This document shows positions 1 through 64,000 of a stretch of DNA of 64,000 nt, in pieces. The notes under the pieces were generated by a model, which worked only from the letters and a program-made list of their open reading frames with translations, searched no databases and had not been told where the DNA came from. The translations under genes were made by a program, and so were the position numbers. Numbering within the stretch: position 1 is the first letter of the stretch; every line of letters begins with the position of its first letter. The stretch comes from Phaeobacter sp. G2. GTDB taxonomy: Bacteria > Pseudomonadota > Alphaproteobacteria > Rhodobacterales > Rhodobacteraceae. Location: positions 2,480,001 to 2,544,000 of the forward strand of contig CP104100.1 of assembly GCA_025163595.1 (NCBI GenBank), given 5' to 3'.

Positions 1-12
1 CCGCGAAGTGGT

Positions 13-480
13 TCAGGGCTTGCTGCGCGCCGCCGCGATCCACAGGCCGGCCAGGGCGAAGGAAATAATGGCGTTCCAACTGGCCATTGACAGGCTGAAC
101 AGCTCCCATGGCACCTCATCGCAGCGCACCAGCGGCGCCCCCATGATCTGTTCCATCAACTGTTCGGGGGACAAACCTCCAATTGGGCTTGAGGTACAGG
201 TTGTCGGTCCCTCCCAATAGCCGCGCTCAACCCCGGTATGGTAAACACCAATCCCGCCAGTAATCAGGGCGGCCAGGGCGCCAAGGTACAACAGCGCCGT
301 AAGGCCTGCGCCAGGCAATAAAAGGGCCAGAATTCCGATGCCGACCGCTGCCACATGCGGGTAGCGCTGCCAGTAACACATCTTACAGGGCGCCATTTCA
401 CCAATGTATTGAAACCCCAGCGCTCCCAGCATCATTGCGGCTGAGCCCAAGGTGGCGGCAAGGATCAGAATTCGTCGCAT
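13..480 (-). CDS. dsbB: DsbB-family disulfide bond formation protein
   Basis: Inner-membrane quinone-dependent thiol oxidase that would reoxidise periplasmic DsbA-type oxidases. The 155-residue protein has four hydrophobic segments. The first periplasmic loop carries the redox pair Cys32-x-x-Cys35 in the context PCKMCYWQRYP, and a later loop holds the second cysteine pair (in GPTTC and VRCDE), so all four DsbB cysteines are present. The length fits the family. The ATG is used because the membrane segment begins almost at once. It lies 1 bp from the end of the upstream yqaA gene on the same strand, so the two are probably co-transcribed. Confidence 0.93.
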   Translation of the reverse strand: MRRILILAATLGSAAMMLGALGFQYIGEMAPCKMCYWQRYPHVAAVGIGILALLLPGAGLTALLYLGALAALITGGIGVYHTGVERGYWEGPTTCTSSPIGGLSPEQLMEQIMGAPLVRCDEVPWELFSLSMASWNAIISFALAGLWIAAARSKP

Positions 481-481
481 A

Positions 482-1060
482 TCACAGGTACCTCAGCCCT
501 AAAAATCCGCCAAACAGGAGCACGATAAAGACGGTAAAGACAAGCCCCATACGCTGCTCGATAAAGCCGCGAATGGGGGCGCCAAAGGCACGCAACAGTC
601 CGGCCACGATAAAGAAGCGCAGCGCACGGGCCAAAACGGAGGTTGCCAGAAACGTCATTAGCGGCATGCCGGTCCAGCCCGACATGATTGTGATGACCTT
701 ATAAGGAAAAGGCGTGATCCCGGCCATCAGAACCGCCCAAAACCCGAAGTCATTGAATTTATGGTTGAACTCTTCAATTGCAGCGCCTTTTCCCATGGCT
801 TCGAGGATCGGTTGGCCCAGGCTGTCATAGAAAAAGGCACCAATGGCATAGCCAAGCATGCCACCTGCAACGGAGGCGACCAGCGCAACTGAAGCGATCA
901 GCCAGGCCCGTGAGGGACGCGCCAGTATCATCGGAATCATCAACACATCCGGCGGAATGGGAAAGATCGAACTTTCGACAAAGGAGACCGCAGCGAGCCA
1001 CCACAAGGCATGGCGGTGATACGCGAGGGACATGGTTCGATCATATAGCCTGCGTAGCAT
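482..1060 (-). CDS. YqaA family (DedA/SNARE-associated) membrane protein
   Basis: Integral membrane protein of the DedA/VTT-like superfamily, subfamily YqaA; members are linked to lipid transport and membrane homeostasis, but the substrate here is unknown. The motif ESSIFPIPPDVLM near the N terminus and the later glycine-rich reentrant-type stretch (GGMLGYAIGAFFYDSLG) are typical. The frame stays open upstream to 1156, but the ATG at 1060 has an AAAGG ribosome site about 8 nt upstream and gives a 192-residue protein of normal length. It reads into dsbB. Confidence 0.88.
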   Translation of the reverse strand: MLRRLYDRTMSLAYHRHALWWLAAVSFVESSIFPIPPDVLMIPMILARPSRAWLIASVALVASVAGGMLGYAIGAFFYDSLGQPILEAMGKGAAIEEFNHKFNDFGFWAVLMAGITPFPYKVITIMSGWTGMPLMTFLATSVLARALRFFIVAGLLRAFGAPIRGFIEQRMGLVFTVFIVLLFGGFLGLRYL

Positions 1061-1223
1061 TTGAAATACCTTTGCGTTTGCCCCTGCAACAGGGGCCTCG
1101 CATGGGCGCGCGAAGAGGTCAATAACAGTGCGCTGCCTGTGGTGGATTCTTGCCATTTTTCTGCATTCTATTAGGCATTTTCCTCTGGACCTCCGGTTCT
1201 GGCTTGGGTAGGAACGGGTCGTT

Positions 1224-1309
1224 GCCCAAGTGGCGGAATGGTAGACGCAGGGGATTCAAAATCCCCCGCTGGTGACAGCGTGCCGGTTCGAGTCCGGCCT
1301 TGGGTACCA
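1224..1309 (+). tRNA. tRNA-Leu (CAA)
   Basis: Complete tRNA with encoded CCA. The acceptor strands GCCCAAG and CTTGGGT pair (with a terminal G-U), the anticodon loop TTCAAAA is closed by GGGGA/TCCCC and gives anticodon CAA, there is a long class II variable arm, and the T-loop has GGTTCGAGTCC. The 3' half recurs at 17290, so this gene is the insertion target of the element that follows. Confidence 0.97.
1254..1303 (+). repeat. attachment-site repeat, left copy (inside tRNA-Leu)
   Basis: About 50 bp covering the anticodon loop through the 3' acceptor strand of tRNA-Leu. It matches 17290-17339 with one mismatch (C versus A after the anticodon stem). Tyrosine-recombinase elements typically insert at such tRNA 3' ends. 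Confidence 0.85.
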
Positions 1310-1317
1310 TTAAAATC

Positions 1318-1360
1318 AAGGCCTTGCGTGAGTAACTTCATGCAAGGCCTTGTTTGTTTT
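1318..1360 (+). terminator. terminator downstream of tRNA-Leu
   Basis: Perfect 10-bp inverted repeat AAGGCCTTGC / GCAAGGCCTT (1318-1327 and 1342-1351) followed by a T-rich stretch (GTTTGTTTT). A related hairpin (GGCTTGC / GCAAGCC) sits at the same place after the second tRNA copy near 17355, so it seems to belong to the integrated element's end module. Confidence 0.7.
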
Positions 1361-1416
1361 CCAGAACACTCACACACACGACTCACACAGGCTCCTTTTG
1401 TTCTCTTTTTGGTCGC

Positions 1417-1840
1417 TTAGGTGCGACGATGTTGTGCCGCCTTTGATAGGGCTTTTCGACTTGCCTTCTTTCGGTAGTAGGCAACCATCTCAGGGCTTTG
1501 GTTTGTCACGGCTTGGATTTCTGCATCGGTACAGCCTGCCTCGGCCAACCGAATGATTGCCAATTTTCGCAACCCATGCAGAACGTATGGTTTAGCTGTT
1601 TCCCCCAAGTTATTGCGCCGGCGTCGAAAAGATTTTTCTACCGCATCGTACCCAAGTGGTTCTGTTAGGTTCTTTGCAAGCACATGCTTCCCCCTCCCAT
1701 TTGAGAAGAATGGCCTTCTGCCTGCGTCTACTGCCTTCTGTCCATGTCACACGGTGATATGGCTCCCAAGCTTGCAGCCGCGCGGACCACTTCCAGACGA
1801 GGCGTGGCTTTTCAATACGCGGTTTCAGAGGGCGTTTCAC
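1417..1840 (-). pseudogene. tyrosine integrase remnant A (N and C ends only)
   Basis: Two pieces of one phage integrase in different frames. 1840 to about 1700 encodes the N-terminal residues (MKRPLKPRIEKPRL, then WTEGSRRRQKAILLKWEG), and 1683-1417 encodes the C terminus with the HxxR box (HGLR), AEAGCTDAEIQAVT and a terminal tyrosine in VAYYRK. The middle of the catalytic domain, including the first active-site arginine, is deleted. The C-terminal part is closely similar to the fragment at 17437-17700. No active recombinase can be made. Confidence 0.85.
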
Positions 1841-2082
1841 AGCTCGAATTCCTCAATGTTTTTTGCGGCGGTTCCGTCGATGATGGCCTTAAGGTCAGTC
1901 ACCCGCCAGCGCTTGAGGCCACCACCAAGTGAAACTGGCTTTGGGAAAGCACCGAAATTGACAAGTTCTCGGAACTTCGTCGCGGACATGTCCATCATCT
2001 TAGCGGCTGTTTTCTCCGTAACCGCAATCCTTTCAACTTGTCCCATGCGGTTCTCCATCTGATGGGTTTGGGTGAAGTTCAC
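1837..2082 (-). CDS. AlpA/excisionase-like DNA-binding protein
   Basis: Small winged-helix (MerR/AlpA-type) protein of 81 residues or fewer. The core reads VTEKTAAKMMDMSATKFREL, then FPKPVSLGGGLKRWRVTDLKAII, the usual layout of phage regulators and excisionases in which an Arg-Trp-x-x-x-Asp-Leu segment follows the wing. Its stop overlaps the integrase start by 4 bp (ATGA), the typical xis-int arrangement. The start is uncertain because methionines at 2082, 2058 and 2046 are all possible. Confidence 0.75.
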   Translation of the reverse strand: MNFTQTHQMENRMGQVERIAVTEKTAAKMMDMSATKFRELVNFGAFPKPVSLGGGLKRWRVTDLKAIIDGTAAKNIEEFEL

Positions 2083-2117
2083 TCAAGGCGCTGCGCGCCA
2101 CACTTGAGCTAATCTGT

Positions 2118-2769
2118 TTATGATTGCTCTGCCGCATAGTTGCCCCACTGATCTGCCATGGCATTGGCAATGCCTGGGAATGTCTTGCTACGGATCTGCC
2201 AGCGCAGTTCGCCCGGTGGGGCGCGGTGGATGGCGGACCAGCGTTTGTGGGTCTCTGTGCCTTTCTCAGGCGGTGTCAGCTTGTTGGTGGGGGGTGAGCT
2301 TGGGCAGCCCGCGCAGGTAAAGCCCTGTGGATTTGAAGGCAGGCTCCCCAAACCACCAGGGCTGCACATGTTGGGCGGCGGGCTGAAAGTTCTCGATCCG
2401 CTGTTTCGCGTGTTTGTGCATCACCGGATTTTCCACCGCGACGCGCGCGATCGGTGCATTCCAGCAGGCAGAAAACAGCGCGGCGCCTTCATCCAGATCA
2501 GACCACATCTCAACCAGGCTGCGCCCCTTTGGGGGCCGGTGCAGCCAGCGCACGCCGCTGTTGCACAGCCGGGTGCAGGGCGGGTGCATCACGGCCAGCA
2601 GATCCCAGCCCATATCCAGCACCTGGCGTACATCGCATTGCATGTGGCGGTTGCTGCGATCTTGCGCGGGCAACAGATCACAGGACCAGGCGTCATGGCC
2701 GCGCTCAAGGAATGCCCGGCGCACCGCGCCGCTGGTTTCGCAGCCGATCAGAACTTTCAACTGTTTCAT
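2118..2769 (-). pseudogene. phage cytosine-methylase-like gene, frameshifted
   Basis: The reading frame starts MKQLKVLIGCETSGAVRRAF and contains a PPC-type motif (HPPCTRLCNSGVR) followed by VENPVMHKHA and WWFGEPAFKSTGL, features of prophage proteins usually annotated as DNA cytosine methyltransferase-like. After GLPKLTP the frame is lost in a run of six C (minus strand, near 2300). Removing one C restores the ending (TNKLTPPEKG ... WSAIHRAPPGE ... FPGIANAMADQWG) down to the stop at 2118. This is either a decayed gene or a sequence error in a homopolymer. The catalytic assignment rests on the PPC motif only. Confidence 0.7.
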
Positions 2770-3043
2770 GGGGATCCTTGTCTTTTCCTGCGGCACGTCG
2801 CATGCGGCGGATACTGCGCCGCATGATGTCGGCGCGTTCTTCACGCATGGCTGCAAGCGCCAGTTCTTTACGCAAGATCCGGTTGTGCAGCCGTGCAAGG
2901 CGTTTAAATTCTTCCGGGGTGGCGTGATGCGTCCAGGGCGCGCCAAGGCCGAACGGCTTTTCTTGTCGAGGGGCTGGCATCTCTGCCTGTACAGCAGCAG
3001 CAAGTGCACGGACGAAATCTGTCGGGGCGTGTTTTGTCGGCAT
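2705..3043 (-). CDS. small prophage protein, unknown function
   Basis: 112-residue, very basic, Arg/Ala-rich protein (RRSIRRMRRAAGKDKD) with a mostly helical look and no recognised domain. It overlaps the start of the methylase-like gene downstream by 65 bp, which is common among phage early genes. Its ATG directly follows the TAA that would end the upstream frameshifted ORF (TAAATG), supporting this start. Confidence 0.55.
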   Translation of the reverse strand: MPTKHAPTDFVRALAAAVQAEMPAPRQEKPFGLGAPWTHHATPEEFKRLARLHNRILRKELALAAMREERADIMRRSIRRMRRAAGKDKDPHETVESSDRLRNQRRGAPGIP

Positions 3044-3282
3044 TTATCCATGCTTTCTGGGGCTTGGATGCGGCCAGACCAAATCAGGAAATCGGTGTGC
3101 ATGTTCTCAAACCGCTGGCGCGCAGCGGTGTCGGTTGCAAGCTGGCGGCGGCTAGTGACGTGGCAGACGGTGCGCAGATGCTCGGTGGCGGCTGTTGGGC
3201 TGAACTGGCCACCGGGAAAGCCATTGCGGGTGGCGGCGTAGCGCTGAAAGGCCACGTCATTGGCCAGCATGGCGGCACGCAT
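3044..3282 (-). pseudogene. prophage early ORF, frameshifted at its end
   Basis: Codes for MRAAMLANDVAFQRYAATR, then FPGGQFSPTAATEHLRT and SRRQLATDTAARQRFE, a pattern I associate with small unnamed early proteins of roseobacter phages. The frame runs past its expected stop; adding one C to a CCCC run near 3058 would give the ending APRKHG and the TAA that overlaps the next gene's start. Function unknown. It lies against the deletion junction with the tape-measure gene, so its 5' end could also be incomplete. Confidence 0.45.
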
Positions 3283-5385
3283 TGGGGTCGCTTTGGCGGT
3301 TCGGAGGCGATGAACGCAGCGGCCAATAGCTATTTTTCCGGGTTTTATACGGAGGCCGAGCAGGTGGATACCGTGCTGCGCCGCCTGGGCGATCGGTTTG
3401 AGGATCTCGGCCTGGCGATGCCTGAGAGCCGCGAGGGGTAGCGCGAGCTGGTGGAGGCGCTGGACCTCACCACCACCCATGGGCGGGATCTCTATGCCAG
3501 CTTGTTGCAGATGTCGGCAGCAATGGATCAAGTCTTGCCGCAGGTGGACAGCTTCACCCTGTCGATGACGAGCATGCTGGATGAGATTGGCGGCGAGATT
3601 GGCCTGCAGATCGAAACCGCGCGGGATATGGCGGCGGATGCACGGGCGGCGGCCACCCTTTGGGCGCGCACGGCGGAGAGCCTGAGGAATTATCTATCTG
3701 GTCTGGGCACCTCTGAGCTGGGCGGGGCCAGCCGGGACCAGGCCGCAGCGGCGCAACGTAGAACCTATGAGGATGCTTTCCAGGCGGCGCGCGGCGGCGA
3801 TCAGGAGGCTGCGACTGGCCTGGCTGCACTGGCGCGAAACTACCTGAAAAGCGCACAAGGTTCGGCAAGCTCTTCCCTGGAATATCGCCGCATCGCGTCC
3901 CAGGTGCAGGGGCAGTTGAACTTTATCGCCGGGATCTCTGATCTGGAGAGCGGCAATGATGAGGTGCTGGAAGCGCTGTATAATCAGCAGATCGAGGTTC
4001 TGACCGGGCTGGGCACCTTCCTGCAACTGAACGGCCTGACCAGTGATCAGGTGGGCGCGCTGACAGCTGGAGTGCAGGCGCTGCATGCGGATTGGGATGG
4101 CACGGTTGGGGCGTTTCAATCTTCGCTTGGTGCTCTTCGGGATGCGATCACGAATGCCGAGGCCTTCACCTATGATGACCTGGTGGGGCGGCTGGATGTT
4201 GCGGTGGCACTGGATGACACCGCGCCGCGCTGGCTGCAGCGGTTGGTTGAGAGTGCCGGGGCGGGGATCCAGACAACACTGGATTTTGTCATTCGCCGCG
4301 ATGATCTGACAGCGGCAGATCGCTGGATTGCCACCAATGCCCTGTCGGAGCATGTGGCCACGCTGGATCTGGTGCTGGGGCAGGATCTCGATCGCGGCAC
4401 CCGGCGTCTGGCGCTGAACACCGCAGCTGAGATCCGGCGCGACATGCGCCTGAACCTGGTGCAGGATCTGGACGCTGACACGCGGGGTCTGTTGCTGACG
4501 CGCACTGCAAATCTGTCGCGCCGGGTGAATGTGGCGCTGACCAATGGCGCAGATAAAACCGTAAGGCGGTTGCACCGCTTGCAGGATCTGATTGGCGGTT
4601 CCGGCAGCGGCAATCTGACCTTTGCCGGTGGGGTGCAGTTGACCGCTGACAGTGTGTTCAATGATCTGAGCAGCGCCACCAGTGGGCTGATGCAACCAAT
4701 GACACAGTTGCACGATATGCTGGGGGATCTGCGCGATGCGGTGAATGCCGATGTGGCGCAGCGCCAGAACCAGCTCAAACTTGTTGAATTGCAGTCAACG
4801 GGCGTGGCGGTTGCTGAGCGCCGGGAAAACCAGTCACAAGGCACTCTGGACACCTTCAACGCCCTGCGCCGCCAATATGAGATCACTTTGGTTGGTCAAA
4901 ACGAAAGCGTGGGCCTCGATCGCAACGGGCTGCTGACCTCATCTTTTGACTATTACGGCGGTCCCGAGGCGAATTTTGAGCCCTTCAAGGCGGCACTGGA
5001 GGCACAGCTTGGCTCGCGGTCCTATGCAGAAATCATGGGCAATATGAATGCCTCGATCGAGGCTAAGAATGCGCGGCTAGAGCGGCTGCGGGGGCAGGTC
5101 CGAGGGCTGGGTGGAGTGCCGCAGTTTGCGGCTGGCGGGGTGCATGCCGGGGGCTGGCGCGTGGTTGGCGAACGTGGCTGGGAGCTGGAGAATACCGGAT
5201 CCAGCCGGGTGATCAGCCATTCCGATTCCAAGGCCATGCTGGACAATCGCCGGGTGGTGGAGAGCGTCGATAATCTGGCGCGCCAGGCTGGGGTGCAGGG
5301 CCAGAAGGTAGAGCTGCTGATCAAGACAATCGCGCGCCATATTGAGAGCTGGAATGACGCCGGCCTGCCGCCGGAAATGGTTTGA
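3283..5385 (+). pseudogene. phage tail tape-measure protein, truncated, with internal TAG
   Basis: C-terminal part of a tail length tape-measure protein. The frame begins abruptly at the junction with the minus-strand early genes (first clearly related residues AANSYFSGFYTEAEQ) and meets an in-frame TAG at 3439-3441 between RLGDRFEDLGLAMPESREG and RELVEALDL, after which it is open for 648 more codons. The body is Ala/Gln-rich and coiled-coil-like. The end has FAAGGVHAGGWRVVGERGWE, typical of tape-measure C termini in phages of this group. The N-terminal membrane/coiled-coil part is deleted, so no functional tail can be made from this copy. Confidence 0.85.
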
Positions 5386-5398
5386 GGGAGGTGGTGTG

Positions 5399-6310
5399 AT
5401 GGACTTCAATATTATTGCGCCAATGGCGATCACCGATGCAGAGCTAACGGCTTCAAACATTGCCGAGGATGATCACCCGGTCTGGGATGCGGGCACCACT
5501 TATGGGCTGGGGGATCGGGTGATCTCTCTGGTGACCCATCGGATTTATGAGAGCGTCCAGCCTGGCAATCTGGGCCACGATCCGGTCTCGGATGATGGCA
5601 CCTGGTGGCTGGATCTGCAGCTCTCAACGAACCGCTGGTCAGCCTTTGACAATCGCCGCTCAAACAAAGCCAGCCGCGCCGATGAGATCACCTATTCGAT
5701 TGTGCCGACGCGGGACTGCGATGCGATCTCGCTGTTTGGCCTCACGGCGGGGGCGGTGCAGATCGCGGTGCGCGATGGCGGCACCTTGATTTATGATCAG
5801 AGCTTTGTTCTGGCGGACACCGGCCATGTGGTCAGCATGTACACCTATTTCTTTGGTGGCATTTTTTATGCGCGCCAGAAGGTGTTGAACGGCTTTCCGG
5901 GCTACATCGGGCATCAGATTGATATCACAATCTCCGCACCGGGTGCGGTGGCCGAGGTGGGCCATATTGTGCTGGGGCGCAATCACATCCTTGGCACTGT
6001 CATGGATGGGGCGGAGATCGGCCATGTCAGCCACAGCCGTAAAGAGTTTGACCAGTTTGGCGATGAGCTGCTGATCAAGCGCGGCTCTACGCGCAAGGTC
6101 ACGGTTCCGCTGCGGGTGCCAACCCTGCAGGCGCCGCGCGTGATGGATATTGTGGCCGAGGTCGATGGGCTGGTCACTGCCTTTTATGGCTCCAGCGAAC
6201 ACGCGCCAAACTACGGCATCGAGGGCCTTGGCTTTGTTGATGACCACACTCAGCCGCTGGATGCAGCTGGGGATTCACTCTTCACCCTTGTTCTGAAAAC
6301 CATCAAATAG
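5399..6310 (+). CDS. phage tail/baseplate-associated protein, unknown
   Basis: 303 residues starting MDFNIIAPMAITDAELTASN. The start is fixed by a strong GAGGGAGG site 6-13 nt upstream. An N-terminal segment with the pattern WDAGTTYGLGDRVI ... IYESVQPGNLGHDP resembles the small carbohydrate-binding-like domains (ChtBD3-type, WxxxxxYxxGDxV) often found in tail proteins. The rest has no recognised domain. Its position between the tape-measure and fibre-like genes supports a role in the tail tip. Confidence 0.7.
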   Translation: MDFNIIAPMAITDAELTASNIAEDDHPVWDAGTTYGLGDRVISLVTHRIYESVQPGNLGHDPVSDDGTWWLDLQLSTNRWSAFDNRRSNKASRADEITYSIVPTRDCDAISLFGLTAGAVQIAVRDGGTLIYDQSFVLADTGHVVSMYTYFFGGIFYARQKVLNGFPGYIGHQIDITISAPGAVAEVGHIVLGRNHILGTVMDGAEIGHVSHSRKEFDQFGDELLIKRGSTRKVTVPLRVPTLQAPRVMDIVAEVDGLVTAFYGSSEHAPNYGIEGLGFVDDHTQPLDAAGDSLFTLVLKTIK

Positions 6311-6322
6311 GAGTGCTCAACT

Positions 6323-7213
6323 ATGGCAGCACCCATTGCCCCGGCTTTGCCGGCTATTCCGTCACGCTCTGCGCCCGAGGCAGATTTTGACGTCAAAATG
6401 TTTGCCCTGTTCAAATGGGCCACAGATGATTTTGTCAGCTTCATGGAGGCCTGGCGCAGCTATCTGGAAACCAGTAGCACAATTGTTGGCGGTGCGCTGA
6501 ATGGGACCACCATTGGCCAGACCACGCCAGCGGCGGGCGCGTTTACTGAGCTGCTGGCGAACAGCCTTGGCGGCGATGCGGTGCAATCCGATCCTTTGGA
6601 TGTGACGCCGGGCAAGATACCGCTAGTCGGCGGGTTTGGCTGGGGTGAAATTGCTGCGCCAGTTCCGAATGATAATATCGACAATATTGTCGCCTCTGGG
6701 AACTATCTGATAAACGCTCAGGTTATTGCGGCTTCCACAGATATTCCTCCTTGTTCATCTGGCTCTTGCCTGCTGCATCTCCAGTACAACTCCTCAAATG
6801 CGGCGCAGTTGTTTTTCTCCCACGGCAACAACCTCAGTTATCATCGCATCAAAGACGCCGGTGTTTGGTCAGACTGGAAAGCTCTCAACGCGGCCTCCGG
6901 CAACAACGCAAATGGCGAGTGGGTAAGGCTTCCGAATGGCACCCAGATCTGCACCAATCAGGCCTTCCAAACCAGCGACACTGCCGACACGACCTGGACC
7001 TATCCTGCCAGTTTCCTCTATCCGGCCTCGCCGGGACGGCCTGCCGTCTCTGGCGCGATTTCCTCTGTCTTAGGGCAGGCGTCTTTCCTGAGCATCGGAG
7101 GGATCGCCGGATCAGGTTCGGTTGCCACCCAGGTGGATGTGCGCGGGATCGATGTGAACGGCAATCGCGTGGCCCTGGCCGCCAGCCTCATCGCAATTGG
7201 CCGATGGTTCTAA
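6323..7213 (+). CDS. tail fibre-like protein with pyocin-knob-type segment
   Basis: 296-residue protein with an RBS (GGAG) 10 nt before ATG. The middle (about residues 110-195) shows NYLINAQVI ... LLHLQYNSSNAAQLFFSH ... YHRIKDAGVWSDWKAL, the tryptophan-ended pattern of pyocin-knob domains in phage fibres. The C-terminal third (GEWVRLPNGTQICTNQAF ... TWTYPASFLYPASP ... IGRWF) resembles the conserved tips of fibre proteins in alphaproteobacterial prophages. It probably contacted the host surface. Confidence 0.75.
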   Translation: MAAPIAPALPAIPSRSAPEADFDVKMFALFKWATDDFVSFMEAWRSYLETSSTIVGGALNGTTIGQTTPAAGAFTELLANSLGGDAVQSDPLDVTPGKIPLVGGFGWGEIAAPVPNDNIDNIVASGNYLINAQVIAASTDIPPCSSGSCLLHLQYNSSNAAQLFFSHGNNLSYHRIKDAGVWSDWKALNAASGNNANGEWVRLPNGTQICTNQAFQTSDTADTTWTYPASFLYPASPGRPAVSGAISSVLGQASFLSIGGIAGSGSVATQVDVRGIDVNGNRVALAASLIAIGRWF

Positions 7214-7225
7214 AGGAGAAACCAC

Positions 7226-7552
7226 ATGATGAAAATCACCTGCATCTGTATCGCTGGTCTGCCCGGTCAGCCTGAAACCACCGCAAGCGTCAACGGCGAT
7301 ATCATCACCGTCGATGGTGTCGCCTATGACCTGTCCTCCGTACCCGAGGGCGGCTTTGCTGAGCCAGAGGGCGATCACCCGTTTGCGGGCCGCATCGAGC
7401 GCACGGGGGGCGTTCTGCACCTGTCGCTGCTCTGGCGCTATGACGCAGCCACGGCAGAGCCAATCCAGCCCACCGATGCGCCGGTTCTGAGCGTTGTCGC
7501 CGGGGCCGTGCCCGATCCCATCATTCGCAAATCCGCAGCACCGGAGGCTTAG
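7226..7552 (+). CDS. small prophage protein after the fibre gene, unknown
   Basis: 108 residues, starting MMKITCICIAGLPGQPETT, RBS AAGGAG upstream. It is acidic with a predicted beta-rich look (GDIITVDGVAYDLSSVPEGG ... GVLHLSLLWRYD). Proteins of this kind often sit after the fibre gene and may be fibre chaperones or assembly factors, but no motif proves it. It lies 4 bp before the next ORF in the same polarity. Confidence 0.65.
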   Translation: MMKITCICIAGLPGQPETTASVNGDIITVDGVAYDLSSVPEGGFAEPEGDHPFAGRIERTGGVLHLSLLWRYDAATAEPIQPTDAPVLSVVAGAVPDPIIRKSAAPEA

Positions 7553-7556
7553 GCCC

Positions 7557-7991
7557 ATGACATTCTCGCTTAAGATCACCACCGCAGAAACCAGTGCTGC
7601 CGAGGCTCTGGCACAGGCCAAGGCAGAGGGCCTGGCGCGGGCGCTGGATCGGCTCGCAGCAGCGGCAGAGGAAATCACCGGCCAGGTGCCCCAGGCCGAG
7701 CGCGACAGCTGGGCCACCAAGGCGGTGTCGGCGCGGGCCTATCTGGCGGATGCGGCCAGCGCCGATCAGCTGGCCATGCTGCAGGCTGAGGCCTCCATCA
7801 CCGGCGAGGCGATTGCAGATCTGGCAGCGGCGATTGTAGCCATGGCGGATGCCTATGCCAGTATCGCAGCGTAGCTGGCCGGACTGCGGCGCAAAACCCG
7901 CGCGGTGATTGAGGTCGCGACAACGCCTGCGCAGGTGCAGGTCGCCCTGGCGGCGCTTGATGCGGCGTTGCTTAATCTGGGGGCGGGTTGA
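7557..7991 (+). pseudogene. small prophage helical protein with internal TAG
   Basis: Begins MTFSLKITTAETSAAEALAQ and is Ala-rich and helical. A TAG at 7872-7874 ends the frame after YASIAA, but the same frame then continues open for 38 sensible codons (LAGLRRKTRAVIEVATTPAQ ... LLNLGAG) to a TGA that overlaps the next gene's ATG (TGATG). The clean coupling to the next start suggests the TAG is a later nonsense change. Function unknown. Confidence 0.6.
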
Positions 7992-8305
7992 TGCCTGAGC
8001 CGGGGTTGATCGACTGGATGTCGAACCTGCTGGGCGGTGCCGCCACCACGCTAGTCGGGGCCACTATAGGCCGCCTGATGTGGCATTCTGGCGAGGTGCG
8101 CAAAGGTGAGCGGCGGTTCTTTGGCCCGGAACTGCTCTGGGAAATCCCGGTGGCCATCGGCATGGCCATTATTGGCGAGGCCATTGCCAGCTATATGGGT
8201 GCCGGTCCAACCGTGACCACCGGCATTGTGGCGCTGGCGGCTTACATTGGCCCGCGCGGGGCTGAGGTGTTGCTGACCAAATGGCTGGTGCGAACTAAGC
8301 CGTAA
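7991..8305 (+). CDS. putative phage holin
   Basis: 104-residue membrane protein with hydrophobic segments (LLWEIPVAIGMAIIGEAIAS and VTTGIVALAAYIGPRG) and a short basic tail. Size, topology and its place directly before the endolysin and spanin genes fit a holin that would permeabilise the inner membrane to trigger lysis. The ATG overlaps the previous stop. Confidence 0.75.
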   Translation: MPEPGLIDWMSNLLGGAATTLVGATIGRLMWHSGEVRKGERRFFGPELLWEIPVAIGMAIIGEAIASYMGAGPTVTTGIVALAAYIGPRGAEVLLTKWLVRTKP

Positions 8306-8335
8306 CGAAACCACAAAACCCAAAACCTGAACCCA

Positions 8336-8359
8336 ACCCTGCCTTTGGCGGGGTCTTTT
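8336..8359 (+). terminator. putative terminator between holin and endolysin
   Basis: Eight-base-pair stem ACCCTGCC / GGCGGGGT (one T-G wobble) with loop TTT, followed by CTTTTG. It lies in the 70-bp gap between the holin and endolysin genes and may set their relative expression. Confidence 0.5.
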
Positions 8360-8375
8360 GCATTGGAGACATCAT

Positions 8376-9101
8376 ATGAAACTGATCTCAAACTGGCGCG
8401 CCACGCTTGGCAAGTCCTGGTCTGTCTGGCTCATCTTGGCGAGCCTGGTTCTGCTGGGCGGATACTTTCTGGCCCTGGTCCAACCCGGCATGCTGGGCTG
8501 GGACCCGCTGTATTTTGCCATCGCCTCGGCCACATGTCAGGTGTTGGCGATCCCGGCGCGGCTGGTGCTGCAAAGCGGCTTGTCCAGCCTTGCTGCCTTC
8601 CGGCTCGATCAGTCTGGTGCGGTGCGCCGGCGCACGGTTGGGCTGATCGCGGGCAGCGGCATCGCCATGACCTCGGCCATTGGCTTCATTGGTCAGTGGG
8701 AGGGTCTGCGGACCGAGGCCTACCGCGATGTCGTGGGTATCTGGACCGTCTGCTATGGCGAAACCAAGGGGGTGCAGCCCGGTGATCGCTACGGCAAGGC
8801 CGACTGCGATGCCATGCTGGCGCGTGAGATCCTGGCCTATGAGGCGGCGCTGGACCGCTGTTTGACCCACCCGGTGCCGGTGGGCATGAAGATCGCCCTG
8901 GTCAGCTGGACCTACAATGTTGGGGCAGGGGCTGCGTGCAAATCGACCCTGGTGCGCAAGGCCAATGCCGGGGATCTCACAGGCGCCTGCAATGAGTTGC
9001 CGCGCTGGAACAAGGCAGGCGGGCGGATCATACCGGGGCTGAGCAACCGGCGCGGCGCCGAGCGCGCCATGTGCCATCAGGCCCTGAAAGAACCGGCATG
9101 A
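8376..9101 (+). CDS. GH24 endolysin (lysozyme) with fused N-terminal membrane domain
   Basis: Peptidoglycan hydrolase of the T4-lysozyme/GH24 type. The catalytic part (about residues 85-241) contains IGQWEGLRTEAYRDVVGIWT, giving the Glu, Asp and Thr of the family triad, then CYGETKGVQPGD and ALVSWTYNVGAGAACKSTL. Ahead of it are about 75 residues with two hydrophobic segments (LILASLVLLGGYFLALVQPG and PLYFAIASATCQVLAIPARL), which look like a separate small phage membrane protein fused in frame, plus a third hydrophobic stretch (VGLIAGSGIAMTSAIGF) like the signal-arrest segment of SAR endolysins. ATG at 8376 has GGAG upstream. Confidence 0.9.
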   Translation: MKLISNWRATLGKSWSVWLILASLVLLGGYFLALVQPGMLGWDPLYFAIASATCQVLAIPARLVLQSGLSSLAAFRLDQSGAVRRRTVGLIAGSGIAMTSAIGFIGQWEGLRTEAYRDVVGIWTVCYGETKGVQPGDRYGKADCDAMLAREILAYEAALDRCLTHPVPVGMKIALVSWTYNVGAGAACKSTLVRKANAGDLTGACNELPRWNKAGGRIIPGLSNRRGAERAMCHQALKEPA

Positions 9102-9433
9102 TCCCTGCTGTTCTCTTGCGCCATCTGCCTGGCATTGCCCTGGTTGCTGTGCTGGCCGGGGTGGTCTGGACCATTGGCGCCGCCTTCCAGGATCGCACCA
9201 GGCTGCGGGCAGAGCTGGCGGCCTCGCAGTCGGATCTAGCAACAGCGCAAGCCAGCCTGCAGCAAGCCGCAGAGACCGCCCGCATTCACCGCGCCCACCT
9301 GGACCGCGCCGCCGATGAGGCCCGCGCCTGGGTGGCGCTATCAGATGACCTGCAACAGATGGAGGGCCGCGATGCGCCTTTATCCCCTTTGCTTGCCGCT
9401 ACTGCTCGGCGCCTGTTCCGATCGGGCCAGTGA
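9098..9433 (+). CDS. Rz-like inner-membrane spanin
   Basis: 111-residue protein: N-terminal membrane segment (IALVAVLAGVVWTIGAAF) followed by a long heptad-like helix (RLRAELAASQSDLATAQASL ... RIHRAHLDRAADEA). The ATG overlaps the endolysin stop (ATGA). With the lipoprotein encoded inside its 3' end it forms the expected spanin pair that fuses inner and outer membranes in the last step of lysis. Confidence 0.8.
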   Translation: MIPAVLLRHLPGIALVAVLAGVVWTIGAAFQDRTRLRAELAASQSDLATAQASLQQAAETARIHRAHLDRAADEARAWVALSDDLQQMEGRDAPLSPLLAATARRLFRSGQ

Positions 9434-9623
9434 GCTGGTCATACCGCCGCCCCGCGTGCCGCCCGATCTGCTGCAGCCCTGCGCCGGATACACTGGCCTG
9501 CTGCCGCAATCTGAGGGCCAGATCTCGGATGCCCTGATTGCCGAGGCGCGCGGGCGGTCCTGCGCCAATGGCAAGCTGGCCGCAGTGGCTGAGATTCTGG
9601 CCGCGCCAAACTTTGAAGACTGA
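9372..9623 (+). CDS. Rz1-like outer-membrane spanin lipoprotein
   Basis: 83 residues with signal peptide and lipobox LLLGAC-S (predicted lipidated Cys15) and a proline-rich stretch (VIPPPRVPPDLLQPC). It starts inside the Rz gene in another frame, the classic nested Rz/Rz1 organisation, which is the main reason for the call. Four cysteines are present in total. It is the last recognisable prophage gene. Confidence 0.8.
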   Translation: MRLYPLCLPLLLGACSDRASELVIPPPRVPPDLLQPCAGYTGLLPQSEGQISDALIAEARGRSCANGKLAAVAEILAAPNFED

Positions 9624-10009
9624 TCCTGACCTGCCACCGCTGCTGGACCGCGAATTTTGAGCAGCTACAATAAGGCAACACTCGCTAACAACATGGGCGG
9701 TTTCCGGTCATTAGCTGCACCTGCGAGAGCTCCGGGACGGACAGTCTGAAGCAGCCGTTCCAAACCATCCCAAGCGGATCCCATATGCTGCGCCACGCGC
9801 CAAGGTCGGCTGTGCGCAGGGAGCGGACTTTGCAAAGCCTGGGTGACTTCTCGACAGCAGGCATTGGGGCTAACTGAAGCGAATTCTCACTTTGAGCCCA
9901 AGTGGCTACGTTTCTAAACTTCGGGCCAACCTCTAGCGGATCGTTGCTAATCGAAGCAAACTTGAGCTACAGTGGCAGCCTTAAGCTCAATGATTAGAGA
10001 AACCTACAA
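9624..10009. other. intergenic region, prophage to accessory genes
   Basis: About 390 bp with no convincing gene. Base composition becomes more AT-rich than the phage part, which suits a junction between the phage and later accessory DNA. A promoter for the two-gene module at 10010 must lie here, but no clear -35/-10 pair can be singled out. Confidence 0.4.
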
Positions 10010-10702
10010 ATGTCAATTTCTGAGCGTCTTCCAGTGGAAATTTTGCAAGCAGAAGTCTTGGATTGGTGGGAGGCACAACACGAAATGGTATCCAAAGGGC
10101 TCGATGAAAAACTTTCAGATCTTTTGAAACGGCTCGAAGCGGAAATCGAGACGATGCCAACTCGTTCGCTTTTGCGAAAGGGAAAGCATCATAAGGAACG
10201 TCTAGAACCGATTGTTTGTGAGTTTCTGGAAAAGCACTATGCAGAATTCACAAGCCAACTCGAAGAATCGTTCCAACAATCTTTAGCTAGAGTTGAGTCG
10301 GAAAGCGTAACAGACTCGCTCAACACTTGGAGCTACAAAGAAATGGCGACTGTAGGCGGCGCCGCCGTGGCGACAATTGCCCCCTTGGCTGCACTACCTT
10401 TTTTGACAGGAGGCTTTGTCACATCCGGCACAGTTATTCTCGGATTCACCCTCAGTTCACCAGCGTTGATTCCATCTGCTGCAGTAGCGGCCGCAGCTGG
10501 TCTGGCCGTGGTTGCTGTCGGTCCAACGGTACGCAATAAGGCTAAGAAACGGGTGAAGAATGACTATAAGAAGGCTACATTCAACAAGGCACGCATCCGT
10601 GTTGTTGGCGATCCCCAAAATCCTGAGTTAGGTTCATTGAAGGGCTCACTCCTGAAAGACTTAACCAATGTTGCATTGAGAAGAATCGAGGATTTGGCGT
10701 GA
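10010..10702 (+). CDS. unknown protein with charged helical head and hydrophobic hairpin
   Basis: 230 residues. The first 110 are charged and helical (EAQHEMVSKGLDEKLSDLLK). Then come strongly hydrophobic Gly/Ala-rich segments at about 113-165 (VGGAAVATIAPLAALPFLTG, GFTLSSPALIPSAAVAAAAG) that look like a membrane-inserting hairpin, and a basic C-terminal part (RNKAKKRVKNDYKKATFNKA). No enzyme motif or nucleotide-binding loop is visible. The next gene starts on its stop codon (GTGA), so the two are translationally coupled. AT content is higher than the surrounding genes, consistent with acquired DNA. Confidence 0.7.
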   Translation: MSISERLPVEILQAEVLDWWEAQHEMVSKGLDEKLSDLLKRLEAEIETMPTRSLLRKGKHHKERLEPIVCEFLEKHYAEFTSQLEESFQQSLARVESESVTDSLNTWSYKEMATVGGAAVATIAPLAALPFLTGGFVTSGTVILGFTLSSPALIPSAAVAAAAGLAVVAVGPTVRNKAKKRVKNDYKKATFNKARIRVVGDPQNPELGSLKGSLLKDLTNVALRRIEDLA

Positions 10703-11658
10703 CCCCATTTACCATTCCGTTTTCTGCTGCGGCGGAGCACATACCTGGTTTGTTGAGCGGCCAAGTGGTGCGATATGGGGCCATCTTGAAGGATGCAACG
10801 ACCGGTCAAATACTTGGCCATGTTCAGGAAACCGGCGTTGCTCAAAAAATCTTACAGGCAGGTTTGTCATTTGATCCAACTGGCGCGACAGGTTTAATTG
10901 GCGTCGCACAGAACGTTGCCATTTCGACCAAGTTGAACGCAATGCAGCAAGCACTCGGTGGCTTGCAAGTCCTTCAATATGCGTCACTGTTCTCGTCTGT
11001 CGTTGGCGTTGGTGTAACAGCCGCTTCCACTGCGATGATCCTCAAACGCCTTACTTCTGTAGATGAAGCTCTTTCTCGGATCGAAGATTCATTGGAAAGC
11101 TTGCCCGCAAGATGGCGTGAACTTTCACTTCGATCCAGGCTGCTCGACGTTTCGACCTCAATAGAGCGGCTACATGAAGCAAGTCTTCGGTCTGACGCGT
11201 CTAAAGTTGTCTCACAAGTCGAGAAGGATCTTCAAAAAGGCTTCAACCATATCCATGATGGTTTGTGTTCTGTCGTCATAGAAGCCAAGGTCGATCCAGG
11301 CTTACTCAGGGCCCTGCTTGCTGGTCTGTCATTGTGCGGTGCTTCGGAATTCAAGGCTTTGGTTTGGTTGGACGAAAAAGACGCAGCACAACACCGATCC
11401 CGGGTTCAGTTTGAAAAGCTACAGCAACTCGCTTTTCTAATGCCAAAAAGTCAATTGGCGATGCGGCTGGTTGATGGTGAAGGATTGAGCTCCGCAATCT
11501 CAGAAGAGAGTTCGGAAATCAGGCACCGAGTAGCCACGCAGCCTGCTCTGATACAAAGTCTGATAGACCTAGGTATCAACGGGCGGGCTTACGTCGAGCA
11601 GATACAACAAGAGGAAAAAGAACCATTGCTGTTGCTTCCAAGCCCTACGCAAAGCTGA
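10699..11658 (+). CDS. unknown membrane/coiled-coil protein, partner of preceding gene
   Basis: 319 residues with a GTG start overlapping the previous TGA. The first 90 residues are globular (IPFSAAAEHIPGLLSGQVVR), then one probable membrane span (ASLFSSVVGVGVTAASTAMI, about residues 95-115), then long helices with heptad character (SVDEALSRIEDSLESLPARW, SKVVSQVEKDLQKGFNHIHD). No catalytic motif is seen. Two coupled genes of unknown function at the end of a prophage are typical of lysogenic-conversion or phage-exclusion cargo, but this is inference. Confidence 0.7.
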   Translation: MTPFTIPFSAAAEHIPGLLSGQVVRYGAILKDATTGQILGHVQETGVAQKILQAGLSFDPTGATGLIGVAQNVAISTKLNAMQQALGGLQVLQYASLFSSVVGVGVTAASTAMILKRLTSVDEALSRIEDSLESLPARWRELSLRSRLLDVSTSIERLHEASLRSDASKVVSQVEKDLQKGFNHIHDGLCSVVIEAKVDPGLLRALLAGLSLCGASEFKALVWLDEKDAAQHRSRVQFEKLQQLAFLMPKSQLAMRLVDGEGLSSAISEESSEIRHRVATQPALIQSLIDLGINGRAYVEQIQQEEKEPLLLLPSPTQS

Positions 11659-12580
11659 AACTGGTCAAACTTCACTCGCAACAATCTCAATTCAGTCGCC
11701 CTCTCTGACTTCGCGAACAGTTGGGGCTTGGAGCTTCGCAGGCTTCCAGCGCAGCAGCACTCTTTTTAAGAGCAGCTCAGTCCCGCAGAGTTGTTCCCTC
11801 AATCCTAAGCCCCTGAAGGTCTGCATTCCTAAGTCAGGTGGTCTTGCCCTACTTCCGCTTTGGGCTGACAGCAGTCAACCAGGTGGGCCGATCAGACCGG
11901 CGACAGAGTGTTCAGGGTGAAAACCACACGCTGCACCGCCGCAAGTCCGCTGTGAGCCCTCTTTACCAATTTTTAGCGACGCGGCGAAAGTCAGCTCCTG
12001 GGCTGGCGAACCAAAAAAGAGATGGCTGGAGAATGATATTCAAATGCACAGGGTGGAGGCTTGCCAACCTTGACCAACTTAAGGGCACTGACAGTTTGGA
12101 GTCGGAGTCACCAACGTTGCATTTCATAGGCTAAGAGACTATGTGAGTGATACGAAAGTTGCGGTTTTCTGCAGCGTAGGCGCATCAGCCTGCCAGAGCG
12201 AACCACAACCTCCATCATGAAAATTCAGCTGTCACGTCCTGTAGCATGGATCTGGTGTTTGGGAAGGTTGCCGATGTCATCGCGCACGACCACGTCATTT
12301 GTGACATTTCTTCATCCGGTTGTGGTCGCGGGATAAACGGATGAACTGCCTGCAAGTTAATACGAAGTGTCGGCAGACGATGACGTCATGCTGAGCAAAG
12401 CTTTGCGGCATACCGACGGACAGCGACGTTTCCATTGATCAATTGGCACGCAGGAAATCCAGAACTGCGCGCAGTGAAGCAGCAAGGCCCGGAGTTGGCT
12501 CTGGCGCAGGATCAAGCCAACGCAACTACAAACGTAATCAAAAATAGTGCGGCGGCGCTTTCTCCGTCAGAGGATCGAAA
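11659..12580. other. long intergenic region
   Basis: About 920 bp in which I see no credible gene; one open frame at 11838-12134 has no ribosome site and no protein-like composition. A short inverted repeat TCATCCG / CGGATGA lies at 12312-12344. The promoter of the following operon probably lies near the right end. Confidence 0.4.
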
Positions 12581-12934
12581 ATGACATTTCCCGAATGGAC
12601 GAAACCCGGTGTTTACGGTGCCTTTGTTGGCGCAGTTGCTGTCTCTATCATTGGCTTCAGCTGGGGCGGTTGGACAACTGCTGGCGGTGCCCAGGAGATG
12701 GCTGATAATTTTGCCGCAGAGCAAGTTACTTTGGCCATGGTGCCGGTCTGTTTGGGCCTTTCGGAAGCCGATGCAGAACGCGCCTCGATACTGGCAACAC
12801 TTCAAGAAGCTTCCAGCTTTCAGCGGCGCACTGCGATGATGGAAACAGGCTGGGCCACAATGCCAGGCACTGATGCCCCGAGCCGAGATCTCGCAAGCGC
12901 GTGTCTTGCGGAGCTTGAACTAGATGGATCGTAA
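12581..12934 (+). CDS. small membrane-anchored protein, unknown
   Basis: 117 residues; AGGA ribosome site 6-10 nt before ATG. One N-terminal hydrophobic segment (VYGAFVGAVAVSIIGFSWGG), then a helical domain (AEQVTLAMVPVCLGLSEADA) ending in TGWATMPGTDAPSRDLASAC. I recognise it only as a conserved small membrane protein type of alphaproteobacteria without known role. Its end overlaps the start of the cysteine-repeat gene by 11 bp. Confidence 0.65.
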   Translation: MTFPEWTKPGVYGAFVGAVAVSIIGFSWGGWTTAGGAQEMADNFAAEQVTLAMVPVCLGLSEADAERASILATLQEASSFQRRTAMMETGWATMPGTDAPSRDLASACLAELELDGS

Positions 12935-13763
12935 ATCACAACTTACAGAGCCTCACAGTCCACATGTAATCGCTGCCTGCGCCCCAGCAGAAACACCAAC
13001 GATCATTGCCCTATTTGTTGGTTCGATTTTGGCGGTCATACTGCTTTTAACGCCAGCGTTTGCCCAAACCGGTTCGCAACCAATGCCTGAGAACGCCAGT
13101 GCCAAAAGTTACGGTGATGGATGGGAATGCGATATTGGATTCCGGCTGAACGAAAATGCCTGCGTCGCTGTTGTTGTGCCGCAAAACGCATACGACACGA
13201 ACCGGTCTTACGGGTCCGGATGGGAATGTCTGCATGGATTTCGCAGAACCGATGACGCTGCATGTGTTGCCGTCGAGGTGCCCGAAGGTGGGTTTTTGGA
13301 CCCGTCAGGCGAAAGGTGGCGTTGTTTGCGTGGCTACATCAAGGTCGATGACACCTGTCAAGAGATCGTATTGCCCGCAAATGCATACTTGGCAGATGCC
13401 TCGTATGGCTCCACGTGGACGTGCGAACGTGGGTTTGAAGCAACTGGCGATCTGTGCACCGCAATTGCGGTTCCGGCCAACGCCTATCTGAATGGATCAG
13501 GATACGGCCAGCCCTGGACATGTGAGCGCGGCTTCTTTGAACAGGCTGGTCTGTGCGAAGCCGTCGCGATCCCCGCAAATGCATACTTCGACGACGCAAG
13601 CTACGGCCCAGGGTGGAAGTGTGATCGGGGATACGCCGCCTCTGCCAAGGCATGCGAATTAATAAACGTTCCCGAAAATGCGCATCTGGACAGGTCGGGC
13701 AACCGATGGGAATGCAACAATAATTTCCAAAAATCAAAAGGGCTGTGCGTCCTTAACAACTAG
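12924..13763 (+). CDS. secreted protein of seven cysteine-containing repeats
   Basis: 279 residues: a hydrophobic export segment at about 27-48 (IIALFVGSILAVILLLTPAF, then AQT) followed by seven tandem units of about 33 residues with consensus NAYxxxxSYGxxWxCxRGFxxxxxxCxxIxVP. Each unit has two cysteines, one after the Trp and one near the end, so seven disulfide-closed modules are likely. There is no catalytic motif. It should be periplasmic or surface exposed and may bind a ligand or form a rod. The gene overlaps the preceding small membrane protein and precedes the DUF1611 gene in one operon. Confidence 0.75.
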   Translation: MDRKSQLTEPHSPHVIAACAPAETPTIIALFVGSILAVILLLTPAFAQTGSQPMPENASAKSYGDGWECDIGFRLNENACVAVVVPQNAYDTNRSYGSGWECLHGFRRTDDAACVAVEVPEGGFLDPSGERWRCLRGYIKVDDTCQEIVLPANAYLADASYGSTWTCERGFEATGDLCTAIAVPANAYLNGSGYGQPWTCERGFFEQAGLCEAVAIPANAYFDDASYGPGWKCDRGYAASAKACELINVPENAHLDRSGNRWECNNNFQKSKGLCVLNN

Positions 13764-13848
13764 GCGCGAGCCACGGCACCATCTCCATTCAAAATGCACA
13801 TGTGAGGGCAATTCTGCCCTCCGTGCCAACCTATAAAAGAGAACCACA

Positions 13849-15048
13849 ATGGAAACCAAATCTGAAACCGTCGATACCATCCGCCGCCCTATCAGGGGAC
13901 CGCAAGCACCTCCAATGAAACAGATCAAACCCGCAGGTATGACGTCAGGCAGGCAGATCACATCCTCACCGACGGCAGTCGTCTATTGCGAGGGGAATTT
14001 CGCGCAAATCGATGGTAAGACGGCAAATGGCCTTGTCCGCCATTCACAAGCATATCGCATCCTCTCTGTCATCGACAGCACCTATAGAGGTCAAGACAGC
14101 GGAACCGTTCTCGACAATAAAATCAACCGCATACCGATTTTTGGTCTTCTGGATGCGGCAGTTGCCGATCAAGCCGTTATTCCCGATACGCTGATCTATG
14201 GAATGGCCCCCTCAACGGGGCGGCTCTCGCCCGCGGACCGGGACGTTATTCTGCACGCAATTGAGCTTGGCATGAACATCGTGAGCGGGCTGCATGAATA
14301 TTTGAGCGATGATATAGAATTTGCCAATGCGGCGTCAGTTCGAAATGTCACGATCCGCGACATCCGCAAGCCGAAACCCAGCAAGGACATGCGCCTGTTA
14401 GATGGCAGTGTCACTGGTGTCAAAGCGCTACGCATTGCAGTTCTTGGCACCGATTGCGCCATTGGAAAGCGGACAACGGCGACCGTTCTGGCGCGTGCTC
14501 TGAACGCGAAGGGTATCAAGACGGTGCTTGTCGGGACGGGCCAGACCGGCCTGATGCAGGGCGCGCGTTACGGTATCGCAATGGATGCCGTGCCGCCCCA
14601 GTTCTGTTGTGGCGAGCTTGAAGGCGCGATTGTTGCAGCTTCTGAAGCGGAACAACCCGATGTTATTTTGATCGAAGGCCAAGGCGCACTCAGCCATCCG
14701 GCGTTTTGCACATCTGCCTTTATTCTTCGTGGTAGCCAGCCGGATGCTGTCATCCTTCAGCATGCGCCCAAACGCGCGCATCGCTGTGACTTTCCCAATA
14801 TGCCGATGCCTACGTCGTCAAGTGAGATTGCCTTGATTGAAGCCTTTGCCGATACAAAGGTCATCGGTGTCACACTCAATCACGAGGGGATGTCTGAGGA
14901 CGAAATCACTGACACCATCGCGGCCCAATCACACAAACTCGGGCTACCAGTCACTGACGCATTGGCCAGGCCAGCTGCACATCTGGTTGCGATGGTAGTC
15001 GCCGCGTACCCCGGATTGACTCAAAGGCCGCCCGTGGCCGCGATATGA
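13849..15048 (+). CDS. DUF1611 P-loop protein (DgcN-like)
   Basis: 399 residues. An N-terminal Rossmann-like part (TAVVYCEGNFAQIDGKTANG, DTLIYGMAPSTGRLSPADRD) is followed by a P-loop domain with Walker A GTDCAIGKRT (about residue 203) and Walker B-like DVILIEGQGALSHPA. This is the DUF1611 layout; family members such as DgcN act in D-amino-acid conversion by N-acylation or deacylation, but the substrate here is unknown. An in-frame neighbour of the alanine-racemase family starts on its stop codon (ATGA), a pairing that suggests a D-amino-acid pathway. Confidence 0.8.
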   Translation: METKSETVDTIRRPIRGPQAPPMKQIKPAGMTSGRQITSSPTAVVYCEGNFAQIDGKTANGLVRHSQAYRILSVIDSTYRGQDSGTVLDNKINRIPIFGLLDAAVADQAVIPDTLIYGMAPSTGRLSPADRDVILHAIELGMNIVSGLHEYLSDDIEFANAASVRNVTIRDIRKPKPSKDMRLLDGSVTGVKALRIAVLGTDCAIGKRTTATVLARALNAKGIKTVLVGTGQTGLMQGARYGIAMDAVPPQFCCGELEGAIVAASEAEQPDVILIEGQGALSHPAFCTSAFILRGSQPDAVILQHAPKRAHRCDFPNMPMPTSSSEIALIEAFADTKVIGVTLNHEGMSEDEITDTIAAQSHKLGLPVTDALARPAAHLVAMVVAAYPGLTQRPPVAAI

Positions 15049-16165
15049 GCTACCCGCGCATCGAAGTGGACCTGGGCAAGATACGGCGCAACACGCAGAC
15101 ACTTGTCGAGCGTTTGGGCCCGCGTGGGATCGGCGTAACAGGCGTGACCAAAGCGATCTGCGGGCATCCTGCGATCGCTCAGGCCATGCTCGATGGTGGC
15201 GCTGCTGGGCTTGCAGATGCACGTATCAGCAATGTGCAAAGGCTACGTGCCGCAGGCATGACTGGCCCCATCACGCTGATCCGGACGCCGATGTTGAGCC
15301 AGGTTGATCAAGTCGTTCAATCCTGCGAAGCGAGTTATAATACCGAGCCTTTGATCATTTCGGCACTTGCCGCCGCCGCGATCCGTAAGGGTTCTGTGCA
15401 CGGTATCGTCCTCATGGTCGAAATGGGCGATCAGCGGGACGGAATATTACCCGAGAACTTGGCAGATGTTGCGCAGCTGGTCATGCAAGTACCCGGAGTC
15501 GCATTGAAAGGGATTGGTGCGAACTTTGCGTGCTTGAACGGGGGGCTCCTACGGCCTTTCAAATGGCGGCGCTGAGTGCTCTGTCCAACGGGATTGAGGG
15601 GGTTTGCGGCCCATTCCTAAGCATCGTATCTGGCGGCAACTCGGCCAACTTGCCTTGGGCACTTGGCGAACACTCTACCGGTCGCATCAACGACATACGA
15701 CTGGGTGAGGCGATCCTTCTGGGTGCTGAGCCAGTCTCAGGGGACCAGATCGACGGGATGCACACCGACGCCTTCACGCTTGTTGCCGAAGTTATCGAAA
15801 CGGATGCAAGACCCAAGCCTTTTCCGATTGCCCTAATAGATCCAACTGCTGAACGACTTTGCATTGTGACAACCGGAGGTGCCTCTGCTCGCATGATCCT
15901 CGCAATCGGACGTCAGGACACCGACATTCTGGGGCTTTCAATGCCTGTTGGATGCACATTGATCGGTGCAACCAGCGATCATCTTGTCATTGGAACGCCC
16001 GTCACCCCGCCGACGCTGGGTTCCGAGGTAAGATTCCAGATGAGTTACAATGCGTTGATGCGAGCCATGGCCGCGCCGGACATCAATGTAGAACTCATGG
16101 GTTATCCACCCAAACGACCATCACGGCACACCCAAGGCAAGGTCCAACACTTGGCGCTGGTTTGA
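15045..16165 (+). pseudogene. alanine/ornithine racemase-family PLP enzyme, frameshifted
   Basis: Fold-type III PLP enzyme. The N-terminal part has YPRIEVDLGKIRRNTQTLVE and the PLP lysine region TGVTKAICGHP. The C-terminal part has LSIVSGGNSANLPWALGE, GRINDIRLGEAILLGAEP and DGMHTDAFTLVAEVIE, a pattern of the YhfX/ornithine-racemase group. The two parts are in different frames; the break is at a run of six G at 15540-15545 (ANFACLNGG then APTAFQMAAL), and one extra G restores a single 373-residue protein. Either a young frameshift or a homopolymer error. If real, D-amino-acid formation is lost. Confidence 0.8.
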
Positions 16166-16213
16166 AAGACCTCGCTTGGTCCGGCCGACCTGCAAAACAA
16201 AGGAAACTGAAAA

Positions 16214-16450
16214 TTGACGAAACTGTCCAAAAACAATCTGTTCAAAGTGTATGAGTCCAAACCGGAAACGGCGATGGACAAGACGACGCGTGTCGTCAGG
16301 CAAATGGTCGACGAAGAAGCAGAACAACGACAAGCCAAGATTTCCCGACTGCGCAATGCGCGCCTTGAAAGAGAAGCGAACACGCCGTCTGTAACCAAAG
16401 CTTCAGCTGCATCCAAATCGCGCCGAACGAAAGCCGCTTCAACCCGGTAA
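16214..16450 (+). CDS. small basic protein, unknown
   Basis: 78 residues with a TTG start and an AAAGGA site upstream. Highly charged and helical (TTRVVRQMVDEEAEQRQAKI), ending in a Lys/Arg/Ser/Ala tail (SKSRRTKAASTR). It could bind nucleic acid, but there is no defined domain. It follows the racemase by 48 bp in the same direction. Confidence 0.55.
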   Translation: MTKLSKNNLFKVYESKPETAMDKTTRVVRQMVDEEAEQRQAKISRLRNARLEREANTPSVTKASAASKSRRTKAASTR

Positions 16451-16576
16451 TTGAACTTCGGCGGCGTTTTTTACGTTAGATACTCTGCCGGGCGACAGGC
16501 AATTCAATCGGTTTTAAATCGGCCAGAGCCGCTCACAAATTGTCCAATTATCCCAACCGAATCCAAGGATCCATCC

Positions 16577-16858
16577 ATGACAAACGCAGAGCGTTCCCCG
16601 GAAAAAATCCACTATATCTGCCAGACTTATGTTGAAACGAAGGCTGCGCGCAATGGGCAGACTGGCCTGAAAATTGCCAAGCAAATTGAATATTCCACTG
16701 CGCTGGAAGCACAAAACAGAGCCGAACGAGAGGCTCTATCTGAGGATTGCGCAGGTGCTGACGCCTACGTGGTTACAGAAGATCCAGCCAGTGGAGAAGT
16801 CGGTGACCCAAGCTTCCTTGTAAGGCTAGGCAATGTCCCCGAATTGGACGATTTTTAG
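16577..16858 (+). CDS. small conserved-looking protein, unknown
   Basis: 93 residues starting MTNAERSPEKIHYICQTYVE. Acidic, with a pattern (GLKIAKQIEYSTALEAQNRA then GADAYVVTEDPASGEVGDPS) that looks like a compact alpha-beta domain. I know of similar short uncharacterised alphaproteobacterial proteins but no function. It is the last gene before the second tRNA-Leu copy. Confidence 0.6.
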   Translation: MTNAERSPEKIHYICQTYVETKAARNGQTGLKIAKQIEYSTALEAQNRAEREALSEDCAGADAYVVTEDPASGEVGDPSFLVRLGNVPELDDF

Positions 16859-17289
16859 AATCCCAAAAATAGACGCGACCTGCCCAGAGTTCGCGACCCG
16901 CTTACGCAACAATACACTGGTTAACGGGAGCGTAGCGGCGAAGCTCTTCCTCGATCCGAACCATACAAACGAAAAAAGCAGTCATTGGTGCGAGCGCAGC
17001 GAACTCACACTTTGTCCGCTGTGCCGTCACTGGGAAACAAGACCATGAACGTCGGCTTTGTCAATCCATGCCTGAAACCTCGTGACCGCTAAGGGCTGGG
17101 AAACGCCATTAATTGGCGATTGGCCACCGGCGTATTAGGCCAGTGAGACCCTGCTGCGCGTCTGGGCAAAGTGCGTATAAGTGGAGTTTGGCAGGTCGCA
17201 AACTGCCACTCACACACCCCTTGTTCGTTCTTGTAATGTCCGTGTGAGCTAAAATCGTCAAGTTATTGAACCATAAAGAAATCGATGTA
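16859..17289. other. intergenic region at element end
   Basis: 430 bp without a credible gene. It leads directly into the partial tRNA-Leu copy at 17290. Confidence 0.4.
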
Positions 17290-17339
17290 ATTCAAAATCC
17301 CACGCTGGTGACAGCGTGCCGGTTCGAGTCCGGCCTTGG
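17290..17339 (+). repeat. attachment-site repeat, right copy (partial tRNA-Leu)
   Basis: Matches 1254-1303 of the tRNA-Leu gene with one mismatch: anticodon loop, variable arm, T arm (GGTTCGAGTCC) and acceptor strand. The 5' half of a tRNA is absent, so it is a scar, not a gene. The sequence after it (hairpin GGCTTGC/GCAAGCC, then an integrase C terminus on the minus strand) repeats the arrangement that follows the intact tRNA, which indicates a second element joined here. Confidence 0.85.
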
Positions 17340-17436
17340 ATGCCATATTCTTCAATGGCTTGCGTTACTGAGTTAATGCAAGCCCTTGAGAAGCTCCTCA
17401 CAAGTTCCCCCTGCGGTTCCTCCATTCCCTTTTCGT

Positions 17437-17700
17437 TCACGTTCTGTCGTGTCGGCTTTGGGCCTGTTTTGAGAGGCTTCTCTGCGATGCACGCTGGCGA
17501 TACTTTTGAACCATGGCTAGAGTTTTGTGGCCTGTAACAGATTGAATTTCCGCATCGGAACAGCCTGCCTCCGCCAGTTCCACCGCAGCTGTGTATCTCC
17601 AGCCATGCATGACCAGGCCATTGCATATTGCTCCTGTTGCCGTTCTGATTTTACGAAACCGTTTTTCAATCGCGTCGTAACCAACTGGCATAGTTAGGTC
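17437..17700 (-). pseudogene. tyrosine integrase remnant B (C-terminal fragment)
   Basis: C-terminal catalytic end only: CKDLTMPVGYDAIEKRFRKI, then the HxxR box MHGWRYTA, AEAGCSDAEIQSVTGHKTLA and the tyrosine in VQKYRQRASQ. It aligns well with the C terminus of remnant A (1417-1683), so the two came from related elements that used the same tRNA. Everything upstream of about 17700 is unrelated, so the gene is truncated and cannot function. Confidence 0.85.
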
Positions 17701-18339
17701 TTTGCAAGAATATAGGCGCCGCGCCTGGGACCTCTGATAGGTGTTTGCGCAGGTGTTGCGGACAGTAGATCCAGATCCGGACATCCGTTTTGTCCTGGAT
17801 TACAGAAATCGATTCTCCGTCAAAGTGCTCCCATTTCATCGAGCACAGATCGCCCGGACTTTGCCCAGGTCCCGCACCAAGGGAGAAGGCGGTTGTAGGA
17901 GAACAAAGGGCGCATGGCCTTTAGTATTACGACCATAGATGTGCAGCGAATTTGCGCACCGAATGCAACCACAATGGGGCCCGCATGGAGAGGGACTAGG
18001 GCCCTGCCACGACGTCGCGCCTGAGACGCGCAAGGGAGGGTCAGGGCAGGCACATTACCGCCTGTCAGATCTAGTTCCAGCACCCCGCAAAACACGAAAA
18101 GGCCTCAGTGGCGAACGCTTGCGGACTGTGACGGTGGCTATGATTTGTCTGAGCCAGTTTCTGTCGATCCAGAAAACTGATCGCGGCGCTTACAGATCCT
18201 GAATTTGAGCGTTTTACGCGCACAGTGTAGCAATTTTCCAAGGCCGCAGCGAACGCATTTTTTGACCGCTACGTGCATGTAGATCCTGCCCACATATTGG
18301 GGGGGCTGCCCCCTGAGTCCTCCGGTTCTCCGGTTTGCC
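17701..18339. other. gene-poor region
   Basis: 640 bp without a supported gene. It includes a G-run/C-run stretch near 18299-18313. No further copy of the tRNA-Leu repeat was noticed here. Confidence 0.35.
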
Positions 18340-18651
18340 TTGACGCGTGATCGCTCTCACTTACCAAATACCTACGGCGAGCGGAACGCCTTCGCGGCCC
18401 GTTTCATCATTGCGAACAGTGATAGCGCCACTGTCGCTAAGCTATCCAAAAGTTGGGAAAATAGATTGACAGATTACACAATTTCGCTGGGAAACATCAT
18501 GCACGTGATTAGAAGCAGTCGCGTCGATTTTCCCTCCGCGGAACTCACAGCGCTTCAAGAGCAGTTCAGATACCAGTTGACGCGGTTTTCTTCCGAAAAG
18601 GGGAAAGATATTTTCCGCAGCGGAGGCTTCCAGCGCACAGGCAGCACTTGA
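18340..18651 (+). CDS. possible small protein, weak support
   Basis: 103 codons from a TTG (start uncertain). The central part (ATVAKLSKSWENRLTDYTIS ... TALQEQFRYQLTRFSSEKGK) looks like a helical protein, but no domain is recognised and there is no good ribosome site. It may be a fragment. It is listed because it is the only plausible ORF between the integrase remnant and the biosynthetic locus. Confidence 0.3.
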   Translation: MTRDRSHLPNTYGERNAFAARFIIANSDSATVAKLSKSWENRLTDYTISLGNIMHVIRSSRVDFPSAELTALQEQFRYQLTRFSSEKGKDIFRSGGFQRTGST

Positions 18652-18797
18652 TAGTACAACGGGTTACGCCGCATATATTGGTTCGGAGCAGCTAGGCCTA
18701 GCAGCGTTTAACCGCCCCTGGCTGCGGCTTCGTGAAAGTGCAAACTTCTCGAAAAACAGTATCATGTTTGTGAAAGTCATTTTATTAGGTACATATT

Positions 18798-19799
18798 ATG
18801 GAAATCCAGTTTGGAACAACCTTGTTCCCGAATGCAGATGATCTTCGGGAAACGATCACTCGATTATTCTGCAGGCTTGAGACCTCATTGTGGCACCTGC
18901 TGCTTGAGGTTTGGGACGCACCCGAAAACACAGCGAGAGCAGAAGAAAAATTCAAGCGTATTTTCTCCGATCACAGGCGCCCCGATAGCCTTGTGTTTGC
19001 CGCCCATGACGCGATGTTGAATGCAGCACTCGCGCAGGACGAACCCAGATTTGAACAGGCCTGCCTGCAATTCCTACAGCTCCCCGATCCGGTCCAGGCG
19101 ACCGGCCTCAGGGTACTCGGCCTGTCGGAAGAAGAGCTGGGACACGGTGCATGTAACCTTCTTCGTCGTGTGTTTCGTGATGATGTCGGGCTCACAGCCG
19201 ATCTGAGCGCTCCCGGCGCCGAGGAGAAGAAACACGCTGCTGCCAAGATCAAACTAGCGATAAACACGCTGGAACAGTACGCGCCCAATTGGGCCAAGGA
19301 GTTCGATCTCCTCGTGTCTCAGGTATACCTTGCCGTTAACCGGGACCCCAAGAAGAGCGGCTTTGGCGGCGCCACGGTCTTTGGGGCTTTTGGTTCCATC
19401 CTCGTGAACTCTGACAAGATTGATATTCTACCAACGGTTCTGATGACGCTGGTGCATGAAAGCTCTCATGCCAAGCTGTTCCTGTATCACCTGGATGACC
19501 CTGTCATCCTGAATGAAGATACTGAACTCTTCAGCTCTCCCCTCCGCTCCACGCCGCGCCCGATGGAGGGGATTTTCCATGCGGCCTGGGTCTCGGCACG
19601 CATGGTGCAATCTGCGAGGGCTATGCTCGAAAACGGCTTTAGCGGGCCGGATGCCGAAGAGCTCCGCCGCCAATGCAGGCAGGCGGTGATCATCTATCGG
19701 GATTGCGCTACTCAAGTTGAACGACATGCGCGTTTGACGCCGCTGGGACAACAGTTGTTTGATGATGCACAAAGGGCAATGTCAGATGCATGCTCCTGA
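18798..19799 (+). CDS. HExxH-family putative peptide/amino-acid modifying enzyme
   Basis: 333 residues. The key site is LVHESSHAKLFLYHL with H220-E-S-S-H224, followed about 25 residues later by ELFSSPLRSTPRPMEGIFHA. A HExxH helix followed by S-P-x-R-x-x-P-R-P-x-x-G is the signature I associate with the HEXXH-motif 'putative peptide modification' family (TIGR04267-type), members of which occur with RiPP precursors and are thought to act as iron-dependent hydroxylases rather than proteases. The N-terminal half is helical. The next gene, an adenylation enzyme, starts within its last codons, so the two are coupled. Whether the substrate is a peptide or a carrier-bound amino acid is open. Confidence 0.75.
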   Translation: MEIQFGTTLFPNADDLRETITRLFCRLETSLWHLLLEVWDAPENTARAEEKFKRIFSDHRRPDSLVFAAHDAMLNAALAQDEPRFEQACLQFLQLPDPVQATGLRVLGLSEEELGHGACNLLRRVFRDDVGLTADLSAPGAEEKKHAAAKIKLAINTLEQYAPNWAKEFDLLVSQVYLAVNRDPKKSGFGGATVFGAFGSILVNSDKIDILPTVLMTLVHESSHAKLFLYHLDDPVILNEDTELFSSPLRSTPRPMEGIFHAAWVSARMVQSARAMLENGFSGPDAEELRRQCRQAVIIYRDCATQVERHARLTPLGQQLFDDAQRAMSDACS

Positions 19800-21243
19800 A
19801 ACCATCGGCGCGGCCTTTCTGAAACAGGTCGAAACAAACCCAGGCACCATACTTTTCGAAACTCGGCGCGGAACAGGGCGCGGCTCCCTCACCTACGCAG
19901 ACTTCAAAATGCGCATCGAGTTGACGATGTTAGCTTTTGCCAGAAAAGGCGTTTCTGCTGGCCAGGTGGTAGGGCTTGCCAACACCAACCAGATTGACAC
20001 GTTCGCTGCAATTTTTGCGCTATGGGCATTGGGGGCGTCGCCTCTGGTGCTCGATTTCAGAAGCCCGCCTTCGGACATTTTGGAAAGGGCTGCGAGGTCG
20101 CGCGCTGTATGTATCTTTTCAGACTTTCGGAAGCTGACGCAGCACGAAGGGGTTCTGGAGGCTCCCAGGGGCGGGGAGGTGACTAAAACTTCGGGAGGGC
20201 TGATTTTTCCGGCCACGCCGCATGTCACCGCAGATTTCATTATGAGTTCTGGAACAACCGGGGTTCCGAAACTGCACCCTTTATCACATGAAGAGCTTTT
20301 GAGTGCCATTGACCGGATGGCCGTGGGCGGAGAAAGAGGCCATTGGGGAAATGCAGTGTCCTGTCTCAATCTCAGCTTTCCGGGAACGCGCTATATCTGG
20401 TTCCGCAACGCGGTCAGCGGGCGCAAGATCATCACTGTCCCGGTGTTCTTCGACTATGGGGAACTCGATGCGGCTCTCTTGCATGAGGATGCAGAAGAAG
20501 TCACTTTGCCGCCGGTATTGATCCGCGGTCTGGTCCAGCACATCAAGGCGCAAGGGGTGGTCGGGGACGGGCCGCGCTATGACAGGCTGGTCAAAATGCA
20601 GAGTATCGGCGGCCCGCTGCTAGGCGCGGTTCTGAAAGAAGCCAAGTCCATCCTGTCCGACAAGCTTTGCGTTACCTATTCTTCGACGCAAACGGGCATC
20701 ATATCCCGTCTGGAAGGGGATGCGATTGACAGCCATCCGACCTCCGTCGGAAAACCGCTTCCACATTATCATATCAGGATCGTCGATGACGAAGGCTGCC
20801 CACTGCCCAACAACCAGGTTGGCCATATTGAAGCGCAGGTCAATGGCAATGCGGCTCGGCCTGGTGATCGTGGCTACCTGGACGACGAAGGGTATCTCCA
20901 TGTTGTGGGGAGAGTTCAGGAGTACTTTTGCCGAAACGGCATTTCCTTCAACGCACCAGACCTCGAGCACCGGATCCAGGACGTTACCGGCGCGGCGCTT
21001 TGTTGCGTGATTTCTATCCCGAGCGAGGCCGGTGATGAAGATCAGATCGTTGCGGTCATCGAAGCCGAGCCAAGCCACATAAGCGAAGTCAAAACCCGAT
21101 TGAGAGCCCATCTGTCGCCGCTGACAAGGCCGGACAAAATCGTACTGATGCGGGTGCTTCCAAAGACATCTGGTCTCAAAATCGCAAGGGCACAGTTGGG
21201 TCAGATGATCGAAAAAACACCAGAGGTATGCCATGCCATTTGA
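19786..21243 (+). CDS. free-standing adenylation (ANL superfamily) enzyme
   Basis: About 485 residues. AMP-binding motifs are present: IMSSGTTGVPK (phosphate loop), YSSTQTG, PGDRGYLDDEGYLHVVGR (hinge and ribose-binding Asp) and a catalytic Lys in KTSGLKIARAQL. It should activate a carboxylic or amino acid as the adenylate and load it on the adjacent carrier protein; the substrate cannot be read by eye. The start at 19786 has AAAGGG upstream and overlaps the HExxH gene by 14 bp; an alternative ATG is at 19759. The 3' end overlaps the carrier gene by 11 bp. It lacks condensation or thioesterase domains. Confidence 0.88.
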   Translation: MHAPETIGAAFLKQVETNPGTILFETRRGTGRGSLTYADFKMRIELTMLAFARKGVSAGQVVGLANTNQIDTFAAIFALWALGASPLVLDFRSPPSDILERAARSRAVCIFSDFRKLTQHEGVLEAPRGGEVTKTSGGLIFPATPHVTADFIMSSGTTGVPKLHPLSHEELLSAIDRMAVGGERGHWGNAVSCLNLSFPGTRYIWFRNAVSGRKIITVPVFFDYGELDAALLHEDAEEVTLPPVLIRGLVQHIKAQGVVGDGPRYDRLVKMQSIGGPLLGAVLKEAKSILSDKLCVTYSSTQTGIISRLEGDAIDSHPTSVGKPLPHYHIRIVDDEGCPLPNNQVGHIEAQVNGNAARPGDRGYLDDEGYLHVVGRVQEYFCRNGISFNAPDLEHRIQDVTGAALCCVISIPSEAGDEDQIVAVIEAEPSHISEVKTRLRAHLSPLTRPDKIVLMRVLPKTSGLKIARAQLGQMIEKTPEVCHAI

Positions 21244-21469
21244 ACTGAGCACCTGCGTCGAAGACGCCTTTAAAACCTGCTTTCCCGATGCCGAGGTATC
21301 GCAGGACAGTGATTTTTTCGATCTAGGTGGGGATTCCCTGAAAGCGGTTGACCTGTGTCGTCTTATTGGAGGCCCCCTCGGCATGGAGGTTCATCCATCC
21401 ATTCTGTTTTCTCATTCCACCCCGGCAACGCTTACAGATGCTCTTCGGCGCGAATGCGGGTCCCTATGA
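21233..21469 (+). CDS. acyl/peptidyl carrier protein
   Basis: 78 residues, a single four-helix carrier domain. The phosphopantetheine site is DFFDLGGDSLKAVDL with attachment Ser35. It starts inside the end of the adenylation gene (ATG at 21233, stop of the enzyme at 21243), which argues that the two work as a pair. Its 3' end overlaps the convergent hydrolase gene by 38 bp. Confidence 0.9.
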   Translation: MPFELSTCVEDAFKTCFPDAEVSQDSDFFDLGGDSLKAVDLCRLIGGPLGMEVHPSILFSHSTPATLTDALRRECGSL

Positions 21470-22103
21470 AATTTTCGATGTTGGCGATGAGGTAGGGGAG
21501 GTTTTCAGCCTCGAAGTATTTGCCATGCCCACAGGGCAGGCTGGCTTGCTCATATACTGGAAACAGGTTTTCTACCCGCTGCTCGGTCATGCTCTGATCC
21601 TGCAGGAAGGGGTTTCGTTCCGGTGCCTCCGCGCCGAAATTGAGCAACGCCGGAACGGGTATTGTGTAGTCGGGAATGGCATCAATCGCGGCTACGGATT
21701 TTATGTCATGTCCAAGTTCCAGCAGGCGCCGTGCCAAACAGATTGCAAATGGCGCTCCTTGGCAATTTCCACCAACAACCGCAATCTCCTTGGGCAACAT
21801 GCCAGTCAAAGCGTCCGCAAGATGGTTCGCCATGTTGGCACCAATTTTATCCCGCTCAGGCGATGGTTTCATGATGAGGTTGAGAGAGCGAAGCGCAAAA
21901 AACGGCCGCTCCGGATCCAGTGCTGCATGGAATCTTGCAGGTTCGTGCGCCGCATTGAAGAACCATAGGATCGGCGCGAGAGATCCGGATGAATTCAGGT
22001 ACCTTACAACCCCTCGGGGACCGACGGCCCGGCCTGGCCAATTGTCGGACAAACGCGAAATCGAACGAAAAGTTTCGTCGATCTGTGTGTCTGAACTCAT
22101 CAT
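21432..22103 (-). CDS. thioesterase-like alpha/beta hydrolase with Cys nucleophile
   Basis: About 223 residues from the ATG pair at 22103/22100; the frame is open further up but would run through the peptide gene. The nucleophile elbow reads VVGGNCQGAPFA with Cys114 where most NRPS thioesterases have Ser. Downstream are an acid candidate in AAIDAIPDY and a His in LPCGHGKYFEAENLPYLIAN, the usual end of a type I/II thioesterase domain. It may release a carrier-bound product or transfer it to an amine, since Cys thioesterases favour acyl transfer. It converges on the carrier gene and follows the 32-residue peptide gene on the same strand. Confidence 0.75.
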   Translation of the reverse strand: MMSSDTQIDETFRSISRLSDNWPGRAVGPRGVVRYLNSSGSLAPILWFFNAAHEPARFHAALDPERPFFALRSLNLIMKPSPERDKIGANMANHLADALTGMLPKEIAVVGGNCQGAPFAICLARRLLELGHDIKSVAAIDAIPDYTIPVPALLNFGAEAPERNPFLQDQSMTEQRVENLFPVYEQASLPCGHGKYFEAENLPYLIANIENFIGTRIRAEEHL

Positions 22104-22150
22104 AAGGTTTCTTGTTTCTGCGATATTGTGGGCAAGGTCTACTGGTGCTT

Positions 22151-22180
22151 GCGGCGGCCCGATAGTTCGCAGGCCGCCGC
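22151..22180 (-). promoter_or_regulatory. hairpin between peptide gene and thioesterase gene
   Basis: Perfect 9-bp inverted repeat GCGGCGGCC / GGCCGCCGC with a 12-nt loop, located in the 112-bp gap between the peptide ORF and the hydrolase start. There is no T-run on the minus strand, so it may be an attenuator or an RNA-stabilising hairpin rather than a simple terminator. Such hairpins after a small precursor gene often keep precursor mRNA more abundant than enzyme mRNA. Confidence 0.5.
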
Positions 22181-22215
22181 TTTCTTCAGAATTCGGAATA
22201 TCGTGCCGGATTGGC

Positions 22216-22314
22216 TTAGAAGCCACTGCCCGGTGGGGCTGGTTCACCGACTTTCGGAGCGGCTGCTGCCTTGCTGCCCTTCAATGTCAGGATTTTATTG
22301 GGATCTAATTTCAT
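22216..22314 (-). CDS. 32-residue putative precursor peptide
   Basis: Small ORF with a good ribosome site (GAGGAAG, 7-8 nt before ATG). It reads MKLDPNKILTLKGSK, then a run of four Ala, Pro-Lys-Val-Gly-Glu, and ends PAPPGSGF. A charged/aliphatic N-terminal half (leader-like, ILTLK) and a Gly/Pro/Ala-rich C-terminal half ending in Phe are what a ribosomally made, modified peptide would look like. It lies upstream of the thioesterase on the same strand and in a locus with a HExxH modifying-enzyme homologue. No homologue is known to me; translation is inferred only from the ribosome site, codon sense and context. Confidence 0.55.
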   Translation of the reverse strand: MKLDPNKILTLKGSKAAAAPKVGEPAPPGSGF

Positions 22315-22806
22315 GGTAACTTCCTCTTTCAAAAGGTTTTGATCACACAAAGATATTCAGTGGGCTGTTTCAGCGGAGACAGACAAAACGTTTCAACTCG
22401 CCGTGTCAATGAGGTTTTCCTCTTATCAATAAGGGTCTCATATCGGCGCTGAAAAGCGCTGATATGAGGTAGCCTGTCGAGGCTAGTAGGGGTGCGATCG
22501 GGTGCTGCCTAATTGGCCTGTGCATAGATTGGCTTGCTGCATTATTGAAGTCCAAATTTATTTTAGTTGATGGAAACTTCTGCACACACCTTAGCGCCGG
22601 AAAAATCCTAAGTTATTCAAAAAACAATCACATTTTCAGCGTCAATGATTCCAACACCCACCTCTGAGCGGTCGCAATTCGCGCCAAAAGATACTCTACT
22701 GAATTGCCCATTGGTAGCACTGTGGACGGTGCGCGATACTACAATCGCCGACGATCCGTGAACAATCACCAGCAGCCGAGAACGGTGCGCGGCTTTTATG
22801 ATCTGT
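22315..22806. other. intergenic region upstream of the peptide gene
   Basis: 490 bp without a supported gene. It should contain the promoter for the minus-strand peptide/thioesterase unit, and it separates the acquired locus from the core mtnA region. It contains the inverted repeat at 22437-22468. Confidence 0.45.
22437..22468. repeat. 32-bp near-perfect inverted repeat
   Basis: CTCATATC-g-GCGCT-gaaa-AGCGC-t-GATATGAG: two 8-bp and two 5-bp arms match, with one G/T mismatch. A smaller palindrome CTTATCAATAAG lies just to its left (22423-22434). It sits 120-150 bp upstream of the peptide gene, so an operator or RNA hairpin is possible; no T-tract follows on either strand. Confidence 0.5.
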
Positions 22807-23469
22807 TCAAAGAGATGTGCGGCCATAATCTGCAAAGGCTTGCTTGACCTCACTCATCTGGTCTGCGCCCAGGAGTTTTGGGCTGCCTATGGTAAGGGAG
22901 GTCACATAGCCCTTGGCCAGGGTTTCAAGCTCCATCATCCGCCACAGCGCAGTCTGCAGGCTGTCGCCGGTAACCACTGCGCCGTGGTTGGCCATCAGGC
23001 AGGCTGATCTGTGATGCAGGGCCTGAACCACCAGACACGACAGCTCCTGGCTGCCAAAGAGCGCATAATCGGCCACAGGGACGTCATCGCCACCAAAGGC
23101 CGCCACCATATAGTGGCAGGCCGGGATCGGCTCGTGATTCATCGCCAGCGCGGTGCAAAAGGTGGGGTGGGCGTGAACCACGGCCATTTCAGAGCGCTTG
23201 GCCATAAGAATATCCCGGTGAAACTGCCATTCCGACGAGGGTTTCATCTGGCCTGTGCGCATCTGAGAGCCATCCAGTGGCATCAGCACCAGCATGTCGG
23301 GACGCATCTTTTCATATTCCACCCCAGAGGGCGTGATCAGCATGCCCTCGGTGGTGCGCAGCGAAATATTGCCCGACACACCTTGATTGACGCCCGCAGC
23401 TTGCATCGCCAGACAGGCGTCAATGATGGATTGCCGGGTGGCAGTGTCATCGCAGTAGGGCCTAGACAT
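22807..23469 (-). CDS. class II aldolase, probable methylthioribulose-phosphate aldolase
   Basis: 220 residues, AraD/FucA-type zinc aldolase: [16 protein letters not shown], the acid in [10 protein letters not shown], the metal ligands in [14 protein letters not shown] and the late His in ANHGAVV. It follows mtnA with an 8-bp overlap. In proteobacteria with this pairing the aldolase splits 5-(methylthio)ribulose-1-phosphate (or the 5-deoxy analogue) to dihydroxyacetone phosphate and an aldehyde (the 'DHAP shunt'), in place of the MtnB-to-MtnD salvage route. Alternatives such as fuculose-phosphate aldolase are possible, but the mtnA partner argues for the former. Confidence 0.82.
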
Positions 23470-24589
23470 TGGCGGAGACCTTTGCCGTGGCGGCAGGCGG
23501 GGCCATATCCGGGAACAATGCCGCCAGTCCAGCCTCAGATGCGGCGCATACGCCACGTTCGGTGATCAGGCCCGTCACCAGATGATTGGGGGTCACATCA
23601 AAGGCCGGATTGCTGACAGAAGTCCCCTCCGGTGTCACCTGTACGGTCGAGATTTCGCCTGTATCTGTGCGGCCCTGAATATGGCTGACCTCTGCTGCGG
23701 CGCGGTCTTCGATTGGTATTTCCGAGATCCCGTCCAACACCGTCCAGTCGATCGTGGGCGAGGGCAGGGCGACATAGAAGGGAATATTGTTGTCTTTTGC
23801 CGCCAGAGCTTTGAGATAGGTCCCGATCTTGTTGCAGACATCCCCCTGCCGGGTGGTGCGGTCGGTTCCGGTGATCACCATATCAACCAACCCGTGTTGC
23901 ATCAGATGCCCGCCGGCGTTGTCCGTGATGTAGCTATGGCTGATGCCATGGCTGCCCAGCTCCCATGCGGTCAGCGCCCCCTGGTTGCGGGGACGGGTCT
24001 CATCCACCCAGACATGCAGCGGGATGTCGGCATCATGGGCGTGGTACATCGGGCTGGTGGCGGTGCCCCAGTCAACCGTAGCAATCCAACCGGCGTTGCA
24101 ATGGGTCAGCAGGCGCACCGGGCTATCGTCACTTTTCTGCGCGGCGATGTCTTGGATCAGTTTTAACCCGTGTTCACCGATGCGGCGGTTGATCTCCACA
24201 TCTTCGTCAGCGATTTCATGCGCCAGAGACAGCGCAGCCTGGCCCCGCTGCTCCAGAGGCAGGCCCAGCAACAGATCCCGGCACCGGTTCAAGGCCCACC
24301 TGAGGTTGATGGCGGTGGGGCGGGTCTGATTGAGGGCCTCCCAGGCCTGTTGCAGTGCGGCGTCGCTAGGATCCTGGCGCATGGCCAGCGCCATGCCATA
24401 GGCGGCCGTGGCCCCAATAAGAGGCGCGCCGCGCACATGCATATCCTTGATGGCACTGGCAAAACCCTGCAGGCTGTCCAGCTGTTCGATCCGAAAGTCA
24501 TGGGGCAGCCATCTTTGATCAATGATCTGCAGGGCCTCGGCGTCAGTGTCCCACCACAGGGATCTATAGGGCGTGCCGTCAACTTTCAT
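23462..24589 (-). CDS. mtnA: S-methyl-5-thioribose-1-phosphate isomerase
   Basis: 375 residues. It converts methylthioribose-1-phosphate to methylthioribulose-1-phosphate in salvage of methylthioadenosine. Family motifs: [34 protein letters not shown] (catalytic Cys), and [20 protein letters not shown] (catalytic Asp and phosphate site). The ATG at 24589 has GGAG 8-11 nt upstream. It forms an operon with the class II aldolase; no mtnP, mtnK or mtnB gene is in the window. Confidence 0.95.
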
Positions 24590-25510
24590 GAGTGATCTCC
24601 GCAAGGGCGTAACCTGCAAGTGCTAGGCGCAGGTCGCGATAAAGTGGTACAGCCAACCTGGCTGATTTTGATTGTACCTTTATGACAGATCTAAAGGTGG
24701 CAGTGCGACCAATTCTTCATAAAACATACCACAGAGGCGTGTTCCGACCCTCCCTGGTTCCTTTGCTTTGTCGACCTGCCTGGCTCCCTGGTCGGCTTTG
24801 TTTAGCCCTTTGGTGCGGCGATCTAGGCGCCCGTGTTGTCTGCCTGCAGGCCTCGCTCAAAGGCGGCAGTAAGAATGATCTACCACTTTCGCGAGGGTGG
24901 GCAGTGTTCAGGCTCCAGACCAATGGGGGGACAGCAAACCGGGGCCACCAAACCATCGGCGCCCTCGATAGACGCCGCTGATAGGCATCTATCGAGGGCG
25001 CTGAAGTCTTTTACCTTAGGGTTGTCTGCGACCAAGTTGCTAAGTAAGTTCACATGGCTCGCGGTTAGGCAGCACCGTTTGGTTCGCGGCACTTTTACCA
25101 ATGAGCGGCATGAGACAGTATTCGATCTGGAAAACGAATGCTTCGTTCTGATTTTCCACCTAAACCCCGCAGAACCCGTCGGCGACCCTCAATCAGGCCG
25201 AGTTCGCTCTTGCACTAACCTGCGGCAATCTGCCACACTGCTGCGACTCTTGAGGGGGAGGGCACAGGGGAAAATTGGCGGGCTTTTGTCACATGCGAGA
25301 AAAGTGCCGTCTCATCCACATCGCTTGATTTTGAAGCGCTTGACAGGTCGGGACCGCAAGGGGCTAGCTTGGGAGAGTGCAAAATGATCACCCCTCATTC
25401 ATTCTGTTGGCCGCCTGGTCCTGGATGAAACAAGAGTGAGTGCATGCCTATCGCCGTTCCAACGTAGAGCGGTGAAATTTCATGAAAAACATCGTGGGAG
25501 AAAACCAAAC
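24590..25510. other. intergenic region between mtnA and the TAXI gene
   Basis: 920 bp between divergent transcription units, with several open frames that lack ribosome sites and protein-like composition. It should hold the mtnA promoter at the left and the transporter promoter at the right, and it contains the perfect inverted repeat at 24959-25001. Confidence 0.4.
24959..25001. repeat. 14-bp perfect inverted repeat, 15-nt spacer
   Basis: GCGCCCTCGATAGA and its exact reverse complement TCTATCGAGGGCGC, spaced by 15 nt. There is no T-run next to it. It could be a terminator-like RNA hairpin, a protein-binding site, or the trace of a small palindromic element. Confidence 0.6.
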
Positions 25511-26476
25511 ATGAAACATACAAAACTAACCGTGGGTGCCTTGGTCACGGCGGCCTTTATGGCCCCGGCTGCGCAGGCGCAGGAGTACATCACCATCGGC
25601 ACCGGTGGTGTAACAGGTGTATATTACCCAACCGGTGGCGCGATTTGCCGTCTGGTAAACAAGAGCCGCAAAGAGCACGGGTTCAAATGCGCGGTGGAAT
25701 CCACCGGTGGCTCTGTCTACAACATCAACACCATCCGCGAAGGCGAATTGCAGTTTGGCGTTGCCCAGTCTGACTGGCAGCACCATGCTTATCACGGAAC
25801 CTCCAAGTTCTCTGAAAAAGGCCCCTATGAAGGTCTGCGCGCCGTCTTCTCTGTGCATCCCGAGCCCTTTACCGTTGTGGCACGGGCCGATGCCGGCATA
25901 ACCACCTTTGACGATCTGAAGGGTAAGCGCGTCAACATCGGCAACCCGGGCTCTGGTCAGCGCGGCACCATGGAAGTGCTGATGAATGCCAAAGGCTGGG
26001 GCATGGAAGACTTTGCACTGGCGACCGAGCTGAAAGCGGCTGAACAGTCCGCAGCCCTATGTGACAACCAGATCGACGCCATGGTCTATACCGTTGGCCA
26101 CCCTTCCGGTTCGATCCAGGAAGCCACCACAGCCTGTGATTCCGTCCTGGTAACCGTTGATGGCGACGCTGTGAGCAAACTGGTTGACGACAACGCCTTT
26201 TACCGTACCGCCACCATCCCCGGCGGCATGTACCGCGGGTCGGATGCGGATACCCAGACCTTTGGTGTTGGCGCGACCTTTGTCTCCTCCACCGATGTTC
26301 CGGACGAGGCCGTCTATGCGGTTGTGAAATCGGTGTTTGAAAACTTTGACGCCTTCCGCAAACTGCATCCTGCCTTTGCAAATCTGAAGGCTGAAGAAAT
26401 GATCGCCGATGGTCTGTCTGCACCGCTGCATGACGGCGCGGCGAAATACTACCGTGAACAAGGTTGGATTGAATAA
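25511..26476 (+). CDS. TAXI-family TRAP transporter substrate-binding protein
   Basis: 321 residues with a signal peptide (cleavage after AAQAQ). The N terminus of the mature part, YITIGTGGVTGVYYPTGGAI, is the TAXI-family signature, followed by VESTGGSVYNINTIREGELQ, FGVAQSDWQ and the ligand-domain segment GKRVNIGNPGSGQRGTMEVL. It captures an organic anion in the periplasm for the fused permease encoded next. The ligand is not predictable; glutamate-like acids are common for the family. Confidence 0.93.
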   Translation: MKHTKLTVGALVTAAFMAPAAQAQEYITIGTGGVTGVYYPTGGAICRLVNKSRKEHGFKCAVESTGGSVYNINTIREGELQFGVAQSDWQHHAYHGTSKFSEKGPYEGLRAVFSVHPEPFTVVARADAGITTFDDLKGKRVNIGNPGSGQRGTMEVLMNAKGWGMEDFALATELKAAEQSAALCDNQIDAMVYTVGHPSGSIQEATTACDSVLVTVDGDAVSKLVDDNAFYRTATIPGGMYRGSDADTQTFGVGATFVSSTDVPDEAVYAVVKSVFENFDAFRKLHPAFANLKAEEMIADGLSAPLHDGAAKYYREQGWIE

Positions 26477-26494
26477 TAAATCCAACGACATAGG

Positions 26495-26520
26495 AAGGGG
26501 CGCGATTTCGTGCCCCTTTC
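26495..26520 (+). terminator. hairpin after the TAXI gene
   Basis: GAAGGGGCGCGA / CGTGCCCCTTTC around a TTT loop, ending in a short T/C stretch. It lies between binding-protein and permease genes and probably acts as a partial terminator, so that the binding protein is made in excess. Confidence 0.7.
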
Positions 26521-26621
26521 AATTTACGAAGGGGACACCCCCAAAACCAATAATATCAGACAGGGTCCGAAACTGGGGGCTTTCTCCATAGGGCGGATCA
26601 CTTCTGTATGGGAGATTATCC

Positions 26622-29600
26622 ATGACATCCGATGCTCAGGGAAATCGACCGCTTAGCGAAGATGAACTGCAGGAACTGGTTGCCTCCTCCGATGCGGGTG
26701 CGCGCAACCCGGTCGGAGCAGTGGGTCTCTCCCTTGCTGTCATCGCTGTTAGCTGGTCTGTTTTTCAAGTCATTCTCGCCTCACCGCTGGCAAACTACCT
26801 GCTACCGGGCGCGGTCAATAATAACTCGCGCCTGATCCATCTCGCCTTTGCGCTGATGCTGGGCTTCATGGCCTATCCAGCGATGGGCCGCGAAAGCCGC
26901 AATCTGATTTCCTTTGCCCTTGGGCATTTGGGCACGGTTCTGGGGCTGGGGGCCTTTACGGTCGCAGTGATGATCACGGTCTCGCCGGATATCTCCATCA
27001 ATGTGGCTGTGGCAATTGGCGCAGTGGTTGCGCTGGCGCTGGTGGCGCCAACCTTCCTGAATGGATCTGGTGTCGCGAATGGCGTGGAACGCCTCGTCAG
27101 TGCCCTTGGTATGTTCGCCGCGATTGTGGTGTTGTTTTACAGCGCCTTTGCCATTCTGGGCCAATACCTGCTGGACGGCTGGAGCAGCCCCCTGCAGGCT
27201 GTCGCGCTGATACTGGCCCTAGCGATGGGCGCCTGGTTTGTGCTGTCCTATGTGCGTCAATGGAAAACCCCCGAAGGCGGTTTTGTCCCGGTTCAGGACT
27301 GGGCTTTGGCGGGCGCCGGGGTTTTTGTCGCCATCTATGGCTATCTGAACTATCAAAAGATCGTCGACAGTGGCGGCCTGGCGGATGACATCGACAAGTT
27401 TTACGCCCTTGCGGGCCTGTTGATCCTGTTTGAGGCGGCCCGCCGCGCACTGGGGCCGGCCATGGCGATTATTGCCACGATTTTTCTGGCCTACGTTTTC
27501 TTCGGCTCCTCTGACTGGGTGCCAGAAGTCATTCGCTGGAAAGGCGCAAGCCTGAAAAAAGCGATGAGCCATATGTGGATCACCTCGGAAGGTGTCTTTG
27601 GTATCGCGCTTGGGGTCTCGACCAAATTTGTCTTTCTTTTTGTGCTCTTCGGCGCTCTTCTTGATAAGGCCGGGGCAGGGAACTACTTTATCAAAATGGC
27701 CTTTGGCGCGCTGGGTCACCTGCGCGGTGGTCCGGCCAAGGCGGCCGTTGTTGGCTCTGCTGCGACCGGTCTGATCTCTGGCTCTTCCATTGCCAATGTG
27801 GTCACCACCGGTACCTTTACCATTCCGCTGATGAAGCGGGTTGGATTCTCGTCAGAGCAGGCCGGATCGGTCGAGGTGGCCTCGTCTGTGAACGGGCAGA
27901 TCATGCCGCCGGTTATGGGGGCTGCGGCCTTTTTGATGGTGGAATATGTCGGCATTTCTTATGTCGAGGTGATCACCCACGCCTTTTTGCCGGCGGCGAT
28001 TTCCTATATCGCACTGGTCTATATCGTGCATCTGGAGGCGGTGAAACGTAACATGCCCACCCTGGGCAACCGCGAAGTCCACATGACCCGTACCATTCTT
28101 GGCATGGCCAGCTTTTTCGCAGTCTTTGCCGGACTGTGCTACGGCAGTCAGTTCCCGGTGGAGGCGGCCTATAGGTGGGCGCCCAGTATTGCAGGCGTTT
28201 TGATGTTTGGCGTGGTCTTTGCGATCTATGTGGCTCTGGTGGCCCTGGCCTCCAGCATTGATGATCTGGAACCGGATGACCCCAACGCCAAAGAGGTCGA
28301 ACTGCCGGAAATCGCCAAGATCTACAAAGCAGGTTTGCACTATATGCTGCCCATCGTGGTTCTGGTGTATTTCCTGATGATCGAGCAGAAATCCCCAGGG
28401 CTTTCTGCCTTCTGGGCCACGGCGCTACTCTTTGTCATCCTGTTGACCCAAAAACCCATCAAGGCGTTTTTCCGCAAACAAAGCAACATCGTATCAACCT
28501 TTGTTGAGGGGTGCCACGACCTGTGGAGCGGCTTGATTGACGGCTCTCGCAATATGATCGGGATCGCCCTTGCAACGGCGACGGCCGGTGTGATCGTGGG
28601 TACGGTAACGCTGACAGGTGTGGGTCAGGTGATGGCCGATCTGGTGGAAACCATGGCCTATGGGCTCACCTATCTGAGCGCAATGGCGGTTCACGCGATC
28701 AGCCCGCTGACCGATTTTGTGGGCATTACCAGCTTTCAGGGCACCGTGGCCGAACGCGCCGCAGACATGACCGGGACCATTCTGGTTTTTGTTCTGCTTT
28801 GTGTTGGTCTGTTGTCTTTGGTGCTGGGCATGGGGTTGCCCACAACCGCCAACTATATCGTTGTCAGTTCGCTGATGGCGGGGGTTGTGGTGGAACTTGG
28901 GGCGCAGTCTGGTCTGATCGTGCCACTGATCGCGGTGCATCTGTTTGTGTTCTACTTTGGGATCATGGCCGATGTGACGCCACCGGTGGGGCTTGCCAGC
29001 TTTGCCGCTGCCGCTGTGTCCGGCGGTGACGCCATCCGTACTGGATTTGTCGCCTTCTTTTATAGTTTGCGAACAGTGGCTTTGCCCTTTGTCTTTATCT
29101 TCAACACGGACCTGTTGTTGATAGATGTCACCTGGACCCAAGGCATATTGGTTGCCATATCCGCTACCATTGCCATCTTGGTCTTTACCGCTGGCACCAT
29201 GGGTTACTTTGTCACCCGCAGTAAGATCTATGAAAGCTTTCTGTTGGTCTTTGTCGCCTTTGCGCTGTTCCGTCCGGACTTTTTTATGAACCGGATTATG
29301 CCGGCCCACACGGAAGTTGCTCCAACCGAACTGGTGCAGGCGCTTGGGACGGCCGAGGCGGGGCAAGAGCTGCGCTTGACCATCGAAGGGCCCGATTTTG
29401 ACACTGGTGAAATTGCCTCAACAACGCTGATTGTCGAAGCGATCGATGGCTTGGATGGCGCTGCTATGGCTGAAAAGGCCGGGCTGATCCTGTTGCCCGA
29501 AGGCAGCCAGATGAACCTGGATGCACCGGGCTTTGGCACCCCGGCGGAACAAGACCTGGGCAGCTTTGACTTTTACGGGGACAGCCCTGTTTTTGTGAAG

Positions 29601-29723
29601 GAAATCCTGGCACCAGTTGATCAGCTGCCCAAGGAGTTGGTGTTCATTCCAGCGCTGTTGCTGCTGGGTCTGATAGCCATGATGCAACGCGGCCGCGTCC
29701 GCAGAGAAGGAGATCCAGCATGA
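26622..29723 (+). CDS. TRAP transporter fused permease (DctQM type)
   Basis: 1033 residues, with many membrane segments throughout. The N-terminal 4-helix part corresponds to the small DctQ-like subunit and the rest to DctM, with typical motifs GLISGSSIANVVTTGTFTIP, EVASSVNGQIMPPVMGAAAF and MGLPTTANYIVVSS. The soluble tail (about 900-1010) carries an acidic domain (TIEGPDFDTGEIASTTLIVE) before a last helix. It imports the ligand of the adjacent TAXI protein using an ion gradient. Its stop overlaps the universal stress protein start (ATGA). Start chosen for GGGAG upstream of ATG. Confidence 0.93.
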   Translation: MTSDAQGNRPLSEDELQELVASSDAGARNPVGAVGLSLAVIAVSWSVFQVILASPLANYLLPGAVNNNSRLIHLAFALMLGFMAYPAMGRESRNLISFALGHLGTVLGLGAFTVAVMITVSPDISINVAVAIGAVVALALVAPTFLNGSGVANGVERLVSALGMFAAIVVLFYSAFAILGQYLLDGWSSPLQAVALILALAMGAWFVLSYVRQWKTPEGGFVPVQDWALAGAGVFVAIYGYLNYQKIVDSGGLADDIDKFYALAGLLILFEAARRALGPAMAIIATIFLAYVFFGSSDWVPEVIRWKGASLKKAMSHMWITSEGVFGIALGVSTKFVFLFVLFGALLDKAGAGNYFIKMAFGALGHLRGGPAKAAVVGSAATGLISGSSIANVVTTGTFTIPLMKRVGFSSEQAGSVEVASSVNGQIMPPVMGAAAFLMVEYVGISYVEVITHAFLPAAISYIALVYIVHLEAVKRNMPTLGNREVHMTRTILGMASFFAVFAGLCYGSQFPVEAAYRWAPSIAGVLMFGVVFAIYVALVALASSIDDLEPDDPNAKEVELPEIAKIYKAGLHYMLPIVVLVYFLMIEQKSPGLSAFWATALLFVILLTQKPIKAFFRKQSNIVSTFVEGCHDLWSGLIDGSRNMIGIALATATAGVIVGTVTLTGVGQVMADLVETMAYGLTYLSAMAVHAISPLTDFVGITSFQGTVAERAADMTGTILVFVLLCVGLLSLVLGMGLPTTANYIVVSSLMAGVVVELGAQSGLIVPLIAVHLFVFYFGIMADVTPPVGLASFAAAAVSGGDAIRTGFVAFFYSLRTVALPFVFIFNTDLLLIDVTWTQGILVAISATIAILVFTAGTMGYFVTRSKIYESFLLVFVAFALFRPDFFMNRIMPAHTEVAPTELVQALGTAEAGQELRLTIEGPDFDTGEIASTTLIVEAIDGLDGAAMAEKAGLILLPEGSQMNLDAPGFGTPAEQDLGSFDFYGDSPVFVKEILAPVDQLPKELVFIPALLLLGLIAMMQRGRVRREGDPA

Positions 29724-30163
29724 TCAAATCTGTCCTGTGCGCGGTGGAGCTGAGCGACAAGGCCACTGATAAAATGGTACTCGAACAGGCGGCCAGAATG
29801 GCCGACCTGGACGGGGCGCAATTGGATGTGGTGAATGTTCTGCCTGACTTTGGCGAAAGCTGGGTTTCTGGGTTCTTTGAAAGCCATCACCATGAAAAGG
29901 CAGTCGAGGAAACCACAGCCACACTCAAAAGCATCTGCGCCGAGATCCTGGGGCAAGAGCGCAATGCCAAGATCCGCCACGTGGTTGCCACTGGAACCGC
30001 CTATCAGGAGATCCTGAAGGTGGCAGAGGCCGCCGGCAGCGATCTGATCGTGGTTGGGGCGCATAAGCCTGATCTGAAGGACTATTTGCTGGGCCCCAAT
30101 GCGGCCCGGGTCATCCGTCATTCAGAGTGCTCGGTCTTTGTTGTGCGCGGGCCAAAGGCCTGA
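29720..30163 (+). CDS. universal stress protein (UspA family)
   Basis: 147 residues, one Usp domain: MIKSVLCAVELSDKATDKMV at the start, LDVVNVLPDFGESW, and the ATP-binding end LIVVGAHKPDLKDYLLGPNAARVIRHSECSV. The G-2x-G-9x-G(S/T)-like region is partly kept (VVGAHK ... LLGPNA). Translationally coupled to the TRAP permease, as often seen for TRAP-linked Usp proteins (TeaD-like) that modulate transport. Confidence 0.9.
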   Translation: MIKSVLCAVELSDKATDKMVLEQAARMADLDGAQLDVVNVLPDFGESWVSGFFESHHHEKAVEETTATLKSICAEILGQERNAKIRHVVATGTAYQEILKVAEAAGSDLIVVGAHKPDLKDYLLGPNAARVIRHSECSVFVVRGPKA

Positions 30164-30194
30164 CGCCCCGACCTGAAGACCTGGTTTGAAAATC

Positions 30195-30226
30195 AAAAAA
30201 GGGGCGCTTTGAGGCGCCCCTTTTTG
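30195..30226. terminator. bidirectional terminator
   Basis: Stem GGGGCGC / GCGCCCC with a 6-nt loop, preceded by six A and followed by five T, so it works for both the stress-protein gene from the left and the lipocalin-like gene from the right. Confidence 0.92.
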
Positions 30227-30246
30227 CTGGCTGTTTTTACTGTGCG

Positions 30247-31299
30247 CTATTCATACCCGGTCATTTCCAAATAGCCGGTGCCACTGTGGCTGCCAGATAC
30301 GGTCACCGGACCTTCCCAATAGGCAAAGGCAACATCCATCCAGCTTTGTGGGTTAAGCGCCTCAACTGTAAGGGAAACATTCCTTTCAGGCAGGTCGACT
30401 TTCCAACGGGTTGGAATGCTTCGCCCCTTGACCCCAACCTGGGCCAGCGGGTCCGCCTGAAACACTCCCGGAGCCAAAGGCGTGACCTCGCCAGTGGCAG
30501 AAATCCAGGTGCCGGAACGGAAGTCCTCGGCCCCGTTGGCGCCGCGCAATACAAACCCCATCAGCTTATCCCCGCTGTCAAACCGCAGCGAAAACCAATC
30601 CCAGCCTTTTTGGTTCTCTGACAGCGGCTGGCTGGACCATTCGCGATCCAGCCAGCCATCGCCAGTCACATCAACGGGACCAGAGGGCAGGGTGAGACTG
30701 CCCTTGATTTGGTAATTTGGCTGCGAATAATAATAGCTTGCCTGACCTTCGGGGGATTTCACCGAATAGCCCTGCTCACCTTGCAAAACCAATGGCGCCG
30801 TGGTTTTGGCCGAGAGCTCATATGAAAAACTGTCACCCGCGGCGGAGAGATCAAGCTGGGACAGGTCATCTGCACCCGCCATTTGCCAATCGTCAATCCA
30901 GGCCTGAAAGGGCGCAGTGGTGACGCCGGCCTGGCCAATGCCCCCACGCGCCAGACGCTCGGCTGAGAAATGCGCAGTGGCGCTGGTCAGCCCGGCATGT
31001 CCCATCCAAATCTGCGGGCTCTGCCAACCTTCTGCTTCGCCGGGGGCAAGCGCACTGCGAAACAGCGTCCATTGAATACCATAGCTTTGGCCGGTTTCAT
31101 CCTTAAGGTTGGCAGTCAAATACCACCATTCAATACGAAAATCCGGATGCGCACCATGGTCCATGGGAAACTCTAGGCGGTGCTCGGGATTGGGAATCGC
31201 AAAACCGTCAGCCGCAGTCCCGAGGCCGGCAAACCCCTGGGACAAGGCCGGTCCGGCAACAAGCAAATTCAGACAGAGCAGCAGGCGGCTAACGTTCAC
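30247..31299 (-). CDS. AttH-like secreted lipocalin-domain protein
   Basis: 350 residues, signal peptide (LLLCLNLLVAGPALSQG). Features of the AttH/carotenoid-hydratase-like double lipocalin fold: FPMDHGAHPDFRIEWWYLTA near the start, GWQSPQIWMGHAGLTSATAH and DGWLDREWSSQPLSENQKGWDWFSLRF. These proteins accompany AttEFG-type ABC transporters; the ligand is unknown, probably lipid-like. The gene overlaps the permease gene by 11 bp. Confidence 0.85.
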   Translation of the reverse strand: MNVSRLLLCLNLLVAGPALSQGFAGLGTAADGFAIPNPEHRLEFPMDHGAHPDFRIEWWYLTANLKDETGQSYGIQWTLFRSALAPGEAEGWQSPQIWMGHAGLTSATAHFSAERLARGGIGQAGVTTAPFQAWIDDWQMAGADDLSQLDLSAAGDSFSYELSAKTTAPLVLQGEQGYSVKSPEGQASYYYSQPNYQIKGSLTLPSGPVDVTGDGWLDREWSSQPLSENQKGWDWFSLRFDSGDKLMGFVLRGANGAEDFRSGTWISATGEVTPLAPGVFQADPLAQVGVKGRSIPTRWKVDLPERNVSLTVEALNPQSWMDVAFAYWEGPVTVSGSHSGTGYLEMTGYE

Positions 31300-33727
31300 T
31301 GGAAAACACCTTCAAGAGTGCACTGGGCTGTAGGCGGAACAGGCGCCAGGCTGGCAGTAGCGCCGCCAGCAAAGCCGCCAGAAGCGACAGGATGACCAGC
31401 CACAGCCAGTCCAGCGGAAACAGATAGATCGGTAGCCGCCAACCAAAGGCCTCTGTGTTGATCACCACCAACAAGGCCCAGGACAGCACCAACCCCAGCG
31501 GCAGCGCCAACAGGGCCGTCAAACCCGCCATCAGGAGGCTGCGCGCGATGTCGATCTGCGCCAGCGTCCGGCGGCTGACCCCCATGGCCCAAACCGGACC
31601 CAGTTGCGGCAGGCGCTGGCTCCAGAGTGTTGCGAGACTGGTGAAAATTGCAAAACTCGCCACTCCCAATGTGAGCAGCTTCAGGCTGTCGGTAACCCGA
31701 AAGGTCTGATCAAAAACCTGTTGTGAAGCGGCCTTCAGCTTGCCTTGTTCAACAAGATTTTCCCGATCTAAATCAAACGTTTCTTGAATGTCATTAATCA
31801 GGGCCGGGACATCGCTGGCGTTTAAACGCAGGCCAAACCGCTGGTTGGGCGCCTCTGGCGCATTGCGCAGTAATTGCGCCATCGAAACAATCGCCTGCCC
31901 GTGAGGATTTCCATAATCCGAATAAATGCCCAGGATGTTGCTGGGCCAGCCCTGCGGCAGCAGTATTGTGTCGCCCAGGCTCAGGTTGCGGCGGCGTGCC
32001 AGTTGTTCGCTGATCAAAATCCCCTGACCCGTTGCCAGTAAATCCCAGGCCCTTGGCTGGGATTCCAGCATCGGCCAGTGGTCACGATATGTAGGATCGT
32101 CCCGCACGCCGTAGATGCTGATCTTCCCGGCCGGATCGCGCAAGTCCTGGGAGCGGATCGGCAAAACCCGCAGGTCTTTTTGCGCCAGCCATTGCTCCAG
32201 CGCTGCCCCCTGGGCGTCGTCACGGGCGGTGACGTAAAGCTCAGACGACAACCGTTGATCCAACCAGCCCGTAAAGGTCAACCGAAAGCTGGAAACCATT
32301 GTTCCAACGCCAATATTTGTAGCCAAGGCCAGCATGAGCGCCATCAGCGCCAGCGACAGGCCCGGCAGCTGTGCCCGTGCATCCGCCCAGAGCCAATGGC
32401 CAAGCGGATGGCGCGTCAGTCTCTGTCCGGCCTGCAGTATGTGCCAGAGGCAAAATGGCAGCAGCAGCGCCGTCCCCAGCATGAGACAGCCGAGAAAGGC
32501 AAAACCGCCATTGAGCCCGCCCCAAAGCAGCAGGGACAGGGCGCCAATCCCCAGCAAGCCGACCCCGGCCCGTGCCCAACCGTTGAAATTGCGCAGGATC
32601 TGCTGGCCTCTGGCCTGGGTGGAGGGCGCTTGTAGAATAGGCAGATGCCAAAGGGTGAAGAACGAATAACCACTGGCAACAGCCGCCCCCAACAGGGTCA
32701 TGGCAAGACCGGACAGCACCCATGCGGGTTGCAGGGTCAGACCGTTGTCCACCTCGACACCGTACAGCCCCGAAAGCGTCACCGCGACCCCAGGCAACAG
32801 GGATGCGGCGATAAAATAGCCAATTATCAAACCGATAAAGGCCGCTATAAAGGCAATAAATGTGATCTCGATCAGCAAAATCAACACAAGATTTGCGAAG
32901 GGAAGCCCAAGGCAGCGCAGGGTGCGAAACAGGCCGCGCCGCTGCTCCATCGCCAGACCAATAGTGCCTTGCACGATAAACAGCCCAACGACAAAGGACA
33001 GGAACCCAAAGGCCGTTAGATTGAGGTGAAAGCTTTCGGTGAGGGTGCCTGGTTCAACGCGGCTGGCATTTGCGGCTTCAAATTGAATGTGATCCGGCAG
33101 TTTTTGCAGTGCATTCGGTGGCGGTGGCGTTGACGGCAGATAGATGAGCCGTGTCAGCGTTTTAGGCGCATCGAGCAGTCTGCTGACAACCGAAATATCG
33201 CCAATTGCATGTCCTGGCGGCAGCTCTGCCGAGCGATGGAGGGTTAGCGCCGGAAACTCTGCGGCGATCCGTTGGGCCGTTTGAGGATGCAGCAGCAAAC
33301 CACCGGGCGGGCGCAACATGGAAATCAGGATCTCCCCGTCCTGGGCAGTCATGTCCTGGGCAGTCATCTCGGGGGGCATGATGCCAGAAATGGGGGGCGG
33401 CGATAACAAATCAACCCCAGTTATTTCAATGGACTGGCCCGCAACCTTTATGTTTCCGGTTAGGATCGGAGACAGTTTCCAGCCGCTGCGTTTTAGGCTG
33501 ACATAGTCGGACACCGTCAAGTTATTGGTGGCGGACACCAGGCTTGGGCGGTCAATTTGGCGCGCATAGTTTGCCGCCTTGGCATAGCTGGCCCTTGCCT
33601 GGCTGTTGATCGCCTGAACGGCCATCCAGAGCGCCGTCGCCAGTGCCAAGCCGACAATCAGGGCTGCCAGCTGAAACCTGTGCTGCCGCCAATGGGACAG
33701 CAGTGCAAGGAGGGCGGGCCCGGTCAC
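31289..33727 (-). CDS. ABC transporter permease, FtsX/MacB-like (AttFG type)
   Basis: 812 residues with an N-terminal membrane helix, a large periplasmic domain, three helices near the middle (FGFLSFVVGLFIVQGTIGLA), a second periplasmic domain and a final helix set (LLMAGLTALLALPLGLVLSW), i.e. two FtsX-type units in one chain. With the ATPase and AttH-like protein it forms a presumably lipid- or lipoprotein-handling exporter. It overlaps the ATPase gene (ATGA). Confidence 0.87.
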   Translation of the reverse strand: MTGPALLALLSHWRQHRFQLAALIVGLALATALWMAVQAINSQARASYAKAANYARQIDRPSLVSATNNLTVSDYVSLKRSGWKLSPILTGNIKVAGQSIEITGVDLLSPPPISGIMPPEMTAQDMTAQDGEILISMLRPPGGLLLHPQTAQRIAAEFPALTLHRSAELPPGHAIGDISVVSRLLDAPKTLTRLIYLPSTPPPPNALQKLPDHIQFEAANASRVEPGTLTESFHLNLTAFGFLSFVVGLFIVQGTIGLAMEQRRGLFRTLRCLGLPFANLVLILLIEITFIAFIAAFIGLIIGYFIAASLLPGVAVTLSGLYGVEVDNGLTLQPAWVLSGLAMTLLGAAVASGYSFFTLWHLPILQAPSTQARGQQILRNFNGWARAGVGLLGIGALSLLLWGGLNGGFAFLGCLMLGTALLLPFCLWHILQAGQRLTRHPLGHWLWADARAQLPGLSLALMALMLALATNIGVGTMVSSFRLTFTGWLDQRLSSELYVTARDDAQGAALEQWLAQKDLRVLPIRSQDLRDPAGKISIYGVRDDPTYRDHWPMLESQPRAWDLLATGQGILISEQLARRRNLSLGDTILLPQGWPSNILGIYSDYGNPHGQAIVSMAQLLRNAPEAPNQRFGLRLNASDVPALINDIQETFDLDRENLVEQGKLKAASQQVFDQTFRVTDSLKLLTLGVASFAIFTSLATLWSQRLPQLGPVWAMGVSRRTLAQIDIARSLLMAGLTALLALPLGLVLSWALLVVINTEAFGWRLPIYLFPLDWLWLVILSLLAALLAALLPAWRLFRLQPSALLKVFSSER

Positions 33728-34380
33728 GTCAACCCGCCGTTGCTCAGATGCAGACGCTGATCCAGCGCTGCGGCGATAGATTGGGAGTGCGTGACCAGAA
33801 ACAGCGCGGTTTGGCTTTCTGCAACCAGATCCAGCATTAATCCCAGCACCGCGTCACCGGTCTCCTCATCCAGGCTGCCGGTTGGTTCATCCGCCAACAA
33901 CAGCTTGGGTCGCATAGCAAGCGCACGGGCAATTGCCACCCGTTGCTGCTGCCCGCCCGACAGCTGTTCGGGGTAGCGGGACAACAGTGCGGTCAAGCCC
34001 AACCGCTGGGCCAAAAGCGCCTCCCAATCCGGGTCATGGGTTTTGGCCAGCTTGGCATGCAGCGCGATATTTGCAGCAACATCAAGTGAAGGGATTATAT
34101 TAAATTGCTGAAAAACAATGGAAACCTTGCTTCGCCGCAGCGCCGCCCGCCCGGTTTCATCCAGGTTGCTTAGGGCAATTCCATCCACATGGATTTCGCC
34201 ACTGTCAAAACTGTCCAAAGCACCCACCAGGTGCAAAAGCGTACTTTTTCCAGATCCGCTTTCACCGGTGAGCGCCAGAGAGGTTCCGGCCTGCACCTGC
34301 AAATTCACCCGATCCAAGATCGGCTTTTGCAAACCGCTTTGGGGAATTGTCTTGGTAACATCTGTTACGGTTAGAACCAT
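33724..34380 (-). CDS. ABC transporter ATP-binding protein (LolD/AttE type)
   Basis: 218 residues. Walker [13 protein letters not shown], signature [19 protein letters not shown], Walker [20 protein letters not shown] and the H-loop in LFLVTHSQS. This subgroup (MacB/LolD-like) energises FtsX-type permeases. First gene of the three-gene minus-strand operon. Confidence 0.95.
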
Positions 34381-34537
34381 GTTTTGATCTGTATCCCGAG
34401 AAATGGCCGTCAGCAGGGCAAATGGCAGGTTGATCGCTGAATGGCAGTGAATACGTCTGAGGTGAAACTGTCCAGTAACCCGCTGTCTTGTCGGCGCTCT
34501 TTGTCGTAGTGTACTGATGTTTGTGATCTAGATACGG

Positions 34538-35407
34538 ATGTCTGCCAATATGAAAACCGGCATTTTTTCAAATATTTGGACCAGGTCGCTTTGGCTGGCG
34601 ATAAACCGCTTTAACAGCAAGAACGGCTGGGTGATGAGCAGCCATATTGCCATGTCGATGATGCTGGCGCTTTTCCCTTTTGTTTTGTTCACTGTGGCCT
34701 TGGCCGGCACCGTTGCGAGCCTGTTTTCGCAAAGCGTCGAACTGGATCATCTGGTGGAGCTGGTTTTTGGAGCCTGGCCAGAGCCTGTCTCAACCCCGAT
34801 CCTGGCTGAGCTTGACGCGGTGCTGGAGACCTCCAACACTGGATTGATCACCGTGGGTGGTATCTTTGCCCTCTATTTTGCTTCCAACGGCGTCAATGCG
34901 GTGCGGCTGGCCATGGTGCGGGCCTATCACGACCAGGATCTGCGTCCCTATTGGGTGTCACGGCTGCTTTGCCTTGGCTTTGTGATCCTGGGCGGTGTGG
35001 GTATCCTGATTGCCGCCCTGTTTGAGGTTATCTTACCGCTCTACCTGCATTATCTCGCTGACTTTTTCCCCAATGTGGAGCTTTCAGGTTATTTGACACC
35101 CGGCCTGCATGCCTTGGTATTGGCACTGTTGCCTTTTGCGGCGGTATTATTCTGCCATCTGTTGCTGCCGGGACAAGTCCACCGCCTGTCCCACATATTG
35201 CCTGGGACGGTTCTCACGGTTGCTTTGTGGTGGGGCGCTGGGATTGGTTTTGCCTTCTATGTTGGCTCCATCGCTCAATATTCTGCCACCTATGCGGGGC
35301 TGGCCGGGGCCATGGCGGCAATGATTTTTCTCTATGTGAACGCGGCGATTTTGATCCTGGGGGCGGAATTCAACAGCGCCCTTATCGACCTAAGATCAAA
35401 AAGCTAA
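34538..35407 (+). CDS. YihY/BrkB-family membrane protein
   Basis: 289 residues with about six membrane helices. The family pattern is clear: FNSKNGWVMSSHIAMSMMLA at the N terminus, GGIFALYFASNGVNAVRLAM, and IAQYSATYAGLAGAMAAMIFLYVNAAILILGAEFN at the end (quoted as landmarks, about residues 245-280). Function in the cell is unknown despite the older 'ribonuclease BN' and 'virulence' names. Confidence 0.9.
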   Translation: MSANMKTGIFSNIWTRSLWLAINRFNSKNGWVMSSHIAMSMMLALFPFVLFTVALAGTVASLFSQSVELDHLVELVFGAWPEPVSTPILAELDAVLETSNTGLITVGGIFALYFASNGVNAVRLAMVRAYHDQDLRPYWVSRLLCLGFVILGGVGILIAALFEVILPLYLHYLADFFPNVELSGYLTPGLHALVLALLPFAAVLFCHLLLPGQVHRLSHILPGTVLTVALWWGAGIGFAFYVGSIAQYSATYAGLAGAMAAMIFLYVNAAILILGAEFNSALIDLRSKS

Positions 35408-35585
35408 GGCAGCCCAGTCAGATCAATCACTGATCAGGTCGCCAGCTAAAGCCCTAGATATGCAAAAATACCACACGTTCCCAGATTGGAAACAATGGGG
35501 CAGTCCTGCCACATTTTGGCCCCGCTCGGATCCTACCCAGATCCTATCCCATCGCCACAGGAACACCAAAGGTAGGAAGAGCAAG

Positions 35586-35765
35586 ATGACAAGGTTTGGC
35601 AAAGAGCTGCTGGTCCCGCAGCTGGTAAAACAGGTTTTGCAAAAGTCAGGGCTTGCCAGCCAAATGTCGCAGAAGCTGCGTGTTTCTTTGCAAAGCGAAG
35701 GCGAGGGCGCAGAGGCCCTCGAACTGCGTGATCAGGCAAGCCGGTCGCTGCTGGCACAGCCCTAA
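35586..35765 (+). CDS. small basic protein, unknown
   Basis: 59 residues starting MTRFGKELLVPQLVKQVLQK, with an AGGAAG site before ATG. Helical, no recognised domain. It lies between brkB and the convergent rlmE. The frame is open upstream to 35460, but the shorter form has the ribosome site. Confidence 0.45.
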   Translation: MTRFGKELLVPQLVKQVLQKSGLASQMSQKLRVSLQSEGEGAEALELRDQASRSLLAQP

Positions 35766-35780
35766 GCAAGACCAAGAGCC

Positions 35781-36515
35781 CTAGCCCTTGTACCCCATGG
35801 CCACCACAAATTTTTCCGAACTGTCTGACCGCGACGATGGCGGTTTGACGTTGGCGACCTTGGTGAATTTGTTCTTGAGCAGTTTTTGCAGCTCACCCTC
35901 GGCGCCGCCGGCCAGAACCTTGGCGACAAAGGTGCCGCCTTCTTCCAGAACATCAAAGGCAAAATAGGCGGCAGCTTCGCACAGGGCGATAATTTTGAGG
36001 TGGTCAGTCTGTTTGTGACCCGAACTGGAGGCCGCCATATCCGACATGACCACATCGGCAGTGCCGCCCAGCCATTTCTTGACCTGATCGTCAGCGCCTT
36101 CATCCATAAAGTCGAGCTGGTGGAACTCGGCCCCCGCCATTGGCTCCATCTCCTGCAGGTCAACGCCAATGATGCGTCCCTGGGCCTTGCCGCGCTTTTC
36201 GCCCATCACATTGATGCGTTTTACGGCCACCTGTGCCCATCCACCTGGGGCACAGCCCAGATCGACAACCCGAGCACCGGGCACCAGGAAGCGATATTTG
36301 TCGTCAACTTCCATGATCTTATAGGCGGCGCGCCCGCGATAACCTTCGGCCTGGGCGCGTTTGACATAAGGATCGTTCAGCTGACGTTGCAGCCAGCGGG
36401 TAGAGCTGAGCCGACGTCCGCGCGCAGATTTCACCTTAACCTTCAGATCCCGCTGACCACGGCCAGAGGTATTCTTGCCTGTGGGGGTTTTTCCGTTCGG
36501 CGTTTTTGCCATCAT
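35781..36515 (-). CDS. rlmE: 23S rRNA 2'-O-methyltransferase RlmE
   Basis: About 244 residues from the ATG pair at 36515/36512. It methylates U2552 of 23S rRNA (FtsJ/RrmJ family). Motifs: catalytic Lys in [15 protein letters not shown], the SAM site [27 protein letters not shown] and [11 protein letters not shown], completing the K-D-K-E type set. A basic N-terminal extension ([20 protein letters not shown]) is usual in roseobacters. Downstream of ppx on the same strand. Confidence 0.95.
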
Positions 36516-36576
36516 CGTCACCGTTTTGCCGCAGCCTCCAAACCGGAGGGCAGGGCGTAAATTACATTTACGTGCC

Positions 36577-37689
36577 TCAGAAGGGCCCGTCTTCCAGTAC
36601 ACCATCCGCGCTCATCTGCGCATAAAGCAGGCCTTCGCGCAGACCGCGATCCGCCACCGACAGCCGATCCGTGGGCCAGCACCGGAGCAGCGCCTGCAAA
36701 ATGGCCGAGCCAGACATGATCAGGGCCTGACGATCTTCGCCAATTCGGGGGTCACGACGACGTCCCTGCGGCCCAAGATCCAGATAGCCCCGGATCACCT
36801 TGTCGATCTGGTCGCTGGTCATTCGCAACCCGTCCACTTTGGTGCGATCGTAGCGCTTTAACCCAAGATGGGAGGCAGCAACAGTGGTCACCGTACCCGA
36901 GGTGCCAACAATCTGAAAGCCGTCGCGGGCCTGCTCATCCTTATAGGGGGCGAAATCGGCCAGGTGTTCTTCGAAATACCAGCTCATCAGGGCAAAGCGG
37001 GCGGAATCATCTTCTACGTCGTTGAACTGATCCCGCAGCGTGGCCACCCCAAGCGGGACAGAAATCCAATCCACGACCTTGGCGGACGGAAAAGGGCTGT
37101 GGGCTGGGTGAAACCCGGCATGCAGCCGCATGATGGCGGCCGGGCGATCACGCTTTGGCACCGAAGACAAATCAATCCAGACCAGTTCAGTCGAGCCGCC
37201 GCCGATATCCACCACCAGTAGCTGCTCAGTCTTGGTCGACACCAAAGGCGCGCAGGAAATCACCGCCAAGCGGGCCTCTTCTTCGGGCTGGATAATTTCC
37301 AGCAGCAGCCCGGTTTCCCGTTTCACCTGCCGGATGAACTCGCGCGCGTTTTTGGCACGCCGACAGGCTTCGGTGGTAACCAATCGCATGCGCTTGACGC
37401 GGTTGCGTTTGAGTTTTTGCTGGCAGATCCGCAGCGCTTGAATAGTACGGGACATGGACGAACGGGACAGGCGTCCGGTTCGTTCAAGCCCTGTGCCCAA
37501 TTGCACAGACTTGGAAAAGCTATCCACCACATGAAAGCCGCTGCCCTTTGGCTGGGCAATCAGCATGCGGCAACTGTTTGTGCCAAGATCCAGAGCCGCA
37601 TAAAGCGCATCAGAATCCGGACGGGCTGGTACAGGGGTTTCAACCACCTTGGGAAACGCGCCCGCACCTTTGGAACGCCTGGGCGTCAT
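36577..37689 (-). CDS. Ppx/GppA family phosphatase
   Basis: 370 residues, ASKHA fold: [19 protein letters not shown] (phosphate 1), [36 protein letters not shown] (phosphate 2) and [20 protein letters not shown]. It hydrolyses polyphosphate or pppGpp; the family cannot be split by eye. It sits directly upstream of rlmE, a conserved pair in Rhodobacteraceae. Confidence 0.92.
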
Positions 37690-37997
37690 GATTCACGCCC
37701 TCCGATTATCGTGTTGCCCCTAGACTATGGAGCCAGGCCCTGCTGCGCAAGGGCATCTGGCCGCTATAACCCCCGGCATACAGGGGACTGGGTGGGGGGC
37801 TGACTGCAAAGGTTGCGACAAACTCATATGTTTGATGAGTATTTTGACACTGCCCAGCTGTGGCCAGCGCCGGGGCAGCTTTGTATTCAAGAGAAAGGAA
37901 AAACGTCGCTCAAAACCCAAGTGGTGTCGAAATCCGGCGTACTCGGTGAAACGGGACGCACTAAAACAACACAACAGACGTCTCAGGAGGACAGGCT
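37690..37997. other. intergenic region between ppx and the one-carbon operon
   Basis: 308 bp between divergent units. No gene is supported; promoters for both sides should be here. Confidence 0.4.
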
Positions 37998-38294
37998 ATG
38001 GTGGATGTTACGATCGTATACTGGCGCGATATCCCCGCGCAGGTCATTGTGGGCAAGGGGCGCCGCGGTTCAAAGCGCCAATTGGAAGAACGGTTTGAAC
38101 AGGCAATTGACCGGGCTGCGATGAAGGTCAACGCCAAAGACAGCGATGCCTACCTGGCAGAATGGCGCAAAGCAGCGCCCTATGCCCTGGAAGGTGATGC
38201 TGGCGAGGTTGCCGAGGCTGAGGCCAAACGTCTGGAAGCGGAATACGATCAGGATCGTCTTAAGACCCTGATTGCAAATGACGGATGGGCGTGA
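37998..38294 (+). CDS. small 'virulence factor' domain protein
   Basis: 98 residues, starting MVDVTIVYWRDIPAQVIVGK with CAGGAGG upstream; it matches the short Virulence_fact-type domain (VYWRDIPAQVI ... RFEQAIDRAAM ... YLAEWR). Despite its name its function is unknown. In roseobacters it precedes the MetF-like and methyl-tetrahydrofolate methyltransferase genes, as here, so a role in one-carbon or cobalamin chemistry is more likely than virulence. Confidence 0.82.
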   Translation: MVDVTIVYWRDIPAQVIVGKGRRGSKRQLEERFEQAIDRAAMKVNAKDSDAYLAEWRKAAPYALEGDAGEVAEAEAKRLEAEYDQDRLKTLIANDGWA

Positions 38295-38320
38295 GCCTGA
38301 CACCACTATGGGAGGCCGTG

Positions 38321-39253
38321 ATGGCTTTGTTGAACTTCAAAAAACGCGACCCTGGCGCCGACCAGCCCGTCAGCCCTGAAATGGAGGCCTTTCTCAAGGG
38401 GTATTCCATCGAAGTAATGCCGCGCACAGCCACCAAGGTTGAGGATTTCCGCGCCCTGTTGCCTGCGGGAACCCGTGTCTATATCGCCCATATCGATGGC
38501 ACGCCCATTGAGGACATGGTTGCCACCGCCAAACGCATTGCCGAAGAAGGCTTTGATGTCATGCCGCATTTCCCGGCGCGCATCATCAAGGATGAGGCCA
38601 CCCTGGCTGACTGGATCTCCCGTTACCAGGGCGAAGCTGGCGTCAAGCAGGCGCTATTGCTGGCCGGCGGCGTTGCCGAGCCAAAAGGCGATTTCCATTC
38701 CTCGATGCAGCTGTTGGAAACCGGGTTGTTTGACAAGGCGGGCTTTACCCATCTGAACGTCGCGGGCCACCCGGAACCCAACCTCGACATTGATCCCAAA
38801 GGCGGTCGTGCAAACACCTATGCGGCGCTGGACTGGAAACAGGAATTCTCCAAGCGTACCGACGCCGAGATGGCCCTGGCCACACAGTTCTGCTTTGAAG
38901 CACAGCCGGTCATTGACTGGGTCAATGAGCTGAGCGCGCGGGGCATGAACTTGCCGGTGCATATTGGCATCGCCGGTCCTGCCAAGCTGCAGACCATGAT
39001 CAAATTTGCCATCGCATGCGGCGTCGGTCCCTCATTGAAAGTGCTGCAAAAGCGCGCCAAAGATGTTACCAAGCTGCTGCTGCCCCATGAACCCGGTGAA
39101 GTTTTGGCGGATCTGGCTGCCCACAAGGCCGCCAACCCGGATTTCAACATCACCAAAGTTCACTTTTTCCCACTTGGCGGCATCAAGACCAACGCCACCT
39201 GGGCCATCAACAACGGCGGCGCATCTGCGCAGCCCGTCAACCCGCAAGGATAA
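38321..39253 (+). CDS. methylenetetrahydrofolate reductase-like protein
   Basis: 310 residues from the ATG at 38321 (GGGAGG site); TIM-barrel of the MetF-like group: FLKGYSIEVMPRTATKVEDF, GTRVYIAHIDGTPIEDMV, ALLLAGGVAEPKGDFHSSMQ, HLNVAGHPEPNLD and ATQFCFEAQPVIDW with GIAGPAKLQ. It probably interconverts methylene- and methyl-tetrahydrofolate for the methyltransferase encoded 4 bp downstream. Confidence 0.85.
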   Translation: MALLNFKKRDPGADQPVSPEMEAFLKGYSIEVMPRTATKVEDFRALLPAGTRVYIAHIDGTPIEDMVATAKRIAEEGFDVMPHFPARIIKDEATLADWISRYQGEAGVKQALLLAGGVAEPKGDFHSSMQLLETGLFDKAGFTHLNVAGHPEPNLDIDPKGGRANTYAALDWKQEFSKRTDAEMALATQFCFEAQPVIDWVNELSARGMNLPVHIGIAGPAKLQTMIKFAIACGVGPSLKVLQKRAKDVTKLLLPHEPGEVLADLAAHKAANPDFNITKVHFFPLGGIKTNATWAINNGGASAQPVNPQG

Positions 39254-39256
39254 ACA

Positions 39257-40318
39257 ATGACCCGTACGGTTATCGAATCTAAAACAAAAACAGCCGTTAT
39301 GGGCTTTGACGAGCCCTTCTGTGTTATTGGCGAGCGGATCAATCCCACCGGGCGCAAAAAACTGGCAGCAGAACTGGAAGCCGGTGATTTCTCCACGGTT
39401 GAAAAAGATGCTGTGGCGCAGGTACTGGCTGGCGCAACCGTGCTCGATATCAATGCGGGTGTTGTCTATAACTCCAACCCCAACCCCAATGAGACAGAGC
39501 CGCCACTGATGCGGAAGATCGTTGAACTGGTTCAAGGGCTTGTTGACGTTCCTTTGTGCATCGACTCCTCGGTGCCTGGCGCGCTGGAGGCCGGTCTTGA
39601 GGTCTGCGAAGGTCGCCCGCTGCTGAACTCTGTCACCGGCGAAGAAGAGCGCCTGGAACAGATCCTGCCGCTGGTCAAGAAATACAACGTTCCTGTTGTG
39701 GCGATCTCCAACGATGACACCGGGATTTCTGAGGATCCCGATGTACGTTTTGAGGTGGCAAAAAAGATCGTGCAGCGCGCTGCCGACTTTGGCATTCCCG
39801 CCCATGACATCGTGGTTGACCCGCTGGTGATGCCAATTGGCGCCATGGGGACTGCCGGCCTGCAGGTTTTTGCTCTGGTGCGGCGCTTGCGCGAAGAGCT
39901 GGGGGTTAACACCACCTGTGGTGCCTCCAACATCTCCTTTGGCCTGCCAAACCGTCACGGCATCAACAATGCCTTCCTGCCCATGGCGATGGGTGCGGGC
40001 ATGACCTCGGCGATTATGAATCCTGTAGGCCTGCCCGTGACGCAAAAAGCTCTGGCAGCCAAAAAAGAAGAAGTCGCCGCCGCTGGCATCATTCTGCCCG
40101 AAGACATGGATGATGAAACCTTTGTCACCATGTTTGGCCTGGGCTCGATGAAGCCCCGCGCAGGCAAGGAAATGGAAGCCATCCGCGCCGCCAACTTCCT
40201 GACCAACAATGACCCACACGGTGGCGAATGGATCAAGTTTAACAAGGCGCCTCTGAAAGAGGGTGAAGAAAGCCGCGGTCGCGGTGGTCGTGGTGGCGGG
40301 CGTCGCCGCCGGGGCTAA
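39257..40318 (+). CDS. methyltetrahydrofolate:corrinoid methyltransferase
   Basis: 353 residues, pterin-binding TIM barrel: FCVIGERINPTGRKKLAAEL, GATVLDINAGVV, VDVPLCIDSSVPGALEAGL, PLLNSVTGEEERLE, ISNDDTGISEDPD and TCGASNISFGLPNR. It transfers the methyl of methyl-THF to a cobalamin protein encoded elsewhere, probably as the folate part of a split methionine synthase as reported for related roseobacters (my inference for this copy). The C terminus has an odd Arg/Gly tail (GRGGRGGGRRRRG). Confidence 0.88.
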   Translation: MTRTVIESKTKTAVMGFDEPFCVIGERINPTGRKKLAAELEAGDFSTVEKDAVAQVLAGATVLDINAGVVYNSNPNPNETEPPLMRKIVELVQGLVDVPLCIDSSVPGALEAGLEVCEGRPLLNSVTGEEERLEQILPLVKKYNVPVVAISNDDTGISEDPDVRFEVAKKIVQRAADFGIPAHDIVVDPLVMPIGAMGTAGLQVFALVRRLREELGVNTTCGASNISFGLPNRHGINNAFLPMAMGAGMTSAIMNPVGLPVTQKALAAKKEEVAAAGIILPEDMDDETFVTMFGLGSMKPRAGKEMEAIRAANFLTNNDPHGGEWIKFNKAPLKEGEESRGRGGRGGGRRRRG

Positions 40319-40358
40319 GCCATGCCAGCTGCCTAGCGACATTGGAACCAACAAATGA

Positions 40359-40384
40359 GGCCGGGGAAACCCGGCCTTTTCTTT
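40359..40384 (+). terminator. terminator of the one-carbon operon
   Basis: Seven-base-pair stem GGCCGGG / CCCGGCC with a GAAA tetraloop followed by TTTTCTTTT. Confidence 0.93.
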
Positions 40385-40595
40385 TGAGCCTTGCGAGGGC
40401 GAGCCAGCAGAAAGAGTGAGCGCAGATCTGCCAACAAGAGACAAGAGTAACAGGGCGACTGAGATAATTCAGCCCGGTCGGACGACTGAACCAAACAGAG
40501 CAAATTACTTGGAAGAGATCTCAGACAGCATAAACACCAAAACCACCTTCTTTTTATGGTGTTAAAGGCGGTTTTCACATGCAGGGAAAATGGCC

Positions 40596-40652
40596 GAGAG
40601 ACAGGGATTCGAACCCTGGGAACCCGTGAAGGCTCAACGGTTTTCGAGACCG
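40596..40652 (-). repeat. island attachment repeat, left copy (partial tRNA-Ser)
   Basis: 57 bp identical to 60089-60145: anticodon arm (CGA anticodon), variable arm and T arm of tRNA-Ser. The flanking bases diverge at once on both sides and the 5' half of the tRNA is missing, so it is not a gene. Confidence 0.93.
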
Positions 40653-41247
40653 TTTTCCGATTATGCTGGTGCATCAAAGGCTTTATTTTATTGGGTTTTC
40701 GACGATCCAGATGCGCGGCATCGGCATTCTCGGCGGGGCAGGGCGGCATAGTTGGACGGCATAGCTCCCATTACGAATGAAAGGCCTGAGATTGCCAACG
40801 GCTGGTGTTCGTCGACCTTTCACGTGAAAACAGTCGGACAAGCGGCGGAGTGAGAGCTTGGGTCGCATGGCTATCGGCTCATATTCGCCGAACGGACCAT
40901 GATTCAATTCTAAGCAATACTCTTCGATAGCCATCGGCGGCATGGCCCAAACAATGCATCGTGGCTTTGAGCGCGTCCGTTCGCGGTTCATCATGACAAT
41001 AACCGCAAACAACCTCGCAATACTGCTCCGGCTCCTGCCCGCGCGGCTCGGTTGTGGCGCGCAAGCCGAGCGCGCCCAGCCCCGCCGAAAACACGTCCAT
41101 TTGTTGAAACCTTACAGGTGGCGTTCATAACTGTTGTGTGATGGCTTAAGCTTGTCGCATACTTATAGCTAAGCTACACTTGCCGTGCGGCCCCGTCAGA
41201 GCGTGGTCCGTGGAGCATACCTTCTAATATACGGCGCGGCGAGCAGA
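40653..41247. other. left end of the island, no clear gene
   Basis: About 600 bp. Two overlapping minus-strand frames (40683-41012 and 40879-41100) have some protein-like stretches (RLSDCFHVKGRRTPAVGNLR in one, AEYCxVVCGYC-like in the other) and could be pieces of a decayed gene, but neither is supported. The promoter of the defence-type operon should lie near 41150-41240. Confidence 0.35.
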
Positions 41248-42324
41248 ATGAATAAAACCACTGAATCATTTCGTTTTATTGATCTATTTGCCGGAATCGG
41301 CGGCCTCCGGATCGGTTTTGAATCAATCGGAGGAGTATGTGTATTTACCTCCGAGTGGAACAAATACTCACAAGAAACCTATAGGGCAAATTTCCCGGAC
41401 GACGACCACAAAATCGAAGGGGACATCACAGCGATCAGTGAAGAAGACATCCCGGCACACGACTTGTTACTCGCGGGCTTTCCATGCCAGCCCTTTTCAA
41501 TCGCTGGGGTATCAAAGAAGAATGCCTTGGGAAGAGCCCATGGTTTTGCCGACGAAACACAAGGCACGCTATTTTTCGATGTCGTACGCATTCTGAGGCA
41601 CCATAAACCGAAGGCATTTCTACTCGAGAACGTGAAAAACCTTCTGAGCCATGACAAGGGAAATACGATGCGTGTGATTTTGCATGCATTGGATGAACTC
41701 GACTACGATGTCGACTATCGAGTCATTGATGCCCAGAGTTGGGTTCCTCAACATCGGCAACGAATTTTCATTTCTGGTTTCCGTAGAGACTTTCCGACCA
41801 ACTTTACGATGGAAGATGTAGAGATCCCCGAAGGCCGCAAACCCATTCTCAAAGATATCCTTCATCCTGAAGATGGATCTGAAATCGCAGAATCCCCTTT
41901 TACGGTTGGCTCGCTTGCGGAAGTGTCTGAAAAATATACTTTGACCCCCAAACTCTGGGATTATCTTCAGAGATACGCTGCAAAGCACAAAGCTGCGGGC
42001 AATGGATTTGGTTTCGGCTTGAGAGGGCCTGCTGATGTCGCCAGAACGCTGTCCGCAAGGTATCACAAGGACGGTTCAGAAATCCTGATTGAGCAGGATG
42101 GAGACATTCCGAGGCGCTTGACCCCTCGGGAGTGCTCACGTTTGATGGGGTTTGACAGACCAGGCAATAATCGGCCCTGGATCATTCCCGTTTCGGATAC
42201 CCAAGCTTACCGCCAATTTGGGAACGCAGTTGCCGCTCCAGTCGCCATAGCGATCGCGAATGCCTTGGAGCCGTGGCTTACGAACACGGTTGCTATCAGG
42301 CCAAGAAAGAGTAGTCGTGCATAA
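41248..42324 (+). CDS. DNA (cytosine-5) methyltransferase, Dcm/EcoRII-like
   Basis: 358 residues. All core C5-methylase motifs are in order: [17 protein letters not shown] (I), [12 protein letters not shown] with the catalytic Cys (IV), [15 protein letters not shown] (VI), [11 protein letters not shown] (VIII), [16 protein letters not shown] (IX) and [17 protein letters not shown] (X). The target-recognition part includes [20 protein letters not shown] and KDGSEILI, a segment I associate with Dcm/M.EcoRII-like CCWGG methylases, so CCWGG is the predicted site (inference, backed by Vsr and the EcoRII-N-like gene). ATG at 41248; the stop overlaps the next gene. Confidence 0.92.
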
Positions 42325-42814
42325 CACACGGCACCCGATGAGCCGATCAGAGATGATGTCGCGGATCGGGCCCAAGGACACAAAGCCTGAACTTGTCGTC
42401 AGGCGCGCACTTCACGCCTGTGGATATCGTTTTCGACTTCACCGAAAGGAACTCCCGGGAAAACCCGATCTTGTGTTGAGCAAGTACCGGTCAGCGATTT
42501 TTGTCCACGGGTGCTTTTGGCATGCGCATGAAGGCTGCCGATATTTCAAGTTGCCCAAGACACGGCGTGAATTCTGGGAAGGGAAGCTTCTCTCCAACCG
42601 AAAGCGCGATCAGACTGCAGCTCAAAGTCTTATTGATAGCGGCTGGCGTGTTCTGGTTATTTGGGAATGTGCAACTCGCGAAACTCCGGTTGAGAAACTT
42701 GTCGACCGCATCTCCGAGTGGTTGCAGTCCCGTGAAAAATTTGCAGAAATATCTTCTGACAAATGGCGGGCAAGTCATTCAATAACAAATCAGAACACAA
42801 AAAAGAGTGATTGA
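42317..42814 (+). CDS. vsr: very short patch repair endonuclease Vsr
   Basis: About 165 residues from a GTG at 42317 (alternative ATG 42338). It nicks next to T:G mismatches that arise when 5-methylcytosine deaminates. Family motifs: [38 protein letters not shown] (catalytic Asp), [18 protein letters not shown] and the end [13 protein letters not shown]. It overlaps the methylase stop by 8 bp, the usual methylase-Vsr coupling. Confidence 0.93.
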
Positions 42815-42815
42815 C

Positions 42816-44441
42816 ATGAGCAACGAACTGATTAACGAACCAGACGCCCCGAGGCTGATCAACGGTCTACGGGATACAGGCTATGACTTCCGGACAGCTT
42901 CGGCTGACATCATAGACAATTCAGTAGCTGCAGGCGCTCAGGAAATCAATGTTCGCATCGATTTGATGCAGGACGGACGAAAACTTGTCTATTTCGGCGA
43001 TGATGGTTCCGGTATGGATGCCGGTGGTGTATTCAAGGCGATGCGCTACGGGGCCCCCGAGCGTGAAAATCCTGAAAGCCTTGGCAAGTTTGGCCTCGGA
43101 TTGAAGACGGCCTCGAGTTCCGTCTGCCGCCAATTCACACTGATCTCAAGAAACTCACCCGATGATGGTCTGAGTAAGCTTTCCTGGGACCTTGATCATG
43201 TCGAATCATCGAGAATCTGGGAAATGAGCAGGGAGCCGGTGACAGTCGATGAGGAAGAAGCCTTCGAAGAGCTGTGTGGGGAAGGAAGTGGTACACTCGT
43301 CGTTTGGTCAAAATGCGACAGGATCCTCTCAAAGAACTATGACGAACCCGGTGGTGCGAAGGAAAAAGCTGCAATTGGCCGTCTCTCTGCGGGATTGCAG
43401 AAACACGTAGGTGAGATCTATCACCGTTTTCTGGATCAAGCCGATACCCGAGAGCGGAATATCACGATTTCTGTGGATGGCGCCAATGTCGAGCCATGGG
43501 ATCCGTTTTTCCGGGTACGCTCGGAACAGGTCCTTGCCGAGAAACAACAGGCAATGGAGGTTCAGGTCGAAGACGGGAGTGCACACAATGCTTCGGTCGC
43601 AGCATGGATTCTCCCCCACCGCGACGACCTGAACGACGACGAAAAGACCCAAGCCCGCATAACCAACAGGGGCCAGGGCTTCTACATCTACAGGGAAGGC
43701 CGATTGATCAGTAGCGGTGGATGGCTCAGCGTTTTCGGCGGTCTCGATCCACATATGTCGTTGCTACGAATTGAATTTGATTTTGGACATGAACTGGATG
43801 AAGCGTTTCACATCGACGTGAAGAAATCCCGCGTTCTTTTTGACCCGGCCCTTTCCGAATACCTCGAAAAGCTTCTTGGACCAGCGCGCCGGGAAGCAAA
43901 CCTTCGATACCGAAAGAAAGCCCAGAAAGCCGCAGCGAAAGCCAAGGTCGATCATACGTCTGCGAACCGCACGGTAGAGGGCACGAAAAACACGCGGCAA
44001 GCAACGATAGAGGGAGCGGATCCGGACACGCAAAGCGCAGTGATCTCGAACAATCGAGGACCGAAGATCAAAATTCGCCAGAAGGTTGAAAACAATGTCG
44101 AACCTGGCAGTCTCTATATTGAAGCTGTTGACACGATCACATCAGGAGACCTGTGGGAACCCAGCTATAGGAGCTCAGGGGCCGAGGGACATGTTGGCGC
44201 AGTATTGTTGAACAAGCACCACGACTACTACCAAAAAATCTACCTTCGAGCAGCGAACAGCGGCTATTCCGTACAGGGAATGGATCTTCTGCTCTGGGCC
44301 TTCACTGCAGCCGAGCAGAACAATACCAACGCAGAACTGGATCCGATCTTTTCAGATATTCGCGAAGAGATTTCCTCAAACTTGAGAAAGCTTTTGCGCG
44401 ACGTGACCACACCGAACGGTGACGACATTGAGAACGAATAG
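42816..44441 (+). CDS. GHKL ATPase, MORC/MutL-like
   Basis: 541 residues. The Bergerat fold is evident near the N terminus: N box SADIIDNSVAAGA, G1 FGDDGSGMDAGG, and G2 LGKFGLGLKTAS. The following second domain (about 180-350) and a C-terminal region that ends with LLLWAFTAAEQNNTNAELDP are typical of the prokaryotic MORC-like ATPases linked to restriction systems. It likely works as an ATP-gated dimeric clamp on DNA with the SNF2 protein and nucleases of the operon. Start ATG 42816 lies 1 bp after the vsr stop. Confidence 0.87.
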   Translation: MSNELINEPDAPRLINGLRDTGYDFRTASADIIDNSVAAGAQEINVRIDLMQDGRKLVYFGDDGSGMDAGGVFKAMRYGAPERENPESLGKFGLGLKTASSSVCRQFTLISRNSPDDGLSKLSWDLDHVESSRIWEMSREPVTVDEEEAFEELCGEGSGTLVVWSKCDRILSKNYDEPGGAKEKAAIGRLSAGLQKHVGEIYHRFLDQADTRERNITISVDGANVEPWDPFFRVRSEQVLAEKQQAMEVQVEDGSAHNASVAAWILPHRDDLNDDEKTQARITNRGQGFYIYREGRLISSGGWLSVFGGLDPHMSLLRIEFDFGHELDEAFHIDVKKSRVLFDPALSEYLEKLLGPARREANLRYRKKAQKAAAKAKVDHTSANRTVEGTKNTRQATIEGADPDTQSAVISNNRGPKIKIRQKVENNVEPGSLYIEAVDTITSGDLWEPSYRSSGAEGHVGAVLLNKHHDYYQKIYLRAANSGYSVQGMDLLLWAFTAAEQNNTNAELDPIFSDIREEISSNLRKLLRDVTTPNGDDIENE

Positions 44442-44450
44442 AGTTTTCAA

Positions 44451-45269
44451 ATGCTGAAAGAATATTCAGACCTGATTGCATCTGAGTTGAGCGAAGGTAC
44501 GGGTGCGTCTGTCGCTTTGAGCATCGTGGCCTCTGGCATGCGGTCGGGTTTGGATATTTGGTTCCAAGATTTGCAAAAACGACAGGGGCCGATTGTCGAA
44601 CTCCGCCCTCACGGTCTGAAAGCTCATCAGGTGCAACTTCGGTTCGGGAATTTCTCAAGGCAGATTTTGAAGCAAATCTCCGAAGCTCCTGCGGAAGACA
44701 TCCAGCTGGCACGATCCCTCCTGACCAGCATCAGAGTTGACGCCAACGTGGAAATTCTTGGTCAGAGCCTTGAATGTTGGACGGTTGATGATGGCAGTTT
44801 CACGATAACAGCCACCCTCAGACATGAGACCACGGCAGGGGGCAGTGATGCGATCGTCGCTACATGCCAGGAAGTTATTGTGCCCCTTATGGCTGCAATG
44901 GCGGAATTGATTGGCTACGACGAAATAGTCCCTGAGGACACGCAAGGAGAATTGGAGGGAGCTCTTACCCTCGCGCTTGTTCGAAAGCGAGAGAGAAACC
45001 CGAGAAACAGGCTCCTGTGCCTCAGAGTGCACGGCCACAAGTGCTTTTGCTGCGGGTTTAAACCGCAATTCAAATATGGGGCTTCGGGCAAAATTCTCGA
45101 GGTACACCACCTGCAACCAGTATCTCAGTTGTCCGAGGAGAAGCGCTACGATCCAAACACGGACCTTGTTCCTCTTTGCCCGAATTGCCACCGAGCAGTC
45201 CATACACGGCGCCTCACGCCATATTCAATCGAAGAACTGACGAGTATGATGGAAACGAATGCGCACTGA
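44451..45269 (+). CDS. HNH endonuclease with unknown N-terminal domain
   Basis: 272 residues. The C-terminal 80 form a McrA-like HNH domain: CFCCGFKPQFKYG, then ILEVHHLQPVSQL (catalytic His), DLVPLCPNCHRAVH, with two Cys-x-x-Cys pairs binding zinc. The first 180 residues have no motif I recognise (VELRPHGLKAHQVQLRFGNF ... DDGSFTITATLRHE); they may recognise DNA or a partner. It starts 9 bp after the ATPase gene and overlaps the helicase gene by 11 bp. It is the best candidate for the DNA-cutting subunit. Confidence 0.87.
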   Translation: MLKEYSDLIASELSEGTGASVALSIVASGMRSGLDIWFQDLQKRQGPIVELRPHGLKAHQVQLRFGNFSRQILKQISEAPAEDIQLARSLLTSIRVDANVEILGQSLECWTVDDGSFTITATLRHETTAGGSDAIVATCQEVIVPLMAAMAELIGYDEIVPEDTQGELEGALTLALVRKRERNPRNRLLCLRVHGHKCFCCGFKPQFKYGASGKILEVHHLQPVSQLSEEKRYDPNTDLVPLCPNCHRAVHTRRLTPYSIEELTSMMETNAH

Positions 45270-47088
45270 TGTGAATTCACTTCCCGAAAAATATGTTGAT
45301 CTTCCGGATACTCTCCCAGAGGGCATTCGTTTGAGTGATCGTGTCCTTGATCCAGTGGTCATCATCGACAAGGAAGATGGGAAACTCGTCGCAAAAATGG
45401 CCGGGCGCCGAACAGTAAAAGGTAAAGAAAAACTGATACTTGCGTTCGGCAATGAATTCGACTGGGTTCTTGATGACAAGACCATTCGCCCGTTGCCTCA
45501 TGATGCTTTGGAGTTGCTGAGAGCTTCCATGGACGTGGATCATGACGGAAGTGTTGGATACGGAGAGCTCCGCCAGCACATCGCCTCATCGGATGGTTCC
45601 TTGAGCATCCAACTCACCGATGCAGCGGGGCAATCGGGATCGGAATCCGCTTCCCGATATCCAGACGTGCTGAAAATGCCCGGCTTAAATGCTGAATTGT
45701 ACCCTTACCAAGCCAAAGGCGTAGCCTGGATGTGGGAAACCGTCCAAGCTCACGGAGGATTGATCCTCGCAGACGAAATGGGCCTTGGGAAAACTCTGCA
45801 AATCATTGCTCTGCTCGTGAAGGAGCCCCCTCCAGAGCATTCACCGGCTTTGATCATATGCCCTACCAGCCTTATTGCGAACTGGGTCCGAGAAATCGAA
45901 AGATTTGCACCCTCCCTGTCGACCCTCGTTCACCGCGGCGCCTATCGAACAGGTGTGTTCACCGGCCTGCAGAGTGCTCAGGTAGTTATCACCACGTATG
46001 ACACGATGGTGAACGACGTCGCGATTTTTTCCGCATTTGAATGGTCTTGGGTAATTTGTGACGAGGCTCAGGCTATCAAGAACCCGGCCTCCGGCCGGAG
46101 GAATTGCGTTGCGACCATTCCTCGCGCCCGGACTGTTCCCATGACAGGGACTCCTGTCGAAAATAGCCTTGTGGACCTATGGTCACTGGCCGACTTCGCC
46201 ATTCCCGGTCTTCTCGGCACATTGTCTGATTTTGAGGCCAATTTCCCTGATGGGATCGAGACGGCGGCAGAAGTCGCAAAAATCGTCGAACCGGTCATGC
46301 TGAAACGTCGTATCGCAGACGTAGCCGACGATCTTCCAGAGCGTATAGATATCGAGATGCCTCTGGAAATGGAGAGTGCTCTCGTTGAGCATTACAACGC
46401 GGTACGGGAAGCCACTCTGGAGAAATATCCAGTCGCCGGGGCGCTCGTCGCCACCCTGCAGCTGCAGTTGGTGTGTGCACACCCTTGGCTACGTGCATCC
46501 GGCACCGATGTCACTGACACCGACACCGAAAATGCCAACATCGTTGAAGTTGTAGATCTTCCGCTGATCAACACCAAGATGGAGCAAACAGTCCGATTGA
46601 TCCGAGAGGCTTTCGCGACAGGCCGGAAAGTCTTGGTTTTCGCCCTGTTCAATCGTCTCGGGGATTTGCTTCAGCAAGCGGCTCCCGACCTTTCTGACGC
46701 CTATTGGGGAGCAATCAACGGAGGAACACCGCAAGCAGACCGACAAGACATAATCGATGAATTCTCTGCCGAGGAGGGCCCGGCCATTTTGGTGTTGAAC
46801 CCGAAGGCTGCCGGAGCAGGCTTGAACATCACTGCCGCGACCGTCGTCATTCACATGACACCAGTCTGGAACCCTGCTTTGGAAGCTCAGGCAAGCGCAA
46901 GGGCACACCGAAGAGGGCAGACACTGCCGGTCACTATTTACCACCTTTATTACGAGGATACTGTCGAAAGGATTATGCTTGATCGATCGGCCTGGAAAAA
47001 CAAAATGGGCAACGAGATAACCCCGGTGTCTACAAGAGATGATGAAGACTTGAAGAATGCACTGAACATCAGGCCGCAATTACCATGA
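45259..47088 (+). CDS. SNF2-family helicase/translocase
   Basis: 609 residues. Motif I ILADEMGLGKTLQ, Ia IICPTSLIANWVRE, II WVICDEAQAIKN, III PMTGTPVENSLVDLWS, V VLNPKAAGAGLNITAA and VI QASARAHRRGQTLPVTIYHL are all present, so the motor should be active. About 160 N-terminal residues precede the helicase core. It probably moves along DNA and delivers or remodels the nuclease and clamp proteins of the operon. Start and end overlap neighbouring genes. Confidence 0.93.
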   Translation: MRTDVNSLPEKYVDLPDTLPEGIRLSDRVLDPVVIIDKEDGKLVAKMAGRRTVKGKEKLILAFGNEFDWVLDDKTIRPLPHDALELLRASMDVDHDGSVGYGELRQHIASSDGSLSIQLTDAAGQSGSESASRYPDVLKMPGLNAELYPYQAKGVAWMWETVQAHGGLILADEMGLGKTLQIIALLVKEPPPEHSPALIICPTSLIANWVREIERFAPSLSTLVHRGAYRTGVFTGLQSAQVVITTYDTMVNDVAIFSAFEWSWVICDEAQAIKNPASGRRNCVATIPRARTVPMTGTPVENSLVDLWSLADFAIPGLLGTLSDFEANFPDGIETAAEVAKIVEPVMLKRRIADVADDLPERIDIEMPLEMESALVEHYNAVREATLEKYPVAGALVATLQLQLVCAHPWLRASGTDVTDTDTENANIVEVVDLPLINTKMEQTVRLIREAFATGRKVLVFALFNRLGDLLQQAAPDLSDAYWGAINGGTPQADRQDIIDEFSAEEGPAILVLNPKAAGAGLNITAATVVIHMTPVWNPALEAQASARAHRRGQTLPVTIYHLYYEDTVERIMLDRSAWKNKMGNEITPVSTRDDEDLKNALNIRPQLP

Positions 47089-47519
47089 CGAAAAAGACTT
47101 ACAGAAAAACCCTGAGCGCCAATGATGCCGGCGAGACGAAGAGCCACCAATCCGGAATGCTCATTCCCAAGGCGGACCACGAGTTCAGGGCATTCCTCGG
47201 AGAACTGGATCCCGCAACAAAAAACCCTCGGAGAACGATATCTTGTCTTGATGAACACGGTGAGGAGGTTGATTTGCAGTTTGTTTATTACAACAACAAA
47301 CTCCACGACGAAAAAGGCACCCGAAATGAGTTCAGGCTTACCTGTTTGACCGGGTATCTGCGACGGTCTGGGGCAAAATCCGGTGACGAATTGGAGCTTT
47401 CCAAGGACGAAGGCCAGAATTTATTCAATTTACGGCTTATAACAAATTCTCACTCTGACGCAGTCACGGGTGAGACATCCAATCGAATTGTGCTGAGAGG
47501 ATGGAGAAGAATTCATTGA
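47085..47519 (+). CDS. EcoRII-N-like DNA-binding domain protein
   Basis: 144 residues. The sequence KTLSANDAGETKSHQSGMLIPK, split as YRKTLSANDAGETKSHQSG and MLIPKADHEFRAFL, followed by LQFVYYNNKLHDEKGTRNEF and RLTCLTGYLRR, matches the effector-site (N-terminal, B3-like) domain of the EcoRII restriction enzyme, which reads CCWGG. The EcoRII catalytic domain is absent, so this is a free reader module. It ends in RIVLRGWRRIH, a tail shared with the next protein. ATGA overlap with the SNF2 gene. Confidence 0.75.
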   Translation: MTKKTYRKTLSANDAGETKSHQSGMLIPKADHEFRAFLGELDPATKNPRRTISCLDEHGEEVDLQFVYYNNKLHDEKGTRNEFRLTCLTGYLRRSGAKSGDELELSKDEGQNLFNLRLITNSHSDAVTGETSNRIVLRGWRRIH

Positions 47520-49759
47520 ATTTTATTCAGGACACGGAGCAAGGATTGCTCAAAGACAAACCTCACCAACTGGCCATTCCAACGCGAATGAGCCATCGAC
47601 ACCTTCATTTGTCGCCCGGAACGAGCACTCTGCTCGAAAGCCATGGTTACTTTGTTCTCGAAGATCTCGAGAGCGCACTTTCCTCCGCCACTTTACAACA
47701 AGAGGCAAAGGAAGCGCTCCTTGCCAACTTACTTAGACTTGTTTCCTGTGTCCATGGAGCCAGTGTAGACTGGATTGAATACTACGAGGGGTGCGATGAC
47801 GGGTTCCATGAACTTTTTTTTGTTTGTCCTGAATTCGCCGGTATTAACTCGGAGAACCCACTGTTTGCGGTCAACAGAAAGTCATTCGGAAACGCTGGTG
47901 TAATGTTTGAAAGGGAGGGCTTGAATAGTTTTGGAGAATTGCTTGATGCACTTAGGATCGGCATATCACCACTCCCTTCTGGTTTGGGAGCCAAGAAGTT
48001 GGCGGCATTCTGGAAGCAGCTTCTTTCTTTGGCAAAGGATGTTCGCTCAGACAGTTCCGTCCTGTCTCGTCTCGCTGCGTTGCATCCACTGGTGTCCAGG
48101 CATCCTAAGGGCGCCCCCTCACAGGAAGAACCTGAAATTACTTTGGTTCTCAGTGAACAGGCTCGGAGACTGACAATCGGGTGCCTTCACCTTGGGCCAA
48201 AAACCAAGAAACTTATGGAGAGCGGTCTGGAAACCATTGGAGATCTTGCCTCAGCCCCGCAGTCAGCACTTTTGGATATTCCCAGCATGGGAAAGACAAC
48301 CACCAACCGGATTGATCGGGCTTTGACGGCGCTTGCTGAATCCCAAAACCCGGATGGATCGATCGACTGGGAAGCTTACTGCGAGGGAATGGACGTTGGA
48401 CTGTTCCCTGAAGAACCTCAAAAAGGCAGCTTCTCCCAAATCCTTGCCGACCTCCCTGCGGTTCTAAAAAGCGTCTTTGAGATCTGCGAAAGCGAAGAGG
48501 ATGGTATCATTCTCGTAAACAGGGTCATGGCTCCGCCCAAGGAAAGGCTGAGCCTTGAGGCGGTCAGCGATCTTTTCGTTGAAAAGGTGACAAGGGAAAG
48601 GGTTAGACAAAAAGAAGCTAAAATCCTAACACGTCTGGCCAACGCACTGATCCATGATGACTACGCAAATGCGTCCTACAGATTCCGCCCGGAGTTTTCA
48701 GAACCATGGAAAGCTGCCGCTGAGTACTTTTCAGAATCGGATGACGACATTTCCTTCATTGATTTTGTCAACGGTCTTGAAAAGGCGTGGTCCGTACCGA
48801 GGCGTGATTTTGCATCCGCCCTGCCTCTTGTAACTGCGATTGTTACTGGAGAGCTTGCGGCCGGGAAGGAGTTTCAGTCATCGGTCCTCTTTGACACTAC
48901 CCCGTTCAAAAAGGGCGATCACCCGGTCGTTGAGCTCCCCTTGAAGCTACTTCAGGTACACAAATCGGCAGCGGCACTTCAAGAACAGGGCTATGCGACT
49001 GTTGGTGAGTTTCTAACTGCGATAAAGAGTGGAACCCTATCTGCTTCAGACAACTCGCACACCCGCCGTGTGTATGACAGCATTCGGATGCTGGCCAAGT
49101 GCACCTATCCTGATGGGCTGGTCGATTGGTGGAAATATACGGATTTGGTGGAAGTGGCCTTGCTTCCGATATTCGATGTAAATGATCCGCTGTGCTTCCT
49201 CGAAAGTATAATTCCGACAACCGCTTCCGTTTTGGACTCTCGGAAAATTTCGGCGCATGCAGCGGATGTCTTCACCCGGCGCTCTTCCGTTGCACTGTTG
49301 GACAGGCCAACCACCGAGGCTCTTGCTTTAGACTTGGGCAGTTACGGCTCATCGATCAAACGCATAGAAACGGATCTGTTGAGCTTTCTGAGGGATGTGT
49401 ACATTGGCCAGAACCTTTCAATATCCACGGTGCACCTCAGTGCTGCATTCCTGATGCACTGGGCTTTTGTCGCTGAGTGCTTTGAAATGGCCGATGGTGA
49501 CACAAGCTTCGCCTCAGACTTGTTGGCTACCGGATGGAAAATCGAAAAAGAACAAATCTCGCCGTATCTGCCTGCCATTGTTGCTATCGTAACCGGATAC
49601 CCAATGGGCAGGCTTGGTCGGTACACCAAACTGTGGTCGGCCGATGCTCAGACAGCCAAGCACGACATTCGGGGTTTCCCAGACATTCAGGAGGAAGAAG
49701 ACGTCGAGGACTTCGCTCCGCAGAGAATTCTCCTTCGAGGCTTTCGAAGAAGCCACTGA
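47501..49759 (+). CDS. 752-residue RNAP alpha-CTD/sigma-4-like repeat protein
   Basis: Not recognised as a named family. Three or four modules resemble the HhH fold of the RNA polymerase alpha C-terminal domain (residues about 33-95, 127-178, 223-280 and 479-533); the clearest is LTIGCLHLGPKTKKLMESGL followed by ETIGDLASAPQSALLDIPSM and GKTTTNRIDRALTA. Three are followed by a conserved DWxxYxEG-type motif. Residues about 348-380 (LSLEAVSDLFVEKVTRERVR, QKEAKILTRL) look like the sigma-70 region 4 helix-turn-helix. The last residues are RILLRGFRRSH, nearly the tail of the preceding protein. It overlaps that gene by 19 bp and ends the operon. It may target DNA or host RNA polymerase; function unknown. 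Confidence 0.75.
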   Translation: MEKNSLNFIQDTEQGLLKDKPHQLAIPTRMSHRHLHLSPGTSTLLESHGYFVLEDLESALSSATLQQEAKEALLANLLRLVSCVHGASVDWIEYYEGCDDGFHELFFVCPEFAGINSENPLFAVNRKSFGNAGVMFEREGLNSFGELLDALRIGISPLPSGLGAKKLAAFWKQLLSLAKDVRSDSSVLSRLAALHPLVSRHPKGAPSQEEPEITLVLSEQARRLTIGCLHLGPKTKKLMESGLETIGDLASAPQSALLDIPSMGKTTTNRIDRALTALAESQNPDGSIDWEAYCEGMDVGLFPEEPQKGSFSQILADLPAVLKSVFEICESEEDGIILVNRVMAPPKERLSLEAVSDLFVEKVTRERVRQKEAKILTRLANALIHDDYANASYRFRPEFSEPWKAAAEYFSESDDDISFIDFVNGLEKAWSVPRRDFASALPLVTAIVTGELAAGKEFQSSVLFDTTPFKKGDHPVVELPLKLLQVHKSAAALQEQGYATVGEFLTAIKSGTLSASDNSHTRRVYDSIRMLAKCTYPDGLVDWWKYTDLVEVALLPIFDVNDPLCFLESIIPTTASVLDSRKISAHAADVFTRRSSVALLDRPTTEALALDLGSYGSSIKRIETDLLSFLRDVYIGQNLSISTVHLSAAFLMHWAFVAECFEMADGDTSFASDLLATGWKIEKEQISPYLPAIVAIVTGYPMGRLGRYTKLWSADAQTAKHDIRGFPDIQEEEDVEDFAPQRILLRGFRRSH

Positions 49760-49851
49760 AAGCCGAGGTATCACCGAGAACCGGCTGTGTCTCTTCCGAA
49801 ATCTCGCCGAAAATACCGGGGCAGTTCTCAGTGACAATCAACATGTCGAGC

Positions 49852-50484
49852 CTATGCCGGGGGCTTCAGATCATGATCAAAGGCTTTCTGCACATTTCCT
49901 GCGAGAAAGCCTCTGACAATCTCAACAAACCTGCCCTCGAGGTCAGCGTCATTACCAAACTGGGCGATTTGTGCATTTAGGTCAGCAATCACCACATCTT
50001 TGGCCGCAGACTGTTTTGTAAGATCATGGTTCTTTTCCTCCTGGGCTGCGTGTGATACCTCATGCTCGACGATCTGTGCTTCGAGATCCAGTATACGGCG
50101 GCGGAATACGCGCAGATCGGCTTCGAGTTCTGCCTCTCGTTTTTGGCTTTCCATGCTCAATTGATCAAATTGCACGGCAAGCACAGTCGTCACGGCACTC
50201 GCAACCTCGTTGCCGACGCCGACCGCCGCATCCTTCGCCGAGGCAGGGAGCTTAGCCTCCAGCAACCTTGCCTTTTCTTCGGCTCTGACGCGGGAAATGC
50301 GTTGGACCTCGGCATCGAGGATGGTCACGTCAATGCCGGGCGAAACGCCGAGTTCTTCGTGCATGACTTCTTTCACAGAGGCTCCGTCGGCGACATCACC
50401 ACGAGCTTCGACCCGATCGATTGCGTCCTCCACCTGTTCTGCAGTATATTTCCGAGGGCGGCCGCCTTTGTTTTTTGCTGACAC
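49852..50484 (-). CDS. KfrA-like DNA-binding coiled-coil protein
   Basis: 210 residues. The N-terminal 60 (NKGGRPRKYTAEQVEDAIDR then ASVKEVMHEELG) match the KfrA N-terminal DNA-binding domain; the rest is a long coiled coil (ESQKREAELEADLRVFRRRI, LDLEAQIVEHEVSHAAQEEK). KfrA proteins are plasmid-borne regulators and segregation aids, so part of the island may derive from a plasmid or conjugative element. It converges on the defence-type operon. Confidence 0.8.
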   Translation of the reverse strand: MSAKNKGGRPRKYTAEQVEDAIDRVEARGDVADGASVKEVMHEELGVSPGIDVTILDAEVQRISRVRAEEKARLLEAKLPASAKDAAVGVGNEVASAVTTVLAVQFDQLSMESQKREAELEADLRVFRRRILDLEAQIVEHEVSHAAQEEKNHDLTKQSAAKDVVIADLNAQIAQFGNDADLEGRFVEIVRGFLAGNVQKAFDHDLKPPA

Positions 50485-50620
50485 TGATTTTCCTTTCCTG
50501 TGTGGTTTCTGAAAAGGTTTCGGAAACTTTATTTCGGAAACCTAACGCCGGGGCGATACAAGTAAGATCGGTTCATTTGCGGTGGCACAAAAACTCCATG
50601 CGCTGAAAATTTCATTATTT

Positions 50621-51784
50621 TTATGGTGGGGCCAAGCGGGCGGCGAAGCCGGGCCACAAGCATGATGCCTGCGACAGGGCTCGACTACTTGGCGCGAAGA
50701 CAACTGCAGGCGTGGCGCGCCCACCGTGAGCATCCCGGAACAACTCGATGCGCGTCATCGGCCATGAATATCTCGTAGCAATGCGACCGATCAGGTTCAG
50801 GACGTCGATCGTCTTTCGACCCCGCCGAAATTCCTTGGCGGCGTTCACGCTGGTGAAATCTTCTGATAAATCGGCTGCAAGGCCGACGGCCGAAACTCGG
50901 GTCCCGCAGACCGGACGACCCATGGTTGCACGCAGGGCACGATCCATACGAAGATACCCTGTAAGATCCGATTCATCTTCAAGGTCGCGATAAAGGGCGT
51001 CGAGAGTGGTTAGTTTTGAGATCGGAAGATTAAGCAGCGGCATGCTGGACAGAACAACAACGCGCTTGGGCTGGTCGGGCGATACAAGGCGGAGCCGTGC
51101 GATCGCTTGCAGGGTCCCACACTCACGAGTCTGTCGCAGGACTGCCTCAACCCGCCGGTCTGGATGTGATCGAACCTTTGCTGCCCGCAAGGAGCCGTCT
51201 TGCCATATCCGGGCAGTCTCCTGCTCTGGAAGTGGACCGCCTGTGAATTGCCTAAGCGGTTCTTCGGTATCACAAAACAGGCTACGGGCTTGCTTCTCGA
51301 TATCGTGGATTCCGGGTTGTAGGCGACCCACGATCACAATGGTCTGATAGCGCTCGTAATCATTGACACCAAGCATCTTCGGGCCGAACCAGCGCGGCGT
51401 TGCGCCGATCAGATCCCGCCGAAGATCGTCATCAAGGTTGTCACCCACCGGCTGCCCAGCATCTTCGTGAAGCCTTGTGAGTACTGACTTTGTCGCCACC
51501 ACGAGGACGCCGCTGCCATCGGCTCGGGCGACTTCACGGTCGATGATCGCGAGGATCTTTGCTCTGCGAACTGTGCCAGCCAAAGTATCGAGCAACCAGC
51601 TGTCAGACAATGTTCGATCGGAGATCTGGACGACCTGGGCTTGTGGCCTGGTTTCAATCTTCACGAAATCGGTTCCTGGCGCTAACCTTTCTGCAATCGT
51701 CTCATCTGCATCCGCGTCGATCATGAGAAGCGGCGCGTCGCGCTTGATTTTTGTGACCCTATATACCCGGATGATCTGTCGCAT
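50621..51784 (-). CDS. helicase-like protein, C-terminal half (after in-frame TGA)
   Basis: 387 residues. The start is a Met 14 codons after a TGA that ends the upstream ORF in the same frame. The beginning RDAPLLMIDADADETIAERL, then QVVQISDRTLSDSW, resembles the second half of helicase-type proteins of plasmids and islands. Later parts (YERYQTIVIVGRLQPGIHDI, KRVVVLSSMPLLNLPISKLT) have no clear motif. Together with the next entry it would make one protein of about 725 residues. Confidence 0.6.
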   Translation of the reverse strand: MRQIIRVYRVTKIKRDAPLLMIDADADETIAERLAPGTDFVKIETRPQAQVVQISDRTLSDSWLLDTLAGTVRRAKILAIIDREVARADGSGVLVVATKSVLTRLHEDAGQPVGDNLDDDLRRDLIGATPRWFGPKMLGVNDYERYQTIVIVGRLQPGIHDIEKQARSLFCDTEEPLRQFTGGPLPEQETARIWQDGSLRAAKVRSHPDRRVEAVLRQTRECGTLQAIARLRLVSPDQPKRVVVLSSMPLLNLPISKLTTLDALYRDLEDESDLTGYLRMDRALRATMGRPVCGTRVSAVGLAADLSEDFTSVNAAKEFRRGRKTIDVLNLIGRIATRYSWPMTRIELFRDAHGGRATPAVVFAPSSRALSQASCLWPGFAARLAPP

Positions 51785-51826
51785 CCCGGATGAGCATGGT
51801 TGATCCTCAAGAGTCAGCCTGTTCGG

Positions 51827-52801
51827 TCAGAGCGCCTCCTCCGAGGCGAGTAAGTCGAACAACGCCTGCCTCTTTCGTGACGCAAACAGCGCAAACCGAT
51901 CATACCTTTTGACCATAAACTCAACCCGCGCGATGCTGTCCTGCGGCATGATATCGAGATTTTCTCTGGATGCGGTTTCTCCTTTTGAAAGCAATTCAAG
52001 TTTGTCTTTGTTGACCCCAAGGGACATGAGAAGGTTCCGAACATCCGATCCATTTTGCAGCGCCGTGACGATGCCAGTTTTCGCGATAAGCAGATCAGAG
52101 AAAAGTTCACGCGGGTAACCTGGTTCCGGTGCGCGCAGGAATTCTTCGACGAAGATATCTGTGGACGAGCAGAGGATTGGCCATACTTTTTCATCGATGA
52201 TCCGGAACGCCGTGGGCGTATCGCGATCGACGGGAGTGTAGGCCTCAAGGTAGCTATGCGACAGAAAATGAATCTTCGGGCCTAAAGCGTCTTTCTGCAA
52301 GAGATACGGGCAGTCAAATGCGCATGGAGCCTCGACTAATTGGCCTCCCCGTTGCACGCGGCAAAGTGCTTGTGTCACGGATGGGACGAGGTTGGTTATG
52401 GCCTCGACAAGATCGGGGCGCTCGCACATCGGTTTTCCAGATATCGGGTTGGAAGCGAGACGCCCGCGGATGACGGAAATCGGCAGGGCACCGTCAAGTT
52501 CTTGCAAATCTGCCGCAGCGCGTTCAGCGAGAGCCAAAGTCGGCACATAGACAAGTATGTGGCCCCGGTTGAGTAAAGCCCGGCCATGCTTTGCCAGCAA
52601 GCGCAGGGCCGTACTCGTCTTGCCGACACCCGCGCTGACCTTGAGCGTCAGTGCCGGACAGTCCTCGCCATCTGTAATTTCACCTTCCGTGGCGTTGCGA
52701 ACAAATGCCTCCATTCGGGTTTGCAATTCACGCCGTGCCAGCGACGGCTCCTGCCATGCCGGAATGCCGTGATCGGCGGGAAAGTGATGTGTCTGCTTCA
52801 T
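51827..52801 (-). CDS. helicase-like ATPase, N-terminal half
   Basis: 324 residues from the ATG at 52801 (AGAAGGA site). A P-loop LKVSAGVGKTSTALRLL lies at about residue 55, LVYVPTLALAERAAADLQEL follows like motif Ia, and TAFRIIDEKVWPIL is a probable Walker B (DEK). A Cys/His segment (MCERPDLVEAI ... APCAFDCPYLLQKD) lies between. The ORF ends with TGA at 51827-51829, after which the same frame stays open to 50621, so the gene is either split or interrupted by a nonsense mutation. Confidence 0.65.
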   Translation of the reverse strand: MKQTHHFPADHGIPAWQEPSLARRELQTRMEAFVRNATEGEITDGEDCPALTLKVSAGVGKTSTALRLLAKHGRALLNRGHILVYVPTLALAERAAADLQELDGALPISVIRGRLASNPISGKPMCERPDLVEAITNLVPSVTQALCRVQRGGQLVEAPCAFDCPYLLQKDALGPKIHFLSHSYLEAYTPVDRDTPTAFRIIDEKVWPILCSSTDIFVEEFLRAPEPGYPRELFSDLLIAKTGIVTALQNGSDVRNLLMSLGVNKDKLELLSKGETASRENLDIMPQDSIARVEFMVKRYDRFALFASRKRQALFDLLASEEAL

Positions 52802-52890
52802 TTGATATCCTTCTGTTGGGAAGGATATTGTCCCCAGCATAGTCGCTTCAAAATGCAATCTGTCGCGACATCCGATGCGGTGTCGGACCA

Positions 52891-52944
52891 GCAATGGTGG
52901 GGGCGCTCAATTGATATATTTTGATAGGATACCCCCACCATTGC
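52891..52944. repeat. 13-bp perfect inverted repeat around an AT-rich spacer
   Basis: GCAATGGTGGGGG and CCCCCACCATTGC flank a 28-nt spacer containing TTGATATATTTTGATAGGAT. It lies between the divergent helicase-like gene and the double-HTH gene. A second palindrome, TGTCGCGACA, is at 52861-52870. Position and AT-rich centre suggest a regulatory operator or recombinase/replication site. Confidence 0.6.
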
Positions 52945-53006
52945 TTCAATTTTGAATGAGCAGTCCCGGTGACTAATTCCATTTCATCACAACAAGGGAG
53001 AATAAC

Positions 53007-53378
53007 ATGCTGACTGTCGAAGATACCGCGGAACATTTTGCTCTGACGGCAGGGACGATCCGAAACCAGATCAAAACTGGCAAGCTACGCGCTCAGCGCA
53101 TCAATCGACAATATCGACTTGCCTGGGAAGATGTCTGGGCATGCGAGAAGGGGCCTATGCCCAAGGGGCAACGCCTTGCACGATACCGTAAGCCTTTGAT
53201 GAGCAAATTGAGTGTCGCCAAGAAGCTACGGTATAGCGTTAAGAGCATCGAACGAATGATTGCGGATGGCCTTCCAACTCGGAACGTATTCGGCAGTGTG
53301 CGCGTCAATCCCGACGACGCCCGCGATTGGATAAATGCAAATCTCGAATTCGACCTTGCAGAAGATTGGTATATCTAA
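53007..53378 (+). CDS. double helix-turn-helix excisionase-like protein
   Basis: 123 residues with two successive excisionase-type winged-helix units: MLTVEDTAEHFALTAGTIRN, IKTGKLRAQRINRQYRLAWED, and then KLSVAKKLRYSVKSIERMIA, DGLPTRNVFGSVRVNPDDAR. Each has the pattern helix, turn, recognition helix, wing. It precedes two large tyrosine recombinases and is probably their directionality factor or regulator. Confidence 0.75.
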   Translation: MLTVEDTAEHFALTAGTIRNQIKTGKLRAQRINRQYRLAWEDVWACEKGPMPKGQRLARYRKPLMSKLSVAKKLRYSVKSIERMIADGLPTRNVFGSVRVNPDDARDWINANLEFDLAEDWYI

Positions 53379-53646
53379 AGTCCCTATCATTCGCACAGAT
53401 AGCATATTGGATTTTCGGACACGAGCGACACTACACTGTCAGCCGCACATACATCCCCAAACATAAATCGGCGTTATGTTGGTGGGCGTGAATGCAAAAA
53501 GCAAAAAAATCGCGACAGGATGTGCAAAACGCTCCTCCGGGCACGATCTCCAAATTCCTGAAACCACAATGAAATGAAGAGGCCCTTGCGCCGCGCCTTT
53601 CTTTGCGAAGGCGTCGCGCAGTTGCCTCGCGATGAGGAGATCAAAA

Positions 53647-55584
53647 ATGAATATGCATACAACGGCTTCGATTTGCCAGGCAAAGGAATATTGGTTGGGT
53701 GAGGTTCTGAGTTGGGCAGAGGCCAACGATGAATCCTACGACGCAATCCGCGAACTCAACAAAATTCCGGCACGGATGAACATGATCGACGATGATATCG
53801 GTCTGATACCGGCCGACTTGGTTCACTTTGACAAGATAATCGCGCCGACATCTTACGGCGGCGTTTCAAAGTCGAAGTATCCGGAAAAAGCCCGCCGACG
53901 TGGTAATTCCCGCGTTCGAGCATTGCTGGTTCGATTTTACGAGGCCCATGCAATGGTCACGCCACAGATTGGGCGCGAAGACTGGGATCGCGTGATCGCC
54001 TTGGTCGCAGATAATGAAGGCTTCACTGCCAGCGGCACGTTCTTTACGACGGGCAGGCACAAGTCGCTGTTCTCTCTTCGCGCGCGTTGCCGGACCAACC
54101 CTCTCGGCCTTACCCAACAAGAGATAGACCGCGTTGCCGGGGAAGCTACTCCGGAGATTAGGAAGTCGATTATCAAGGGAATAAAGCTGATCAATCAGCT
54201 CATCACCTTGCAAAATGTTCTTCCCGAGGTTCGCGAACTTTTGCCGTCTGTTGGCTTCAAGGTACCCGGCTCACCGGATCGCGCGCGTCGAATTCTATGG
54301 TCGTGGCTTCCCGAAACTCTGCGTGCAAATATTGAAGACGTGTTCCAGCAGACACTTGCCAAACCGGAGGACCGGGCGGCGAAGGTCAAGGAACGCCTCG
54401 AGGCGGGGGAGGCTCCTGAGGCTGTCCTGGCCGAGGTCAACGCATATGCTAAGGTTCGTCGCAGAAAGATCAAAAATCCAACCGCAGCCCTTTCGGGTTA
54501 TCGCAATGCGGTGACGTGGCTTTGGCGCGCGGTTGATGATCGCGGCAGGTCCGGAGCCGCGACGACCCTGGCTGACCTCATGACACGGGAGAATCTGGAG
54601 GCTGTCTGCGAAGACCAAATCCGGCGGTCGACAAGCTCACTGACACTGAAGGATCCGAAACTATCGCAGACGCTAAACGGCCGCCTGACAAACCTGCGGA
54701 CGGTTGCAGGCCATGGTCTGTGCCGCCCGGATATGGTCGCACTCATCGACCTGATGAAAATCAGCTATTGGGAATACATCGTGACGCCAAAGCAGATGAC
54801 TGAGGATGCCGAACATACCTGCAAGGTCTTGCGCGACAACCCACATGTTGCCGCTAAATTTGTGCGCGGGCCTTATGTACTCGCCGACCAGGCGACGGCG
54901 GATATTGAACGCGCCAAGGCAAACTCGGATGAGGACGCCGAGGACCGTGCATTGCGCCTTTATGCGACGGCCGCAATGCAAGCGATCCAACTGTCTCGGC
55001 CGCTGCGAACCTCCAACATTATCAGGGTGCGCCATCGGGGCGTCCTTGGCGTTCCCGGCAACATTGTTTGGATCCGGGACAGAAAGAAGGCTGAAATCAC
55101 GTTTCTGCCCGGAGAAATCAAGAATGACATCAAGGTGGTTATCACTGTCTTGGACAATGATGCCGAGATCCTCTGGAAATGGCAAAATGAACTGCGTGCC
55201 CGCTTTGTTGAGTTGAGAGAAATTCCAGACAGCCCGTATCTTTTTCCAGGGAAGGCGTCGCCCCGCCTTGTAAAAGACAAGCTATCTCTTCCAGCAGGCT
55301 GCGTTTCGCCTTCAACGATGGCCGAAATGTGGGCGCTTGGGGATGCTCAACTCGGACTCGGGCTGACGCCTCATCAATGCCGCCATGCGGTCGCCACGCT
55401 CGTCCTTGCCTTGGAGCCGGGCAATTACGCAAAGGCGGCTTCAATTCTCGGGGATACCGAAGACACCGTCAGAAAGCACTATGGATGTGACAGCGGTCAA
55501 GCCGCCGCAGCAGAGGTGCGTCAGGCGCTCCTCGCGCATCACCCCGATATATTCAAAAAAATGAAAAGGAAACTTGCCAAATGA
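53647..55584 (+). CDS. large tyrosine recombinase 1
   Basis: 645 residues from the ATG at 53647 (GAGGAG site). The C-terminal catalytic domain is seen in LSRPLRTSNIIRVRHRGVLG (first Arg), LTPHQCRHAVATLVLALEPG (HxxR) and ASILGDTEDTVRKHYG (Tyr). The 350-residue N-terminal part is unusually long and helical (core-binding). The next recombinase starts on its stop codon (ATGA), so the two are made together, as in multi-recombinase elements such as Tn554-type or RIT modules. Confidence 0.87.
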   Translation: MNMHTTASICQAKEYWLGEVLSWAEANDESYDAIRELNKIPARMNMIDDDIGLIPADLVHFDKIIAPTSYGGVSKSKYPEKARRRGNSRVRALLVRFYEAHAMVTPQIGREDWDRVIALVADNEGFTASGTFFTTGRHKSLFSLRARCRTNPLGLTQQEIDRVAGEATPEIRKSIIKGIKLINQLITLQNVLPEVRELLPSVGFKVPGSPDRARRILWSWLPETLRANIEDVFQQTLAKPEDRAAKVKERLEAGEAPEAVLAEVNAYAKVRRRKIKNPTAALSGYRNAVTWLWRAVDDRGRSGAATTLADLMTRENLEAVCEDQIRRSTSSLTLKDPKLSQTLNGRLTNLRTVAGHGLCRPDMVALIDLMKISYWEYIVTPKQMTEDAEHTCKVLRDNPHVAAKFVRGPYVLADQATADIERAKANSDEDAEDRALRLYATAAMQAIQLSRPLRTSNIIRVRHRGVLGVPGNIVWIRDRKKAEITFLPGEIKNDIKVVITVLDNDAEILWKWQNELRARFVELREIPDSPYLFPGKASPRLVKDKLSLPAGCVSPSTMAEMWALGDAQLGLGLTPHQCRHAVATLVLALEPGNYAKAASILGDTEDTVRKHYGCDSGQAAAAEVRQALLAHHPDIFKKMKRKLAK

Positions 55585-56918
55585 CACGGAGGAAAACCAT
55601 CGAGGAACACCTTGCTCCGGTTCCGGCCTCTATCCGGCACGACATGATCGAGAACCGTGAAAGTCTCGCGCCAGGCGCGGCTGCCGTTATCGGGCGCTTC
55701 TTTTCTATCGTAAAGGTGCGCCATGAGCTGATCGAAGCCCCGGGAGCAGAAAGCTTCCGGGCCGCTACGTCCTCCGAGAGCACGCTTGGGACGCTGCTAC
55801 GGACCCTCGACCGGTACGCGCCCGATGTCTCAACGGCGGCGGCCCGCCAGGTGCGGGCGGAATGGTATTCGCGGCGTTCAGGCAAGGCCCCCGACCAATC
55901 GCAAAGCGCGCCTTCCGAGGAAGTGCTCATCGCATCATGGCCACCATCCTGGCAGGCCATGTATCCTTTTCTCCGTCAGGCCCGGATCAAGGGCTCTTCC
56001 AGAAAGCGATATGTCGCTTCCATCTCCCGCTGCGCCCAGATCGTCAATGCGGGCGGCGCGCAGGAATGCCTGACATTCTATACCGCATATTGCCTCGGAG
56101 AGGCTTTCAAGGCCGGAGAGGCGGACATCAGGCCGGTTACGATCGCAAATTACCTCGAGGGTCTGATTGCTCTCGGCAAAGTTGGCGGCGTCAGTGCGGA
56201 GGATCTCGATGGCATGCGTTACATGCGTGAGGCATTCCGAGATGAGGCGAAATTAGGTGAGAAGCTGAAGGTCGCTCGGATCAACGATCTGATGAGAAAG
56301 GGCGGATTTGATTACATTACCGAAGTCATCGGTGATTTGCTTTTAGAAGCCGATCTGCTGCCGGATCATTCAGCGCGCAAGGAACTGCTGCTGCAGACTG
56401 TCGCGTGCTGTGCTGTTGACATGAACAAACCCGCAAGGACCGGCGACATGTCACGTTGGTCCATAGGCAGTGATCTGCGGCGTGAGAGGGATGGGTCTTG
56501 GCATCTCGTGTGGAACCAGGGAAAGACCGGTCGGACAACAGAGGCCGGGGAACTCTGGCCTGAGATCGGTGAAGTCCTTGATGAGCTCATTCTGTGCGGT
56601 CGGCCAAGCAGATTGATCCACATGCGTTACCGAGAGCTCGTCGGCAAGAACTGGCTGACACTGTCCGATGCTGCCAAGTCTGAAAAATGGCCGAGTGAAC
56701 GGGTCAAGACTGCAATCGGGGTACCTTCGCACGATCTGCGGACCCTCGCCGCTGACTACATGCGCAGGCACGATCCGGAGATTGCCGCGCGGGTCATCGC
56801 GACACATCTCGACCACGGGACGCTTGAAGCCGGCGATGAATACTCAATTGAGTGCAAAAGCGAGGCCGCAGTCCTTGCTTGGCAGAAAGATCGGAAGAAA
56901 ATCGCACAGGCAGTGTAG
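55581..56918 (+). CDS. large tyrosine recombinase 2
   Basis: 445 residues. Catalytic residues are recognisable in NKPARTGDMSRWSIGSDLRR (first Arg region), GVPSHDLRTLAADYMRRHDP (HxxR) and THLDHGTLEAGDEYSIE (His and Tyr). N-terminal parts are helical. It is coupled to recombinase 1 and followed by two small genes in the same direction. The target site of this pair is not evident. Confidence 0.82.
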   Translation: MTRRKTIEEHLAPVPASIRHDMIENRESLAPGAAAVIGRFFSIVKVRHELIEAPGAESFRAATSSESTLGTLLRTLDRYAPDVSTAAARQVRAEWYSRRSGKAPDQSQSAPSEEVLIASWPPSWQAMYPFLRQARIKGSSRKRYVASISRCAQIVNAGGAQECLTFYTAYCLGEAFKAGEADIRPVTIANYLEGLIALGKVGGVSAEDLDGMRYMREAFRDEAKLGEKLKVARINDLMRKGGFDYITEVIGDLLLEADLLPDHSARKELLLQTVACCAVDMNKPARTGDMSRWSIGSDLRRERDGSWHLVWNQGKTGRTTEAGELWPEIGEVLDELILCGRPSRLIHMRYRELVGKNWLTLSDAAKSEKWPSERVKTAIGVPSHDLRTLAADYMRRHDPEIAARVIATHLDHGTLEAGDEYSIECKSEAAVLAWQKDRKKIAQAV

Positions 56919-57360
56919 CAACAAGAACGATCATCCTCGATCTTTAGTTTGCCTGACTTCCAGGACAAAAGGTGTCGATGATATGCCTACTGGGTAAAAT
57001 GACACCGTCCTTAGCAATCCCCGCTGTTGTTTCAGTTTCTCTCAACCATCTCTCCATCCCAGCCTGGCTATCGCTGCGGGTCTAAAATGACACAAATCGG
57101 TGAAGGACCGTAGAGAACGGCTTACAGAAAATCTTGCATAAACATGAAAAATTAGATCGGACAGCATTCTTGTCGGCCGCGCCCCTTCTTGCGAGAGCGC
57201 GGCAGACAAAAATGCAGTGCCTCAGAAGAGATAAAGAAACTCGCCGGCCGTGAAACTCTCTGCTGCTACCTGAACACCGGCGAAACCACCCCGAAAATCA
57301 AAAGGAGGCTCTCCCGGGGTCTTGATCGCCATGATGGGCGGCGCAACTAAGAGGTATCCG
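56919..57360. other. intergenic region within the recombinase module
   Basis: 440 bp, no credible gene. A TGACAC-type sequence recurs (around 56999 and 57088), which may be chance. Confidence 0.35.
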
Positions 57361-57777
57361 ATGTCTATTCAATCAGTTCTGTTCCGCACTGCGGGCGGTG
57401 ACCGCGCGCTCGAACTAACCAAAGATTTTTTCCGTGAACACGGTGACGCAATGCTGAACGCCGCTGCAATGCTCGGCGGGCCGGCCGCGCATCGTCGCTG
57501 CCTGCGGCTCTACTCGAATATCGCCGAAAGCGCGGTGCTCTCCAAAGCACTCAAGCATGAGCTTATCTGGCTACACAGGTTGCTCATGCTGGATTTTGTC
57601 GGGGATCCAGAGCGTGAGGAAACCGCGTTTTTCATGGCGGTGGAGCTTCTGGACCCAAGTGTCGATGAGGTCTGTCTCGTGGCTGACCGGCTCTTCGACC
57701 TGCTCGTCGCAATTGCCGATGAGCATCCGACCTGCGACGTCGTTCAACGCGAGATATTTGATCTCTCTGCGGCATGA
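57361..57777 (+). CDS. small helical protein of the recombinase module, unknown
   Basis: 138 residues starting MSIQSVLFRTAGGDRALELT with AAGAGG upstream. All-helical and acidic (FREHGDAMLNAAAMLGGPAA, DPEREETAFFMAVELLDPSV). No domain recognised. It follows the two recombinases and precedes another small ORF, possibly accessory proteins of the same element. Confidence 0.6.
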   Translation: MSIQSVLFRTAGGDRALELTKDFFREHGDAMLNAAAMLGGPAAHRRCLRLYSNIAESAVLSKALKHELIWLHRLLMLDFVGDPEREETAFFMAVELLDPSVDEVCLVADRLFDLLVAIADEHPTCDVVQREIFDLSAA

Positions 57778-57848
57778 TCCTTCCGTCGGCCATCCGGCCG
57801 ACGCCTTGAAGCCCTGGCATTCAGCCACGGCAAGACCGGGAGTAGGTC

Positions 57849-58289
57849 ATGACAAACTTTTTCCACACAATGCCCCTTGAGGAGCTCTGCGCGCGAACTC
57901 TCGAAAAAATCAAGCATCTCACGGATTTGGCTACATCGGCGGAAGTTGCCGGGACGGTGCATAATCAGCATGCAATCCGCCAATTGATGAACACGCTTTC
58001 CGAAGGCAAGCTTCTTTGCCGGGATGCTTACGAAGGTCTTGATCAAGTTATTTTGATCCTCGACGGGAAGCTCGATCAAGAAACCCAGGAAATCGTGCCA
58101 GTCTTTCATGGACGCAACGATCCTGAAGAGGGCGCGATTGGCACCGTTGTAAATGAGAGGGTACTGACCTCGCGCGGCGCTCAGATCTCACAATGCCTCG
58201 GCAATCTGCGCATTCTTCGCGCGATGCTTCTGGTGTTGGAGCATCGCCTTACGGCTGAGCGCATCATAAATCGGCGCTTCGGTGGATGA
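57849..58289 (+). CDS. small helical protein of the recombinase module, unknown
   Basis: 146 residues starting MTNFFHTMPLEELCARTLEK, helical throughout (KLLCRDAYEGLDQVILILDG, QISQCLGNLRILRAMLLVLE). No known domain. Ribosome site weak (GGGAGTAGGTC). Confidence 0.6.
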   Translation: MTNFFHTMPLEELCARTLEKIKHLTDLATSAEVAGTVHNQHAIRQLMNTLSEGKLLCRDAYEGLDQVILILDGKLDQETQEIVPVFHGRNDPEEGAIGTVVNERVLTSRGAQISQCLGNLRILRAMLLVLEHRLTAERIINRRFGG

Positions 58290-58555
58290 CGCTGAAAATT
58301 GCTGAGATCGCCTTCGTTGTCCATTGCCGAGGCCAGAGGGCGTCTCAGCCACGGGGGGGGGCGTCATCTTGTGGCAATAAAAGAATTATTCTGAATCAAT
58401 TGATTACACTCTCTTGGTGAAGAAAGTCACTGGATTTGACCGTTTTTCGCGACTCGTCGAAGAGAGATGAACCCAATTTCCTTTTCGACAGCAACAAGGT
58501 CGCGAGAAGGGCCTACCGCCGAGATCTTTGGCGGCTACAGCGCGACGGCAGACAT

Positions 58556-58921
58556 ATGAATCAAGCATCACCGCAATCATTCGAAGACGCAATACCCGCC
58601 TTGGCCGACATGAAGCCGCGGGTGCGGGTCGGCGTAGTTGTCAAACTCTCGGGATTGAAGCGTCGGACAATCACCGATCTCGCGTCGAAGGACAAAATCC
58701 CCGGCGCAGTCAAACACGGCGAGATATGGACCTTCGATCAGGACTTGCTCGCTCTATGGATCACTAAGGGAAACCAATGGCAGTCAACATCTACAAGCCC
58801 AAAAACAGCAAGAATTACTACCTCCGGGTCTCTATCGACGGAAAGGAATACCGAGAGTCCCTTCGCACAAGTTCTAAAAGGGCCGCGGAAAAGAAAGCGG
58901 CAAACCGGATCAAAGAACTGA
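58556..58921 (+). CDS. excisionase-like protein of the island
   Basis: 121 residues from the ATG at 58556. The core VRVGVVVKLSGLKRRTITDL, then KIPGAVKHGEIWTFDQDLLA, is an excisionase/MerR-like winged helix ending in the usual W-x-F-D-x-x-x-L. The frame then runs 145 bp into the integrase gene, giving a low-complexity tail (STSTSPKTARITTSGS) that may be non-functional. Xis-int order fits a tRNA-targeting island. Confidence 0.7.
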   Translation: MNQASPQSFEDAIPALADMKPRVRVGVVVKLSGLKRRTITDLASKDKIPGAVKHGEIWTFDQDLLALWITKGNQWQSTSTSPKTARITTSGSLSTERNTESPFAQVLKGPRKRKRQTGSKN

Positions 58922-59859
58922 AAAAGAAGGCAGAGCGCGGCGAGACAGATTGGCTCTTTCATTCCGGTTTCACAAGTTTCTACGATAGCCTCCAGCATTG
59001 CGACCCGATTCATGGATGGTCGGAAAACACCCGCAAACGTTATCAAGTCAGCTTGCGCCAAATCGGGGTGACACTGATGGATGTTTTTGAGGAGCGCGGC
59101 GAGGATATCGAGCTGGCCGGGGCGTGGGAAATCGACCTGAAATCGATCTCGGAATTCGTTGCCATGCGCAAAGATGCGGGCGCTTCCATCTCGACAATCA
59201 ATCGCGACCTCACCGCTTTCAACCATCTCATGAGCCATATCAAAAACCTGGGTTGGATCGAAACGAATCCAATTCTGCAATTTGAGAAGACCGGAATGAA
59301 GGAAAGGCTGCCGGACATCGTTCTCCCCACCGATGAGGCTATCAAAAAGCTGGGTCGGCGCGCACCTGGAACCCTTTGCTTTTTTCCTGCCTTCCTTGAT
59401 GCGACAGGGGGCCGTGTTGCAGAGATGTCGATGATCAAATGGGCAGATCTGAAAGGCATGGAGAATCCCGTCGAAGGGCATGTCACGCTGACCTTGCGAC
59501 ACACGAAAGGAAGCAAGATCCGGACCATAACTTTGCGACAGCAGGCGGTCGACATTCTGTTGAAGATCCGTCGCGCCAATCGCTCGCAATATATCTTCTG
59601 GAATAAGACCGAGGATGGCTACTATCGTAGCGCCGCCAACCTGTTCTGGGATTATGCCCAAGAGACCGAGTTCGGTGCCCGCCTCCACGATATCCGCCAC
59701 AAGTTTGCCATAGAGCGCCTAAAAGAAGGTTAGTCGGTTTATCGCGTACAGCGGTACATCGGCCACGGGTCGGTGAAGACAACCGAGCGCTATTACTTCC
59801 GATACCTGTCGCAGGAGCAGCAGGTGATTGCCAATTCTGACGGCAACGTCGGCCTCTGA
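58777..59859 (+). pseudogene. island integrase interrupted by in-frame TAG
   Basis: Tyrosine recombinase. N-terminal AP2-like arm (AVNIYKPKNSKNYYLRVSID), core-binding domain, first Arg in LDATGGRVAEMSMIKWADLK, KGSKIRTITLRQQAV and the HxxR box GARLHDIRHKFAIERLKEG. A TAG at 59731-59733 stops it there; the same frame continues with SVYRVQRYIGHGSVKTTERY, YFRYLSQEQQVIANSDG and a TGA at 59857, so the catalytic Tyr (TTERYY) lies after the stop. Without suppression the product is inactive and the island should be fixed. It is the gene nearest to the tRNA-Ser target. Confidence 0.87.
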
Positions 59860-60083
59860 TACCAACCGGAACAGATTGATGAAAGCCCTGCCCGAAACGG
59901 TGGGGCTTCATCGTTTTTGGGGTGGTCAATCACTTGGCTGGCAGATCCAATTCTGTGATGGAACGGCATAGTCGGCGCATGTAGTGGCGCGGAAACACGG
60001 CATAGTATGACGGGCCTGCTATTCACAGGATTGACATGCAGGGTGCTGTCGAGGCTCATAGATACAATTAAATCAAAAGCTTA

Positions 60084-60173
60084 TGGCGGAGAGACAGGGA
60101 TTCGAACCCTGGGAACCCGTGAAGGCTCAACGGTTTTCGAGACCGCCCCGTTCGACCACTCCGGCACCTCTCC
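60084..60173 (-). tRNA. tRNA-Ser (CGA)
   Basis: 90-nt class II tRNA with encoded CCA. Acceptor strands GGAGAGG / TCTCTCC pair, the anticodon loop CTCGAAA gives anticodon CGA, the long variable arm is present, and the T-loop has GGTTCGAATCC. Its 3' end faces the island, so the gene was restored by the island's attachment sequence. Confidence 0.97.
60089..60145 (-). repeat. island attachment repeat, right copy (inside tRNA-Ser)
   Basis: Exact copy of 40596-40652, within the intact tRNA-Ser(CGA) gene. It marks the right end of the island. Confidence 0.93.
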
Positions 60174-60295
60174 GCGGGGGTCTGGTGGAGGAGCGTTTAA
60201 GGCTGAATGCGGCCCAGTGCAAGGGGGATTTTCAACTTCTTTTCAGAATGGCATTTTTTCATTGTTTTGGCACAGTTTTCGCCTAGATTTCACCT

Positions 60296-61147
60296 ATGAG
60301 ACAGATTGCAAAACGCTTTAATCACCTGGCGCTGGCCGCCGTTACCCTTGGTTTTTTGGCGCTCCACTTGGTGCCTGCGGCACAGGCCGCTGAACGGGGG
60401 AAGGTTGCGGCTTTTCTTGAGGTGACAGGGTTTGATGTCGCTCTGGACAGTATCGCGCTATCCGCCGGGGACGCGCCGCAGATGCTGGGGCTGTCCGCTG
60501 GGGACTTTGGCTCAAACTGGACGCGGCTGTCTCAGTCGGTGTTTGATCAGGACAAAATGCGCGAGCTGGCTCTCGATATTCTGACCGAGACCCTGGAGGA
60601 TGAGGCCCTGAGCCATGCGGCCGCCTTTTATGCCAGTGACCTGGGCCAGCGCTTGGTGGTGGCTGAAAACGCCTCGCATCTGGTTGAAGAGGGGGAGGCC
60701 AAACAGATCGCCGGTCAGCGCATCATTGCGGATCTTGTTAAATCCGGCAGCACGCGTGTTGCGCTGTATCACCGGATGAGCAAGGCGATTGATGCGGCCG
60801 GGTCTGGGGTGAAGTCGATCCAGCAGATCCAATTCCGCTTTCTGATGGCCGCCAATGCTGCTGGCGTCATTGAGCTGCAATTGGATGGCGAAGGCCTGCG
60901 CGCGCTGCAGCGCGCACAGGAAGCGGAGATGCGCATTGCGCTGCGGGCCTCTAACCTTGCGGCCTCGGCCTATACCTATCAGGGTTTTAGCGAGGCGGAG
61001 GTGGAAGCCTATGTAAAGGCGCTGGAAACGCCTTTGATGCAGCAGGTCTATGAGCTGCTCAACGCGGTACAGTTTGAAATCACCGCCAACCGGTTTGAAG
61101 CTTTGGCTTTTCGTATGAAAGAGCTGGGCCAGGGGGAAGATATCTAG
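60296..61147 (+). CDS. DUF2059-like secreted protein
   Basis: 283 residues with a signal peptide (LALAAVTLGFLALHLVPAAQ, then AAE). The helical body contains LSHAAAFYASDLGQRLVVAE, the pattern 'x-A-x-x-F-Y-x-S-x-x-G' typical of DUF2059 proteins. Periplasmic role unknown. It is the first core gene after the island. Confidence 0.75.
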   Translation: MRQIAKRFNHLALAAVTLGFLALHLVPAAQAAERGKVAAFLEVTGFDVALDSIALSAGDAPQMLGLSAGDFGSNWTRLSQSVFDQDKMRELALDILTETLEDEALSHAAAFYASDLGQRLVVAENASHLVEEGEAKQIAGQRIIADLVKSGSTRVALYHRMSKAIDAAGSGVKSIQQIQFRFLMAANAAGVIELQLDGEGLRALQRAQEAEMRIALRASNLAASAYTYQGFSEAEVEAYVKALETPLMQQVYELLNAVQFEITANRFEALAFRMKELGQGEDI

Positions 61148-61422
61148 CCGCCAGCCCGGGTGTCTGGCGGGGTGTTGGCCGCGCGCCAAACCGTGATTTA
61201 TCACCTTCGGTAGTGAGACTTGGCGACATCGACTGAGACACGGTTATAATGGGTTGACAGGGGCAGGTGTTTTCGGGCAAATGCGCCATCCCGGCTCGGA
61301 TTCTCTGTGCCGGGTTCATTTTGCAATACGGCCCCCAACCGGGGCGCGCTGTTCGAGGTGGCCAAACGGCCAAAACGCCCAATAGGGGACCAAAGGACGC
61401 GGTTGATAAAGGAAACACGCAT

Positions 61423-61971
61423 ATGTTTGCGGTCCTCAAGACTGGCGGCAAGCAGTACAAAGTTCAAGCGGGCGATATCCTCCGCATTGAAAAATTGGCT
61501 GCTGATGCTGGCGAAACAATCCAGTTTGACGAAATCCTGATGCTCGGTGGCGATGCCCCCGTGGTTGGTGCTCCTTTGGTAGATGGCGCTGCTGTTAAGG
61601 CAGAAGTGATCGACCAGATCAAAGGCGAAAAGCTCATTCACTTTGTGAAGCGTCGTCGTAAGCACTCTTCCAAGCGCACCAAGGGCCACCGTCAGAAGCT
61701 GACCCTGATCAAGATCACCGAGATCCTGACCTCCGGCGCAACCAAAGCTGCCCCTAAGGCCGCCGCCAAAGCTGCGCCTGCTGCAGCCGGTTCTGACGAT
61801 CTGACACAGCTGACTGGTGTTGGCCCTGCCGCCGCCAAAAAGCTGGTTGAAGCTGGTCTGACAAGCTTTGCCCAGATCGCAGCCTTGTCGGATGACGACA
61901 TTGCTGGTATTGACGCGGTCAAAGTGAAACCCGAGTGGGTTGCACAGGCCAAAGATCTGGCTAAAGGCTAA
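61423..61971 (+). CDS. rplU: ribosomal protein bL21 with HhH extension
   Basis: 182 residues. Residues 1-103 are standard bL21 ([40 protein letters not shown]). An Ala/Lys/Pro linker ([15 protein letters not shown]) then joins a helix-hairpin-helix domain ([20 protein letters not shown]) that most bL21 lack but which is common in roseobacters. It precedes rpmA and obgE, the usual L21-L27-Obg order. Confidence 0.96.
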
Positions 61972-61982
61972 GGAGAGACAGA

Positions 61983-62252
61983 ATGGCACATAAAAAAGCT
62001 GGTGGTTCCTCCCGTAACGGCCGCGACTCAGCGGGTCGCCGCCTCGGCGTGAAACTCTATGGTGGCCAAGCGGCCATCGCAGGTAACATCATCATTCGTC
62101 AGCGCGGCACCAAGTTTTGGCCGGGTGAAGGCGTAGGTCTGGGCAAAGATCACACGATTTTTGCTGTGACTGACGGTGCTGTCACCTTCCACAAAGGCCT
62201 GAAAGGCCGCACCTTTGTATCGGTTCTCCCAGTGGCGGAGGCCGCTGAGTAA
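61983..62252 (+). CDS. rpmA: ribosomal protein bL27
   Basis: 89 residues: [40 protein letters not shown] and [20 protein letters not shown]. The N-terminal tail reaches the peptidyl-transferase centre. 11 bp after rplU. Confidence 0.98.
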
Positions 62253-62282
62253 ACCGAACCCACAAGGTTTTTGAAAAATCAG

Positions 62283-62309
62283 GGGATCGGCGACAGCCGG
62301 TCCCTTTTT
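62283..62309 (+). terminator. terminator after rpmA
   Basis: Nine-base-pair stem GGGATCGGC / GCCGGTCCC (one wobble) with loop GACA and five T. Confidence 0.85.
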
Positions 62310-62469
62310 CTATTTGGCGCGGTTGCGTCTGTATTGTTTTGTATTGGCGCCTTGATGAACGACCAGCCGCCCCACATCTTTTGGGGGCATGGCCTTGCTG
62401 GTAGCTGGTTGCGTTCAATCTGGCAAACCCGCCGTCGTTTCCGATTTCTTTGCGAAAAGGAGCAGAGAT

Positions 62470-63006
62470 ATGAGTTTGGATAATGTGAAAGATCAGCAGG
62501 TTATTGAAACCAGCCGGTTTGTGCTGCGCCCGCTACGGGAGGCCGACAGCGGCCTTATTGCCCTGTATATGGGTGATGAGCGCGTGGCCCGCATGACCCC
62601 CTCTATTCCGCATCCTATGCCCCCCGGCGCGGTTGAGGCCTATGTCTCTCGTGCTGCTGCGCGCAAACAGGAAGAGGACATCTGGGCCATCGATGGCACG
62701 CCGGATGGTGGTGAGGACCTGAAAGGGATCATCAGCCTTAAACAGATGGACCGAAACCATTCTGAGGTCAGCTTTTGGATTGCGCCCTTGTTCTGGAATA
62801 CCGGCCTGGCGTCAGAGGCGGTGGAAGCCTTGGTCCAGGCGAACCCGTTGAACAATGACGCCATGTTTGCCTCTGTCTTTCAGGATAATGCGGCATCGGC
62901 GCGGGTGTTGATCCATTGCGGTTTTGACTATCTGGGCGACGCCGAGAGTTTCTCGGTCAGCCGCAATGCAAATGTGCCCACCTGGACCTATAGCCGAAAA
63001 CTGTGA
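62470..63006 (+). CDS. GNAT acetyltransferase (RimJ/RimL-like)
   Basis: 178 residues from the ATG at 62470, which has AAAAGGAG upstream; the frame is open further 5' but without a ribosome site. RimL-type pattern: TSRFVLRPLREADSGLIALY, MTPSIPHPMPPGAVEAYVSR, EVSFWIAPLFWNTGLASEAV and FQDNAASARVLIHCGFDYLG. It may acetylate a protein N terminus or a small molecule. Confidence 0.88.
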   Translation: MSLDNVKDQQVIETSRFVLRPLREADSGLIALYMGDERVARMTPSIPHPMPPGAVEAYVSRAAARKQEEDIWAIDGTPDGGEDLKGIISLKQMDRNHSEVSFWIAPLFWNTGLASEAVEALVQANPLNNDAMFASVFQDNAASARVLIHCGFDYLGDAESFSVSRNANVPTWTYSRKL

Positions 63007-63078
63007 TTGGCGCGGCTGGCGCTTTCAGGTAAGGCACGTCAAAGACAAATAGGCGGGCCCCAGCAGGGGGCTCGTTGA

Positions 63079-64000
<922 letters not shown>

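Follow-up and report, generated by a model that had tools for sequence, protein, structure and literature searches.

A conserved cassette joining an HExxH enzyme, an adenylation-carrier-thioesterase module and a short peptide suggests a route to acylated ribosomal peptides

Introduction

RiPP and NRPS logic are usually kept apart. A locus of Phaeobacter sp. G2 in which genes of both kinds lie together raises the question of what they might make jointly. We addressed it in the window (the whole 64,000-nucleotide stretch of DNA that was analysed) and in related loci of other genomes. The cassette suggests an unstudied route that decorates ribosomal peptides with an activated acid. If this is true, a compact five-gene union of RiPP and NRPS components across 18 species would be a small system for acylating a gene-encoded peptide, and would make it possible to study directly how a carrier-protein module is put to work on a ribosomal peptide. 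Its K-(V/I)-G peptides supply a precursor family for aKG-HExxH enzymes, whose reactions are stated not to be predictable at present (PMC13060819). The open-access literature, as far as it was covered, gave no description of this five-gene set.

Results

Organisation of the locus

The preliminary description, made from the window alone, had placed five open reading frames between positions 18,798 and 22,314, and all five are present there. The features are as follows.

18636..22420, no strand: DNA homology block common to two further genomes of the genus (blastn)
18798..19799, plus strand: HEX, putative aKG-HExxH-type peptide beta-hydroxylase, 333 aa (TIGR04267, 83.2 bits)
19786..21243, plus strand: free-standing adenylation enzyme, A (PF00501, 8.2e-32)
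21233..21469, plus strand: carrier protein, 78 aa, LGGDSL phosphopantetheine site (PF00550, 2.3e-12)
21432..22103, minus strand: thioesterase/acyltransferase-fold protein, TE, Cys nucleophile (alignment, AlphaFold2 model)
22151..22180, minus strand: RNA hairpin in the peptide-TE intergenic region (folding versus shuffles)
22216..22314, minus strand: putative precursor peptide, 32 aa, MKLDPNKILTLKGSKAAAAPKVGEPAPPGSGF (homologues at related loci)

With the GTG at 22247 as its start, the longest TE frame would overlap with the peptide gene. Since the start in most TE relatives lies near the position of the window's ATG at 22103, we treated these genes as separate. The hairpin already described in the minus-strand unit was recovered (z -2.8; only 1 of 200 shuffles folds equally well). 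Candidate promoters and terminators were not clearly more numerous than in shuffles (4 versus 3.2 and 3 versus 6.0), and the repeat finder did not report an inverted repeat upstream of the peptide that had been picked out by eye. As initially described, neither a radical SAM nor a lanthipeptide enzyme occurs among the listed family matches of the five proteins; the ten open reading frames scanned nearby also lack a radical SAM domain. The five proteins gave no match to GNAT, protease or exporter families (for the A enzyme, among the best 25 of 93 families), and scans of three of them against PHROGs and four with PADLOC gave no match.

Conservation of the cassette

The five genes stay together in other genomes, a point that the preliminary description had left to be checked. 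We identified 19 loci with this type of HEX in various Rhodobacter-like bacteria, corresponding to 18 species because one locus (L015, genome G684) is of the window's own species. Eighteen belong to the main survey; the other, from genome G675 (L102), lies outside that survey, the HEX tree and alignments A2-A4, and was added as the 19th. All 19 encode the carrier (18/18 in the main survey, plus G675), the TE and the A enzyme, the last shortened in one. Nor is the peptide missing where the enzymes occur: homologues, one to three per locus, are found in 17 of the 17 evaluable loci of the main survey and in G675, i.e., in 18 of the 19, and the contig of the remaining locus stops within the TE gene. 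In G675, an in-frame loss of about 58 codons has removed the catalytic Lys from the A gene, and the other four genes are present; A may thus be dispensable there, or this copy may be decaying. The counts exclude L034, which has a fragmented HEX and no partner genes, and copies of longer loci or flank loci (L001-L014, L037-L048, L068-L075, L083-L097, L104-L120).

The linked genes differ in order and surroundings between loci, and the distances of HEX, A and TE are correlated (r 0.79-0.89, n=17; none of 5000 permutations reached such values). A tree of 38 HEX proteins groups the 18 that come with a module in one clade (99/98). Other HExxH loci have such a module in 1 of 34 cases examined, and no such peptide was found at any of nine loci with a related TE and no HEX. 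In L054, the module is a single A-carrier-TE fusion. The tree places this locus outside the clade, but a single clade is not rejected (AU p 0.318), so a second origin of the link between HEX and the module is not proven.

Outside the bacterial family, profiles of the cassette's own proteins, which could miss a remote module, found no A-carrier-TE set at 7 loci (385 genomes of the class) or at 13 newly fetched loci (398 genomes of the phylum), 2 of these 13 being from genomes of the window's own family. L063 and L129 have A-like matches alone. L129 and L130-L133 do not match the cassette HEX profile and match TIGR04267 alone, L133 below the cut-off.

The peptide family

The window's peptide has a dN/dS of 0.10 against its homologue in L016 and of 0.10 against that in L017; by these sequence comparisons it is under purifying selection. 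This, together with the homologues in all evaluable loci, led us to reject a chance open reading frame. Across 21 aligned cassette peptides (those of L015 and L102 excluded), K7, L9, L11 and K21 are invariant, the N-terminal half is conserved and the tail is variable. An HMM of these peptides with shuffled columns likewise spoke against chance, with no match at E < 0.01 in any of 20 trials. The precursors measure 28-63 aa and end in F, A, N, K, D, S, V, G, T, Q or R. Between 8 and 33 residues follow the conserved K-V/I/A-G/S of the (last) unit, leaving out a second match in L036, due to chance, that has 4.

We compared them with 21 other HEX-linked peptides from 15 loci, including L054 (the candidates of L077, L078 and L080 were left out). 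The motifs were picked only once the sequences had been looked at. K[VI]G is present in 19/21 cassette peptides and in 16/21 of the others; the background is 66 of 4321 small open reading frames of the same loci, a set that includes the HEX-linked peptides themselves, and 22 of these 66 carry a leader-like motif. The tail differs according to the presence of the module: an (E/A)P stretch follows KVG in 21/21 cassette peptides versus 2/21 of the others, although any P 1-4 residues after K-x-G/S also occurs in 8/21 of the latter (module absent; fused in one). Searches without iteration point weakly to a relationship of the cassette peptides with their counterparts at HEX loci that lack the module (best E 1.8e-4, followed by 0.027).

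The HExxH enzyme

HEX scores 83.2 bits against TIGR04267, whose curated cut-off is 40 bits, which bears out its first assignment to the HExxH peptide-modification family; the 6 HEX relatives scanned all exceed the cut-off. Its motif is H220-E221-S-S-H224 (SPLRSTPRPMEGIFHA), and H220, E221, H224, R250, R254 and H261 are invariant in 35/35 aligned sequences. The structure model (pLDDT 92.5) has five PDB matches at E <= 0.001, i.e., four chains of 8s5f (the ChlB HExxH domain; TM about 0.7) and 22ob (SjiH). HEX has both the HExxH plus SPxR...RP motif, in the alignment, and the ChlB HExxH fold, in the predicted model. Peptide hydroxylation by aKG-HExxH enzymes is reported in two studies (PMC12636437, PMC13060819), and by analogy we infer that HEX is an aKG-dependent hydroxylase of a ribosomal peptide. 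The preliminary description had instead let it hydroxylate a tethered amino acid. Leader-type peptides adjoin HEX genes also at module-free loci, with no carrier or A domain detected, and the peptide is therefore the likelier substrate.

The adenylation-carrier-thioesterase module

The Asp of motif A4 in adenylation domains binds the alpha-amino group. The A4 column of 17 aligned cassette A enzymes (PPPPGGSGGGGGPGSSS; L036 left out of this alignment, A2) lines up with the FD of LgrA, and the Asp is replaced by P, G or S in all 17, the window's included. A plain alpha-amino acid is thus doubtful, and we abandoned the label "amino-acid activating": by its sequence, the enzyme probably uses another carboxylic acid. 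Its C-terminal Lys (K465) is invariant in 17/17 and the carrier has the GGDSL site, two features of an amino-acid NRPS module that the cassette keeps; the A gene of G675, which has lost the Lys, is the exception.

The TE matches PF00975 weakly (18 bits, below the cut-off of 26.4). The best PDB matches of its AlphaFold2 model (pLDDT 93.3) include Vlm2, SulM and NocB, NRPS thioesterases that cyclise or release peptides. It carries the motifs GGNCQG, with the Cys nucleophile, and GHGKYF, with the His; Cys114 and His193 are invariant in 16/16 sequences of alignment A3 (which leaves out the TE of L036 and the partial TE of L019), in agreement with the Cys thioesterase first proposed. Relatives with GGNCQ stand alone or form the end of NRPS-like frames, which are about 840-1320 aa in length. 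The majority of the other TE relatives belong to NRPS-like proteins, which makes plain hydrolytic release by this TE possible as well.

Discussion

A model of the pathway and its alternatives

The module is co-conserved with a peptide under selection, and no such peptide was found at the nine loci with a related TE and no HEX. We therefore read the cassette as a small RiPP-type pathway with a recruited NRPS-type module, in which the hydroxylated peptide would be acylated by the Cys enzyme. We give this a probability of about 0.45; it draws directly on the gene set, its co-conservation, the selection on the peptide, and the families and folds. The leader role, the hydroxylation site, the identity of the acid and the transfer to the peptide are inferred as follows. 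The short peptide would be the substrate, its N-terminal half (LDxxKLLxL) serving as leader for HEX, which would hydroxylate it at or beside K-(V/I)-G with aKG, iron and O2. In parallel, the carrier would be loaded with a carboxylic acid activated by the A enzyme; this acid is unlikely to be a plain alpha-amino acid. The acyl group would move to the TE Cys and be handed to the Lys21 side chain or the new hydroxyl, possibly assisted by the (E/A)P stretch; Lys, a hydroxyl and the C-terminus are all candidate acceptors. Any protease or exporter would be encoded outside the cassette. Thiotemplate acylation of an HExxH-hydroxylated RiPP with a non-amino carboxylic acid, on KVG-(E/A)P precursors, would define hybrid products of a new class, for which we put the odds at slightly under even.

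The lack of the alpha-amino-binding Asp in the A enzyme would also suit a pathway in which the peptide itself becomes a carrier-bound thioester that the Cys TE releases by cyclisation, e.g., onto Lys21 or a hydroxyl. The closest TE folds and the order of the fusion in L054 fit this too, but the varied C-terminal residues and tail lengths (8 to 33) of the peptides make it unlikely. Equally improbable is the logic of SyrB1/SyrB2/SyrC, with the acid oxidised on the carrier by the HExxH enzyme and released or shuttled by the Cys enzyme, the peptide being a helper or a separate product. The activities are comparable (A, carrier, aKG oxygenase, acyl-shuttling enzyme), but HExxH genes adjoin leader-type peptides without a detected carrier or A domain, the peptide is kept at a dN/dS of about 0.1, and family members act on peptides in the literature covered (PMC12636437, PMC13060819).

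The peptide could also serve as a scaffold: in PEARL systems, residues are joined to a scaffold peptide, modified and cleaved off as a small metabolite. Such a scheme would employ A and carrier and agrees with a short peptide and with five genes that include no exporter or protease; we consider it very unlikely, given the varied peptide ends and the absence of a lantibiotic dehydratase-like enzyme among the five proteins (for the A enzyme, among the best 25 of 93 families). Two unlinked small pathways inherited side by side are marginally less probable still: HEX with peptide and NRPS-like A-PCP-TE proteins are each found alone, but they are linked in 18/18 loci (19 with G675) of differing gene order and surroundings, and the peptide tail varies with the module.

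Comparison with known systems

HEX resembles the aKG-HExxH RiPP hydroxylases (the ChlB HExxH domain, PflC/PosC, PesO, BpmH) in TIGR04267 membership, fold, the HExxH and SPxRxxxRP motifs and the nearby precursor gene. Their partners, in the literature covered, are radical SAM, MNIO, nitroreductase, GNAT or asparagine-synthetase-like enzymes, whereas those in the cassette are A, carrier and Cys thioesterase, with K-(V/I)-G precursors of 28-63 aa. In ChlB-type radical SAM-HExxH RiPPs the radical SAM domain is fused or adjacent; none was found among the five cassette proteins or the ten open reading frames scanned nearby.

RiPPs acylated on Lys or (hydroxy)Orn have been described; GNAT enzymes attach the acyl group. 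The selidamides (e.g., phaeornamide of Pseudophaeobacter arcticus) and nostolysamides are ribosomal peptides with an acyl group on Orn/Lys, as in our model, and the phaeornamide cluster, from a Pseudophaeobacter, has an aKG hydroxylase. They differ in GNAT acyl transfer (from acyl-CoA in vitro for NpuN) and a lanthipeptide synthetase, neither of which is among the cassette proteins.

The SyrB1-SyrB2-SyrC and CmaA-CmaB-CmaE systems likewise combine an A domain and a carrier with an aKG-dependent iron enzyme and a distinct enzyme that shuttles acyl groups; they differ in that their A domain is for an amino acid, their iron enzyme is of another type and they have no ribosomal peptide. CmaE and SyrC shuttle carrier-bound aminoacyl groups and act through a Cys. 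The cassette TE has an alpha/beta-hydrolase fold in its model, a Cys nucleophile and a separate carrier, and may be a shuttle of the SyrC/CmaE type. NRPS thioesterases with a Cys nucleophile, such as SulM and NRPS-like proteins of the same bacterial family, share its fold and the Cys in the nucleophile elbow. The cassette TE differs in that it is a stand-alone protein linked with a ribosomal peptide and, in the window, encoded on the strand opposite its carrier.

Genomic surroundings

There is no sign of plasmid or phage cargo. Against 72,556 plasmid records, HEX has three partial matches (32-34% of the query) and TE has four matches, of which two are annotated as NRPS, one as AMP-binding protein and one as amino acid adenylation domain protein; 47 candidate stretches from a viral collection hold no relative. 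The integrase remnant from which transfer had been suggested is real (17437-17784, PF00589) but seems part of a separate island: with the partial tRNA-Leu repeat beside it (1254-1352 versus 17290-17388, 84% over 99 bp), it appears to mark the border of a neighbouring island, which stops before the cassette. Of 12 genomes of the genus, 4 have HEX (two of these 4 are one species), with different surroundings in two. The homology block spans 18636-22420 in G676; in G675 it spans 18666-22418 and is interrupted within the A gene. The flanks of both genomes differ by blastn.

A five-gene cassette conserved across loci of one HEX type

The window's genome (G000, 4.96 Mb) carries the five genes within a single compact block, in which HEX, A and PCP lie on the plus strand, the end of each overlapping the start of the next, and converge on TE and the peptide gene on the minus strand:

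18798-19799, plus strand, HEX, aKG-HExxH peptide hydroxylase
19786-21243, plus strand, A, free adenylation enzyme
21233-21469, plus strand, PCP, carrier protein
22103 (likely start) to 21432 (stop), minus strand, TE, thioesterase-fold protein with a Cys nucleophile
22216-22314, minus strand, 32-residue precursor peptide

HEX matches the NCBIfam family TIGR04267 ('aKG-HExxH-type peptide beta-hydroxylase') at 83.2 bits (cut-off 40); a Pfam search of HEX returned no match. At E <= 0.001 the AlphaFold2 model of HEX (pLDDT 92.5) gave five matches in the PDB: 22ob (SjiH) and four chains of 8s5f, which is ChlB's HExxH domain. The sequence profile of HEX retrieves 8s5f and 22nu/22ob. The best matches of the TE model (pLDDT 93.3) include the NRPS thioesterases Vlm2, SulM and NocB, together with other alpha/beta-hydrolases. 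TE residues Cys114 and His193 are invariant (16 of 16 aligned), and the nucleophile of SulM is reportedly also a Cys.

A pattern scan of 84,980 species, with one genome per species, used an alignment of 35 HEX proteins, the window's included, and returned 21 loci. We searched for the cassette in these 21 loci, the window and L036, and found 18 loci whose HEX scores at least 246 bits. All 18 have A, PCP and TE (the module), the TE of L019 being cut by a contig end, and 17 have the peptide, the exception again being L019. L034, where HEX occurs in fragments only, was omitted from the counts. The module was found in just one of 34 other HExxH loci (L030-L032, L035, L054, L055, L060-L067, L076-L082, L121-L133), as a single 841-aa A-PCP-TE protein in L054. 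TE matches above 200 bits occur in 4 of 295 genomes of the family, each adjoining HEX (at most seven candidates per genome were scored). The 18 module-bearing HEX form one clade in a tree of 38 HEX (support 99/98; 100% of 200 bootstrap trees), and the three proteins HEX, A and TE have correlated distances (r 0.87, 0.79 and 0.89).

L102, in genome G675 of the window's genus, is a 19th locus with HEX, PCP, TE and the peptide, in which A lacks about 58 C-terminal codons, lost in frame and including the catalytic Lys; this copy is perhaps decaying, or perhaps independent of A. Beside HEX and the fused protein, L054 (G120) encodes a 69-aa peptide bearing two LGRLFSKRG units, and may be a version of the HEX-module combination that is either distant or of independent origin. 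One TGA was counted inside the TE match of L020 (G249 contig 6, 173671-174342), where the open frame is 221 aa; the match seems to extend beyond the gene end.

The precursor peptide family

The window's peptide (MKLDPNKILTLKGSKAAAAPKVGEPAPPGSGF) has a dN/dS of 0.10 against both L016 (dS 0.87) and L017 (dS 1.14); over six pairs of four sequences the range is 0.09-0.31, the highest value reflecting two changes only. An alignment of 21 cassette peptides from 16 loci shows no variation at K7, L9, L11 or K21 and at least 90% conservation of M1, G23 and P25.

Many HEX genes without the module adjoin peptides with a similar leader (LDxSKLLGFRL). Their common descent with the cassette peptides is likely but falls short of proof, because an HMM built only from cassette peptides scores the best of them at E 1.8e-4, the next at 0.027 and the rest at 0.46 or worse (29,155 candidate starts). 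K[VI]G is present in 19 of 21 cassette peptides and in 16 of the 21 other HEX-linked peptides; among the 4,321 small ORFs of these loci, both peptide sets included, 66 have it. Three further motifs, all picked after inspection, were compared between the two sets: K-x-G-x-K repeats (0/21 cassette versus 17/21 other), (E/A/V/P/D)P soon after K-x-G/S (21/21 versus 2/21), and the looser form, in which a P stands anywhere within the four residues following K-x-G/S (21/21 versus 8/21). Nine loci in which a related TE occurs without HEX yielded no such peptide at E 0.3. On this evidence the peptide is associated with HEX, and the EP stretch with the module.

Proposed chemistry and its alternatives

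The residues that published aKG-HExxH enzymes hydroxylate in RiPP precursors are Asp, His, Gln, Phe and Pro, and the peptide backbone is also cleaved by one type (PMC12636437 and PMC13060819); by this analogy, the peptide is the likely substrate of HEX. The Asp of the A4 motif is missing from A, all 17 sequences having P, G or S in the column that aligns with FD of LgrA, and the C-terminal Lys is kept, so A likely activates a non-amino carboxylic acid. We propose that HEX would hydroxylate the peptide, that A would load such an acid on PCP as carrier, and that TE, a Cys hydrolase-fold enzyme, would move the acyl group to the peptide. This transfer is suggested by the presence of a carrier together with a Cys enzyme of the hydrolase fold, and a comparable case is CmaE, described as a shuttle between carriers, which has homologues in the syringomycin pathway (PMC8748450). 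Acylation of Lys or Orn is known in RiPPs, including phaeornamide, whose cluster contains an aKG hydroxylase (PMC9505594 and PMC13060382), but there GNAT enzymes place the acyl group, whereas in our model a Cys enzyme would.

We favour predicted acyl transfer onto the peptide over all four rivals, at a probability of about 0.45; the loss of part of A in G675 counts against it, as does the fact that TE relatives are mainly parts of NRPS-like proteins. Formation of a peptide thioester followed by cyclisation is unlikely, and oxidation of a carrier-bound acid is equally so. Use of the peptide as a scaffold is less probable still, and the least credible explanation is that the genes are merely neighbours.

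Among the matches listed from an open-access library of 5.39 million papers, we found no description of a HExxH enzyme, A, carrier, thioesterase and ribosomal peptide together, a result that falls short of proving absence. The individual parts are already known; their combination seems to be new, and so does the family of precursors.

The window's genome has a further TE relative in L049 (contig 6, from 73445). Its neighbours are a carrier, a carbamoyltransferase, an AMP-binding protein and a 728-aa protein whose end region includes a P450-like stretch, while neither HEX nor the peptide is present; this gene content suggests another small thiotemplate cluster.

Distribution and mobility

An uncultured Pseudophaeobacter (L015, G684) has the closest public relative of the window's HEX, at 98% identity; in the grouping of the genome set it belongs to the window's own species. 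With the window's genome counted each time, HEX relatives occur in 12 of the 295 genomes searched from the family and 8 of the 385 from the class; among 12 genomes of the genus there are four, two of which belong to one species. The DNA blocks common with G676 (window 18636-22420) and G675 (18666-22418) have different flanks, so the cassette relocates or undergoes frequent gain and loss. No close HEX relative was found in plasmid and viral collections.

A tRNA-Leu(caa) at 1224-1352 has a partial repeat at 17290-17388 (84% over 99 bp), adjoined by an integrase C-terminal fragment (17437-17784). This repeat and integrase remnant suggest a separate genomic island of about 16 kb (approximately 1.2-17.4 kb) just left of the cassette, of which perhaps a remnant is left. 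At 15045-16165, after the gene of a DUF1611 protein, one gene is apparently split into overlapping frames (15045-15575 and 15530-16165), perhaps by a frameshift.

Gene order and surroundings

In the commonest layout HEX-A-PCP faces TE, and the strand of the peptide varies; PCP is placed upstream of TE in L026 and L027, and L028, L029, L033 and L036 have TE-peptide(s)-HEX-A-PCP in one direction. Two or three peptides each are present in L018, L027, L029 and L036, and L022 has a single peptide with a repeated unit. Outside the cassette, no neighbouring gene family was observed in more than four of 22 compared loci. One family, whose L024 member matches PF13640 (2OG-Fe(II) oxygenase), adjoins the cassette in L018, L022, L023 and L024; it may supply another hydroxylase that acts on the peptide. 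Upstream of the window's peptide gene, an imperfect inverted repeat at 22437-22468 (14-bp arms, one mismatch, 4-base loop), read by eye and absent from the repeat-finder output, could be an operator.
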